A DNA stretch of 45,813 nt from contig NZ_JAUWQB010000022.1 in the NCBI RefSeq assembly GCF_030611305.1, positions 1 to 45,813 on the forward strand, given 5' to 3'. Source of the DNA: Desulfobacula sp. Its GTDB lineage: Bacteria > Desulfobacterota > Desulfobacteria > Desulfobacterales > Desulfobacteraceae. Position 1 is the first letter of the stretch, and each line of letters begins with the position of its first letter. Below are positions 1-45,813 of the stretch, piece after piece. The position numbers and the translations under genes are program-made. The notes beneath the pieces are model-generated. The model was given only the letters and a program-made list of their open reading frames with translations. It had not been told where the DNA came from and made no database searches.

Positions 1-25
1 ACCACTTTACTGTACCTTCAGCCAT
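1..25 (-). CDS. Cold-shock protein, 5' end only (runs off the window)
   Basis: Only the first eight codons lie in the window; they read MAEGTVKW, the usual N-terminus of CspA-family cold-shock domain proteins, which are small single-stranded nucleic-acid chaperones of about 66-70 residues. An AAGGAG ribosome site at 35-40 sits 9 nt before the ATG (complement of 23-25). The rest of the gene is beyond the left edge. The identification rests on a short but very characteristic start and on the structured leader behind it. Confidence 0.75.
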
Positions 26-140
26 CTTATATTACTCCTTTGTAACGGGTTCCTTACGAGAACCACTTTGTTATAGAGCCGAGGTATCATTTGATACTTC
101 GACCGGAAGTCTGGATGCCCAGACAAAATAGGTTATAGGT
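26..140 (-). promoter_or_regulatory. Structured 5' leader of the cold-shock gene
   Basis: Three consecutive hairpins lie between the upstream gene and the cold-shock start codon: GGTTC/GAACC at 48-64, an 8-bp stem GAGGTATC/GATACTTC at 81-100 with one G-U pair, and GTCTGG/CCAGAC at 109-124. None is followed by a T-run on the minus strand, so they do not look like terminators. Long structured leaders acting as RNA thermosensors are known for cspA-type mRNAs; that this one works that way is inference. Confidence 0.45.
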
Positions 141-159
141 GCACCGCTTTTTTTCATTA

Positions 160-1125
160 TCACCGGTTCAGCAACCCGGATAATTGTTGTTCTGCATTCT
201 TCATCAGGGTATCGAACAAGTCTTTTACATTGGGAATATCATGGATCAGACCAATGCCCTGACCGCAGGAAATCACCCCCACATCCGTTTTCCCGTCATT
301 AAACATCAATCTTACCTTATCGCCTGTAACTATGGAAAGCACTTCATCAAAACTGCCGCTATTTTGTTCAATTTCAAAACATTTTTGAGCGGCTGCATTG
401 TTCCAGACCCTGTGAGTCGCCCCGATAGACCGCATGATGAGCATGGTATCCAGCTCAGATGCATCAAACAGGGCCTGCTTTAAATTTTCATGAATGGGGC
501 ATTCTTTGGTCAATAACAGGCGGGTTCCCAATATCACTGCCTCGGCGCCAAGACTGAGAAGTGCTGCGATTCCCCTGCCATCTGAAACACCACCGCCGCC
601 GATCACTGGAAGCTTGACTGCATCTACAACGCTTGGAACCAAAACCAGCGTTCCGATATCCAGCTTGCCTGTGGCGCCCCCGTTTTCATATCCCACTACA
701 GTGACAATATCTGCTCCCATTTTTTCCACTTTTCTGGCATACCGAATTCCCACACATTTATGAATCCATATCATGCCAGCATCTTTGAACCGTCTGCATA
801 ACTCTTCGGGTGCGGAATGTCCAGAAGTTTCGACAATCTTAACCCCTTTTTCAATCAGAACATCCAGATAATCATTGTTATCGATGGGCCGCATGGAAGG
901 AAAAAGATTGAGATTCACCGCAAACGGCTTGTCCGTCAGTTGTGTGAGCCTGTCAATGGCCCGGGCAAACTCATCTTTTGTCTGGTAAATAGCCGATGCC
1001 AGGATACCAAGTCCCCCTGCATTGGATATGGCTGCGACAAAATCAGCCTTTGAAATAGACATCATGGCGCCGCCGATGATGGGGTGCTTTATGCCAAGTA
1101 ATTGTGTAACACTGGTTTGTAACAT
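160..1125 (-). CDS. Nitronate monooxygenase / FabK-like flavin oxidoreductase
   Basis: An NAD(P)H-dependent flavin oxidoreductase of the 2-nitropropane dioxygenase (nitronate monooxygenase) family, about 321 residues, cytoplasmic, with a TIM-barrel fold binding FMN. The N-terminus LGIKHPIIGGAMM, the AISNAGGLGILAS segment and the phosphate-binding IGGGGVSDGRG and GAEAVILGTRLL stretches are typical. An upstream TTG would add five residues, but the ATG at 1125 has an AGGAG site just before it and starts at the usual family position. Members oxidise alkyl nitronates or act as enoyl-ACP reductases; sequence alone does not separate these. It is the last full gene of a minus-strand run that begins with speD. 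Confidence 0.85.
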   Translation of the reverse strand: MLQTSVTQLLGIKHPIIGGAMMSISKADFVAAISNAGGLGILASAIYQTKDEFARAIDRLTQLTDKPFAVNLNLFPSMRPIDNNDYLDVLIEKGVKIVETSGHSAPEELCRRFKDAGMIWIHKCVGIRYARKVEKMGADIVTVVGYENGGATGKLDIGTLVLVPSVVDAVKLPVIGGGGVSDGRGIAALLSLGAEAVILGTRLLLTKECPIHENLKQALFDASELDTMLIMRSIGATHRVWNNAAAQKCFEIEQNSGSFDEVLSIVTGDKVRLMFNDGKTDVGVISCGQGIGLIHDIPNVKDLFDTLMKNAEQQLSGLLNR

Positions 1126-1141
1126 GGTTCTCCTTTCCAAA

Positions 1142-2074
1142 CTAATTCATCGGGGTAAAGATAAGGCTGTACGGGGTGATCAATTTTACAGGATCATATG
1201 ACATTTTAGCTTGGCGAAGGCCTTTGATTCCAAGGTCCTGCTCCCGGTTCAGGTATTGACATTTATCTTTAAGATATTTTGCTGTTTCCTGGTTGATCAC
1301 CTGAGCCGCCCCTTTAAAATCTATATCAGATTTCTCAAACTGGATATCATAGGTTAAATGGTTCATTTCACTGAAAACAGAAAAAGCAGCCACCTTGTTC
1401 CCTACCGTTATCACAAGTCCCTCCAGTCTCAATTCCTCAAAATGATCAAATGATGCCTCTATGGCCCAGGACTCCCGATCGAGTGTCTTGGATCGTTTTT
1501 TGCTCCTGTTCAGTTGATCCTGTGCTAACCTCAGGGCTTCTTGCCTGTACTCACCTTTTAACAAGTGTACTTCAAAATTAGGATTGTTTCGTTTAAACTG
1601 TGAGATCAGGTTCTTTTTTTTGTGGAGTTTTATCCCGGTAAGTTCACACAGGCTGGCAACATCATAAATGTATTCTGAATGATCACGTTCTTCTTTGACG
1701 ATATAGTAATTTCCAATTTCAGGGAATTTTTTTAAATAATCTGATGTTAAAAGACTGAATTCAGGCGTAAGGCCCACATTTTTCAAATTTAATGACAAAA
1801 TGACAAGTTCTTCAGGATAAAAGTCTTCGCCCAGAGGCATAAATGCACATTGAGATAAGCCGTCATAAATCAAAAGCCGTTCCTGGTAAAGGGTCCATGA
1901 CAGTTTGTAAGCATCCTGCCAGGCATAAAGATTTGAAAAATTATACTCACAGGAAAAGGGCTTAAACGTATCAATATATGTTTGAATAAGCTCCCGGTCA
2001 TTTAATTCAAATCGATTAAATTTGGAAAATTTTATTTTTTGCGGTTCCCGTAAAACCGCTCCAGCCGCAACCAT
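1142..2074 (-). CDS. DUF2156 (LPG-synthase C-terminal-like) protein
   Basis: A 310-residue soluble protein resembling the DUF2156 / phosphatidylglycerol lysyltransferase C-terminal family, which has a double GNAT-like fold. Seen in the sequence are an N-terminal FSCEYNFSNLYAWQDAY motif, a central basic stretch (KLHKKKNLISQFKRN) and the late segment AAQVINQETAKYLK followed by NREQDLGIKGLRQAKMSY, the usual end of the family. No membrane segments are present, so it lacks the flippase part of MprF-type enzymes. An AAGGA site precedes the ATG. The acceptor substrate is unknown. It follows the GNAT gene by 4 nt and is probably co-transcribed with it. Confidence 0.75.
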   Translation of the reverse strand: MVAAGAVLREPQKIKFSKFNRFELNDRELIQTYIDTFKPFSCEYNFSNLYAWQDAYKLSWTLYQERLLIYDGLSQCAFMPLGEDFYPEELVILSLNLKNVGLTPEFSLLTSDYLKKFPEIGNYYIVKEERDHSEYIYDVASLCELTGIKLHKKKNLISQFKRNNPNFEVHLLKGEYRQEALRLAQDQLNRSKKRSKTLDRESWAIEASFDHFEELRLEGLVITVGNKVAAFSVFSEMNHLTYDIQFEKSDIDFKGAAQVINQETAKYLKDKCQYLNREQDLGIKGLRQAKMSYDPVKLITPYSLIFTPMN

Positions 2075-2078
2075 TTTA

Positions 2079-2507
2079 TCAATCCTTATATCTTAACGGA
2101 ACATGATCTTTAAGTAATTCAAATCCAAGTTCTTTATAAAAGGAAGATGTTCCCGGCTGGGCGATAAGGCCGATCCAGTCAACATTGTTTTCCCTTAATT
2201 TTTCTATTAAAGTTTGAATAATTTTTTTACCAATCCCTTTGCCCCTAAATTCCTTTAACACCGTAACATCCTGAATATAAGCATCACTTGCAAGGTCGGA
2301 AAGGGCTCGACCCATTCCGATAAGTTTTTTTTTCCAAAAAACCCCCACAAAAAGAGCTGAATCTTTCACAATATAATTTAAAAATTCAGGCTGGCTGTCA
2401 TAGGAAGACTCCCACCATCCGGCTTCTTTGTAGAGGTGGATCAAGTCCTTCATTGAAGCGGATTTAATGGGTTTTATAATAAGTTGTGTTGAAGGGTCGC
2501 CTGACAT
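2079..2507 (-). CDS. GNAT family N-acetyltransferase
   Basis: A 142-residue single-domain acetyltransferase that would move an acetyl group from acetyl-CoA to an amine. The acetyl-CoA-binding motif A is clear: DVTVLKEFRGKGIGKKIIQTL around residues 80-100 (pattern R-G-x-G-I-G). The C-terminal part, FYKELGFELLKDHVPL, is the usual GNAT beta6-alpha4 region. It lies 2 nt downstream of speE, so a link to polyamines such as spermidine N-acetylation is possible, but that is inference from position only. The substrate cannot be told from the sequence. Confidence 0.85.
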   Translation of the reverse strand: MSGDPSTQLIIKPIKSASMKDLIHLYKEAGWWESSYDSQPEFLNYIVKDSALFVGVFWKKKLIGMGRALSDLASDAYIQDVTVLKEFRGKGIGKKIIQTLIEKLRENNVDWIGLIAQPGTSSFYKELGFELLKDHVPLRYKD

Positions 2508-2509
2508 TT

Positions 2510-3394
2510 TTAAACACTTTTCTTTGATTTTATGGATTTAAACATCTTTTGGGCAAAATAAGGCAAAACAAAAGAGGCTTCATGTATTTTGGGACAATAA
2601 TATTTTAATTGTTTTTGAAAATTTTCAGAAATGGCTCGACACGGCTTTTTTAGTTCCGGCCCCAGAGATCCGAGGCAAATACCGAGATGACCACCCGGAT
2701 ACGTGGGCACCAGAAAATAGGAATATGCCTGAACCTGAAACAGATCTTTTGTGATCTTCACAAGATTGGCAACACACTCCTTGTGAAGGAAGAAAGATTC
2801 GCCCTGGGTGGCAATAACACCGTTTTTCCGGAGGGCCGCTTTTAATCCTTCGTAAAACGGTCGTTCAAACAAAACTTCACCAGGGCCGATGGGATCGGAT
2901 GAATCCACAATAATCACATCATATTTGTTTTTTTGGTCCTGAACCCAGGCACTGCCATCTGCTATATAAACCTTAAGTCTGGGATCATCAAATCCGCAGG
3001 CAAGATCAGGCAGAAATTCTTTTGATACCTTGATAACATCTTCATCAACTTCACAAAAATCAATATTCTTTACACAGTCGTGGCGGCCAACCTCTCTTAA
3101 TATTCCACCATCACCCCCTCCGATGACCAGAACATTTTCAGGATTGGGGTGTGCAAATAAGGGGACATGGGCAAGCATCTCCTGATATACAAATTCGTCT
3201 GATTGGGTCAACTGAATAATTCCATCCAGAACAAGCATTTTCCCATGATTTTTGGTCTGATACATGTCAATTTGCTGAAATTTACTTTTTTTGCTGTAAA
3301 GAACTTCTTCTACTTCAAGGGATAATGATATTCCGGGCCACATGGGACAAATTTCCGAAAACCATCCGTCCTTTATTTTACTATAATTTTCCAT
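2510..3394 (-). CDS. speE: Spermidine synthase (polyamine aminopropyltransferase)
   Basis: Transfers an aminopropyl group from decarboxylated S-adenosylmethionine to putrescine, giving spermidine. The 294-residue length is normal. Motifs include the N-terminal beta-strand domain ending KMLVLDGIIQLTQSDEFVYQEM, the nucleotide-binding VLVIGGGDGGILREV, the acidic CEVDEDVI, and the catalytic DVIIVDSSDPIGPGE. It starts 7 nt after speD, the gene that makes its co-substrate, so speD-speE is a polyamine operon that continues into the GNAT gene. No speC, speA or speB is present in the window, so putrescine must come from elsewhere. Confidence 0.95.
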   Translation of the reverse strand: MENYSKIKDGWFSEICPMWPGISLSLEVEEVLYSKKSKFQQIDMYQTKNHGKMLVLDGIIQLTQSDEFVYQEMLAHVPLFAHPNPENVLVIGGGDGGILREVGRHDCVKNIDFCEVDEDVIKVSKEFLPDLACGFDDPRLKVYIADGSAWVQDQKNKYDVIIVDSSDPIGPGEVLFERPFYEGLKAALRKNGVIATQGESFFLHKECVANLVKITKDLFQVQAYSYFLVPTYPGGHLGICLGSLGPELKKPCRAISENFQKQLKYYCPKIHEASFVLPYFAQKMFKSIKSKKSV

Positions 3395-3401
3395 CTTTAA
3401 T

Positions 3402-4238
3402 TTATTGTCTCAAAGCGATCTGCATTTTATAATGATCCCCTTTGAAAAACGACATAGCCAATTCTGCGACCTCACGGGGCTCATAAAATTTGCAACTGAA
3501 TATATCCAGATATATTGAATTTGAGGCATTGGCAAAATGGCCTGAAATCAAGGAGGTTTCAATGAACTGCGTCATGCTGAACCCTTCGACTTTTTCATCT
3601 TCTCCAAAATGGACTATCTGGCATTCCCCAAACCGCTTCATATCGATCAAATCACACAGATCATATACAAAACGTTCAATGCTTTTTGCATCCCGGATAA
3701 TCTGCGGGTCACTGTCATAAATATCAACAGAGGTTAAGACCCCCCATGGGGTTTTTTTTTCATACTCTTTTTTCCAGGAGATCGGATAGATCTTTGAATT
3801 TTTAAGAATCTGGCTAACTTTTTTTTGCTCAAACGGCTTGGAAATAATTCCCCTGTTTTGATCGGAAGATATGACAACATTTTCAGATTCAAAAGAATCT
3901 TTCATGGAATTGATGGCAATTTCCAGGTCTATATTGTCTCCACAGGTAAATATATCAACGGCAGCATAATTATGTTCCGGCCATGCATGGACTGTAAAAT
4001 GTGATTCTGCTATAACAACGACACCACTGACTCCCTGGGGCTTGAATTTATGAAACGAAGAGCTGATAATCGTTGCACCACTCTCTTTTGCAGCTTTCAA
4101 CAACGCTTTTTCAACCCAGTCTTTGTTTAACAGGACTTTTGCTCCGCATTCATAATACTCAATGGTCAGCTGTCTTCCCAGGGAAAAACATGCATTCTGC
4201 TTAGAATTACCAACGAATTTAATATTTTTACCAAGCAT
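3402..4238 (-). CDS. speD: S-adenosylmethionine decarboxylase, two-domain form
   Basis: Makes decarboxylated AdoMet for SpeE using a self-generated pyruvoyl group. The N-terminal half (about residues 20-115) is a complete bacterial AdoMetDC: VVVIAESHFTVHAWPE carries the Glu-Ser processing site, with Ser79 as pyruvoyl precursor, followed by YAAVDIFTCG with the catalytic-type Cys99. The protein is about 278 residues, roughly twice the usual bacterial SpeD/SpeH. The second half repeats the fold: GFSMTQFIETSLISGHF then NSIYLDIFSCKFYEP aligns with the first-half core but lacks the exact ESH site. A GTG further up would add 14 residues; the ATG at 4238 has a GGAGA site 8 nt before it and was chosen. 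Confidence 0.88.
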   Translation of the reverse strand: MLGKNIKFVGNSKQNACFSLGRQLTIEYYECGAKVLLNKDWVEKALLKAAKESGATIISSSFHKFKPQGVSGVVVIAESHFTVHAWPEHNYAAVDIFTCGDNIDLEIAINSMKDSFESENVVISSDQNRGIISKPFEQKKVSQILKNSKIYPISWKKEYEKKTPWGVLTSVDIYDSDPQIIRDAKSIERFVYDLCDLIDMKRFGECQIVHFGEDEKVEGFSMTQFIETSLISGHFANASNSIYLDIFSCKFYEPREVAELAMSFFKGDHYKMQIALRQ

Positions 4239-4377
4239 TAATGCTGTCTCCGATAACGAATAAAAAAATATCTGGTACACCCTGCAAAACTACAGGAGTC
4301 CCAAAAAAAATGTTGCTCCTAATGATAAGACCTAAACAATGAATGATCAAGGGCAACAAACTATGTAAAATTTTGAA

Positions 4378-5076
4378 TCAATATATTTCCATTATTGATT
4401 CAAATCTGGCAAACTCTGTATTTGTCGGCACGTTCCTTTTCTGTAAATTGTTTATCATAGCTTGAGCATTAAATCTTATATAAGAATTTGCCCGTAATTC
4501 ATCATCCAAAGTTGTCACAATTAACCCGGGATTATATTTTTTAATATACTCTTCAATATACGGGTTGTCTTTTTCAATGATTTTTGCCATTTTCATGGAT
4601 TCGATCACATAATCATGTCCGCCATAAATTTTGGTATCTTTCGGCAAAGAAATCAGCCGTTTCAAGGATTGGAAAAAAGCATTAAGATCACCAGAAAAAC
4701 AATTGCCTATGGTCCCGTTAAACAAGGTGTCGCCAGTTACTAAAAAATCATCCGCCTTGAATGTCACCGAATCTTCCGTGTGACCAGGGGTGTGAAACAC
4801 TTCCAGAATTTCATGATCCAGATAGATGGTTTGATCTGATTTGATCTGTCTGCAATCAATAAATTGAGCTGTTGTTTTTTTGAGCAACCCCTCATTGCCA
4901 GAGGTATGATCATAATGGGAATGGGTATTGGTGACATATTTGATATGGATATTGTTCTTTTCGGCAAAACCCAATATGTCTTCTACCCCCCCTGCATCAA
5001 TGGCAATACCTTCTCTTGTCGAATATACCAGATATCCCAGATTGTCGGTTGAATATCTAAATTGCTGAATAAACAT
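4378..5076 (-). CDS. Metallo-beta-lactamase-fold hydrolase, glyoxalase II-like
   Basis: A soluble zinc hydrolase of about 232 residues in the hydroxyacylglutathione hydrolase-like branch. Metal ligands are visible: THSHYDHTSGN (HxHxDH), FHTPGHTEDS, VTGDTLFNGTIG and YGGHDYV. The C-terminal 70 residues, with YIEEYIKKYNPG, resemble the substrate-binding helices of GloB. The ATG at 5076, giving MFIQQFRYSTDNLGYLVY, is the normal family start; an in-frame ATG ten codons earlier has no ribosome site. It is separated from speD by 139 nt, so it is probably its own unit. The physiological thioester is not known; a role in methylglyoxal or persulfide chemistry is possible. Confidence 0.8.
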   Translation of the reverse strand: MFIQQFRYSTDNLGYLVYSTREGIAIDAGGVEDILGFAEKNNIHIKYVTNTHSHYDHTSGNEGLLKKTTAQFIDCRQIKSDQTIYLDHEILEVFHTPGHTEDSVTFKADDFLVTGDTLFNGTIGNCFSGDLNAFFQSLKRLISLPKDTKIYGGHDYVIESMKMAKIIEKDNPYIEEYIKKYNPGLIVTTLDDELRANSYIRFNAQAMINNLQKRNVPTNTEFARFESIMEIY

Positions 5077-5249
5077 AAAAGCCCCAAGCCTAAACCCATG
5101 AATCATATAAACTTAAGTTATATGAACATCAGTTTTTCAATGAATATTATGGTTAATTTTGAACCTATTTTTACAAGATTTAATAGAAAATTGGAAGTGT
5201 TATTATCAAATGACTATACATAATCTGCCAGAAAATAAATTTAGGGTTT

Positions 5250-6134
5250 TTAAACGTGCTGGTTCACGCTTAGCACAGGACATGCCGATCGAAGAACCAC
5301 CTGCTCAGTTGTACGCCCCAAAAATGCCTTTCCAGAATCACTATTTTTTGTGTGATGGGCTATCACGATAAGGTCACCGCTTGTTTTTCTTGTAAATTTT
5401 AATAATTCAATATAGGGGACTCCCTCCCAGACAGCAATATCAAAATTATCAAAATTTTCCATTTGAGAAATATATAGCTCTTTTATCTTTGTCTTTGCTT
5501 TTTTTATTTGATCTTCAATTTGTTTTTGGCTAGAAATGACGGAAGGTCCGGATGATTCAATATCCAATGCATGGAAAATATGCAGTTTACACCCGACATA
5601 ATCGGCCAGTTTATATGCGAATTGAAAGGCGGACATGGAAGCGTTTGAAAAATCCGTTCCAAAAACAATCTGGTTAAAATACCAAAAACATGTTTCACAA
5701 GACCTAGCAATACTCAATACCGGACAATGCGCTTTTGTTGCAATCTTTTGCAGAATTTTTCCAGCAGGTTCTTCCTTTTGAGCATGGGCGCCCAAAATTA
5801 TGCAATCCACTTTGTTTTTTAGCGCAAATTTAAGAATTTCTTCTGAAGGTTTTCCTTCAATAACCTTATATTCAGGATCTCTTGATTCCTTAGATAACGA
5901 ATCATATCTCTTTTTCATTCCTCCTTTGACCATCGCTAAATAATCAAGCCCTGAAAATTCCTTTTCTTCTGCCGATATATCCGAAACAAACGGACAGGTT
6001 CCCTGCGAGAAATCCGTATCAACGTGGAGTAGAATGAGCTTAGAACCATATTTTTCCGAGAGTTCAAAAGCTGTCTTTGCAGCTATTTCGCAGACAGGAG
6101 AAGCATCTGTGGCAAATAATATCTTTTTAAACAT
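5250..6134 (-). CDS. Tandem universal stress protein (two UspA domains)
   Basis: A 294-residue cytoplasmic protein made of two UspA domains. The first (about 1-145) has ILFATDASPVCEIAA and the nucleotide-binding signature ILGAHAQKEEPAGKILQ. The second (about 150-294) has IVFGTDFSNASMSAFQFA and IAHHTKNSDSGKAFLGRTTEQV, near the G-x2-G-x9-G(S/T) ATP-binding pattern. It has a GAGGT site before the ATG. It is 58 nt downstream of a receiver protein and probably the last gene of the tmc unit, which fits a stress or energy-status role, although the ligand and partner are unknown. Confidence 0.9.
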   Translation of the reverse strand: MFKKILFATDASPVCEIAAKTAFELSEKYGSKLILLHVDTDFSQGTCPFVSDISAEEKEFSGLDYLAMVKGGMKKRYDSLSKESRDPEYKVIEGKPSEEILKFALKNKVDCIILGAHAQKEEPAGKILQKIATKAHCPVLSIARSCETCFWYFNQIVFGTDFSNASMSAFQFAYKLADYVGCKLHIFHALDIESSGPSVISSQKQIEDQIKKAKTKIKELYISQMENFDNFDIAVWEGVPYIELLKFTRKTSGDLIVIAHHTKNSDSGKAFLGRTTEQVVLRSACPVLSVNQHV

Positions 6135-6192
6135 AACGACCTCAAAGGAACGACTTATGCGTTTTCACAAATGATCCTTTAAACTGGTGTTT

Positions 6193-6543
6193 TTAACTCA
6201 AAAGGTCTGAAATTTTTTCCATAAGCTTTTGAGCATCAAAAGGCTTACCAAAAACGGCCGCCGCCTTTGGAATCGAATACTTATGGCTTGACAAACCACT
6301 AATAACGATGACAGGTGTATTGAAATCCTTTGATTTGCTGACTTTTCTGAAAAACCTGGGGCCCCATTCTTCAGGCATTTCAAGATCAAGTGTAATCAAA
6401 TCCGGCTTTTCAGCCTTAAACATATCAAGCGCTTTCTTACCATCAACCGCAATACAGATTTCATACCCATTGTCAGCAAAAAGTGTTTCCAGATATTTTG
6501 TTATGGCCGGATCATCATCCACGATCATAATTTTTTTGCTCAT
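6193..6543 (-). CDS. Single-domain response regulator (CheY-like receiver)
   Basis: A 116-residue stand-alone receiver domain with all phospho-acceptor residues: the acidic cluster D9-D11 (IMIVDDDP), phosphorylated D53 (LITLDLEMP), S82 (VIVISG) and K100-P101 (VFGKPFD). There is no output domain, so it must act by protein-protein contact or as a phosphorelay intermediate. It starts 11 nt after tmcA, with a strong AAGGAGG site, so it is very likely translated from the tmc transcript. No kinase is adjacent; the nearest is at 13968-15602. Confidence 0.92.
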   Translation of the reverse strand: MSKKIMIVDDDPAITKYLETLFADNGYEICIAVDGKKALDMFKAEKPDLITLDLEMPEEWGPRFFRKVSKSKDFNTPVIVISGLSSHKYSIPKAAAVFGKPFDAQKLMEKISDLLS

Positions 6544-6554
6544 TATGCCCCTCC

Positions 6555-6935
6555 TTACTCTTTAATATGGCATTCACCACAAAGTACCGGTCCCTTGTTT
6601 TCCTCAAAATGACAGTCCCTGCATTGTTTATGATATGCAACCGAAAGAGAAATAGAATTTTCCTGATCAGGCTTCAGGGAATGACAGTCGGAACAAAGAC
6701 TGTCTTCGCTGGATTCATCCTCAACCAGTTCTTTACCTTCATACACATGATGACAAACGGCACAATCATCTATCTCTGCCATTTCATTATGATCGTCATG
6801 CTCAAACACGGCACTTGGCCTTTGCGGCTTTTCAAACACGGAATTATCCAATCTTTCAAGTTCAGTATTGGAAAATGCATATACTGCCGTGAATATAAAC
6901 AATATGAAACCCATAAAAATAACTTTCTGTTTCAT
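6555..6935 (-). CDS. tmcA: TmcA, acidic tetraheme cytochrome c3 of the Tmc complex
   Basis: Periplasmic electron carrier that, in the Desulfovibrio Tmc complex, takes electrons from hydrogenase/type I cytochrome c3 and passes them to the membrane subunits. Four CxxCH haem sites are visible (CAVCHH, CSDCH, CRDCH, CGECH) in a protein of about 126 residues, preceded by a signal peptide (MKQKVIFMGFILFIFTAVYAFS). The mature part is acidic (for example EHDDHNEMAEIDD and EDESSEDS), as expected for TmcA/type II c3. The start at 6935 follows the tmcB stop by 1 nt, with GGAGAG inside the tmcB end, so translation is coupled. An earlier in-frame start would spoil the signal peptide. Confidence 0.92.
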   Translation of the reverse strand: MKQKVIFMGFILFIFTAVYAFSNTELERLDNSVFEKPQRPSAVFEHDDHNEMAEIDDCAVCHHVYEGKELVEDESSEDSLCSDCHSLKPDQENSISLSVAYHKQCRDCHFEENKGPVLCGECHIKE

Positions 6936-6936
6936 C

Positions 6937-8295
6937 TTACTCTCCCGGTTTATAGATTTTCTTTTCCATGGTTTCATAAATGATATCTCCTAAAAACTTT
7001 ACTTCCATGTTCAGATCATAATGATGAACAATATCTTCAAGCCCGCTGTGACAATTATGGCAGGGAGCAATCAAAACCTCGGCACCGGTTGCCTTTAACT
7101 GTTCTGCTTTTACTCTGTTGTTCACCATACGTTCCCCTTTATAAGGAGGGCCGCAGTTGATCACACCGCCGCCTGCACCGCAGCAAAAATTATGTTCCCG
7201 GTTCGGTGTCATCTCTATAAAAGATTCGCACAGCATATTTGTCACTTCCCTTGCCATATCGTGCAATCCCCTTCCTCTGGAAACGTTGCAGGGGTCATGG
7301 AGGGTAACGGTTTTTTTAAATTTTTGGGCAATCTTGATCCGGCCCGATGTCAGCAACTCATGATAGAATTCCAGGGCATGGACAACCTCAAAAGGAGGCA
7401 TTGCCCATCCGATCCAGCGGTTTCCCACATCATAGGTTGACCGGAAAGCATGACCGCACTCACCCATGACAATACGTTTTACCTTGAGTCTTGCTGCTGT
7501 CTCATAAAATGTCCTGGCAATGCGGCCTGAAATTTCATTATCACCTGTAAACATGGCCATATTGCTGTTATCCCATCCCGGACTTGAGGGCATGGTCCAG
7601 TTAATCCCTGCTGCATGCATAATGGTAGCAGCCTGGTATAACAACCCTGCCTGGAATTTAGGTTCCGGGGCGATAACCGAATACATGACATCGGCACCCT
7701 CTTTATCCAGCGGGATTCTCAAATTCTCAAACTCTTCCCTTGCATCCTCTTCCTGCCATTGAAGGGTATCAATCCATTCATCCTCTTTCACCCACATCTG
7801 GTTCATGGTGGCGGAATGGCTGTTCACAGTGTCCTGAATATATAAAGGGGTTATTTCAAGCTTGTGGCAGATTCTTCGCACCAGCAGCATCAGATAAGCA
7901 ATGTCAATACCAAAGGGACAGTACATGGAACACCGCTTACAGACATTACATTGTGTCTGGGCAATATGAACAGCCCTTCTTAAGAAATCTATTGATACTT
8001 CCCCTTTTTTCTCCAGCATTTCCCAGATGGTCTGTTTTACTTTACCAGCCGGGGAAAAGGCCGGATCACGGTCATTGGAAAGGAAATACAAGCAGGCTTC
8101 CGCACAAAGACCACAATGCATGCAGGTTTCCACATAGGCTTTAAACCTGGGGCCGGTCTCTTTCTGCAGCACCTGGTTAATGGTATTTTTTATTCTTTCC
8201 GGTGTAAGTCTGGCCAATCCCGCTTCAACAGCTTCATCTGTCTTTCTTTCTTTCACAACAGGTGAGTCATCCTTTGTTTTTATCTCATTTGGCAT
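6937..8295 (-). CDS. tmcB: TmcB, cytoplasmic Fe-S subunit with HdrD-like CCG domains
   Basis: HdrD/GlpC-like iron-sulfur protein of about 452 residues, with two ferredoxin-type [4Fe-4S] motifs near residues 58-68 (CMHCGLCAEAC) and 116-126 (CNVCKRCSMYC) followed by a proline. Later come cysteine-rich CCG segments: MGECGHAF, HDPCNVSRGRG, NFCCGAGGG and APCHNCHSGLED. No signal peptide or membrane span is seen, so it should sit on the cytoplasmic face bound to TmcC. The second ATG (8295) is preferred because AAGGAG lies 6 nt before it; the ATG at 8301 abuts the ribosome site. Its electron acceptor is unknown, as for other Tmc/Qmo/Dsr-type complexes. Confidence 0.93.
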   Translation of the reverse strand: MPNEIKTKDDSPVVKERKTDEAVEAGLARLTPERIKNTINQVLQKETGPRFKAYVETCMHCGLCAEACLYFLSNDRDPAFSPAGKVKQTIWEMLEKKGEVSIDFLRRAVHIAQTQCNVCKRCSMYCPFGIDIAYLMLLVRRICHKLEITPLYIQDTVNSHSATMNQMWVKEDEWIDTLQWQEEDAREEFENLRIPLDKEGADVMYSVIAPEPKFQAGLLYQAATIMHAAGINWTMPSSPGWDNSNMAMFTGDNEISGRIARTFYETAARLKVKRIVMGECGHAFRSTYDVGNRWIGWAMPPFEVVHALEFYHELLTSGRIKIAQKFKKTVTLHDPCNVSRGRGLHDMAREVTNMLCESFIEMTPNREHNFCCGAGGGVINCGPPYKGERMVNNRVKAEQLKATGAEVLIAPCHNCHSGLEDIVHHYDLNMEVKFLGDIIYETMEKKIYKPGE

Positions 8296-8315
8296 TTTCA
8301 TCTCCTTATCGCCTG

Positions 8316-8975
8316 TTACCAGTCTTTTGCATGTCTGACATTTCCAAATTCAGATCCCATATAAGCCCTTGTCAGGGGAGCCACAATCATGTGGGAAAAT
8401 CTTGAGAACGGAATGAGAATAAGCATAATCTCACCTGAAATCACATGGGCGATGACCATTGGTCTGTATAAAAAAAACTGGTGATATGCCAGAAAGCCTG
8501 TAATAAAAGGCAGTGCGACAATTAAGATCAATATATAATCCTTGGTCGAAGTTAAATACTTTACTTCCGGAACCATAACTCTGCGGATGGTAAAAAACAC
8601 CAGAGCAAGAACAACCATAACCGTTAATATATCAGCCAAACCGTCATCCAGGGCAATCCAGGAAACCTGAAACGCCTCATTGACTAAAACAATATGGGAT
8701 GTCAAAAAAATGGGAACTATAAAGAGAAGCAAATGGAAGATATAGGATATTGAATAAAATACCGGGCTTTGTCTTGTACTTTGAGGAAAAAACGGGATTA
8801 ACCAGGCAAAGATTGATCTTAGGCTGTGTTTAAGGGTCATATAGGAATAAATATATGATTCCCTGGCATTAACATCTTTGATAATAAGAACAATTTTAAG
8901 TATCAGACCAAGGATGAAAATCAGAAAAGCAATCCAGACCATTGGCCCCATAATAAAATCGATAAAGGCATTCAT
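8316..8975 (-). CDS. tmcC: TmcC, membrane cytochrome b-like subunit
   Basis: A 219-residue integral membrane protein with about five or six hydrophobic spans, similar to the NarI/DsrM-type membrane subunits of redox complexes. The spans include residues near 10-30, 75-100, 120-140 and 145-165, with histidines in or near helices (YIFHLLLFI, LTSHIVLV, MVIAHVISG) that could ligate haem b. AAGGAG lies 6 nt before the ATG. It sits between tmcD (24 nt gap) and tmcB (20 nt gap). It should conduct electrons between periplasmic TmcA and cytoplasmic TmcB; whether it also moves protons cannot be read from the sequence. Confidence 0.9.
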   Translation of the reverse strand: MNAFIDFIMGPMVWIAFLIFILGLILKIVLIIKDVNARESYIYSYMTLKHSLRSIFAWLIPFFPQSTRQSPVFYSISYIFHLLLFIVPIFLTSHIVLVNEAFQVSWIALDDGLADILTVMVVLALVFFTIRRVMVPEVKYLTSTKDYILILIVALPFITGFLAYHQFFLYRPMVIAHVISGEIMLILIPFSRFSHMIVAPLTRAYMGSEFGNVRHAKDW

Positions 8976-8999
8976 ATTTATCTCCTTTGAAACATCCTT

Positions 9000-10256
9000 T
9001 TATAAAATCTTGTCCGTTGACATGATCAGCCGTTGATACACACCGTCTTTCACGGCTTTTTGCAAAATTTTCGTGTTATCCGGACTGATCACGGGTGTTG
9101 CCATAAAATCATATCCATTGGGGATCACTATATTGTTTACAGCCAGAAAGTATTGGCCCTGCCGTTCGATAACGACACAAACAACCTTGCCATCTGAACT
9201 GATACAAGGAGTAAACACCTTATCTGCCGAAAGATCCCATTTTTTTTGATTGACCGCAAGAGTCCAGAACCCTTTGTCCTTGAGAACAGCAACCAGGGTA
9301 GAACCGTCTTTGGAATAAAAAAGATCGGAAATCATCTGGTCCGCCGTCATATTCCAGGGCTGATCATTTTGTGCAATGGTCCATTTCCCAAACTTGTTGG
9401 ATGCAATTGCGGCAATATTTCCGGTTTTTTCCGAAACAACCATTTTCCAGATTTGGTTGTATTGAGTCTTCCAGAAAGGTTGACCATCTTTATAAAGAGC
9501 CCATTTGCCACCTTCTTTTACCGGTGCGACTACTGAATCTTCTCCTGAAAGAAACACAGGTTTCCATACAGATTGGAATTTTTTATCCCAGGCTATATCA
9601 TTGACAACAATGGTATAGTCAGTTCGATCCAGCCGGACACCATAGGCAACATTTTTTCCACTTGAATCAAAGCTGATATCCCAAATGTTCAGAAAATTCT
9701 TCTCAATTGCCTTTCCATTAACAGCACAGGAAAAAATCCCTTGCTTAAAAACTTCAATGTCCGCCTGTGCCATTGGCGACACCTGTACGACAGCAGCTAC
9801 GCTTCCTGTATCACTCAACACCATTTCATTGATATTGCCATACATCTGGCCCCAGGGTTCATCGTTGACAGCCATTCCATATTCCATGTCTTTTTGAATG
9901 GCCAGACTCAGGCTTGAACCGTCTTGATTCACCTGTAAATCCCAGATAAAATCAAACCAGTTCTCCCATTCATCACCACTGATGCTCAATGTCCATTCCT
10001 CATCACTGCTGACGCAGGCGGCAAATTTTCCATCAGGCAGTGGTCTCAAACTCCAGGCCTTGTCATACTCATTGTCCCAGGTTTCACCATTTTCACACAC
10101 TGTGAACACACCTTCCTCGACATTTACAATGCTGGCAATGGTTTCTCCATCTGGACTGACATGGGATTCCTCCACCCAGACAAACCGGTCTTCCCACTCC
10201 CGGACAGGCACTTCTTTTAAATCCGTACTCCAGTCAAAAGATTTGTTTTCTTCCAT
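9000..10256 (-). CDS. tmcD: TmcD, repeat-containing subunit of the Tmc complex
   Basis: A 418-residue protein without signal peptide or membrane span, built of about eight tandem repeats of 42-55 residues. Each has a core like (V)N-[DG]-x2-W, then F-x2-[IV]-W, then S-x-DG: for example ENGETWDNEYDKAWSL, ISGDEWENWFDFIWDL, VNDIAWDKKFQSVWKP and QNDQPWNMTADQMISD. This resembles a beta-propeller and matches the tryptophan-rich TmcD described in Desulfovibrio. The ATG at 10256 has GGAGA 5 nt before it; an earlier ATG at 10289 has no ribosome site. It is the first tmc gene transcribed here. Its function in the complex is not established. Confidence 0.85.
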   Translation of the reverse strand: MEENKSFDWSTDLKEVPVREWEDRFVWVEESHVSPDGETIASIVNVEEGVFTVCENGETWDNEYDKAWSLRPLPDGKFAACVSSDEEWTLSISGDEWENWFDFIWDLQVNQDGSSLSLAIQKDMEYGMAVNDEPWGQMYGNINEMVLSDTGSVAAVVQVSPMAQADIEVFKQGIFSCAVNGKAIEKNFLNIWDISFDSSGKNVAYGVRLDRTDYTIVVNDIAWDKKFQSVWKPVFLSGEDSVVAPVKEGGKWALYKDGQPFWKTQYNQIWKMVVSEKTGNIAAIASNKFGKWTIAQNDQPWNMTADQMISDLFYSKDGSTLVAVLKDKGFWTLAVNQKKWDLSADKVFTPCISSDGKVVCVVIERQGQYFLAVNNIVIPNGYDFMATPVISPDNTKILQKAVKDGVYQRLIMSTDKIL

Positions 10257-10308
10257 TTTTATCTCCGAATTTTTCTGATAAACGCTCATTATCTTTCAGA
10301 TTCGTTGT

Positions 10309-10686
10309 TCATTTTGTTAATTCGTTAATAATTGTATCCAAAGAAGCTACAGTTAAGGGCTTTTCAATGAATCGATCTATTCCGGCTTTGAGTATTTCAA
10401 GTTTAAGATCATCATTAACAATCGTTGCCATTAGAACTCTTGTAATGCCCGGATTATTTTTTGCAACCTGGTTCAAAAATTCAACACCATTCATATCCGG
10501 TAAAAAATAATCTGAAATCACCATATCAATTTTTTGATATTTGAGAGAATTTAAGCCTTCAGACGCTGATTTAAATATTAAAAAATCCATCTGACTGCTG
10601 TCAAAGAAAATTTTTAAAGAATCACGAATATGCTCATCATTATCAATAAGCATAATTCGAGGTGACTTTTTTATTTGTTTCGCCAT
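10309..10686 (-). CDS. Single-domain response regulator upstream of tmcDCBA
   Basis: A 125-residue receiver domain with the acidic pair in IMLIDNDEH (D15, D17), phospho-acceptor D59 (MVISDYFLP), T88 (VLMAT) and K109-P110 (FIEKPL). It has no DNA-binding or enzymatic output. It is the first gene of the apparent tmc transcript and begins about 30 nt after a sigma-54-like promoter. It is not a close copy of the receiver at 6193-6543 (different loops and acidic cluster), so the two are probably not a recent duplication. Confidence 0.9.
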   Translation of the reverse strand: MAKQIKKSPRIMLIDNDEHIRDSLKIFFDSSQMDFLIFKSASEGLNSLKYQKIDMVISDYFLPDMNGVEFLNQVAKNNPGITRVLMATIVNDDLKLEILKAGIDRFIEKPLTVASLDTIINELTK

Positions 10687-10987
10687 TTAATCCTAATAAT
10701 TAATTATTAAAACTTTATACCATTGTAAGCAGAAACCATGCCAGAAAAAAGGTTTGTGGATTTAATTTATAAAACCAGCACCTTAGGAGGTTTGGTGTTG
10801 AATGCTTATTTAAAAATATATGAATATTTATAAATAATTCGAAATTTATTTAGAAATTTTTCTAATTTTAGAAATTTTTAGAAACCTTATTGATTTATGA
10901 GAATGTATCGATTATCATCAACACTTCCTCCCTTCACAGCGGATAATGCTTTTGACGTTTATCAGCCACTGTGAACCTTGCTACAGG
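10687..10987. other. AT-rich intergenic region with inverted repeats
   Basis: No gene is seen. Besides the sigma-54-like site it holds A/T-rich repeats of the form TTAGAAATTTTTCTAA around 10850-10885, and an imperfect inverted repeat at 10933-10975 with outer arms TTCACAG/CTGTGAA and inner arms GATAA/TTATC. The latter lies just downstream of the aminotransferase stop on the minus strand. It lacks a T-run, so it may be a weak terminator or an mRNA 3' structure. Confidence 0.4.
10728..10744 (-). promoter_or_regulatory. Candidate sigma-54 promoter for the receiver-tmcDCBA unit
   Basis: Read on the minus strand the site is CTGGCATGGTTTCTGCT. It matches the sigma-54 consensus YTGGCACGRNNNTTGCW at all but two positions, with the required GG and GC exactly ten bases apart. 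The -12 GC is about 43 nt before the receiver start codon, a reasonable distance. A sigma-54 activator (NtrC type) is encoded nearby at 12575-13957. The match is visible; activity is inferred. Confidence 0.6.
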
Positions 10988-11836
10988 TCATTCCGTTTTG
11001 CCCTGACCGAAATCAGTGGTAAATGCTTTAAAAAAGGCCATGATCTGTTTTGTTTTTTCTCCTGGACAACCTGATGCCACGGTCATGTCGTTGACCTTGA
11101 TGACGGGTACTATTTCCTTGTTGGATGCACTAATAAAAATTTCATCCATTTCCAGAAATTCCGCAAGTTTCATATGACGCATCTCAAGCTTAAGGTTTTC
11201 CGGAATCAGCTTGAGGATAATATCTCTTGTAATCCCCGGCAAGATGCTATCCGGAGGAGTAATGATGGTGGTGCCTTTGATGGCAAAAATATTGGTGGTG
11301 GTGCCCTCCAATACCCGCTGGTTCCGATCAACATAGACTGCTTCTACGGCCCCGGTCTTGTGGGCTTTCTGTAATGCAAACACGGCTGACAAATAATTGA
11401 CACTTTTGGCGGTGGGGATAAATCGTTCTATATCAACGGTGATAATGGATGCACCGGCTGTATACCACCAATCCGGCAACCGAAGTTTGGGGGTGACCAT
11501 GACCATGAGAATCCCGTTACCCTGGGGAGTCACCCCGTCCGGGCTCACACCGCCGGTATAAACCAGCCGGATATTGGATTCACTGTGATGGGGATTCCTG
11601 TCAATGGTTTCCCGCACAATTTTACATATTTCTTCGTTGGTGTGCAAAAATTTCAGACCGATTTCCTTTGCCGAATTTTCAAAACGTTTAACATGCTCTT
11701 TAAGATAAAAAGGGCGTTTGTTGTAGGTAATCAGAAAGTCAAATACCCCGAATCCCCTTAAAACAATAATATCCTTGACAGGAATCCGGGCATCCTCATC
11801 ATCAATAAATTCTCCATTGACATAATATGTGTCCAC
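10988..11836 (-). CDS. Class IV PLP aminotransferase (branched-chain / D-amino acid / ADC lyase-like)
   Basis: A fold-type IV PLP enzyme of 282 residues. Visible features are the N-terminal YYVNGEFIDDEDARIPVKD and GFGVFDFLITYNKRPFYL, the Schiff-base lysine in PTAKSVNYLSAV, the phosphate-binding EGTTTNIFAI and the late substrate segment EIFISASNKEIVPV. Starts on GTG at 11836 with AGGTG 7 nt before it. The family covers branched-chain aminotransferase, D-alanine aminotransferase and aminodeoxychorismate lyase, and sequence by eye does not decide between them. The N-terminal motif and length favour a BCAT/DAAT-like enzyme. It appears monocistronic. Confidence 0.85.
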   Translation of the reverse strand: MDTYYVNGEFIDDEDARIPVKDIIVLRGFGVFDFLITYNKRPFYLKEHVKRFENSAKEIGLKFLHTNEEICKIVRETIDRNPHHSESNIRLVYTGGVSPDGVTPQGNGILMVMVTPKLRLPDWWYTAGASIITVDIERFIPTAKSVNYLSAVFALQKAHKTGAVEAVYVDRNQRVLEGTTTNIFAIKGTTIITPPDSILPGITRDIILKLIPENLKLEMRHMKLAEFLEMDEIFISASNKEIVPVIKVNDMTVASGCPGEKTKQIMAFFKAFTTDFGQGKTE

Positions 11837-11864
11837 TTTTTTACACCTGTTTATTTATGTTCTA

Positions 11865-12014
11865 CTATTCTGTAAGCACGAGATTGTTTCGGTGAATGAT
11901 TTCATCATAGTGCTTACCACCAAGACACGCTTCTATTTGGAACGTTTTTAATCCCTTGATCAAATTGATATCAGAGGATCTGCAATTGATTGAATATCCA
12001 TTTTTTCCCTTAAA
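11865..12014 (-). pseudogene. Remnant of glutamate 5-kinase (proB) C-terminus
   Basis: An open stretch of about 49 codons with no start, closed upstream by a stop at 12015-12017, reads SSDINLIKGLKTFQIEACLG, continues through KHYDEIIHRNNLVLTE and ends at TAG TAG. This closely resembles the end of the PUA domain of ProB, which characteristically finishes with an ILG-x5-EVIHRxNLV pattern. The kinase domain and most of the PUA domain are absent. The remaining gene-free bases up to the cupin gene (12018-12198) show no further recognisable coding or regulatory element. The family assignment is from memory of ProB C-termini. Confidence 0.6.
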
Positions 12015-12198
12015 TTAAAATTCCAATTCTTTTGGCCAAAGATTCATTCATCCATTAAATTCGTTACCCTGTCAAGGGGAAAACCCAAGGTAGGCAGGAG
12101 GCAGAAAATCAAAAATTTGCAAAATTGCCGAACCATGGTTATGTTCAGTGAAAATAACAGCAGAGATATTATGCCTTGAAATTTAAAAGGAACTGACC

Positions 12199-12567
12199 AT
12201 GACAGATAAAGCTGCCCAGTTAATTAAAAACATCCCTTTTTCCACACCTGTGGATATCGTTAATCTTGTTGATTATGAAGAAGGAAGAGTTGTCAGTAGA
12301 ACCCTTTCGAGCAAATCCCACGTCAACATCACCCTGTTTGCCTTTGATAAGGATGAAGAGATCAGTGCCCACACTTCCCCCGGAGATGCAATGATTCAGG
12401 TTCTGGATGGTGAAGCTCTTATCAACATTGATGGCAAAAAAATCAAAGCAACCAAAGGACAGGTGGTGGTCATGCCGGCAAATGTGCCACATTCCGTAAC
12501 TGCCTGCTCTCAGTTTAAAATGCTTTTAACCGTGGTGAAACAGGCTGTTGCCATCAGTGGCATGTAA
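12199..12567 (+). CDS. Small cupin-domain protein
   Basis: A 122-residue single-domain cupin (double-stranded beta-helix). The two cupin motifs are visible: EEISAHTSPGDAMIQVLDGEA (motif 1, with one His and an Asp where many cupins have Glu/His) and KGQVVVMPANVPHSV (motif 2, metal-ligand His). AAGGA lies before the ATG. It stands alone, convergent with the NtrC-type regulator 7 nt away. Such small cupins bind metals or small ligands; no reaction can be assigned. Confidence 0.85.
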   Translation: MTDKAAQLIKNIPFSTPVDIVNLVDYEEGRVVSRTLSSKSHVNITLFAFDKDEEISAHTSPGDAMIQVLDGEALINIDGKKIKATKGQVVVMPANVPHSVTACSQFKMLLTVVKQAVAISGM

Positions 12568-12574
12568 CCGAGGA

Positions 12575-13957
12575 TTACTTATTTGATATCTTTTTCCATC
12601 GGTATCTAAAGGTGTGATGGTTCATATTTAACAATCTTGCGGCTTTGCTTTCATTGCCTTTTGAGAGTGCCAAGGCTTGTTCCATAAATTTTTTTTCAGT
12701 ATTTTCAAGCAATTTGTCAAGATTAATCCCTTCAGGACCGAGATCCTGACGTGGCTTAGGTTCAGATATGCCTTTATCATTCAACGAACTTGACGAACCC
12801 TTTAACCCGTCCAGTTCAAGCCTGTCGGTTTTTGCAACAAGTACCGCCCGTTCGATCATGTTTTTTAGTTCCCTGGCATTGCCTGTAAACTCATATGATA
12901 AAAGATGTTCTTCGGCCTCTTGTGAAAATCCTTTTAAAGTTTTTGAAAATTTTTGATTAAATTCATGTAGAAAATGTTTGGCAAGGGGCATGATATCCTC
13001 TTTCCTCTCGTTTAGGGAGGGGATTTCAGCCTTGATCACACACAACCTGAAATATAAATCTTTTCTGAATTTTTCCTTTTTAACAAGCTCTTCAATCTTT
13101 TTATTGGTTGCAGAAACAACCCGGGTCCGGACATGGTATTTTTTTGTTCCCCCGACCTTATAGAATTCACCAGTCTCTAAAAATCGCAAAAGCTTTGCCT
13201 GTCCTGCCAGGCTCAAATCCGCAACTTCATCAAAAAAAAGTGTGCCGGCATCTGCCTCTTCGATAAAGCCTTTCTTTCCCTGTTTGTTTGCACCGGTAAA
13301 CGCACCGGATTCATACCCAAACAACTCTGATTCAATCAGGTCTTCCGGAAAGGCTGAACAGTTGACGGGAATAAATGGCCCTTGGAAAACAGGGCTTCTG
13401 GCATGGATAGCCTTTGCAATAAGTTCTTTCCCGGTGCCGGTTTCTCCCAGAATCATAATCGGCGTATCAGGACTTTTTGCGACCATATTAATGAAATCCA
13501 TTACATCTTCAATATTCTTGCTTTCCCCGATAAAACAGGGTTGGTTATCCTGAAGAAACTTTTCCTGGAGAATTTTTACCTCTTTGATAAGTGCAATTGA
13601 TGAAATCGCTTTTTTAATGGTCAGTTCCAGGATATCCGGATTAATGGGTTTTAAAATAAAATCAAATGCTCCGATCTTCATAGATTGGATCACCATGCTG
13701 ATATCTTCATAGGCGGTGATCATAATGACGGGTATGTCATTTGTTTTTTCTTTTACAATTTCAAGGGCCTCTATACCGTTCATCACAGGAAGACCAATAT
13801 CCATTAAAACCAGATCCGGTGTTCTATTCTCAATAGACGCTAAAAATGATTCTGCATTTTCGAAAAGACTTACATTAAATTCATTCGAAAGTGTTATATC
13901 AAGGGCATCCCTGATGATCTCTTCATCGTCGACAATGGCAATGGAATACTTTATCAT
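12575..13957 (-). CDS. NtrC-family sigma-54-dependent response regulator
   Basis: A 460-residue transcription activator in three parts. The receiver (1-120) has phospho-acceptor D53 in LVLMDIGLP and K103 in FILKPIN. The AAA+ domain has Walker A GETGTGKE at 171-178, the sigma-54 contact loop GAFTGA at 218-223 and Walker B LFFDEVA near 240. The C-terminal Fis-type helix-turn-helix includes NESKAARLLNMNHHTFRYRW. It remodels sigma-54 RNA polymerase at distant enhancers when phosphorylated. It lies 10 nt downstream of its histidine kinase, so the two form a two-component pair. Targets are unknown; the nearby tmc promoter is a candidate. Confidence 0.95.
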   Translation of the reverse strand: MIKYSIAIVDDEEIIRDALDITLSNEFNVSLFENAESFLASIENRTPDLVLMDIGLPVMNGIEALEIVKEKTNDIPVIMITAYEDISMVIQSMKIGAFDFILKPINPDILELTIKKAISSIALIKEVKILQEKFLQDNQPCFIGESKNIEDVMDFINMVAKSPDTPIMILGETGTGKELIAKAIHARSPVFQGPFIPVNCSAFPEDLIESELFGYESGAFTGANKQGKKGFIEEADAGTLFFDEVADLSLAGQAKLLRFLETGEFYKVGGTKKYHVRTRVVSATNKKIEELVKKEKFRKDLYFRLCVIKAEIPSLNERKEDIMPLAKHFLHEFNQKFSKTLKGFSQEAEEHLLSYEFTGNARELKNMIERAVLVAKTDRLELDGLKGSSSSLNDKGISEPKPRQDLGPEGINLDKLLENTEKKFMEQALALSKGNESKAARLLNMNHHTFRYRWKKISNK

Positions 13958-13967
13958 AATAACCTGA

Positions 13968-15602
13968 TTACACCTCTTTGTTTTTTAAAGGCAGCTCAAT
14001 GATGAACTTGGCCCCTCCATTTTCTGACGTCTGACACTTTAGCGATCCCCCGTGATCTAAAATAATACGATGACAGATACTCAATCCTATACCCGAACTG
14101 TTGGATTTTGTCGTATAAAAGGGATCGAAAATTTTTGACTGTTTTGATAAGGGGATCCCCGGGCCTGTATCTCGGATAGTGATGACAACATGATCGTAAT
14201 TTTTAAACGTTTTCAGGATGATTAATTTTTCGCCCTGAAAGTCTTTCATAGCTTCTGCTGCATTGGTTATCAGGTTTAATATGACCTGCTCTATCAAATG
14301 AGGTTCTGCAAAGCATTTTGGGATGTTCGGATCAAGATCTTTTTCAAACCGAACTCCGTTTTTTCTTAATGTAACCGATGTCAGTTTTGTAATTTCCTCA
14401 ATATAATCATTCAAATTAGCCATAATAAATTGAGGCTGACCCGGTTTTGAAAAATCCAGTACCCGCTTGATAATCGATTCGATCTTATATGAAGCAAATT
14501 CGATTTTATCAATAATCGATACAACTTTAGTGATATCCCCCATTTGATTATAGATTTTTTTTAACGCCTTTAAATAAATATATATTCCAGATAACGGGTT
14601 TCGTATTTCATGGGCAATACCGGCGGTTACTCTCCCAAGGGAGATCATTTTGTCTTGTATTCTTAAAAAGTTCTCAGCTTCTCTTGAATCCGTGATGTCC
14701 AGAATATTGGTTAATACGGATTCAACCCCCAGATAATCAATTTTGGTCGCGCTTAGAAGGGCCCATCGGATTTCCTGGTCTGTCTTATCTTTCCCGGCAG
14801 GATTATATCTGAAATCGGTTTCAATACGCCTGATTCTATTAGACAGCAACTCAGTATACAATTGTTTTATTCGGGCCCGGTCTTCTGAATATACGTCTAA
14901 AAACTCAGGGGGATCTAACACTTCGCTCGTTAAACCATGAATTTTTCTAGCCCCATGATTTTTATAGACAACTTTATTGTTCTGTGTGATAGAAATACTA
15001 TTCAATGAGTTCTCTATCAGGGTTTTAAACCGAATCCTGCTTTGTTCAAGGTCTTTTTCTGTAAATTTTCTTCTCTCTTCCAAATCAAGACGATACAGGC
15101 TAAAGGCAATATCATCTGAAATTTCTTTCATAATATTCTTTTCAATGTCATCTGAGGCAAGCTCTTTGGGTATGGACACAACCATAAAACCATAGTTTTT
15201 CTTCTCATATTCCAGCCGGACGGCCAAAGCGCCTCTGTTGGAATAGTTTTTTGAGAGAATACACTGGGTACATTCCTTTACAGGATCGTTGACAGAAAAA
15301 ACTTTTTCTGAAAAAAGTGTATGCTCAATGCAACGAGTAAACTGTTGATTTTGAATATTTTTTTTAATGTTCTCAAGCTGAGATCCAATCCCGGAATCTG
15401 CGATGAGATCAATAGTTTTATCAGACTCGAACAACCCGATCCAGGCATTATAGTATCCTCTTTTTTCAACCAGGATATTACAAATACCTTTAATTAGTTT
15501 TTCTCGGTCATTTTCATTGATCAGCAGTCTTCCAACATCCCTGATGGTTCTCAGAACAAGATTGAGACGTTCAATTTTTTTAATTTTTAAGTCTTTCTCC
15601 AC
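13968..15602 (-). CDS. Sensor histidine kinase with GAF and PAS domains
   Basis: A 544-residue cytoplasmic kinase with no membrane spans. A GAF-like domain (about 20-170) contains four cysteines, including a C-x2-C pair near 111-114. A PAS domain follows (about 190-310), then HisKA with phospho-acceptor H331 in AGIAHEIRNPLSGI. The HATPase domain has the N box (NLITNAAEAM), G1 (DTGPGIP), F box (IFDPFYTTK) and G2 (GIGLSICHRI). It is paired with the NtrC-type regulator. The soluble layout and the clustered cysteines suggest sensing of an intracellular signal, possibly redox or a metal cofactor, but that is inference. Confidence 0.93.
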   Translation of the reverse strand: MEKDLKIKKIERLNLVLRTIRDVGRLLINENDREKLIKGICNILVEKRGYYNAWIGLFESDKTIDLIADSGIGSQLENIKKNIQNQQFTRCIEHTLFSEKVFSVNDPVKECTQCILSKNYSNRGALAVRLEYEKKNYGFMVVSIPKELASDDIEKNIMKEISDDIAFSLYRLDLEERRKFTEKDLEQSRIRFKTLIENSLNSISITQNNKVVYKNHGARKIHGLTSEVLDPPEFLDVYSEDRARIKQLYTELLSNRIRRIETDFRYNPAGKDKTDQEIRWALLSATKIDYLGVESVLTNILDITDSREAENFLRIQDKMISLGRVTAGIAHEIRNPLSGIYIYLKALKKIYNQMGDITKVVSIIDKIEFASYKIESIIKRVLDFSKPGQPQFIMANLNDYIEEITKLTSVTLRKNGVRFEKDLDPNIPKCFAEPHLIEQVILNLITNAAEAMKDFQGEKLIILKTFKNYDHVVITIRDTGPGIPLSKQSKIFDPFYTTKSNSSGIGLSICHRIILDHGGSLKCQTSENGGAKFIIELPLKNKEV

Positions 15603-15793
15603 AAAAGATCCTTACAAGTCAAAAACATTAAATATTATCCACTTGATTATTTGTTTTTTGCCCTAATGACAAGGAAAAACCAAAATTTATTTTTAGATTT
15701 ATATGTAAAAAATTTCCGGATCTAAATTATAGAAGGGTTGTAGTACATTGATCCATTGTTTAAAGATCAAGTCAATTGGTTTGAAGTCTTTTT

Positions 15794-16075
15794 TTAAATA
15801 GTGTTTGAACGAAACCCGCCAATTCCACTGGTTACTGCCCCGGCATCAGGTTTTTGATAAAATTTAGGATATATCACGATGCCGGCATTTGAATGCGATG
15901 ATTTAAGAAGCTTCCCGAGTATGATGCCTGCACCAAAAAACAAAAGCAGTCCAATCCCATTAAGCCAAGGCATATATGGACTGTCACTGCCGGCAATAAG
16001 CAAACCTGCAATCCAGGCTGTTCCGGTAACCCATATGAAACATTTTTCATATATTGTTTTTTGAATTCGTTGCAT
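15794..16075 (-). CDS. Small two-span membrane protein, unknown function
   Basis: A 93-residue protein with two hydrophobic segments, around residues 13-28 (FIWVTGTAWIAGLLIAG) and 37-55 (GIGLLLFFGAGIILGKLL), joined by a short SDSPYMPWLN loop. The tail is polar and glycine-rich. No family is recognised. It has no close operon partner: 67 nt separate it from the S24 regulator upstream and 191 nt from the kinase gene downstream. The ATG at 16075 has no strong ribosome site (an AGGTATGTAA sequence precedes it). It could be a conserved small inner-membrane protein; confidence that it is translated is moderate. Confidence 0.55.
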   Translation of the reverse strand: MQRIQKTIYEKCFIWVTGTAWIAGLLIAGSDSPYMPWLNGIGLLLFFGAGIILGKLLKSSHSNAGIVIYPKFYQKPDAGAVTSGIGGFRSNTI

Positions 16076-16142
16076 TTACATACCTCTTGTTTTAAATATC
16101 TCACAATTGTTGAAAAAACTAAACACAGCACTCAAAAAAAAT

Positions 16143-16796
16143 CTACCTGTATTCTCGACAACTCCAGATGATCTTGCCGATAATTCTTACTTTATCTGTC
16201 TCTTCTCTCTTGAGGTAGATAGGTTCATAGTCCTTGTTGTCACTGCAAAGGACCAGTTTGTTGGGATGTTTTTCCAATCTTTTTATTAAAATCGTGTCTT
16301 CCACACCCACTGCATATATAGCCCCGGCAAGTATATTTTTTTGAGATTGATCAATCAGAACGGTATCACCCTCTTTTATCACCGGTTCCATACTCTGCCC
16401 GAAAACTTCCATGGCAACCATATGGTTGGCAGACCCCTTGCCTGCCAGCCACTTTGTTTGAAAGGAGAGATAATTCGTTATATTTTCTTCACAGTCAAAA
16501 GACCCGGTGCCTGCAGACAGTCTTGCCACCACTTTTGGAATATATTTAAATTCAACATCACTGCCTGATTGTGTATGAATAAACACGTTTCCAATACCGG
16601 TCTCAATCCATTTGGGGTTAAAACCGAATTTCCTATACAGCTTGACAATCCATTTATCCGGGATCTTATTATTGTTTCTTGCATGCGTTATTCCGGACCT
16701 GTTAATTTCGAGCTCTTTTGCAAGCTCTGACTGAGAACTGATACCTGTAGCATCAACGATTCTCCTCATTAATGCATCTATTTTATTCTCAGTCAT
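16143..16796 (-). CDS. HTH regulator with S24 (LexA/CI-like) peptidase domain
   Basis: A 217-residue repressor-type protein. The N-terminal helix-turn-helix resembles phage CI repressors (SSQSELAKELEINRSGITHAR, about 20-40). The C-terminal S24 domain has the catalytic serine in VFGQSMEP (S135) and the lysine in ILIKRL (K172), the same 37-residue spacing as LexA S119/K156. An Ala-Gly pair in ARLSAGTGS (95-96) could be the self-cleavage site. Such proteins are inactivated by RecA-stimulated autocleavage. No phage genes surround it, so it may be a domesticated repressor. Its operator and targets are not visible. Confidence 0.88.
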   Translation of the reverse strand: MTENKIDALMRRIVDATGISSQSELAKELEINRSGITHARNNNKIPDKWIVKLYRKFGFNPKWIETGIGNVFIHTQSGSDVEFKYIPKVVARLSAGTGSFDCEENITNYLSFQTKWLAGKGSANHMVAMEVFGQSMEPVIKEGDTVLIDQSQKNILAGAIYAVGVEDTILIKRLEKHPNKLVLCSDNKDYEPIYLKREETDKVRIIGKIIWSCREYR

Positions 16797-16965
16797 ATGA
16801 TCCTTTCAATTATCCATCCAGTTTAGATTATCTTCTTTTTTTTCACATATGATGAAAAATTGCAACACTTTTTTTATTTTTTCCCAACTTTTGTCTGAGT
16901 TGAAGCACACTATATTTTTTCAAGGGAGCTTGTAAATTGATAAGATAACTTATAAAAATTATATA

Positions 16966-17853
16966 ATGACTATGACGAATGATATAAGAGATCAGGCCTA
17001 TCTATCCGGAAGTGCGGTGCAGAAGCTGAACTTTGTAAATGATTCAGGTCGCTATATCTTCCGGAAACATTACCGGTCGGGCTTAAGGTCTCACATTTTT
17101 GAAATTCTCATGGCCGAAGATGTTCTAAAGGAAACTTACGGACTGGACATGGATGGCGTACGAATGTTTCCCAGGGCCAAACCGAAAAAAATGTTCAGAA
17201 TCTTAAGAAACAAGTTTGAAAATAAAGAAGAGATTTTTTACGAAATAAAAAAATATCACATATTGTTAAAATTTCTGGGGCCGGGGTTCATTGCAGAATC
17301 TGATGAATTTATTGTTGACTATACAGGAGCAGGAACAAGCCAAATTGTCCTGTGCGGTCTTCAAGAATATATTGAAGGAGAAATGCTTGACCCCTGGAGA
17401 TTGTTCGGTGAAGACTACTTACGGGATTTGTTCAAATTCAATATACACGATGATTCTCAACTTCAGACATTGGTTCGAAAGGCTCAGAAAAATATAGCGG
17501 AATTCGTTAAAAGAACCCGGCAGATGATCACCGATACGGGACATATTCCTGACCTTGCAGGTGTCGGCAATCTGATATTAACCCCTGATGGGGCTCTAAA
17601 ACTGGTTGACATCAACAATATTGTTAAAATCAAACTTGACGATTCGATCCTTATCGATGATAAAGGATATCCTTCCTGTGATATATCAGTCGAAGTTCTG
17701 TCTATCCTTGAACGGAAAATTCTTCAAAAAGATATCCATACGGATGACCCGCTTTACCGGCTTTTTTTATCACCAGAGAGAAAAAAGAAAGTAAAGGCTC
17801 TTGAAAAAGAGTTCTACAAAAAATTTTACGTGGACAAGGCCTGGCGCTCCTAA
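16966..17853 (+). CDS. Putative kinase-fold protein of unknown function
   Basis: A 295-residue soluble protein with no confident family. The segment HIPDLAGVGNLILTPDGALKLVDINNIV (about residues 188-215) has the layout of a kinase or aminoglycoside-phosphotransferase catalytic loop plus the metal-binding aspartate: D-x4-GNL-x8-LKLVD. An N-terminal RYIFRKHY could supply the ATP-binding lysine or arginine, but no clear glycine loop is seen. It may be an atypical or inactive kinase. It ends overlapping the convergent oxidoreductase beta gene by 4 nt. The ribosome site is weak, and an in-frame ATG two codons on is an alternative start. Confidence 0.6.
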   Translation: MTMTNDIRDQAYLSGSAVQKLNFVNDSGRYIFRKHYRSGLRSHIFEILMAEDVLKETYGLDMDGVRMFPRAKPKKMFRILRNKFENKEEIFYEIKKYHILLKFLGPGFIAESDEFIVDYTGAGTSQIVLCGLQEYIEGEMLDPWRLFGEDYLRDLFKFNIHDDSQLQTLVRKAQKNIAEFVKRTRQMITDTGHIPDLAGVGNLILTPDGALKLVDINNIVKIKLDDSILIDDKGYPSCDISVEVLSILERKILQKDIHTDDPLYRLFLSPERKKKVKALEKEFYKKFYVDKAWRS

Positions 17854-18698
17854 TCTGCTTTATTCAGGTTCCGCAGGATTTCCTGGTAATGGAGCCTTTC
17901 CTTGTCCTGGAAAAAAATCCCGACACCATAGGGCTCATTTTCAGCCATCCGCATGGCAGTCTCCATATTTTTTTCTTCTTTGCGCCGATTTAACTCGTAT
18001 ACCTTCTCGTTAAGATTCTTCCAGGTCTTGTTTTCCTTATCAAAGGTCACGCATGGGGTCAAAATCTGGATAAAACTGAACCCTTGATGCAGTGTTGCCT
18101 CTTTGATGATTTGTTTTAATCCCTGGGGATCACCTGCATACCCTCTTGCCACAAACGATGCGCCATAGGAGAGTGCAAGCTTAATAGGATTCAATGGGGT
18201 ATCCGGATTTCCCGCCGGGTGGGAATTGGTCCTCATTTCATAGGGTGTTGTTGAAGAAGACTGGCCTTTGGTCAACCCGTAAATGGAATTATCGAACAGC
18301 AGAAAAGTGATATTGATATTTTTTCTTGCCACATGGGGCAGATGCCCGCCGCCGATACCCAGGGCATCCCCATCCCCTGCAATGGCAAACACGGTCAGGT
18401 CTTCTCTTGCAAGCTTTAATCCTGATGCCACAGGAATGGACCGTCCATGGAGGGTATGAAAGCCATAGGAATTGATAAAAATCGGGGTCCGGCCAGAGCA
18501 GCCAATACCACTGACGGTTACAATATTTTCATGTTTTAAATCCAGTTCCCTGCAGGCCTTGTAAAAGGCATCGACGATTCCAAAATAGCCACAGCCGGGA
18601 CACCAGGTAGGAAGATCTGCCGACCGGTATTGTAAAAAATCAATGCCTCTGACTGTCTCTAATTTTTCATCCAAATATGCTGATCTGATTACTTCCAT
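17850..18698 (-). CDS. 2-oxoacid:ferredoxin oxidoreductase, beta subunit
   Basis: TPP-binding beta subunit of a KorAB/PorAB-type enzyme that oxidatively decarboxylates a 2-oxoacid to an acyl-CoA and reduces ferredoxin. At 282 residues, it shows WCPGCGYFGI, the cluster-ligand region GIGCSGRTP, HTLHGRSIPVASG, the TPP motif AGDGDALGIGGGH and the downstream NSIYGLTKGQ-SS-TTP. Its ATG shares one base with the stop of the alpha gene, so translation is coupled. The motifs fit the 2-oxoglutarate/branched-chain type rather than pyruvate, but the substrate is not certain. Confidence 0.9.
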   Translation of the reverse strand: MEVIRSAYLDEKLETVRGIDFLQYRSADLPTWCPGCGYFGIVDAFYKACRELDLKHENIVTVSGIGCSGRTPIFINSYGFHTLHGRSIPVASGLKLAREDLTVFAIAGDGDALGIGGGHLPHVARKNINITFLLFDNSIYGLTKGQSSSTTPYEMRTNSHPAGNPDTPLNPIKLALSYGASFVARGYAGDPQGLKQIIKEATLHQGFSFIQILTPCVTFDKENKTWKNLNEKVYELNRRKEEKNMETAMRMAENEPYGVGIFFQDKERLHYQEILRNLNKAD

Positions 18699-20458
18699 TA
18701 CATTTCCTTCATTTTTTGAAGAATATCTTCTGAGGCCATGGGGCGGCCGGTGATAAAATTGAGTCTTTCAACATGTCTTTTTAGAATCTGGGTTGCAAAA
18801 TTGGCAAATTGTCCTGAAAAGTTCAGTTCTGGAATAAGAATTTTTTTACATTTATCTGCAAACTCAATCAACGCTTTTTCAGGAAAAGGCGACACCATCA
18901 TGGAGCTGAAAGAAGATGCATTGATCCCTTTCTTTTGAGCAGACATGGCAGCCTCGTGAGCTGCCCCTGCGGATGATCCCCAGGAGATAACGCCAATGTC
19001 AAATTCATCCCTGTCAATTATCGATATTTCAGGTGCAGGTGCTTCTGAAAGAACCGTGTTGAATTTTCGAAATCGCTTTTGGGTCATTTCCAGATGACCG
19101 GCCTCACTGTAATTTGGCCTGCCAGACGCATCATGCTCCAGTCCAGTTGAAAAGAACATGCCGCCGGGTGTTCCGGGAATGGCCCGTGGTGAAATACCGT
19201 TTTTTGTAATCTTATATCTCTGGTAATCTTTAAGATCATTTTTATCCGGTGCAATATTGGCATCAAGGTATTCTGAAAAAGGCTTTTCCGGAATATTAAT
19301 ATTCCTGATACTGTTGGACAGAAAAAAATCGAGCAACAGCACCACAAGGGTCTGGTATTTTTCAGCAAGATAGAGGGCCAGAACCGTTGCCTCATAGCAG
19401 GACTTTGTATCAGTGGGTGCAAGGACAATTCTCGGGCAGTCACCCGTCCCTCCTGATACAGCACTATTAAAATCGCTCTGCTCTGTCTTGGTCGGCATGC
19501 CGGTGGAAGGCCCAGCCCTTTGTGAGTCAATAATCACTGCCGGCACTTCTGCCATGACGGAAAGCCCTGTGAACTCTGTCATCAGGGCAAACCCCGGACC
19601 GGATGTTGCTGTCATGGCACGTTTTCCACCAAACCCTGCACCAATGACAGCACCAATGGCTGATATTTCATCTTCTGTCTGCAACAAGATTCCCCCATGC
19701 TTTGGCAATTCCCTGCTCAATATTTCCATAATTTTTGTCGCTGGGGTTATGGGGTATCCTGCATAAAATGAGAGGTTGGCATCCAGGGCCGCTTTTGCCA
19801 CCAGTTGATTGCCGTTGATAATAAGTTTTTCTTTCTGTTTGGGCGAGGTTATACCTTTAAAAGAGTATGGATCAATCTTTTTAATATTCTTCTTTGTCCA
19901 GCTATATCCTTCCAAAAAAGAATTCACATTGGAATCAATCACAATCTGTTTCTTTTTTGCATAACGTGCTTTTATAGAATCGGTAAACCCGTGTTTATCT
20001 ACATAAAAAAGAGCTGCCAAAGCACCCAGAGCGACCATATTCATTCCTCTTGCATTACCTGTCGCTTTATGAGCCAGCATATTTAAGGGTATCCCGTAGG
20101 AAATCATACCGGGTTTTGTCCAGCCCACCACACTTTTATCCTCTTTGTGGGGTCTTACCGGTTGACTGTCATAGATCAGTATGCCGTTTTCCTTTAAAGT
20201 GGACAGCTGAAATATGGAGTGTTTGTCGTTTAATGCGATTAACACATCTGCAAGCTTACCCGGAGAGTAAATACGGCTCGTACTGATCCTTGTGTGGGCC
20301 ACACATTTTCCAAACCCCCTGATTTCTGCCGGATACGAATCAAAAGACATGATCTCAAATCCCTGACCGCTCATGAAACGGCTTAGTATTTCTCCGGCGG
20401 AAATGGTTCCCTCGCCTGCGCTACCACAAATCTCAATAACTATATTAATATCTTTCAT
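18698..20458 (-). CDS. 2-oxoacid:ferredoxin oxidoreductase, gamma-alpha fusion
   Basis: A 586-residue fusion. Residues about 1-185 are the gamma domain (IEICGSAGEGTISAGEIL, LIALNDKHSIF, GMNMVALGALAAL). After a linker, residues about 205-586 are the alpha domain (INGNQLVAKAALDANLSFYAGYPITPATKIMEIL, TEDEISAIGAVIGAGFGGKRA, TSGPGFALMTE), where YPITPAT is typical of KorA-type subunits. It pairs with the overlapping beta gene. No separate ferredoxin (delta) subunit is nearby, but the first gene of this operon carries a C-terminal 2[4Fe-4S] domain that could take the electrons. Confidence 0.9.
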   Translation of the reverse strand: MKDINIVIEICGSAGEGTISAGEILSRFMSGQGFEIMSFDSYPAEIRGFGKCVAHTRISTSRIYSPGKLADVLIALNDKHSIFQLSTLKENGILIYDSQPVRPHKEDKSVVGWTKPGMISYGIPLNMLAHKATGNARGMNMVALGALAALFYVDKHGFTDSIKARYAKKKQIVIDSNVNSFLEGYSWTKKNIKKIDPYSFKGITSPKQKEKLIINGNQLVAKAALDANLSFYAGYPITPATKIMEILSRELPKHGGILLQTEDEISAIGAVIGAGFGGKRAMTATSGPGFALMTEFTGLSVMAEVPAVIIDSQRAGPSTGMPTKTEQSDFNSAVSGGTGDCPRIVLAPTDTKSCYEATVLALYLAEKYQTLVVLLLDFFLSNSIRNINIPEKPFSEYLDANIAPDKNDLKDYQRYKITKNGISPRAIPGTPGGMFFSTGLEHDASGRPNYSEAGHLEMTQKRFRKFNTVLSEAPAPEISIIDRDEFDIGVISWGSSAGAAHEAAMSAQKKGINASSFSSMMVSPFPEKALIEFADKCKKILIPELNFSGQFANFATQILKRHVERLNFITGRPMASEDILQKMKEM

Positions 20459-20487
20459 TCATCATTATCCTTGTTTGAGCATTAATT

Positions 20488-21519
20488 TTAAGACTCATCA
20501 TCAATATCTTCCCACCAGGTGGTCTTAATTTTCACGCCTTCCAAATCAAAATATTTTCTGCCGACAGATTCCATAATTTTATGATCTCCCAAAAGATTAA
20601 AGGCTGCCACTTCTCCCTGGACCACGGCATTGGGCCAGCCAATGGATGTTGTATAGCTTCTTATGTTGGGATGATAAATCTGGGCACATGATCCACAGGC
20701 ATAAATGCCGTCAATATTTGTCTTTAAATATTCATTGACCAGAATACCGTGATCAATATCAATACCTGATCCTTTCGCAAATTCAATATTGGGATTCAAC
20801 CCGTTAAAAGAGAACACCATATCAACGTTTTTTTCGATCCCCTTTTGAGTTTTTACCCTGTATGATCCGTTTTGCTCATCAATTGTTGAAATATCGTCTT
20901 TAACAATGATATCCGCATTAAATTTTGAAAGGCTTTCGGTTATTTGTGCCAGCATGTCATCGGTTAAATTATAAGGCCAGAATGCATTGGGACAGATCAG
21001 AATGGTCACGGTTTTATCCATGGAATTTAACATTCTTAAAAATTTAAATCCCACAAGATCGCCGCCAAAAATAAAAAAGCTTTTTAGTTTTTTAATCTCT
21101 TCCTTAACCTCTATAACATCTGTATAGGAAGTGACAAATTTTAAATGGTTTGCATAGCAGGACATGGGGGGCAGCAGCCTTGCACGGCTTCCCGAGGCAA
21201 TGATGAGCTTTGAATAATTAACTTTTTCCATGTGCTGTAAAAAGAGCGTTTTTGACTCCGGATCGATTCGTTCTACCTCCTGACCCAGACGAATTCGGAT
21301 ATCCTTGGCTTTGTATGAATCCAAAAAACTAACCATGAGATCTTCTTTGGCTATCTCATCGGCAATAAAATCTGTCAATTTTGGTTTATAATAATAGGGG
21401 ACACACTCATCGGATATGATGGTGATTTTGGCCTCTTTATCTTTTTCCCGCAAAATTATTGCTGCATGATTTCCTGCAGGCCCGTTTCCTATGATGACAT
21501 AATGATCATTGAAAGGCAT
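20488..21519 (-). CDS. FAD-dependent pyridine nucleotide-disulfide-type oxidoreductase
   Basis: A flavoprotein of about 343 residues resembling the N-terminal part of rubredoxin/nitrite reductase NADH modules. The FAD dinucleotide motif is YVIIGNGPAGNHAA, followed by YYYKPKLTDFIADE and KLIIASGSRARLLPP. The second nucleotide region reads SFFIFGGDLVGFKFLRML and lacks a perfect GxGxxG. The C-terminal FAD contact is GIYACGSCAQIYHP. The end is short compared with about 400-residue relatives. The second ATG (21519) sits 4 nt after GGAGG and is preferred. It lies between the GltD-like and 2-oxoacid oxidoreductase genes with 12-30 nt gaps, so it is probably a redox partner. Confidence 0.85.
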   Translation of the reverse strand: MPFNDHYVIIGNGPAGNHAAIILREKDKEAKITIISDECVPYYYKPKLTDFIADEIAKEDLMVSFLDSYKAKDIRIRLGQEVERIDPESKTLFLQHMEKVNYSKLIIASGSRARLLPPMSCYANHLKFVTSYTDVIEVKEEIKKLKSFFIFGGDLVGFKFLRMLNSMDKTVTILICPNAFWPYNLTDDMLAQITESLSKFNADIIVKDDISTIDEQNGSYRVKTQKGIEKNVDMVFSFNGLNPNIEFAKGSGIDIDHGILVNEYLKTNIDGIYACGSCAQIYHPNIRSYTTSIGWPNAVVQGEVAAFNLLGDHKIMESVGRKYFDLEGVKIKTTWWEDIDDES

Positions 21520-21534
21520 CATTCCTCCAGTAAA

Positions 21535-23289
21535 CTAAGTATCAATTTCTATGAGTTCCTTTTTTGTCACACTGATACAATCCATGGGACAAACGGCCAG
21601 ACATTGTCCACAACGGATACATTTGGCATTGTCAATGGCAATAGATATGACTTTGTTCCAATCGTCTGTTTCTTCATATATTCCATAGGTTCCATCTGGA
21701 TTGACGGGAACACTTTCAATCATTTTAATACAATCTTTTGGTGCCACATCAATACAGGCTGAACAATAAATACAGGTCAGGGGATCAATTTCGTATTCCA
21801 GGTTACAAAGATAACACCTTTTGGCCTCTTCATGGGCCTGATCGTCATTGTACCCTGTTTCCACTTCATTGGTTGCCCTGGAAAGTCTTTTTTCCATATC
21901 AATGGTATTCATCTCGAGCTTGCCAATAAAATCATATGATCTTTGTCTGTCACTTGTTTCATGCTTTTCAAGCCTGACCACGGTCTGTTTTCTTTTTTCA
22001 CCAATCAAATATTCATCAATGGCCTGTGCAGATTTCCTGCCGCCGGCAATGGCTGAAATGACATCCGAAGAACCTGTCACAAAATCTCCTGCTGCAAAGA
22101 CACCATCCAGTCCGTCAAGATCTTTTGATACGACAGCCTCATCAGGGGTTTGACCTAGTGCTGCAATAACAGAATCTGTCGGAACTAAAAATTGTGAATT
22201 CTCTATGGGAATTGAAACTCTATATGGCGGCGTGTCGGTTTTTTCCATTCGGGTTCGCTGGAACTCAACCGCAGTGACTTTATTGTTATTTCCGATAATT
22301 TTTGATGGCTGGATAAGGCTATACGTCTTAATCCCTTCAAACTGCGCTTCATATTTTTCAGTCTCATCAATCCGCATATATTCAATAGTTTTACGGATAT
22401 TAATTCTGACATCCAAAGCGCCAAGTCTTATGGCCGATCTTGCACAGTCAACTGCCGTAAACCCGGCGCCAACCACGATCACCTTGTCACCGACAAAGGG
22501 TTTTTGCCCCTCATTAACTGCTTTCATAAAATCAAGACCATTGTAAACATTTTCAAGATCTTCGCCGGTAACATCAAATTTTCTCGGACTGACACATCCG
22601 GTTGCCACAACCACAGCATCATATTCGTTCTTAAGCTGATCCAGGGAAATATCAACGCCAATGGCTTTATTTGTTTTCAATTGGATTCCCAGTCTGAGGA
22701 TATTTTTAATTTCAAGCATCAAGAGATCCCGCGGCAACCTGAACTCAGGGATACCATACATCAGCATACCGCCCGGTTTCTCCAAGCCCTCGAAAATCAC
22801 AACTTTATGTCCTAAAATAGAAAGATCATGGGCTGCTGCCAACCCGGCCGGGCCGGAGCCGATGACAGCGACTTTTTTTTCTGTCGGTGCATAAAGCCCT
22901 TCAATAATCCTGTGCGAGCCAGGCTTCAGGTCTGCACAGGAACGCTTTAAATGACAGATACCAACACTTAGACCATTGTCCGGTTCTCCGTGACGACAAC
23001 CGGATTCACAAGGTCTTGAACAGATACGGCCTAAAACACCGGGCAGGATATTGGCACTGCGATTTAATTCATAGGCCCTGCCATATCTTTTTTCAAAAAC
23101 AGCCCTGATATATCCCGGAATATTGGTTTTGGCAGGACAGGCATCCTGGCAGGGAATACTTTTAGCGACCTGGCCAAAATCTCTGACATCGGTTGAATAG
23201 ACAATCTGTTTTACAGACTGAGCAGAATAAATCTTATTTTTATCCTGAAAGAGTTTTTCTTCTTTGGAATAGAGATCATTTTTTTTCAA
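21535..23289 (-). CDS. GltD-like FAD/NAD oxidoreductase with C-terminal 2[4Fe-4S] domain
   Basis: A 584-residue iron-sulfur flavoprotein. The N-terminal cysteine motifs (CQDACPAKTNIPGYI and CSRPCESGCRHG) are those of glutamate synthase small subunits. FAD binds at VIGSGPAGLAAAHDL and NAD(P) at VIVVGAGFTAVDCARSAIRLG. The C-terminal 80 residues hold two ferredoxin clusters: CIYCSACIDVAPKDC and CIRCGQCLAVCPMDC. It starts on TTG. As first gene of a four-gene operon with a 2-oxoacid oxidoreductase, it could pass electrons between ferredoxin and NAD(P)H, as NfnB/GltD-type proteins do. The pairing is inferred from gene order. Confidence 0.88.
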   Translation of the reverse strand: MKKNDLYSKEEKLFQDKNKIYSAQSVKQIVYSTDVRDFGQVAKSIPCQDACPAKTNIPGYIRAVFEKRYGRAYELNRSANILPGVLGRICSRPCESGCRHGEPDNGLSVGICHLKRSCADLKPGSHRIIEGLYAPTEKKVAVIGSGPAGLAAAHDLSILGHKVVIFEGLEKPGGMLMYGIPEFRLPRDLLMLEIKNILRLGIQLKTNKAIGVDISLDQLKNEYDAVVVATGCVSPRKFDVTGEDLENVYNGLDFMKAVNEGQKPFVGDKVIVVGAGFTAVDCARSAIRLGALDVRINIRKTIEYMRIDETEKYEAQFEGIKTYSLIQPSKIIGNNNKVTAVEFQRTRMEKTDTPPYRVSIPIENSQFLVPTDSVIAALGQTPDEAVVSKDLDGLDGVFAAGDFVTGSSDVISAIAGGRKSAQAIDEYLIGEKRKQTVVRLEKHETSDRQRSYDFIGKLEMNTIDMEKRLSRATNEVETGYNDDQAHEEAKRCYLCNLEYEIDPLTCIYCSACIDVAPKDCIKMIESVPVNPDGTYGIYEETDDWNKVISIAIDNAKCIRCGQCLAVCPMDCISVTKKELIEIDT

Positions 23290-23499
23290 TGCTTACCCCA
23301 CTATTCAAAAAATTAAAGAAAAAATGCGATCCTAATAATGATGGAATGAAAAAATAGCTTACCGTTTTATCTAATGTCTGTCAAAATAATAAATAATAAA
23401 TTTTATTATTTTTATTATTTTTATTCGCTTTAAAAAAAGCTTTGCTTTAATATCAATTTTGTATTATCAAAATCATTTTCAAAAAATGAGAGGGAACCC

Positions 23500-24357
23500 A
23501 TGAAATTTCAAGCTATAACCTATTCAATCCCGTGGAATCTTTTTCTGATCACCCTGGGAAGTATTATCGTCGGTATCGGACTTAAAGCCGTAGTGATACC
23601 CAATGGAATGATTACAGGCGGATTTTCCGGTGCAGGAATTTTGTTTTTTTATTACACCCAGGTTTTTACACCGGGCATCTGGTATTTTATTTTAAATATC
23701 CCGGTCTTTATTCTCGGGTGGCTTTTTATCAGCAGACGATTTTTATTATACAGCCTCTACGGTGCCATCATCCTGACCCTTGCCATTGATTTGATCCAAT
23801 TTGAAATCCCGGTCAAGGATCTGATGCTGGCAGTCCTTGCCGGCGGAACCATCATTGGTGCAGGCGCCGGTATTGTCTTTCGTTCCCTGGGATCTTCCGG
23901 TGGCAATGATATTATCGCAATCATTTTAAATCAAAAATTAGGTGTTCGAATCGGGACATATAATTTTAGTTTTAATTTTGTATTGTTCTTTTTCAGTTTT
24001 GGATTATTGAATACAGATTTAATTTTATATTCCATGACCATGAGTTATATCATCTCCCAGGTGATTGAATATTTCATGACGCTGTTTAACCAGAGAAAAT
24101 TAATCTTTATCATCTCAAATAATCCCAGACAGATCACAGATGAAATCATGAAAAAACTTAATAGAGGTGCAACTTTTTTAAAAGGAGAGGGGGCATACTC
24201 CGGCATGGAAAAAGATATCATCATGACTGTTGCCAATACCTTCCAGATCAAAAGAATCGAGGAAATTGCATTTTCTGTTGATCCAGATGCCTTCTTGATT
24301 ACGGAAAACACCTTTAATGTACTTGGCAAAGGCTTTTCCCGACGAAAAGTCTATTAA
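23500..24357 (+). CDS. YitT family membrane protein
   Basis: A 285-residue protein with about five membrane spans in its first 200 residues (first spans near 13-33, 48-72 and 80-98) and a C-terminal cytoplasmic DUF2179 domain (about 200-285: KLIFIISNNPRQITDEI, LNRGATFLKGEGAYSG). The repeated VIPNGMITGGFSGAGI and FRSLGSSGGNDIIAII segments are characteristic of the YitT (DUF161) family. Transport activity is suspected but the substrate is not established. GAGAGGGA precedes the ATG. It is divergent from the GltD-like gene and convergent with yejE. Confidence 0.88.
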   Translation: MKFQAITYSIPWNLFLITLGSIIVGIGLKAVVIPNGMITGGFSGAGILFFYYTQVFTPGIWYFILNIPVFILGWLFISRRFLLYSLYGAIILTLAIDLIQFEIPVKDLMLAVLAGGTIIGAGAGIVFRSLGSSGGNDIIAIILNQKLGVRIGTYNFSFNFVLFFFSFGLLNTDLILYSMTMSYIISQVIEYFMTLFNQRKLIFIISNNPRQITDEIMKKLNRGATFLKGEGAYSGMEKDIIMTVANTFQIKRIEEIAFSVDPDAFLITENTFNVLGKGFSRRKVY

Positions 24358-24386
24358 CTCGTGCCTGACCAAAAACCTGAAAATTT

Positions 24387-25427
24387 TTATTCATAAATAG
24401 TGTGCTGTTTCGGATCAAAGGCCTCTCTTATGCCCTCACCGATAAAGGTGACAGTCATAAGGGTTGTTACAAGGGCAGCTACGACAGAAGAGACAATCCA
24501 CCAGGCCTCCATGTTCTGCCAGCCCTGTGACAGCAATTCCCCCCAGGAAGGTGTCGGCGCAGGCAACCCGAACCCCAGATAATCAAGGGATGTTAAAGCG
24601 ACGATCCCCCCTGAAATAGCAAAGGGTGCATAGGTCACGATTACGGAAATAGTGTTGGGGATAATGTGTTTGAATATGATCCTTGCATGGGATGCTCCAA
24701 GGGAACGCACCGCCAGGATATATTCTCTTTCTTTTTCTTTATAGGTCATGGTTCGCATGACCCAGGTAATGCCGATCCACCCGAAAAATGCCATGATCAA
24801 AAGCAAAATCACGAAATTGGGAATCACAATGGAGGCAATGATAATAATCACATATAAAAATGGGACATTATTCCAGATTTCGATGATCCGCTGGAAGATT
24901 AAATCAAATTTCCCTCCGAAATATCCCATGGAACAGCCAATGGTAATACCGACGCTATAATTCATGATCAAAAGGAAAAAGGAAAAAATAATGGCGGTCC
25001 GAAACCCGTAGACAAGTCGCGCAAGAATATCCCTGCCCACATTATCGGTTCCCAGAAAATGCCTTTCTTTAAATGAGGGGGGGAACGGCGGATACGAATT
25101 GAGTTTCAAATCATTCTCATAAGGGTTATAGGGAACCGGGGGCAGAATGACAAAATTAGATGACGTCTCAAACTTCTTTTTAAGGTCCCTGTAATTGGTT
25201 TCGTACTCATAGCCAAGATTAAAGACAGAGCCCGGGATCATCTTTGTATAGGTTGGAAAATAAAAATTACCATTATAAGAAACCAGCAATGCCCTTGAAT
25301 TAATAAAGGCCTCGGCAAAAAAAGAAAAAAAGATCATCACAAAAAGAATAACAAATGACCAGAATCCTCTTTTAATGGATCGAAACCGTCTGATTTTTTT
25401 TATAGTGACAGGATTTAACGATATCAT
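24387..25427 (-). CDS. yejE: ABC peptide transporter permease, YejE/OppC-like
   Basis: A 346-residue inner-membrane permease with an N-terminal span, a long periplasmic segment and a BPD_transp_1 core. The periplasmic part (ALLVSYNGNFYFPTYTKMIP, YETNYRDLKKKF, ILPPVPYNPYEND) resembles E. coli YejE of the microcin C/oligopeptide importer rather than classical OppC. The core has HFLGTDNVGRDILARLVYG and the EAA loop EYILAVRSLGASHARIIFKHIIPN. Its ATG overlaps the yejB stop (ATGA). No substrate-binding protein or ATPase gene is in the window, so the remaining parts of the importer must be elsewhere. Confidence 0.88.
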   Translation of the reverse strand: MISLNPVTIKKIRRFRSIKRGFWSFVILFVMIFFSFFAEAFINSRALLVSYNGNFYFPTYTKMIPGSVFNLGYEYETNYRDLKKKFETSSNFVILPPVPYNPYENDLKLNSYPPFPPSFKERHFLGTDNVGRDILARLVYGFRTAIIFSFFLLIMNYSVGITIGCSMGYFGGKFDLIFQRIIEIWNNVPFLYVIIIIASIVIPNFVILLLIMAFFGWIGITWVMRTMTYKEKEREYILAVRSLGASHARIIFKHIIPNTISVIVTYAPFAISGGIVALTSLDYLGFGLPAPTPSWGELLSQGWQNMEAWWIVSSVVAALVTTLMTVTFIGEGIREAFDPKQHTIYE

Positions 25428-26458
25428 CTAAACCTCACCCTGGGATCGACAAGCGCAACACATATGTCGGATAGAATATTACCAATCATGAACAAGAGGG
25501 AGGAGATAACAAGGATACCCATCACCACCGGATAATCCCTGTCAAGAATGGATTCATATCCTAAAAGCCCCATGCCGTTGATATTGAATACTTTTTCAAT
25601 CAAGAATGATCCCATTAAAAGGATGGAGATATTATTTCCAAAGCTGGTTGCCAAGGGAATCAGACTGTTTTGCATGGCATGATTCAGTACAGCTTTTTTA
25701 AAGGGAAGTCCTTTGGCAATGGCTGTTCTGACATAATCGGAAGACAGATTATCCATCAGGGTGTTTTTCATCAAAAGCGTCATCACGGTAAAAGAACCGA
25801 TGACATAGGAAAACAGGGGTAAAATGGTATGCCAGGCAATATCCAGAATTTTTTCAAACAGATTCATCTCTTCAAACAATTCGGACACAAGCCCTCCCAA
25901 AGGGAACACATCATAATTAGATGCAAACAAAACCAGCATGAATACGCCTGCCACCCATCCGGGAATGGCATAACCCGTAAAAATAATAATGGATGTAATA
26001 TTATCAAATCCGGTTCTATGCCGGACGGCCTTTGCGATCCCAAGGGGAATGCAGACCCCGTAAATCATGATCAGGCTTAAGATACCAAAATAAAGAGAAA
26101 TCGGAATTCGTTCTCTTATCATATCCCAAACCGGATCATAGTATCGTGTGGATTGACCAAGATCTCCTCTCAACACTTTTCCCAGCCAGATAAAATAGCT
26201 GGTTAATACAGGTTTATCAAACCCGTAATATTCTTTTAATTTTTGGATTTGTTCGTGGGAAAGGGGTTGCTCGCTACCCGGGCCGGACATGGAAGATGAG
26301 CCTGATCCGCCATGGCCTGTCTGCATGGCCCTTGTATCGGTAATGATCCTTTCAATGGGGCCTCCGGGCACAAAACGAGTGATGGTAAAAACCATAATAG
26401 TGATACCGATGAATGTCGGTATCACCAGAAGCAATCGTCTTATGAAATATGCGGTCAT
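25424..26458 (-). CDS. yejB: ABC peptide transporter permease, YejB/OppB-like
   Basis: A 344-residue permease with the typical OppB start MTAYFIRRLLLVIPTFIGITI and RFVPGGPIERI. A periplasmic loop near residues 40-75 is rich in glycine and serine (GHGGSGSSSMSGPGSEQPL) before the helix leading to YYGFDKPVLTSYFIWL, as in YejB. The EAA-loop segment is YVRTAIAKGLPFKKAVLNHAMQNSL, and it ends VDPRVRFR. ATGA overlaps couple it to alaS upstream and yejE downstream. It would form the membrane heterodimer with YejE for import of peptides; ligand preference is not visible. Confidence 0.88.
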   Translation of the reverse strand: MTAYFIRRLLLVIPTFIGITIMVFTITRFVPGGPIERIITDTRAMQTGHGGSGSSSMSGPGSEQPLSHEQIQKLKEYYGFDKPVLTSYFIWLGKVLRGDLGQSTRYYDPVWDMIRERIPISLYFGILSLIMIYGVCIPLGIAKAVRHRTGFDNITSIIIFTGYAIPGWVAGVFMLVLFASNYDVFPLGGLVSELFEEMNLFEKILDIAWHTILPLFSYVIGSFTVMTLLMKNTLMDNLSSDYVRTAIAKGLPFKKAVLNHAMQNSLIPLATSFGNNISILLMGSFLIEKVFNINGMGLLGYESILDRDYPVVMGILVISSLLFMIGNILSDICVALVDPRVRFR

Positions 26459-29121
26459 GACATTGTTTTAAATACTGATTCAAGCGCCTTATCAAGATTT
26501 TCAGGTTTTGTGCCACCGGCCTGGGCCATATCAGGGCGGCCGCCACCACCGCCACCAACTATTTTAGCCGCAGCTTTTACAATATCGCCTGCTTTATACT
26601 CTTTTGTCAAATCCTCGGTCACAACAGAAATCAATAAAGCTTTCCCGCCGGACTGGGCGCCAAGAAGGACGACCCCGGAGCCGATTTTTGTCTTGAATTT
26701 ATCGGCCAGATCTCTTAACTGGGATGAATTTTCAATATCCACCCGCTTTGAAATCACTTTGACGCCATTTATTTCCCTGATGGTATCATCAATATTTTCA
26801 ACAGATTTTGACGCCATTTTTGCTTTTAAGGCTTCAAGTTCTTTTTCAAGGATTTTCTTATCCGTCAATAAAGCCTCAACCTTTGTTACCACATCCTCTT
26901 TTGCCCCTTTTAACAGGCCCGCAGCTGATTCGACAAGAGCTTGTTCCTTATGAATATAATCAAGGCCCGTTTGACCGGTTACAGCTTCGATTCTTCGGAC
27001 ACCGGATGCAATCCCGCCTTCTGACAGAATTTTAAACAGCCCGATATCACCGGATAGTTTTGTATGGGTTCCCCCGCAAAGCTCCCGGGAGAATGACCCC
27101 TGGGATACAACCCTTACCACATCCCCGTATTTTTCTTCAAACAAGGCGGTGGCACCTTTCTTAACCGCCTCATCCATGTTCATTTCTTTGGTCTCAATTG
27201 AATGATTTTCACGAATCCTTAAATTGACTTCATTCTCTATGACCTGAATATCCTGGGTGGAAATAGATGAAAAATGGGTAAAATCAAATCTTAATCTTGT
27301 GTCCGTCACAAGGGAACCGGCTTGTTTAATATGATTCCCCAGAACTTTTCTCAAGGCCGAGTGAAGGATATGGGTGGCCGTATGGTTCACTGCTGTATTT
27401 TGTCTTTTCTGTGCATCCACCTTGAGTGTAAATGTATCCCCCTTTTTAGCCTCGCCTTTTTCAACCATACCTTTATGGATAATAAGCCCGGTGGGATCTT
27501 TCACCGTATCCGTGATCGTGATGACGCAAGTTTCATTTTCAAACCTTCCTGCATCTCCTGCCTGCCCTCCTGATTCTGCATAAAAAACTGTCGCAGCGGT
27601 TACAATTTCTATGGTATCACCCTGTTTAGCTGTTTTAATTTCTTTATCACCCTGAACAATGATGAGGACATCAGATCTTCCTTCAATATTGTCATAGCCT
27701 TTAAAAGAGGTCTTTATCCCTTCTGATGTGAGTGCTTTGTAGGCAACACCCACGCCTGCAAATTTTTTAGTAGACTTTGACCTTGCCTTTTGTTCCGCCA
27801 TATTCCTCTCAAACCCGTCTATATCAAGATCAATATCCATCTCTTTTACATGATCACTAATGATGTCCACTGGAAATCCATAGGTATCATAGAGCTTGAA
27901 AATCATATCCCCACGAATTTCTCTTTTTCTAAGGACTGCTTTACCGTCTCTTCCTACTAATCCAACTTTATCATCTCGATCCGGAAGATCTTCAATTACA
28001 GTTTCTAAAAGTTTCATCCCAATATCAAGAGTTTCAAGAAACTTTTCCTCTTCATTCTTCACCACATTCAAAATAAATGCAGCAGAATCTTTCAACTCGG
28101 GATAAGCTTCATCCATAATTGTAAAAACCGTCTGTACCGTCTCATGCATAAAAGGTTTGACAAGCCCGATACTTCTTCCATACCGAATGGCCCGCCTCAT
28201 GATGCGACGAAGCACGTACCCGCGTCCTTCATTGGAGGGCATCACTCCGTCACAAATCAGGAAAGCCGTTGCCCTGGAATGATCGGCAATGACCTTCATG
28301 GCCACTTCAACCAGATCAGACTCATGCCGTTTTTTATTGGAAAGTTCCCCGACTTTTTCCATAATCGGCACAAAAAGGTCTGTGTCATAATTTGTGGGAA
28401 CCCCCTGGAGAACTGAAATCACCCGCTCAAGGCCCAGGCCCGTATCTATACTTGGTTTTGGCAATGGTGTCATATTGCCCTGTTCATCTTTTTCAAACTG
28501 CATGAACACAAGGTTCCATAATTCCAGCCACCGGTCACAGTCACACCCGACCGCACAGTCTTTGCTGTCACAGCCAAATTCTATGCCACGGTCAATATGA
28601 ATTTCACTACAGGGTCCGCAAGGCCCTGTATCTCCCATGGACCAGAAGTTATCCTCTTCGCCTAATCTTACGATTCTTTCTTCCGGTACGCCAACTTGGT
28701 CCCGCCAGATATTATAGGCTTCATCATCTTCATAAAAAACAGACACCCAGAGTTTTTCCTTGTCAAACCCATAGCCGTTTGTGAGAAGATCCCAGCAAAA
28801 GTCAACAGCTTTTTCCTTAAAATAATCACCAAAAGAAAAATTGCCCAGCATTTCAAAAAATGTATGGTGCCTTGCCGTATACCCGACATTTTCAAGATCA
28901 TTATGCTTTCCGCCGGCCCTGACACATTTTTGAGAGGTTACCGCAGTTAAATAATCCCTTTTTTCATCTCCCGTGAACACACGTTTAAACTGCACCATTC
29001 CGGAATTCACAAACAAAAGGGTCGGATCATCCTGAGGTAAAAGAGAGGAAGATCTTACCTGTTGGTGATTGTGTTTTTTAAAATACTCGATAAAAATCTT
29101 TCTGGCATCATTGCCTGTCAT
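26455..29121 (-). CDS. alaS: Alanyl-tRNA synthetase
   Basis: Charges tRNA-Ala. The 888-residue length is normal for the full bacterial enzyme. The catalytic domain begins NDARKIFIEYFKKHNHQQV and contains LLFVNSGMVQFK and GYTARHHTFFEMLGNFSFGDYFK. A small Zn-type cysteine cluster (CDSKDCAVGCDCD) lies near residue 190. The editing domain carries HTATHILHSALRKVLG (HxxxH) and RELCGGTHTKLSG, and the C-Ala region ends with the glycine-rich IVGGGGGGRPDMAQAGG. AGGAG precedes the ATG. It follows recA by 26 nt, a common pairing in deltaproteobacteria. Confidence 0.98.
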   Translation of the reverse strand: MTGNDARKIFIEYFKKHNHQQVRSSSLLPQDDPTLLFVNSGMVQFKRVFTGDEKRDYLTAVTSQKCVRAGGKHNDLENVGYTARHHTFFEMLGNFSFGDYFKEKAVDFCWDLLTNGYGFDKEKLWVSVFYEDDEAYNIWRDQVGVPEERIVRLGEEDNFWSMGDTGPCGPCSEIHIDRGIEFGCDSKDCAVGCDCDRWLELWNLVFMQFEKDEQGNMTPLPKPSIDTGLGLERVISVLQGVPTNYDTDLFVPIMEKVGELSNKKRHESDLVEVAMKVIADHSRATAFLICDGVMPSNEGRGYVLRRIMRRAIRYGRSIGLVKPFMHETVQTVFTIMDEAYPELKDSAAFILNVVKNEEEKFLETLDIGMKLLETVIEDLPDRDDKVGLVGRDGKAVLRKREIRGDMIFKLYDTYGFPVDIISDHVKEMDIDLDIDGFERNMAEQKARSKSTKKFAGVGVAYKALTSEGIKTSFKGYDNIEGRSDVLIIVQGDKEIKTAKQGDTIEIVTAATVFYAESGGQAGDAGRFENETCVITITDTVKDPTGLIIHKGMVEKGEAKKGDTFTLKVDAQKRQNTAVNHTATHILHSALRKVLGNHIKQAGSLVTDTRLRFDFTHFSSISTQDIQVIENEVNLRIRENHSIETKEMNMDEAVKKGATALFEEKYGDVVRVVSQGSFSRELCGGTHTKLSGDIGLFKILSEGGIASGVRRIEAVTGQTGLDYIHKEQALVESAAGLLKGAKEDVVTKVEALLTDKKILEKELEALKAKMASKSVENIDDTIREINGVKVISKRVDIENSSQLRDLADKFKTKIGSGVVLLGAQSGGKALLISVVTEDLTKEYKAGDIVKAAAKIVGGGGGGRPDMAQAGGTKPENLDKALESVFKTMS

Positions 29122-29147
29122 GTCACAACTCCTAATTCACTAAACCA

Positions 29148-30182
29148 TTATGCCTTGGTTTCTTTATTATTATCATTGCTGCCAGGGACTGCGATCCCAA
29201 GCTTCTCACGGACTTGAGCTTCAATTTTTTCAAATATGTCCGGGTTATCAATTAAAAAGAGTTTTACATTTTCTCTTCCCTGACCGATTCTTTCGCCTTC
29301 AAATGAATACCATGACCCGCTCTTGTCCACGATCTCAAGCTCAGCACCCATGTCAAGCAGATCCCCTGTTCGTGAAATACCTTCCCCATACATGAGATCA
29401 AATTCCACACTTTTAAACGGGGGGGCCAGTTTGTTTTTTACAACCTTTACCTTGGTGCGGTTCCCGATAATTTCCTGGCCTTCTTTGATCGGGGCGGCCC
29501 TTCTGATTTCAAGGCGCATGGAAGCATAAAATTTCAAGGCATTGCCACCGGTTGTGGTTTCAGGGTTGCCATAGACCACACCGATTTTCATCCGGATCTG
29601 GTTGATGAAAATGATGGTGGTATTGGTTTTACCGATGGTGCCTGCAAGCTTTCTTAACGCCTGGGACATGAGTCGTGCCTGGAGTCCCATGTGGGAATCT
29701 CCCATGTCTCCTTCAATTTCAGCCCTTGGCACAAGGGCTGCCACAGAGTCTACAACCAGGATATCAACACCACCGCTTCTGATCAGCATATCTGCAATTT
29801 CAAGGGCCTGCTCCCCTGTATCGGGCTGGGACACTAAAAGTTCATCACAATCCACTCCAAGCCGCTTGGCATAAGCCACATCCAGCGCATGCTCGGCGTC
29901 AACAAAGGCTGCAATCCCGCCATTCTTTTGTGCCTGGGCAACTGCATGGAGTGCCAGGGTCGTCTTTCCGGAAGATTCAGGACCATAAATTTCGATCACC
30001 CTGCCCCGTGGATATCCGCCAACCCCAAGGGCTTTATCCAGAGCAAGGGAGCCTGATCGTATAACAGGGACGGCTTCAATCTCCCTGCCGCCCAGTTTCA
30101 TGATAGATCCTTTGCCGAATTGGCGGTCGATCTGACTCATTGCTGTTTTTACAGCTTTTTCTTTTTCCAAATTTTTTTCCAT
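29148..30182 (-). CDS. recA: Recombinase RecA
   Basis: Strand-exchange ATPase of homologous recombination and co-protease for LexA/S24 repressors. At 344 residues it has the usual length. Walker A is [10 protein letters not shown] (about 66-75), Walker B is [20 protein letters not shown], the L2 region is [28 protein letters not shown], and the C-terminal helix bundle is followed by a short tail (NDNNKETKA). GGAGAAAAGGG precedes the ATG. It lies 10 nt after pgpA and just before alaS. No recX lies between recA and alaS, and no SOS box could be assigned because the gene is inside an operon. Confidence 0.99.
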
Positions 30183-30192
30183 CCCTTTTCTC

Positions 30193-30657
30193 CTAAAATA
30201 TACCCGATAAATATAGAATTTTTAACACTAGTGCAGATAAAACACCTGCCATAATATCATCCAGAACCACACCCGCACCCCCTGAAAAATTATTTTCAAA
30301 ATATTTCACTGGTCCAAGTTTTACAATGTCAAAGAACCTGAATATAAAAAACCCGGCGGAAAGGGTATAGATATTAATGGGAACCCACGACATCGTCACC
30401 ACAAATCCTGCAATCTCATCAATAACAATACAGCCGGGATCTTTCTTCCCCAATATCTTTTCAGCCTGGTCTGAAAAATAAATGGCTGCAAGAATTAAAC
30501 CTGCAATATAAACCCCATAAAAAGATGAAGGAATAATTAAAAAAACAAGTACAAAAGGAATCGCTGCAATAGTTCCAAACGTACCGGGTGCAAACGGGAT
30601 TCTACCAGAATAGCATCCTGTGGCAAAAAACATTATGAGTTTCTGTTTTAATGTCAT
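30193..30657 (-). CDS. pgpA: Phosphatidylglycerophosphatase A
   Basis: Membrane enzyme removing the phosphate from phosphatidylglycerophosphate to give phosphatidylglycerol. At 154 residues with about four spans, it shows the family signature: [45 protein letters not shown] and [13 protein letters not shown]. The acidic residues in IVIDE and LDD are the expected metal and catalytic sites; the usual K-P in FDxxKPxP is K-L here. The ATG overlaps the larC stop by ATGA, so translation is coupled. Confidence 0.93.
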
Positions 30658-31889
30658 TTTGCAGTTCTATATTCTGCATCAATCCCTGTCAAGTAGATTG
30701 GGTCAAGAGGGTTGGCATCAGATAAAATTTGGGTGTAAACATCTTTTAATGGAATCTTTTTTTCTTCTGCCACTTTTTTTGCAACATCATACTCCGGAAC
30801 AAACCGGATACTAGTGTCAGGATTGATTATTTTTTTTACCTGTAATTTTCCATATAAGGTTTCAACAAATGCTTTTTCCCTTAAAAGAAAAAATCGTTCA
30901 CATTCATGATACCTCACTCCGATGGATGTGGTCTGGGTAAGTATGATGTGAACAATATTATCCAGATCCTCTTTGCGGCACATCACCTCAATCTGGGTCC
31001 CGGGTCTATTTTTCTTCATCTGAACCGGGATATAACAGACATCCAATGCCTTGTTTTCAAACAGGGTTTCCATTAAAAATCCTAAAACTTCGGGGCTCAT
31101 GTCATCCACGTTTGTTTTGATAACATGAATAGCTTCTTTTTGAATGGCCGTTCCCTTTTCCTTTTGATCTGCACTCTTTTCTCCCAGAATAATGCGCAGC
31201 AGATTGGGAAGGCCTGACCCGGTATCTCTTTTTCCTGAACCATAGCCGACCTTTTGTATGGTCATTTCCGGCAAGTCCCCAAAAAAGGAAGCAAGGGTGG
31301 TAATAATGGCTGCTCCTGTCGGTGTAACAATCTCAGTTTTTGCATCTGAGGGTGTTACAGGAATATCTTTTAAAATCAATAGGGTTGCCGGAACCGGAAC
31401 CGGTATTTTTCCATGTGAACACGTCACAAATCCTGATCCCAAAGGAATTGGGGAGGCATATACCTTTTTAATGCCAAGATACTCCACACAAAGAAAAGAT
31501 CCAATAATATCAACAATGGAATCAATGCCGCCGATTTCATGAAAATGGACAGTTTCAATATCTTTGCCATGAATTACTGACTCAGCCCGGGCTATTTTTT
31601 TAAAGGCAGAAAGACTGTTCTCCTTCACCTTTTCAGGCAAAGAACTGTTTTTAATCAAGTCCTTAATATCTTTGTAGTTCCTTGATGATCTTTCTTCATC
31701 ATTAACATCCACAATTAAGTCCGTTGCCTTTAAATGATGCTTATATACGATAGTTGTCTTTAGTTTAAATCCTTTTAAAACAGTTGACAGCTCCTCTTTT
31801 ATCCAGTCAACCGGCACGCCAAGATCAATCAAGGCGCCTAAGGTCATATCTCCGCTGATGCCGGAAAACATGTCAACATAGGCGATCAT
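30654..31889 (-). CDS. larC: LarC, nickel insertion protein for nickel-pincer cofactor
   Basis: CTP-dependent cyclometallase that inserts nickel into the pincer nucleotide cofactor first described for lactate racemase. Full length at 411 residues, in one frame (in Lactobacillus plantarum it needs a programmed frameshift). The N-terminal part has AYVDMFSGISGDMTLGALIDLG, then VHFHEIGGIDSIVDIIGS and ETVTPTGAAI-type segment EIVTPTGAAII. The C-terminal half starts with the conserved IKTNVDDMSPEVLGFLME. No larA, larB or larE is in the window, so the cofactor's client enzyme must be encoded elsewhere. It begins immediately after the peptidase stop codon. Confidence 0.93.
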   Translation of the reverse strand: MIAYVDMFSGISGDMTLGALIDLGVPVDWIKEELSTVLKGFKLKTTIVYKHHLKATDLIVDVNDEERSSRNYKDIKDLIKNSSLPEKVKENSLSAFKKIARAESVIHGKDIETVHFHEIGGIDSIVDIIGSFLCVEYLGIKKVYASPIPLGSGFVTCSHGKIPVPVPATLLILKDIPVTPSDAKTEIVTPTGAAIITTLASFFGDLPEMTIQKVGYGSGKRDTGSGLPNLLRIILGEKSADQKEKGTAIQKEAIHVIKTNVDDMSPEVLGFLMETLFENKALDVCYIPVQMKKNRPGTQIEVMCRKEDLDNIVHIILTQTTSIGVRYHECERFFLLREKAFVETLYGKLQVKKIINPDTSIRFVPEYDVAKKVAEEKKIPLKDVYTQILSDANPLDPIYLTGIDAEYRTAK

Positions 31890-33029
31890 CTATGATATTT
31901 CTCCTGCTGCATAAATCTTTAAAATCTCAAGCACCAGCTTTGCTGAGGCCTCCATGTCTTTGATGGCAATAGATTCATTTAAGGTGTGAACATCGGTCAT
32001 GCCGGTTCCGAGAACGCCTGCGACAATGCCTTTGCCAAAAAATATATTTGCATCTGCACCGCCGCCAATGGTCTTGCTTACCAAAGCAATGCCAAGATTG
32101 TCTGCGGCTTTCCTTGCAAGTTTAATAGCCTTGTGATCTTCGGAAATGTTTGTATTGGGAAAATCATTCTCGACAAAGGCTTCTATCCTGGGAAGATCAG
32201 AATTGTCTTTAAACTCCTCTGCTGTAGCCTGAAACGTATTTACAATATTGTCCGTAACTCTTTTTAATTTTTCAAGATCATGACTCCTGGCTTCCCCGTG
32301 GATTTCAACAAAATCAGGGACAATATTGGTGGCAATCCCACCTTTAATAATTCCAAGATTACAGGTGGTCTCTTCATCAATTCGGCCCAGTTCAAGCTTT
32401 GAAATGGCTTTAGATGCGACCATAATGGCATTCACCCCGTTTTCTGGTTCTGCGCCTGCATGAGCGGCCTTACCGTAAAGTTTTAAGATGATCTTGTTGG
32501 CTGCAGGGGCTTTTGTGACAATCCCTTCTGTATCAGTTGAATCAAGAATATAACCGAATTTTGAATCCATTAAGGAATAATCAAAATGCTTTGCTCCTAA
32601 AAGACCGATTTCTTCACAAATTGTAAAAATAATCTCAATTGGCGGGTAATCCATTTTGTTTTCAAGGATTACATCCATAACTTCAAGAATGATAGCAAGT
32701 GCAGATTTGTCATCCGCCCCTAAAATGGTTGTTCCGTCGCTTTTGAAAATACCATCCTTAAACTGAACTTTTATACCTTTTCCCGGGCCAACCGTATCCA
32801 TGTGACCGCATAAAAATATCGGGTCGGCATCAACATTCCCCTTAAATTTTGCCACAAGATTGGAGCAGTTGCCACCCACCTGTTCCCCGGCCGTATCATA
32901 ACAGACCGTTGCTCCCATTGCTGTTAATATTTTTTCAAGCTCCGATGCAACATCCCGCTCCTGCCGGGAAAGAGAGTCGATCTTAACAAGGGCCTGGAAT
33001 CTTTGTGCCAGTCTCTGTGAATTTATCAT
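31890..33029 (-). CDS. M20-family metallopeptidase, peptidase T-like
   Basis: A 379-residue zinc aminopeptidase related to PepT/PepT2-like enzymes. Metal and catalytic residues are visible in CGHMDTVGPGKG (His and Asp), ILGADDKSALAI (bridging Asp), FTICEEIGLLGAKH (Glu pair) and LDSTDTEG, and late GGGADANIFFGKG. A lid/dimerisation domain falls between residues about 185 and 295. AAGGAA precedes the ATG. It is the first gene of the long peptidase-larC-pgpA-recA-alaS-yejBE run. Its exact peptide substrate cannot be told. Confidence 0.88.
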   Translation of the reverse strand: MINSQRLAQRFQALVKIDSLSRQERDVASELEKILTAMGATVCYDTAGEQVGGNCSNLVAKFKGNVDADPIFLCGHMDTVGPGKGIKVQFKDGIFKSDGTTILGADDKSALAIILEVMDVILENKMDYPPIEIIFTICEEIGLLGAKHFDYSLMDSKFGYILDSTDTEGIVTKAPAANKIILKLYGKAAHAGAEPENGVNAIMVASKAISKLELGRIDEETTCNLGIIKGGIATNIVPDFVEIHGEARSHDLEKLKRVTDNIVNTFQATAEEFKDNSDLPRIEAFVENDFPNTNISEDHKAIKLARKAADNLGIALVSKTIGGGADANIFFGKGIVAGVLGTGMTDVHTLNESIAIKDMEASAKLVLEILKIYAAGEIS

Positions 33030-33125
33030 TTATTATTCCTTCGTTTAATAACGATCCGTATAACCAACTTGACAAATCAAAGGAAATATATACTATTTTT
33101 TTATTATTAATTCTATAATTAATTA

Positions 33126-33151
33126 CGGAAATGCGCGGCTCACTTGTGGGG
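33126..33151 (+). pseudogene. 5' fragment of a selC-like tRNA-Sec gene
   Basis: Bases 33126-33151 match the beginning of the intact tRNA-Sec at 34736-34761 with only two differences over 26 positions (CGGAAATGCGCGGCTCAC at its start), covering the acceptor 5' strand and D-arm start. After GTGGGG the similarity ends; no anticodon, variable arm or 3' acceptor strand follows. A TTGACA box at 33069-33074 precedes it, as TTGACA does before selC. It is best read as a truncated duplicate. It now lies in the leader of the methyltransferase gene. Confidence 0.7.
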
Positions 33152-33198
33152 TGGCTAAATGGCTGCAATATATTGAGAATATAGAGGAGCGATCAGGC

Positions 33199-34068
33199 AT
33201 GGATATTCTTGAAAAAGTTCGGAAAGATGGTCTTATTTTTGATGGTGCCACGGGCTCAATTCTTATCAGCAAAGGTATTACAGGTGGAGAAGCATCTGAA
33301 CTATGGAACTTAAGACATCCTGACATCATCATGGAAATACACCGGGCCTATTATGATGCCGGATCGGATGTGGCAAGTGCCAATACATATGGCGCATCCG
33401 CGATAAAACTAAAAAAAATGGGGGTTACCCAAAGCGTGGAAAAAATGAACCGAACCGGGGTCCGGATTGCAAGAAAGGTCTGCGGTAAGGGTCAGTACGT
33501 TGCAGGTGAATTAGGTTCCCTTGGTGATATGCTTCAACCCATGGGCCCTGTTTCATTTAATGAAGCTGTGGACTGCTTTGCCCAGCAGGCGGGTTTCCTT
33601 GAAGACGAAGGGGTTGATGTTTTTCTGATTGAAACTATTTTTGATATTAATATTGCATTGGCAGCCATCAAAGCTGTTCGTTCAGTATCTGAAAAGCCAA
33701 TTTTTTGTTCCCTTACCTTTAAAAAAATGAAAAAAGGCTTTTTTACTATTTTTGGAAATAATCCAAAAGACAGCATGAAATCACTGGTTGACGCCGGTGC
33801 CTCAGTTGTTGGAGCCAATTGCTCAATGGGTAGCAAGACAATGATTGACCTGGCAGGTGAAATTAAAAAAGGGATTGATGTTCCCGTAATCATTATGCCT
33901 AATGCCGGTACGCCAGAGACAACAAAAGACAATGCCGTCTTTTATCCGGAGGACGAAAACTTTTTTGCAAACAATATCAAAAAAATCAAAGCGCTTGGCG
34001 TGGAAATTGTTGGCGGCTGCTGTGGTACAACACCGGCATATATCAAAAAGATCAAAGAACTCATTTAA
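33199..34068 (+). CDS. Homocysteine S-methyltransferase-family protein (MetH N-terminal-like)
   Basis: A 289-residue zinc-dependent methyltransferase barrel. FDGATGSILISKGI opens the domain. The zinc cysteines are in VGANCSMGS and the terminal VGGCCGTTPAYI (GGCCGT), the pattern of MetH domain 1 and BHMT/MmuM enzymes. Stand-alone MetH-N-like domains in anaerobes often work with separate corrinoid proteins; the methyl donor here is unknown. The ATG at 33199 has GAGGAG 10 nt before it. An upstream in-frame GTG at 33151 lies inside the selC fragment and is unlikely. The GNAT gene follows after 23 nt. Confidence 0.85.
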   Translation: MDILEKVRKDGLIFDGATGSILISKGITGGEASELWNLRHPDIIMEIHRAYYDAGSDVASANTYGASAIKLKKMGVTQSVEKMNRTGVRIARKVCGKGQYVAGELGSLGDMLQPMGPVSFNEAVDCFAQQAGFLEDEGVDVFLIETIFDINIALAAIKAVRSVSEKPIFCSLTFKKMKKGFFTIFGNNPKDSMKSLVDAGASVVGANCSMGSKTMIDLAGEIKKGIDVPVIIMPNAGTPETTKDNAVFYPEDENFFANNIKKIKALGVEIVGGCCGTTPAYIKKIKELI

Positions 34069-34091
34069 AAGAAATAAAACTGGAGCGTCGA

Positions 34092-34574
34092 GTGTCTGCA
34101 ATAAAAATTCGTAAAGCAACAATTGAAGATTCAGGTCTTATTCTACGGTTTGTCACAGAACTTGCTATCTATGAAAAAGCAAAACAAGAGGTGATTGCTA
34201 CCGTGTCTGATATTGAAGTCTCTTTGTTCGGTAGAAATTCAGGCACCCATGCCCTGATTTGCAATATTATCAATGAACCGGTTGGCTATGCTGTTTATTT
34301 TTTTAATTATTCAACATGGCTTGGGAAACATGGGTTGTATCTTGAAGATTTATACGTATCTCCGGAATATAGAGGCAAAGGAGCAGGTATGGCTGTTTTG
34401 AAATATCTTGCAAAAAGTGCCCTTTTAAATAATTGTGGACGCTTTGAGTGGAGTGTTCTTAACTGGAATGAACCAGCCATCCAGCTTTATCAGTCAATAG
34501 GTGCAAAACCACAGGATGAATGGGTGGGCTATCGTTTAGAGGGTAAAGCTCTTGAAACCTTTGCAAATACTTAA
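34092..34574 (+). CDS. GNAT acetyltransferase, spermidine acetyltransferase-like group
   Basis: A 160-residue acetyltransferase with the acetyl-CoA motif in LYLEDLYVSPEYRGKGAGMAVLKYLA (about 90-115), followed by WSVLNWNEPAIQLYQSIGAKP. This pattern (LEDLYV, RGKGxG, VLxWNxPAIxFY) is typical of the diamine/thialysine N-acetyltransferase group (SSAT-like). It starts on GTG with GGAG 6 nt before it. The substrate is probably a small amine or lysine analogue, by family resemblance only. It is likely co-transcribed with the methyltransferase gene. Confidence 0.85.
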   Translation: MSAIKIRKATIEDSGLILRFVTELAIYEKAKQEVIATVSDIEVSLFGRNSGTHALICNIINEPVGYAVYFFNYSTWLGKHGLYLEDLYVSPEYRGKGAGMAVLKYLAKSALLNNCGRFEWSVLNWNEPAIQLYQSIGAKPQDEWVGYRLEGKALETFANT

Positions 34575-34688
34575 AAACAATTGAAGTAAAAGGCTAATTG
34601 CTCCGTTGTCCTCAAAATCAGCATGAAAATGTGTTACAAAACACTCTGAGTTTTCTTTATATTTTTGAATGAAAAACCGTAAAACAGG

Positions 34689-34718
34689 TTGACAAACAAG
34701 GCTCTTCAGGTGTATCAT
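34689..34718 (+). promoter_or_regulatory. Promoter of selC
   Basis: TTGACA at 34689-34694 and TATCAT at 34713-34718, separated by 18 bp, form a good sigma-70-type promoter. The -10 ends 18 nt before the first base of the mature tRNA, giving a short 5' leader for RNase P removal. Confidence 0.6.
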
Positions 34719-34736
34719 TCTTCGTTATTTTGATGC

Positions 34737-34834
34737 GGAAGTGCGCGGCTCACTGGTGGGGCCCTCGGACTTCAAATCCGATGTGGGGCGCTAGAACCGT
34801 CCCGGGTGGGTTCGATTCCCATGCACTTCCGCCA
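34737..34834 (+). tRNA. selC: Selenocysteine tRNA, anticodon UCA, CCA encoded
   Basis: A 98-nt tRNA with an 8-bp acceptor stem (GGAAGTGC at 34737-34744 with GCACTTCC at 34823-34830), discriminator G and an encoded CCA at 34832-34834. The anticodon stem TCGGA/TCCGA encloses CTTCAAA with anticodon TCA at 34772-34774. A long variable arm follows, then the T arm with GGTTCGATTCC. The long acceptor and variable arm are specific to bacterial tRNA-Sec, which decodes UGA with SelB. A short T-run follows the gene and may end transcription. Two UGA-containing genes lie within 3 kb. Confidence 0.97.
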
Positions 34835-34903
34835 TTTTTATCCAATACCTTCAGCTACTTAAAAATCAATACGATTTATGCTTTTGTGTGCAACTGTTTT
34901 TAT

Positions 34904-35623
34904 TTACTCGAATGCCATTTCAGTTTTCCACTCTTTCCAAACATTACCTACCAGTTCTGGCCCCGGCTTAAGCGTCATCTTGCCCGGTTTCCAACCGGAT
35001 GGAGTGGCTTGTGTTCCTTTTGAGTCTCTTACAAGCTGAAAGGCTTGTACTTGCCGGAACGATTCATTAACATTTCTTCCTACTGGTGGCGTTAGCACTT
35101 CGTATCCTTGAATAATTCCATCTGGATCGATAATAAATCTTCCGCGTGTCTCAACACCTGCGTCCTCATCATAAACACCATAGGCCTTTCCCACTCTACC
35201 GCCGGAGTCAGATAGCATAGCAAAAGGAACACCCCCATCTACCATTTTGGACAGCTCATGATCATTCCACATTTTGTGTACGAACATACTGTCAATACTC
35301 ATGGATAAAATTTCTACTCCAAGCTTTTGAAATTCAGGGTATTTTTCAGCAACTGCTGAAATTTCCGTTGCTCATACAAATGTAAAATCACCCGGGTAGA
35401 AACAAAGAAGAACCCATTTCCCAAGGTTTTCAGATAACTTTACATTAATGAATTTGCCATTCTGGTAGCCTGGCGCAGTAAAATCAGGCGCTTTTCTGCC
35501 AACTTGTATCATACTCATGATCTCCTTTTTTTCATTATCTCTTTCAGGTGTTTGTTCAGGGACTGTTTCGCCTACCGGACCACCTGTGGGTCGAGCACAT
35601 CCAGCTTTTAGTTCTTCTGCCAT
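34904..35623 (-). CDS. Selenocysteine-containing peroxiredoxin (UGA at 35372-35374)
   Basis: A 239-residue AhpC/TSA-family peroxidase if UGA at codon 84 is read as selenocysteine. The active-site pattern P-x3-T-x2-C appears as PGDFTFV-U-ATE, so Sec84 replaces exactly the peroxidatic cysteine. The frame continues without a break into [27 protein letters not shown] and [13 protein letters not shown], all peroxiredoxin. A 7-bp hairpin (bSECIS candidate) begins 10 nt after the UGA, and selC lies 70 nt away. The C-terminal VCPA resolving motif is replaced by ATPSGW; remaining cysteines are Cys9, in a 37-residue extension with GCARPTGGP, and Cys74. AGGAG precedes the ATG. It reduces H2O2 or organic peroxides. 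Confidence 0.92.
35344..35361 (-). promoter_or_regulatory. bSECIS element of the peroxiredoxin
   Basis: On the minus strand, stem TTTCAGC/GCTGAAA (7 bp) with loop AGTT begins 10 nt after the UGA at 35372-35374. A G in the first two loop positions and a distance of about 16-37 nt from UGA to the apical region are the known features of bacterial SECIS elements, bound by SelB within the reading frame. Here the loop G is the 19th base after the UGA. Confidence 0.75.
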
Positions 35624-35789
35624 AAGTTCTCCTCAATTTGAGTTTTTAGGTTTTTTGAACAGCACAATAATGAATTCAACAATCTTTTCTGTATATCAGA
35701 AAAAAATAAAAGATCAACTAATAAAAAGTTTCAATAAACGGCTTTTCGTCATCGACAAGAAGAATATTGAATATGGTCATGTGTTCCTT

Positions 35790-36596
35790 CTAGGGTTGAA
35801 TAGAATAAGTATTCAAATTTTTTTTAATACTTATATATGTATAGGGTAATTGAATATAATTAGCAATTTTTGATATCTTTTTCATTGAAAGATCATTAAA
35901 AATTTTCGAGAGATTTATACCGACTCCAACATATATATTCCTTTTTTTATCTATACCATTTGAATATCCCCTTGTGTAATATCCAACATGCAATTCAAGA
36001 TATTTTAAATATTTTTTTTTAACACAGTCAAACCCATCAAGCTTCAATGCCATAAGATATTTTGAATGCTCATAATCTGTAAAAAAATCCACGGAATCAA
36101 AGTTTGGAATATATTCAACCCTGAAATCAATTTTTCTTGATAATTCAGGACTTGTGTAAAGAAAATAGCCGGCAATACTGCCGATACAATTCATAATAAA
36201 ATCTTCAGAAGAAAAACCATAACTGGAAAATGAATCCCCTATCTCCATCAAGCTCATAATACCAAAAGAAGACCACGAACCTAATAACGCCCCTTTCCTA
36301 TGGGAATATCCCCAATTTTCATAGAGACTGCCAAGAGCATGCGACAATGTGTAGCTAAGATAAAAATGAGCCAGTTTATCTGCACCCCCTTCTTTAGTGT
36401 TCTCAGAAAACCAACCTTCATTTGCTCTGGAGGGCGAATTCCCAAAATAATTCCAGTTTGCAACACCCCAGGCTGTAACAGCAGCCAATCCTGCAATATT
36501 TGTCATTACCACCTTTTCTTCTTTTGAAAAATCAGTATCAAACCCTGATACTGTTAAAGGATAAAGCAGGATACATATTAAAAGAATATATCGCAT
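35790..36596 (-). CDS. YfiM/DUF2279-like exported protein
   Basis: A 268-residue protein with a signal peptide (MRYILLICILLYPLTVSGFD) and a conserved middle: GGADKLAHFYLSYTLSHALG, GALLGSWSSFGIMSLMEIGD and FSSYGFSSEDFIMNCIGSIAGYFL. This matches the DUF2279/YfiM family of envelope proteins. The C-terminal 110 residues (HVGYYTRGYSNG, IYVGVGINLSKIF) are rich in alternating aromatic residues and may form outer-membrane beta-strands. The ATG at 36596 has GGAGG 7 nt before it; upstream in-frame codons are not supported. Function is unknown. Confidence 0.75.
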   Translation of the reverse strand: MRYILLICILLYPLTVSGFDTDFSKEEKVVMTNIAGLAAVTAWGVANWNYFGNSPSRANEGWFSENTKEGGADKLAHFYLSYTLSHALGSLYENWGYSHRKGALLGSWSSFGIMSLMEIGDSFSSYGFSSEDFIMNCIGSIAGYFLYTSPELSRKIDFRVEYIPNFDSVDFFTDYEHSKYLMALKLDGFDCVKKKYLKYLELHVGYYTRGYSNGIDKKRNIYVGVGINLSKIFNDLSMKKISKIANYIQLPYTYISIKKNLNTYSIQP

Positions 36597-36828
36597 GATG
36601 AACCTCCAGGATAAATTTTTAACCCGGTCTTTAATTTGAATTAATCTTTTTGATTTATAAAAGCAAGATGTTATGAATGCCATTTTCAATTTTAAATTGC
36701 TGTGAATAATAACGGTCATAAAAAGCGATATTTGAAAAGATAGGTTGCGAAACATCCTGACGTAGTATAAGAAAAATTATCCCGTCTGGTTTGAATGACT
36801 TGAACTTAACAAAGAATGGAGAAAAAGA

Positions 36829-37233
36829 ATGGGTGGATTTGAAGTAACCTTTCCCGACAATAAAAAAATAGATGTCGCATTTGACAATTTTAAAATTAAA
36901 ACTGACCAGGCCAAAGAGAATGGAGGGGATGAGACCGCACCCGAGCCTTTTGATGTTTTCATCTCTTCCCTGGGAGCCTGCGCCGGAATATATGCAAAAT
37001 CCTTTTGTGATGTAAGGAAACTTTCCACGGGCGACATGCATCTTTTTATTGAAGTCTTTTTCAAAGAAGAGCAAAAACTCATGGACCAGGTCAATCTTAC
37101 CCTTCATGTCAATCAACACTTCCCTGAAAAATATATCAAACCGATTATAAAATCCATGAACGGATGTGCTGTTAAAAATCAACTTCACCCGGATATAAAA
37201 ATAAATACTGCCGTGGCCTATCTGGATCAGTGA
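36829..37233 (+). CDS. OsmC/Ohr family protein
   Basis: A 134-residue OsmC-like protein. The two redox cysteines are in SSLGACAGIYAKSFC and SMNGCAVKNQL, with the acidic PEPFDVFISSL ahead of the first, so it may act as a thiol-dependent peroxidase or sulfur-transfer protein. GGAGA precedes the ATG. It is convergent with the selenoprotein B-like gene and overlaps its end by 7 nt. Its position between two selenoprotein genes suggests a shared redox theme, but that is only context. Confidence 0.88.
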   Translation: MGGFEVTFPDNKKIDVAFDNFKIKTDQAKENGGDETAPEPFDVFISSLGACAGIYAKSFCDVRKLSTGDMHLFIEVFFKEEQKLMDQVNLTLHVNQHFPEKYIKPIIKSMNGCAVKNQLHPDIKINTAVAYLDQ

Positions 37234-38177
37234 TAGTCTTGAACAATTCCATTTTGTTCTGCTTTTTCAAGCAATTGCAGTGCTGTTTTTAAAATGTCTA
37301 TCTGTAATTTTTCATCAAAGGGACTTCCCAAAGGTCGTCCCAAAAGTTGTGGCACAAGCAACACCCGTGGCAGGGACATCATTCTCATCCGGGTTTCAAA
37401 GGCTTTGACCGCAATAACAATAGTCGCTATTTTGGCTTCTTCCAATGCTCTTGCAACATGTCCGACGGACATGTGACAGACCGGTCAGACCGGAACCAGC
37501 GCTACTGCTTCAACCCCTTGGTTTACAAATTTATCCACCCAATCCGGCAATGTTTTTTTCAATAATCTCATTTGAGAGCATGCGCCCACAAATGAATACG
37601 CATTGGACGTTAATTTCTCAACCACCCCCTGATCCTTCAGGTGAACAATTCTCTGGTATGGAAAAGATACATTGGGATCTTTTAATGCAGCCCTGATATC
37701 ATATCCACCATGGCGAACCATCAGATCCTCAGGCTTTGAATCAAATGGGATTTCAGAAAGCTGTGGCTCCTCCTTTAAAAAATCAAACACACGACGCTCT
37801 GCTTCTTCCTGAGTCATATTCTCAACCCCTAATGGCTCAGGATCACATCCCTTCAAAAAATGGCCGCTTGATGTAAGAAGCGAAAGTTTTATGGAGGACA
37901 ATGGCTTTTCTAAAGGGTGAAAAGGTCCATCATCATATTCAAAATTTTTCTGTTCTCTATATCCCTGAATCTGACCCTGTAGCATTCTTTGCTTCACACG
38001 AAAAAGATCGCCGTCGTCGAGCGAGTCAACGACATCCTTGAATAAATTTTGAATAAATGTCGAGGCATCCTCCGGTGTCAGATCAGATAAAAATTTAAAA
38101 GACAGATCCGAGCGTTTACCGTAAAAAAAAGATTTAATGAACGCTTCAAAGGATTCCGGGTTGTTCTCCTTTTGCAT
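37227..38177 (-). CDS. Selenoprotein B-like (glycine/sarcosine/betaine/D-proline reductase family), UGA at 37485-37487
   Basis: A 316-residue protein when the in-frame UGA (codon 231) is read as selenocysteine. The site reads VALVPV-U-PVCHMSVGHVARALEEA, a UxxC redox motif as in PrdB/GrdB-type reductase subunits, and the frame continues into MRMMSLPRVLLVPQLLGRPLG. A strong 8-bp hairpin starts 10 nt after the UGA. Known members reduce glycine, betaine, sarcosine or D-proline with partner subunits; no such partners are seen here, so the substrate is unknown. The ATG at 38177 has GGAGGGAG 7 nt before it; an upstream in-frame start overlaps the regulator gene. It lies 37 nt after the GntR gene. 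Confidence 0.88.
37456..37474 (-). promoter_or_regulatory. bSECIS element of the selenoprotein B-like gene
   Basis: On the minus strand, stem ACATGTCC/GGACATGT (8 perfect pairs) with loop GTC begins 10 nt after the UGA at 37485-37487. The loop opens with G, which is the 19th base after the UGA, matching the peroxiredoxin element. The hairpin also encodes H-M-S-V-G-H, consistent with an in-frame bacterial SECIS. Confidence 0.8.
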
Positions 38178-38214
38178 TTTTTTGCTCCCTCCAGGGTTTA
38201 TATAATTAAGATTG

Positions 38215-38913
38215 TTAAATTGTTTTAATACTTTTTTCCTTATTAATTCTCTCAATACTGATGATGGCATGCTCTTTAACATTAGAAATATGTTGTTTTA
38301 AAATTCCGACCGCGCCATCAAGATTGGAATCAGCAATATATTCATATAATTTAGTGTGTTCCGAATCAACGGTATCCATAGGTGTTACAAAAAGGATATT
38401 ACCCCGATATTTAAGATATAAAAGATCAAAAAGTGATTTTAAGGTATTGATTTGTATCGTGCATCCTGAAAGCGTTGCAAGGGCAAGGTGAAATTCCATA
38501 TCCTTTAAAAGTCGTTCTTTTAAATAAATATCTCGAACAGCGTCAAGATGGCAGTCCAGGGCTTTTTTCAGTATTTTCAGCCCTTTTTTATCAATTTGGG
38601 ATATGGTTTTGGGCAAGAGTGAGGTTTCGATTAATTCCCTGAATTCATATATCTCCATGATTTCTTTTAGACTGATATTTTCAGTATAATACCCGCGATT
38701 GGGTTCATGCCGGACAAGGCCTTGATATTCAAGCCGTTTCAATGCCTGGATAACCGGTGTTGTACTCATTTCAAGGCGCTTTGCAAGATCTCCATATGAA
38801 ATCTTCTGCCCCGGTATAATTTCATTTAAAAAAAACATCCGGCGAATACCCATATAGGCTTCCTGAGTAAAATCATCTTTGCTCTTTTTCTTTTTTTTTC
38901 TTTTTTTCTCCAT
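38215..38913 (-). CDS. GntR-family regulator with FCD ligand domain
   Basis: A transcription regulator of about 232 residues. It opens with a lysine-rich tail (MEKKRKKKKKS). The winged helix (about 15-85) contains GQKISYGDLAKRLEMSTTPVIQALKRLEYQGLVRHEPNRGYY. The FCD all-helical effector domain (about 90-225) includes YEFRELIETSLLPK, FHLALATLSG and EHTKLYEYIADSN, whose Asp/His residues usually bind a metal and an organic acid. It lies just upstream of the selenoprotein B-like gene and divergent from the second 2-oxoacid oxidoreductase. The long palindrome at 39046-39085 is its likely operator. Confidence 0.9.
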   Translation of the reverse strand: MEKKRKKKKKSKDDFTQEAYMGIRRMFFLNEIIPGQKISYGDLAKRLEMSTTPVIQALKRLEYQGLVRHEPNRGYYTENISLKEIMEIYEFRELIETSLLPKTISQIDKKGLKILKKALDCHLDAVRDIYLKERLLKDMEFHLALATLSGCTIQINTLKSLFDLLYLKYRGNILFVTPMDTVDSEHTKLYEYIADSNLDGAVGILKQHISNVKEHAIISIERINKEKSIKTI

Positions 38914-39017
38914 AACCAAAATAAATATACCAAGCCCTTTATAAAATCAATTATAAAAACAGATAATTTCAAATTCTAATAATAGCTCTATCCACTTGAA
39001 TATCAGTCATTTTATTC

Positions 39018-39085
39018 TTGACATACAAATCGCAAAGAGATACATAATTATAAATCTGATCAAATATTTGATCAGATTTATAATT
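39018..39085 (+). promoter_or_regulatory. Promoter overlapped by a perfect 40-bp palindrome
   Basis: TTGACA (39018-39023) and TACATA (39041-39046) with 17 bp between form a near-consensus sigma-70 promoter for the oxidoreductase genes. A perfect 40-bp palindrome runs from 39046 to 39085, starting at the end of the -10 and covering the expected start site. Its centre is CTGATCAAAT/ATTTGATCAG, with two TGATCA boxes. The position suits a repressor operator, most simply for the divergently encoded GntR protein. Confidence 0.75.
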
Positions 39086-39125
39086 TAAATTGATAGAAGC
39101 TTTTATTAAACCCAAGGAGAAAAAG

Positions 39126-40241
39126 ATGGCTTTGTCATTTATGGAAGGAAATGAGGCACTTGCCAGGGGTGCAATTGCTGCGGGCTGCAATTTTTTTGCA
39201 GGCTATCCCATCACACCTGCAACAACTATTTTTAACAGTATGCTGAATATGCTGCCCCCCAAAGGCGGTATTTGTATTCAGGGAGAAGATGAAATCGCAT
39301 CCATGGGATATTGCATCGGGGCATCCATGGCAGGCAAAAAAGTACTGACCGCAACATCCGGCCCCGGCATCAGTCTTTACAGCGAACAACTTTCATTTGC
39401 CATTGGCAGTGAAATTCCTTTAGTGATTGCAGATGTGCAGCGCCTGGGGCCTTCAACCGGTTCAGCAACTCGAGGTGCTGACAGTGATATCCAATTCTTA
39501 AGATGGGGTAGCACAAGCGGTGTTCCGGTGATCGTTCTTGCCCCTAAAGATGCTCTTGACTGCTATGTCCTTGCTGTCCATGCCTTTAACTATGCTGAAG
39601 AATTCAGGTGCCCCGTTTTTATTGCTTCCAATAAAGAAATCGGGATGACCAGGGAAAGCTTTGATCTTGATTCCGTCACCCTTCCCCCGATTGTCGAGAG
39701 AAATCTGTTTTCAGGAGATTCGTATCTTCCGTTTGAAGCAGAGCCGGATGCAGCCCCGCCGTTTCTTCCCATTGGCGGGAAAACCCTTGTCAGACAGACA
39801 TCATCAACCCATGGACCAGACGGCTATATCACCATTGATCCGGAAGTGATTGCGGAAAACCAGGCAAGGCTGAGAGAAAAAATTCATAGCGCCCGAAAGA
39901 GAATTACGCTTTTTGAAGAAGATATCAAAGAGAATAGTGATACACTGATCATCAGTTATGGTGTCACCGCCCGTGCGGTTGAAGATGCCGGCAAAACTCT
40001 TGAAAGCAAAGGAAAACCTGTCTCCACCTTAACCCTTAAAACCCTGTGGCCGGTACCAGAAGAACTTTTGATAGAAAAAGCAAAACCCTTTAAACGCATT
40101 CTGGTCATCGAAATGAACCTGGGTCAATATGTCAATGAAATAAAGCGGGTGCTTTGTGATAAAAAAGTAACGTTTTACGGACAGATGAACGGTGTGTTGA
40201 TTACGCCTGCAAAGATTATGGAGGTCATTGAAAATGAATAG
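39126..40241 (+). CDS. 2-oxoacid:ferredoxin oxidoreductase, alpha subunit
   Basis: A 371-residue alpha subunit of a VorB/KorA-type enzyme: FMEGNEALARGAIAAGCNFF, AGYPITPATTIFNSML, GEDEIASMGYCIGASMAGKK and TATSGPGISLYSE. The C-terminal half has ITLFEEDIKENSDTLIISYG and RILVIEMNLGQY. The ATG at 39126 has AAGGAG 6 nt before it; an earlier in-frame ATG lies too close to the palindrome and lacks such a site. It overlaps the beta-gamma gene by 8 nt. Unlike the enzyme at 17850-20458, the gamma domain is not on this subunit. Substrate is unknown, perhaps a branched-chain or aryl 2-oxoacid. Confidence 0.9.
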   Translation: MALSFMEGNEALARGAIAAGCNFFAGYPITPATTIFNSMLNMLPPKGGICIQGEDEIASMGYCIGASMAGKKVLTATSGPGISLYSEQLSFAIGSEIPLVIADVQRLGPSTGSATRGADSDIQFLRWGSTSGVPVIVLAPKDALDCYVLAVHAFNYAEEFRCPVFIASNKEIGMTRESFDLDSVTLPPIVERNLFSGDSYLPFEAEPDAAPPFLPIGGKTLVRQTSSTHGPDGYITIDPEVIAENQARLREKIHSARKRITLFEEDIKENSDTLIISYGVTARAVEDAGKTLESKGKPVSTLTLKTLWPVPEELLIEKAKPFKRILVIEMNLGQYVNEIKRVLCDKKVTFYGQMNGVLITPAKIMEVIENE

Positions 40242-41523
40242 TTATTTGAATAAAACCAGGCCCCCTGTCTATTGCCCCGGATGTACTCATGAAAAAATCA
40301 CCAAAGGCCTTGATAAAGCCATACTCAAATTGAACCTTCCGGCCGACAAAACCGTCATCGTTACTGATATTGGATGCTCCGGCCTTTTTGATACCTTCTT
40401 CAACGTGCACGCTCTCCATGGGATTCACGGCCGGGCTCTGACCTATGCATCGGGTCTCAAGCTTGCTAATCCCGAACTGAACGTGATTGTTACAATGGGA
40501 GACGGAGGGCTGGGTATCGGGGGCGCACACGTATTGGCCTCCTGCAGGAAAAATCTTGATCTTACGCTGATTATTCTCAATAATTTCAACTTTGGTATGA
40601 CCGGCGGACAATACTCTGCCACTACACCGACCGATGCAATGGTGGGATCAGGATTTCTCAATCATGCTGAAATTCCCCTTGATATCTGCGCCATTGCCCA
40701 AAGTGCCGGTGCAACTTATATTGATCGATGCTCAGGTCATGACGAGAGCCTGCCCGGAAAAATTGCCGCTGCCATTGAGCATAAAGGGTTTTCAATCATT
40801 GAAACCCTTGGCATGTGCACCGGTCGTTATACCAAAAAAAACCAGCTGACTCCAAAACTCCTTGATCAGATGATAACCGATCTTCCTGCCAGAGACGGTA
40901 TCATAGAAAAAAATCAAAGGCCTGAATACGGTGAACGTTACAGGGCGCTTGCCAAAGAGAAAAATACATTCCCTGAAGCGGTTACCATAGAAAAGCAAAT
41001 CGATCTTAAAGATTATCAACAGCAAGAGGTGGTTATCTTAGGCAGTGCGGGAATGCGAATTGTAACAGCCGGGGACATTGTCTGTTACGCAGGTCTTTGT
41101 GCGGGCATGAATGTGTCAATGAAAAATGACTATAATATCACCGTTCTCAGGGGACAGTCTGTTAGTGAAATCTTGATTTCACCCGAAAAAATAGGCTATC
41201 CCGGCATTGAATCTCCTTCGGTTGTTCTGGCATTAAGTGATGAAGGCGTCCAGCGAAGAAAAAAGATATTTGCAACCCTTAAACCAGACACATTTGTTTT
41301 AAAAGAAAGGACCGTTACCATTCCTGAAACCAACGCGAATGTTGTTGAGATCGACTTCCGGAAATTTAAAATCAAAAAACAGGATTGGGCTTTGGCTTCC
41401 CTTGGTGTAATGGCAAAAAAAGAAAAAGCTATTAATAAAAAAATGCTAAAGTATGCTTTAAAGTCCCGTTTCACTGAAAAAGTCTATCTGATTGCAATGG
41501 AAACCATTGAAAAAATGACTTAG
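40234..41523 (+). CDS. 2-oxoacid:ferredoxin oxidoreductase, beta-gamma fusion
   Basis: A 429-residue fusion. The beta domain (about 1-260) has RPPVYCPGCTHEKITKGL, TDIGCSGLFDTFF, HALHGIHGRALTYASG, the TPP motif TMGDGGLGIGGAH and ILNNFNFGMTGGQYSATTPT. The gamma domain (about 265-429) has EVVILGSAGMRIVTAGDIVCYAGL and SVSEILISPEKIGYPGIESPSVVLALSDEGV. The ATG at 40234 follows GGAGG by 9 nt; a TTG two codons earlier is too close. No delta ferredoxin subunit follows, and the unit ends at the terminator at 41564-41600. Confidence 0.9.
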   Translation: MNSYLNKTRPPVYCPGCTHEKITKGLDKAILKLNLPADKTVIVTDIGCSGLFDTFFNVHALHGIHGRALTYASGLKLANPELNVIVTMGDGGLGIGGAHVLASCRKNLDLTLIILNNFNFGMTGGQYSATTPTDAMVGSGFLNHAEIPLDICAIAQSAGATYIDRCSGHDESLPGKIAAAIEHKGFSIIETLGMCTGRYTKKNQLTPKLLDQMITDLPARDGIIEKNQRPEYGERYRALAKEKNTFPEAVTIEKQIDLKDYQQQEVVILGSAGMRIVTAGDIVCYAGLCAGMNVSMKNDYNITVLRGQSVSEILISPEKIGYPGIESPSVVLALSDEGVQRRKKIFATLKPDTFVLKERTVTIPETNANVVEIDFRKFKIKKQDWALASLGVMAKKEKAINKKMLKYALKSRFTEKVYLIAMETIEKMT

Positions 41524-41563
41524 GTTTCAACTTGATATTTCTTTGTGCTATTTAACCAGATAA

Positions 41564-41600
41564 AAAAAGGGCTCTTGCAAATAAGCGCAAGGCCCTTTTT
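41564..41600 (+). terminator. Bidirectional intrinsic terminator
   Basis: AAAAAGGGC pairs with GCCCTTTTT (9 bp), continued after a bulged T by CTTGC/GCAAG around an 8-base loop. It has an A-run on one side and a T-run on the other, so it can end transcription of the oxidoreductase genes (plus) and of the glutamate synthase-like gene (minus), which converge here. Confidence 0.88.
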
Positions 41601-41620
41601 AATTCAAATAAATATCCCTT

Positions 41621-43279
41621 TTATGAATTTAATATCTTTTTTGCACTTTCGTTATTTACATCAGACACATGAGGAATACCGGTTTCAATTGCTGTTTCCC
41701 GATTACCTGAAAAAATCTCCTGGCGTGTGATTTGATTCAAAGAAAATTTTCTTGCCCCGGCCATGAGCTGCTGCAAACCGCAGCCCAGCTTATCCGCCAG
41801 TGTATAGAATGCAATGGCACCATAAGGAATATTCTTCATTTCCTCCTTGCCCATTTTTTTCTTAAGATCATGGTAACCTACGAAAATTTCATCCGCAGTT
41901 TTTCCAACTTCCAGAACCGTTTTCGGCAATTCATTCCAGTTGCCGTTCACTCCCGCCCGCTGCTCAGGATTAATGGCCCCCTCTATGTTTGCCCCTAAAA
42001 ATCCCGGGATCATAATCGCTCTTCCCATACAAATTAATTTTGTATAGGGAGCACCTAATGCAAGTGATTTAAAAATATGATCTTCAAGTGCGAATCCACC
42101 GGCAAAGGACATGTCCACAACATTTTTCCCTTTTGCCGATAAAATACTGGCATATTCATGGGCTTTTGAATGAAGAATAATGGAGGGAACACCCCAGCTT
42201 TGCATCATATTCCACGGACTCATACCAGTTCCCCCGCCGGAACCGTCAATTGTTAAAAGGTCAAGTTCGGCATCTGTTGCAAACTTAATGGCCATTGCCA
42301 GCTCTTCCATGCCATAAGAACCTGTTTTTAAAGTAATTCTCTCAAACCCGATACCGCGAAGATATTCCACGGTGTTCATGAAATCTTCCTGAACCTTGCT
42401 GACCGTATCGAAATTGGTGGCACCCAGACGGCTGTGCCGGGCAAAAGACTTAATTGCACCCTGCTCAAATCCCTGCTGAACTTCAGGCAGAGACGGGTCC
42501 GGATCAACCACATACCCTCGTTCTTTCAGGAACATTGCATATTCAAGGCTTCTGACCTGTATCTCTCCACCAATATTCTTTGCACCCTGACCCCATTTTA
42601 ATTCAATGATACACTTGTTGCCATATTTATCCACAACATACTCTGCCACACCATTTCGGGTGTCTTCAACATTGAGCTGGACAATGATAGCACCGAACCC
42701 ATTGAAATACCTTAAATAGGTCTCTATTCTCCGGTCAAGTTCAGGCGCTTTAACAATTTTACCTTTTTTATCTGTCTGGGGGCCGATTTCAGAATTTTTA
42801 TCCACACCCACCACATTCTCGCCGATCACCACCGGGATACCGATTAATGCACCACCAATGGCAAAGGAATCCCAATATTTTTCTGCAATAAGGGTTGAGC
42901 CCAAAGCACCAGTCATCATGGGCATGCGGATTTTTGTTTTAATCCTGCTCCCAAACTCGGTTTCAAGGCTGACATTTGGAAAAACACAGTCATCCGGGCT
43001 GTTGGTCATACCGTGTGTAAGCCCGGCCGAGCCATATGCATAGCCTTGAATTCTCAGGGAATTATAAGATACCCCCACATGGTTGGTATTGTTTGCACCG
43101 GCGGTAACCAGACCATAGCTTCTCGGATATAATAATTTTCTTCCAACCATGCTGGACAGCCATGTTTCGCACTTCCCATTACAATCTGCACGACATAATG
43201 TGCAAAGGCTTGATTCACAGACGTTCCCTCTGTTTTTGGTTCCCAGGGCATCATTTCCTTTTGAAAATCTCATTTCCAT
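41621..43279 (-). CDS. Glutamate synthase-like FMN-binding protein (GltB2 type)
   Basis: A 552-residue protein carrying the FMN/Fe-S synthase domain of glutamate synthase without the glutaminase or C-terminal GXGXG regions. N-terminal cysteines CESSLCTLCRADCNGKC are unusual and may bind a cluster. The barrel shows IGGALIGIPVVIGENVVGVD, IIELKWGQGAKNIGGEI, DLLTIDGSGGGTGMSPW and GFALEDHIFKSLALGAPY. GGAGAC lies 6 nt before the ATG. Relatives in anaerobes use separate GltD-like and amidotransferase partners; a GltD-like protein is encoded at 21535-23289. The exact reaction is uncertain. Confidence 0.85.
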   Translation of the reverse strand: MEMRFSKGNDALGTKNRGNVCESSLCTLCRADCNGKCETWLSSMVGRKLLYPRSYGLVTAGANNTNHVGVSYNSLRIQGYAYGSAGLTHGMTNSPDDCVFPNVSLETEFGSRIKTKIRMPMMTGALGSTLIAEKYWDSFAIGGALIGIPVVIGENVVGVDKNSEIGPQTDKKGKIVKAPELDRRIETYLRYFNGFGAIIVQLNVEDTRNGVAEYVVDKYGNKCIIELKWGQGAKNIGGEIQVRSLEYAMFLKERGYVVDPDPSLPEVQQGFEQGAIKSFARHSRLGATNFDTVSKVQEDFMNTVEYLRGIGFERITLKTGSYGMEELAMAIKFATDAELDLLTIDGSGGGTGMSPWNMMQSWGVPSIILHSKAHEYASILSAKGKNVVDMSFAGGFALEDHIFKSLALGAPYTKLICMGRAIMIPGFLGANIEGAINPEQRAGVNGNWNELPKTVLEVGKTADEIFVGYHDLKKKMGKEEMKNIPYGAIAFYTLADKLGCGLQQLMAGARKFSLNQITRQEIFSGNRETAIETGIPHVSDVNNESAKKILNS

Positions 43280-43344
43280 AACTTTGTCTCCTTTTTAATA
43301 ATCTTGTTAGCTTTTCACATTTCCTCATTGAAATAATTTCCTGA

Positions 43345-43393
43345 AAATAAAAAAAGGCACCCTCCCCGGTTAAAAACCGGAGCAGACACCTTT
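43345..43393 (-). terminator. Terminator hairpin in the leader of the glutamate synthase-like gene
   Basis: On the minus strand AAAGGTGTCTGCTCCGGTT folds back on AACCGGGGAGGGTGCCTTT (about 18 pairs including G-U, one mismatch, 3-nt loop) and runs into TTTTTTTATTTT. It lies 65 nt before the start codon with no other minus-strand gene upstream, so it looks like a conditional attenuator rather than the end of another unit. The rest of the gene-free stretch 43280-43650 holds the surE promoter and nothing else recognised. Confidence 0.65.
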
Positions 43394-43526
43394 GTCATGG
43401 AAAAACTTATTTTTACGCCATTGTAAAAACAAATTGAATTAAAATAAAAAGTATCTTGAAAAGATTTTAATGTCAACTTATTTAAAAGAGGATTGTTTTA
43501 TGCGACTTACCTGTATTGCATACTTC

Positions 43527-43555
43527 TTGACAACCCACTTCAATAAAAGTAAATA
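43527..43555 (+). promoter_or_regulatory. Promoter of surE
   Basis: TTGACA at 43527-43532 and TAAATA at 43550-43555 are 17 bp apart, a good sigma-70-type promoter. The predicted start near 43562 leaves a leader of about 90 nt before the surE ATG. Confidence 0.55.
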
Positions 43556-43650
43556 TCCCATTAAATTTTAAAAGCTTAAAAAGATTTGGAAAATTCTTAG
43601 TAAATGGAAAATTACAGCGTGAAGGAAGACATTCTTCTATCAGTGAAAAT

Positions 43651-44403
43651 ATGAAAATCCTTCTTACAAACGATGATGGATATAGTGCTCCGGGAATTCA
43701 AGTGTTGTATGAAACGCTTCGATCTTATCATGAAATTGTTATGGCAGCACCCGATAGAGAGAAAAGTGCCGTGGGGCACGGTATTACCCTTAATGAACCC
43801 ATACGGATTGACAAAATAAACTTAAATGGCGGTGGTGAGGGATATGCAATTACAGGAACTCCGGCAGACTGTGTTAAGCTGGGCCTGTTTAAACTTTGCA
43901 CCACACCACCTGATATAGTTATTTCAGGGATTAATCCGGGCAGTAACACTGGGGTTAATATCAACTATTCGGGTACCGTGGGAGCTGCCAGGGAAGCGGC
44001 ATTAAATGGTTTATTAAGTATAGCTGTTTCGGTAAAACGAGGAAAGATAGTAGATTTTCAGGGTATGTCCCGGTTTATAGGTAATCTGGTGGACAAAGTA
44101 TGTGATTATGGTCTTCCGACCGGCACATTTTTGAACATCAATGCACCGGATATTTCATTGGATGAAGTTCGCGGAGTCAAAATTACCCGGCAGGCCTCTA
44201 ATAATATTTCAAAGCAATTTGAAAAACGTGTTGATCCAAAGGACAGGTCTTATTACTGGTACAGCAGCATAAACCAAGTGAATAGTGAACCAGATACAGA
44301 CGTCAATGCATTATCACAAAACTATATTTCCATAACTCCAATTCAATGCGACATCACAGATTATAAGACAATGGCGGGAATGGAACCATTCCAACTTCCT
44401 TGA
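43651..44403 (+). CDS. surE: 5'/3'-nucleotidase SurE
   Basis: A 250-residue metal-dependent nucleotidase dephosphorylating nucleoside monophosphates. The start MKILLTNDDGYSAPGIQVLYE carries the DD metal ligands. APDREKSAVGHGITL, YAITGTPADCVKLGL and ISGINPGSNTGVNINYSGTVGAAREA are the complete family signature. Length is normal. There is no strong ribosome site at the ATG. It is a single gene, convergent with the MaoC-like gene 16 nt away. Confidence 0.95.
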   Translation: MKILLTNDDGYSAPGIQVLYETLRSYHEIVMAAPDREKSAVGHGITLNEPIRIDKINLNGGGEGYAITGTPADCVKLGLFKLCTTPPDIVISGINPGSNTGVNINYSGTVGAAREAALNGLLSIAVSVKRGKIVDFQGMSRFIGNLVDKVCDYGLPTGTFLNINAPDISLDEVRGVKITRQASNNISKQFEKRVDPKDRSYYWYSSINQVNSEPDTDVNALSQNYISITPIQCDITDYKTMAGMEPFQLP

Positions 44404-44419
44404 CAACATCCCCTGGATA

Positions 44420-44854
44420 TTATTTTTTCAGTCCCCGTAACAAGCTTGCTACGGTTTTCCCCTCTATTACAGTTTCTCCATCCTGATTTTCAATCCAGCT
44501 TCTTATTTCAATCCGTTCATCCTGAGGATCTATTGCTATGATTTCAAACCATGCGCGAAGAGTGTTCCCTATAAAAACAGGACGTAAAAATTCCAGGGTT
44601 TGTGATTTAAAAATTGCACCGATACCTGGCAAATGCATCCCCACCAAAGTTGAAAATAACGAAGCTGACAACATACCATGAGCAATCCGTTGTCCAAAAA
44701 ATGTTTGCTCTGCAAACTGTTCATCAACATGTAAAGGATTTATATCACCTGTTATGGCAATAAAATGGGATAAATCGGATTCAGTTATTGTTTTTTGGAA
44801 TGATGCCTTTTGCCCGACCACAAGATCATCGAAAGTTGTCAGTTGATAAGTCAT
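44420..44854 (-). CDS. MaoC-like (R)-specific enoyl-CoA hydratase
   Basis: A 144-residue single hot-dog domain hydratase. The catalytic Asp/His pair lies in FIAITGDINPLHVDEQFAEQ (hydratase-2 motif D-x-N-P-x-H), followed by FGQRIAHGMLSASLFSTLVG. It adds water to trans-2-enoyl-CoA to form (R)-3-hydroxyacyl-CoA, as in PhaJ. GGGAG precedes the ATG. No acyl-CoA or PHA genes are next to it. It stands alone, divergent from the receiver gene across about 550 bp. Confidence 0.88.
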   Translation of the reverse strand: MTYQLTTFDDLVVGQKASFQKTITESDLSHFIAITGDINPLHVDEQFAEQTFFGQRIAHGMLSASLFSTLVGMHLPGIGAIFKSQTLEFLRPVFIGNTLRAWFEIIAIDPQDERIEIRSWIENQDGETVIEGKTVASLLRGLKK

Positions 44855-45408
44855 GGGTTGCTCCCTTTTAAATAATATGATTTTGAATCATCAAGTTATC
44901 TTATTATCATTAAACTATAAATTTCAAAGCATCATTTTTCAGGTTTGTCTTAAAATCACAGAATTTTATTTTTCCGAGGTCGAATTTGATTTCAAATTTG
45001 AATTTTGCAGCCACCCACAGCTTCGGGTATCCACGTAATTGATATTTTTGTGAAACAATTAAAAATGCATGAGAAATTAGTTTTAATAAAATTTGTAAAA
45101 AACGAAGAAAAATTTAATTAGAAGGAGTAAATAAGAGAAAAAATTTAATAGCGTTTAACGTTGAAAATGATAAAGTTGAAAAATTTCAAATAATAATAGA
45201 CTGTTAGGGAATCTATTGAAATATTTGAAAATATCATGTTCCACGAAAAAAAATATTGTAAAATCAAAAGATTACCAGTGGTTTGTAAAAAAACACCATC
45301 ATATAGCAAATAGAGAATTATCGAGGTTGACTTAGAGTTTGAATTAAAATAAGAGAGATAGAAATTTATGTTATTCAAATTATTTCAAGATATAGGACGG
45401 TTTAAATA
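44855..45408. other. Long AT-rich gene-free region
   Basis: No convincing gene, RNA or repeat array is seen in these 554 bases. An open 77-codon minus-strand frame here is low-complexity and has no ribosome site. The palindrome TTCAAATTTGAA occurs at 44991-45002, overlapping a second inverted repeat AATTTGA-TTTCAAATT. The stretch should contain promoters for the two divergent flanking genes, but none stands out. Confidence 0.5.
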
Positions 45409-45732
45409 TTGAATACTGCATCAGTCTTAAACCCTATTCTCATAATAGATGATGAACTACCTATTTTGAATCTACTTTCAAAAAGCTTGACCAGAAATGG
45501 TTATACTGTGGATACTGCAGAAAGTGGGGAAAAGGGAATTAAAAAAATCGCCTCCAATAATTACAGTCTGATTCTTACTGACATGAAAATGCCTGGTCTG
45601 TCTGGAGAACAGGTTCTTCAATATTCAAAACAAATTCAAAACAAATTGACACCAGTTGTGGGAATGTCTGGAACAGCAATTCTCGGTGAGGATTTTTTTC
45701 ATGCGTCAGTATGGTTTTCCATTAAAAGGTAA
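45409..45732 (+). CDS. Truncated or degenerate receiver-domain protein
   Basis: A 107-residue CheY-like domain starting on TTG. The acidic pair (D14, D15 in PILIIDDELP), phospho-acceptor D58 (LILTDMKMP) and S88 (VVGMSG) are present. The conserved Lys-Pro near residue 104 is replaced (VWFSIKR), and the frame stops just there, so the last strand and helix are missing. A frameshift or nonsense mutation near 45690-45730 is likely, or this is a decaying gene whose remainder lies beyond. No output domain is seen. Confidence 0.6.
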   Translation: MNTASVLNPILIIDDELPILNLLSKSLTRNGYTVDTAESGEKGIKKIASNNYSLILTDMKMPGLSGEQVLQYSKQIQNKLTPVVGMSGTAILGEDFFHASVWFSIKR

Positions 45733-45813
45733 ATATTTTTTTCGTAAACTATTGCCCAAATCTCACGCAAGTTATTGATATTACAGGAGAAAAAATAAGT
45801 CTAGACTTTGTCT

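Follow-up and report, generated by a model that had tools for sequence, protein, structure and literature searches.

Described selenoprotein B-type systems

PrdB and GrdB are listed in two reviews, in the parts of these available, as the selenoproteins of proline and glycine reductase. In the chemistry proposed for them, a selenolate attacks carbon once the amine is attached to a carbonyl group (PMC10298544, available part). Fluoroacetate reductase is formed by a GrdB-like pair, FarB and FarE, in which, according to the available part of the report, FarE is not a pro-protein and the substrate forms no Schiff base (PMC10838667). From the ocean, 42 Sec-containing UxxC proteins were assigned to PrdB in the 2005 Sargasso Sea survey (PMC1088965), and the 2008 GOS survey counted 235 Sec-containing PrdB proteins plus 110 Cys homologues (PMC2398784), both as given in the accessible portions of these papers; PrdB-like selenoproteins are among the commonest in the latter, where the accessible text lists them as proline reductase. 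In the literature searched, as far as its text was available, no paper was found that separates the subfamily described here from PrdB and GrdB.

The window analysed here is a whole stretch of 45,813 nucleotides from Desulfobacula sp. (NCBI RefSeq assembly GCF_030611305.1, contig NZ_JAUWQB010000022.1, positions 1 to 45,813), and one of its genes almost certainly encodes, judging by its sequence, a selenium-containing enzyme resembling one piece of the proline and glycine reductases. The superfamily is known; a pyruvoyl-free family within it with its own domain, signature and genomic context does not appear to have been distinguished in the literature searched.

A selenoprotein gene with one in-frame UGA

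The gene occupies 37227..38177 on the minus strand and encodes 316 amino acids, with one UGA read through and a TGA stop at 37227-37229. It is made up of two minus-strand ORFs in the same frame (37485-38282 and 37227-37472), which, fused across the TGA at 37485-37487 (minus strand), give a product (37230-38177) with selenocysteine as residue 231 in VPV-U-PVCHMSVGHV, the UPVC motif including Cys234 as resolving cysteine. The initial annotation had joined the same two ORFs over this UGA into the same peptide, and its coordinates proved exact. Its recognition of a U-x2-C redox motif of the GrdB/PrdB superfamily is likewise borne out, as the Pfam GRDB model (PF07355) matches residues 149-228 with 36.1 bits against a cut-off of 22. 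A GGAGGG at 38187..38192 (minus strand), 9 nt 5' of the ATG at 38177, is from sequence reading the likely ribosome-binding site.

Conservation of the UGA and the selenocysteine machinery

In a set of 145 related genomes including its own, the gene has copies in 15 other genomes with 52–83% identity across the whole length or most of it, all of which carry the in-frame TGA; the match of one copy near a contig end (L006) contains two TGA and two TAG. Two more copies, in G093 and G122, are partial or split, that in G093 consisting of two pieces with a TAG. Named-species genomes were scanned with two peptide patterns, VRHGGYD[IT] and CPVCHMSV, yielding 57 loci of the window-gene family, and TGA was found at the Sec position in all 55 that extend to the motif (L103 and L104 stop short of the site and were left out of this count). 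No Cys form was seen among the loci from this two-pattern scan; since the scan used these two patterns, members lacking them, Cys forms included, would escape it. Homologues with a true stop at the site, one of two findings that the initial annotation had set against a selenoprotein, were not seen among these 55 loci.

The other was a missing selenocysteine machinery, and SelA, SelB and SelD are all encoded in the genome, the SelD gene itself having a TGA. The expected UGA decoder, a tRNA-Sec with UCA anticodon, lies in the window at 34737..34834 on the plus strand (Rfam 76.5 bits, 34737-34830; ARAGORN 34737-34834). A conserved neighbourhood of this tRNA was not found among 12 loci scanned, several of them on one contig.

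Selection was assessed with six relatives, L055 being used just to residue 278. Codons after the UGA showed dN of 0.06–0.19 and dS of 0.51–1.09, i.e. purifying selection, compared to dN of 0.09–0.17 and dS of 1.1–2.3 before it. The dN/dS ratio was somewhat higher 3' of the UGA, with a top value of about 0.33 in L053, still far below 1. Beyond the UGA the coding frame had no stops before its end in these relatives, and the other two frames had 1–8 stops each.

Just 3' of the UGA, a SECIS-like hairpin lies within the coding sequence (37453..37477, minus strand; 10 pairs, with covariation), formed by an 8-bp stem with a 3-nt loop beginning 10 nt past the UGA and two further pairs beneath. Pairing holds in 94.4% of 550 cells (56 sequences, 55 distinct), and 26 cells were double-changed compared to a shuffled mean of 8.8 (sd 2.0), a number equalled in none of 500 shuffles. 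The covariation score of 0.239, against 0.170 for the shuffled alignments, was also reached in none of 500. The double changes are confined to two of the ten pairs (mean of 1.9 in the shuffles, 466 of 500 reaching this count); the loop-adjacent pair is broken in 21 of 55 sequences. In the first covarying pair, base 1 of codon 236 (A or G) faces base 3 of the His240 codon, with A accompanied by T in 18 of 18 cases; in the second, base 3 of the residue-235 codon mostly tracks base 1 of codon 241.

The chance that no selenoprotein is made, the UGA being a genuine stop, an error of sequencing or the scar of a pseudogene, is negligible. Besides the UGA itself, this reading can draw on the fold of the window hairpin sequence on its own, which is unremarkable (z -1.54), and it is opposed by the TGA in 55 of 55 loci, the purifying selection beyond it, the covarying hairpin and the complete Sec machinery. 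The pseudogene or stop reading was dropped on the TGA conservation, the hairpin covariation and the post-UGA selection.

Family assignment

The search against family profiles that the initial annotation had proposed was run and places the window protein in the GRDB superfamily, far below the cut-offs of both PrdB and GrdB. The best NCBIfam model was PrdB (TIGR04483; E 1.5e-28, 99.9 bits against a cut-off of 300), the GrdB model TIGR01917 scored 32.2 bits (cut-off 602.2), and four GrdB-type NCBIfam models gave 32–45 bits against cut-offs of 65–800. The description as selenoprotein B-like therefore stands for the superfamily, where GRDB is over its cut-off, and fails for a functional selenoprotein B, in view of the sub-cut-off scores and a clade of its own.

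That clade comes from a tree of 61 rows, rooted at the midpoint only, in which all 22 sampled members of the window-gene family, out of the 53 rows of the family alignment, form a single clade with support of 100/99. Four true PrdB (proteins over the PrdB cut-off) formed their own clade (98/87), as did ten GrdB-like proteins (those next to GrdE-like genes; 100/100). The window-gene family groups with other PrdB-like proteins past a 100/97 branch, PrdB and GrdB lying outside. The tree suggested by the initial annotation, relative to GrdB and PrdB, thus sets the family apart from both. A first tree without true PrdB, also midpoint-rooted, gave the window-gene family 95/100; it included two long branches, L163 and L164, that are absent from the 61-row tree. 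L124, L165, L166, L168 and one of two L169 segments were omitted from the trees as duplicates or already-counted family members. The family alignment comprised the window protein and 52 of the 57 named loci, with L055 trimmed to its match, and left out L081 (in-frame TAG) and the partial L098, L103, L104 and L105. An alignment of the window protein with 13 relatives left out L006 and L008, which lie at contig ends, and the partial L017 and L018.

R22, F27, K28, H106, D112, R155, H156, G157, G158, Y159, D160, D167, W213, U231, P232, C234, S237, H240, R243 and R271 are invariant in all 53 rows, and H235 is kept in 50. With all four true PrdB the family shares H156, G157, G158, D160, D167, C/U231, C234, H235, R243, E246 and R271, three of the four having Sec at the equivalent place. 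The differences are a motif of UPVCHxSVGH as opposed to UGTCHRSAVI in PrdB, the lack of PrdA, an extra N-terminal domain, the separate clade (100/99), and two positions: 155 is Arg in the window-gene family, Ser or Thr in all four PrdB and Ala in eight of ten GrdB-like proteins, and 240 is His in the family, Ile in PrdB, Thr in GrdB-like proteins and mostly Leu in others. GrdB, GrdF and GrdH (PF07355) have in common with the family the GRDB match over residues 149-228, the HGGYD sequence and UxxC, whereas the GrdB-like proteins are mostly about 440 aa long, carry STUGTCTRCG and, unlike the window-gene family, lie beside GrdE-like genes. Other stand-alone PrdB-like selenoproteins resemble it in UxxC and, mostly, a Pro after Sec, with TGA at the site in all rows but one (L020 has Cys); they differ in lacking the N-terminal domain, RHGGYD and SVGH, and fall into several separate subclades.

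The N-terminal 91 residues hit window-family members with E-values no higher than 1e-29 and gave no match at E < 1 in any other subfamily compared. They are largely helical in the AlphaFold model, which has a pLDDT of 93.8 and a pTM of 0.92. PDB sequence searches with the single protein and with the 53-row profile returned no clear solved homologue. A Foldseek search of the PDB with the model gave nothing at E <= 0.001, which demonstrates no new fold; the best structural match by VIA-align had a Z of 8.3 and an rmsd of 3.1 over 147 aligned residues. From these comparisons, the window protein is classified as neither GrdB nor PrdB, and its sequence assigns it to a distinct family with its own N-terminal domain and the invariant residues Arg155 and His240.

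Partner subunits

The initial annotation had noted the absence of partner subunits nearby, a statement that can be extended to the whole genome and to most carriers. In its own genome (97% complete) the window gene is the single PF07355 match, and no PF09338, GrdA or PrdA was found; the possibility of a partner elsewhere in this genome was rejected on these genome-wide searches. PF09338 (GrdE-like) was found in none of 18 genomes (own and 17 relatives) and in five of 36 named carrier genomes, GrdA in the same five of 54 carriers, so that 49 of 54 lack both. PrdA (TIGR04480) and PrdB were over their cut-offs in none of the 54 carriers, own genome included. Four of the five exceptions are Clostridia and the fifth belongs to Acidimicrobiia; all five apparently encode glycine reductase as a separate system. 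The partner search covered 36 of the 57 named loci, the relatives' set overlaps the named set (L049-L057, L062, L065 and L102 are in both), and the 54 carriers correspond to about 53 distinct genomes, since G144 and G151 apparently represent the same genome. Partner absence is thus genome-wide and usual for the window-gene family.

It is highly improbable that the protein is a true subunit of D-proline or glycine reductase whose partner lies elsewhere or was missed. TIGR04483 as the best NCBIfam model (E 1.5e-28) and the HGGYD and UxxCH residues common with PrdB are what such a subunit would have, set against the 99.9 bits for a cut-off of 300, the separate clade, PrdA over cut-off in none of 54 carriers, and PF09338 and GrdA in the same five. 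The absence spans so many genomes that one missed contig is no explanation. FarB/FarE offers a likeness, in the available part of the report, in being a GrdB-like Sec protein acting on a substrate without Schiff base (PMC10838667), and differs in that FarB is paired with FarE, whereas in most of the genomes searched the window-gene family lacks a subunit of this kind.

Genomic context in Desulfobacula-type bacteria

Upstream of the selenoprotein gene by 37 bp and on the same strand is a gene for a GntR/FCD regulator (38215..38919, minus; Pfam FCD 8.9e-15, GntR 1.7e-08). Divergent from it run korA-like and korB-like genes, encoding the alpha subunit of a 2-oxoacid:acceptor oxidoreductase (39126..40241, plus; Pfam POR_N 1.4e-50; NF006412 386.5 bits, cut-off 411) and a beta subunit whose C-terminus carries a fused gamma-type (POR) domain (40228..41523, plus; Pfam TPP_enzyme_C 1.4e-25, POR 7.5e-09). 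The korA start was placed at ATG 39126, the longest ORF opening at TTG 39090. The GntR regulator, the palindrome described below and the 2-oxoacid:ferredoxin oxidoreductase operon were not mentioned in the initial annotation. The comparison of context that it had called for was run across relatives: gntR and korAB accompany the selenoprotein gene in nine of 17 other loci, a context observed in just a single family of relatives. Those relatives of this genus that are named bear the label Desulfobacula. The gap between gntR and the selenoprotein gene is 131–291 bp in L049, L050, L053 and L056, making a single transcript uncertain in these four. A transporter-like gene past korB is common to L049 and L053-L056 (an MFS protein in L056 according to Pfam), and an aldehyde ferredoxin oxidoreductase occurs in the context of L041.

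The gntR-korA gap contains a perfect 24-bp palindrome, a putative operator, at 39054..39077 (ATCTGATCAAATATTTGATCAGAT), which is found in the same place in all ten genomes with the arrangement. A degenerate pattern built from eight loci aligned across the gap matched there with zero mismatches in nine of ten genomes and with 2 mismatches in the tenth, G060; G011 and G060 are independent, not having been used in building the pattern. Other matches across 11 genomes had 1 to 3 mismatches, and a reversed-pattern control gave one match in all 11 together. Seven of the ten genomes had no further site within 2 mismatches; the palindrome may nevertheless not be locus-specific, since G013, G018 and G060 carry other sites at 1–2 mismatches, G060 having one single-mismatch site. 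G001, which lacks gntR and kor by its copy, has just a 3-mismatch site, and a wider regulon search of the window's own genome found one further site, also with 3 mismatches (C95:18715-18738). We infer that the locus is probably a metabolite-controlled unit for a carboxylate passing through a 2-oxoacid.

On its other side, the selenoprotein gene converges with an OsmC-like gene (36829..37233, plus; Pfam OsmC 3.4e-10) that overlaps its stop by 7 bp; an OsmC-like gene is also near the selenoprotein gene in four relatives.

Context and spread in other lineages

By NCBI label, the 57 named loci come from Chloroflexota (15), Actinomycetota (13), Thermodesulfobacteriota (11), Bacillota (5), Myxococcota (3), Spirochaetota (2), and Acidobacteriota, Bacteroidota and Pseudomonadota (1 each), five being phylum-less, including SAR324. 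Some of these labels are doubtful: L050 and L052 are called Myxococcota yet match the window's own genus, and L062 and L063, which are 79% alike, share a source metagenome (GMC6), so that wrong binning may explain the Bacteroidota label of L063. The family is also present in Acidimicrobiia and in Candidatus Lucifugimonas marina, whose genus belongs to the SAR202 group.

In five Chloroflexota loci (L081, L086, L088, L090, L095), one group within that phylum that includes Candidatus Lucifugimonas marina, a 3-oxoacid CoA-transferase gene ends 53–121 bp upstream, and L097 has a CoA-binding protein 6 bp upstream. A disulphide reductase is near the gene in six of the 57 named loci, starting at most 100 bp downstream in four (L063, L078, L091, L105). 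L078 and L091 represent one lineage, the neighbouring disulphide reductases belong to different subfamilies, and L091 has a second PrdB-like selenoprotein after the disulphide reductase. For three of five such placements a rough, post hoc estimate that ignores operon structure is 5e-6.

These reductases bear on a reading of the protein as a thiol-dependent protective enzyme that reduces a peroxide, disulphide or sulphur-oxide in oxidative-stress defence, not catabolism. The window itself holds PrxU and the OsmC-like gene, and a Redoxin in L074, a DsbA-like protein in L060 and the disulphide reductases are neighbours elsewhere; the family moreover extends to Acidimicrobiia and Candidatus Lucifugimonas marina, neither of which is known as a Stickland fermenter. 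The GntR/FCD regulator and the divergent korAB instead suggest a metabolite, PrxU was unmatched in the other loci searched, and no thioredoxin-fold protein was among the Foldseek matches listed, and we regard protection as quite unlikely.

Reductive C-X cleavage, in which the selenolate would displace a halide or other leaving group from a small carboxylate in the manner of a dehalogenase, a mechanism also proposed for fluoroacetate reductase, is unlikely, yet it has a GrdB-like precedent for C-F cleavage in FarB/FarE (PMC10838667, available part). L061 has a deiodinase-like TUPYC selenoprotein 0.7 kb upstream of the gene, and in L075 one follows the gene directly; the window-family proteins of these two loci are 48% alike. 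Such a neighbour occurs in just two of 57 loci and falls below the Pfam cut-off (T4_deiodinase 21.2 bits, cut-off 27). C-X cleavage would be a special case of the function that we favour below.

An ArsM-family methyltransferase adjoins the gene in three Actinomycetota loci (L076, with 293.9 bits for a cut-off of 263, L077 and L085) and is one gene off in a fourth, L101; the ArsM copies are 78–80% alike, and L085 and L101 have a second methyltransferase. An arsenic or organometal enzyme, reducing for example methylated arsenicals, would fit there and is very unlikely for the family, the ArsM neighbours belonging to a single Actinomycetota lineage, matches elsewhere (L073, L082, L094) being weaker and more distant, and Pfam and NCBIfam naming nothing of this sort in the tested genes of the window. 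A general arsenic role was dropped, the ArsM context being that of one lineage.

L052, L057, L058, L065 and L102 have no Kor/GntR, CoA-transferase, disulphide reductase, deiodinase-like or ArsM neighbour. As neighbours vary by lineage and five loci have none of these, no single neighbour defines the window-gene family.

Proposed function

The family has Sec, a resolving Cys and the HGGYD loop, and mostly no carbonyl-bearing partner in the genome. Its absence means no pyruvoyl group, and Schiff-base activation of free amines would then not be expected, which makes D-proline and glycine unlikely substrates. We favour, at slightly better than an even chance, a single-subunit, pyruvoyl-free Sec/Cys reductase acting on a small, probably anionic substrate, which in Desulfobacula-type bacteria would be carboxylate-linked. 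By analogy with fluoroacetate reductase, the preferred substrate would carry its own leaving group or electrophilic atom and be open to direct attack. It would be held by the invariant loop Arg155-His-Gly-Gly-Tyr-Asp160, in which Arg155, going by its conservation, would anchor an anion such as a carboxylate, and the Sec231 selenolate would attack the electrophilic atom. Cys234 would then displace the product, forming a Sec-S bond. The selenol would be regenerated by a thiol or by a flavoprotein disulphide reductase, in line with the disulphide reductase genes near six of the 57 named loci. In Desulfobacula-type bacteria the gene would probably be co-induced with, and serve, carboxylate breakdown, with KorAB oxidising the 2-oxoacid form to acyl-CoA.

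A broader proposal, which we put forward as doubtful, is an unrecognised class of single-subunit, pyruvoyl-free Sec reductases in at least six phyla by label, which would break a carboxylate carbon-heteroatom bond, feed acyl-CoA metabolism and be easily mistaken for proline reductase. Sec is found in every member seen so far, and members reach deep-ocean groups such as SAR324 and SAR202.

Implications for the family

Stand-alone PrdB-like proteins of this sort have gone under the name 'PrdB' in ocean surveys from 2005 onwards, the kinship of the window-gene family to the survey sequences being one by description in the accessible parts of those papers. There, all are placed under proline reductase and the GOS set has Cys homologues, whereas none was found for the window-gene family; no Cys form so far suggests a reaction requiring selenium. 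One large PrdB-like family is without the partners needed for proline or glycine reductase chemistry in most genomes searched. Its regulator, candidate operator and adjoining oxidoreductase operon in Desulfobacula-type bacteria offer a concrete route to the real substrate, and the window protein could serve as a minimal one-chain system for the kind of Sec chemistry known from glycine and proline reductases.

A selenocysteine gene cluster and its surroundings

A gene for a PrxU-type peroxiredoxin selenoprotein was found at 34904-35623 on the minus strand of the window (419.2 bits against a cut-off of 270; selenocysteine at U84), in convergent orientation with the tRNA-Sec gene on the plus strand (34737-34834). 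With the PrxU-type gene convergent with the tRNA-Sec gene, a 3.5 kb region thus holds tRNA-Sec together with two selenoprotein genes, the second being the stand-alone PrdB-like gene; this grouping of PrxU, tRNA-Sec and selenoprotein gene was not seen in the relatives scanned. Further along in the window, the KorB-like subunit of the divergent operon (40228-41523) is C-terminally fused to a gamma-type POR domain.

The spacer between the GntR/FCD regulator gene and the selenoprotein gene is longer in four relatives (L049, L050, L053 and L056), where on visual inspection it seems to contain a small open frame of approximately 60 codons, perhaps of the ribbon-helix-helix type, that is absent from the window. 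Beyond the selenoprotein gene, three relatives encode a conserved protein of approximately 595 residues (L050:9364-11151, L054:6712-8502 and L056:9006-10802), for which a Pfam search with the L050 copy gave no match. Upstream of the selenoprotein gene, Pfam identified a pentameric ligand-gated ion channel homolog in one locus (L064:6731-7843), and the neighbor at L100:6782-7894 looks the same by eye.

Other PrdB-like selenoproteins

Several further PrdB-like selenoprotein subfamilies, with UGA, were found at loci L019-L030, L125-L133 and L161-L164, with motifs such as UPxCTRAVG, UGxCNxSVGL and UPKCHQTVGL, and some genomes encode several of these proteins; cysteine replaces selenocysteine in a single case (L020). 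A genome from the same genus as the window (G002, contig C97, locus L159) has an 854-residue open frame in which a GrdE-like subunit seems to be fused with a GrdB-like one. Finally, L091:379-3528 is probably an operon in which a MerA-like FAD disulfide reductase is encoded between two different PrdB-like selenoprotein genes; a VTT-domain gene and an ABC substrate-binding gene (NF008633) lie further along, and parts of the L091 gene set are common to L061 and L104.
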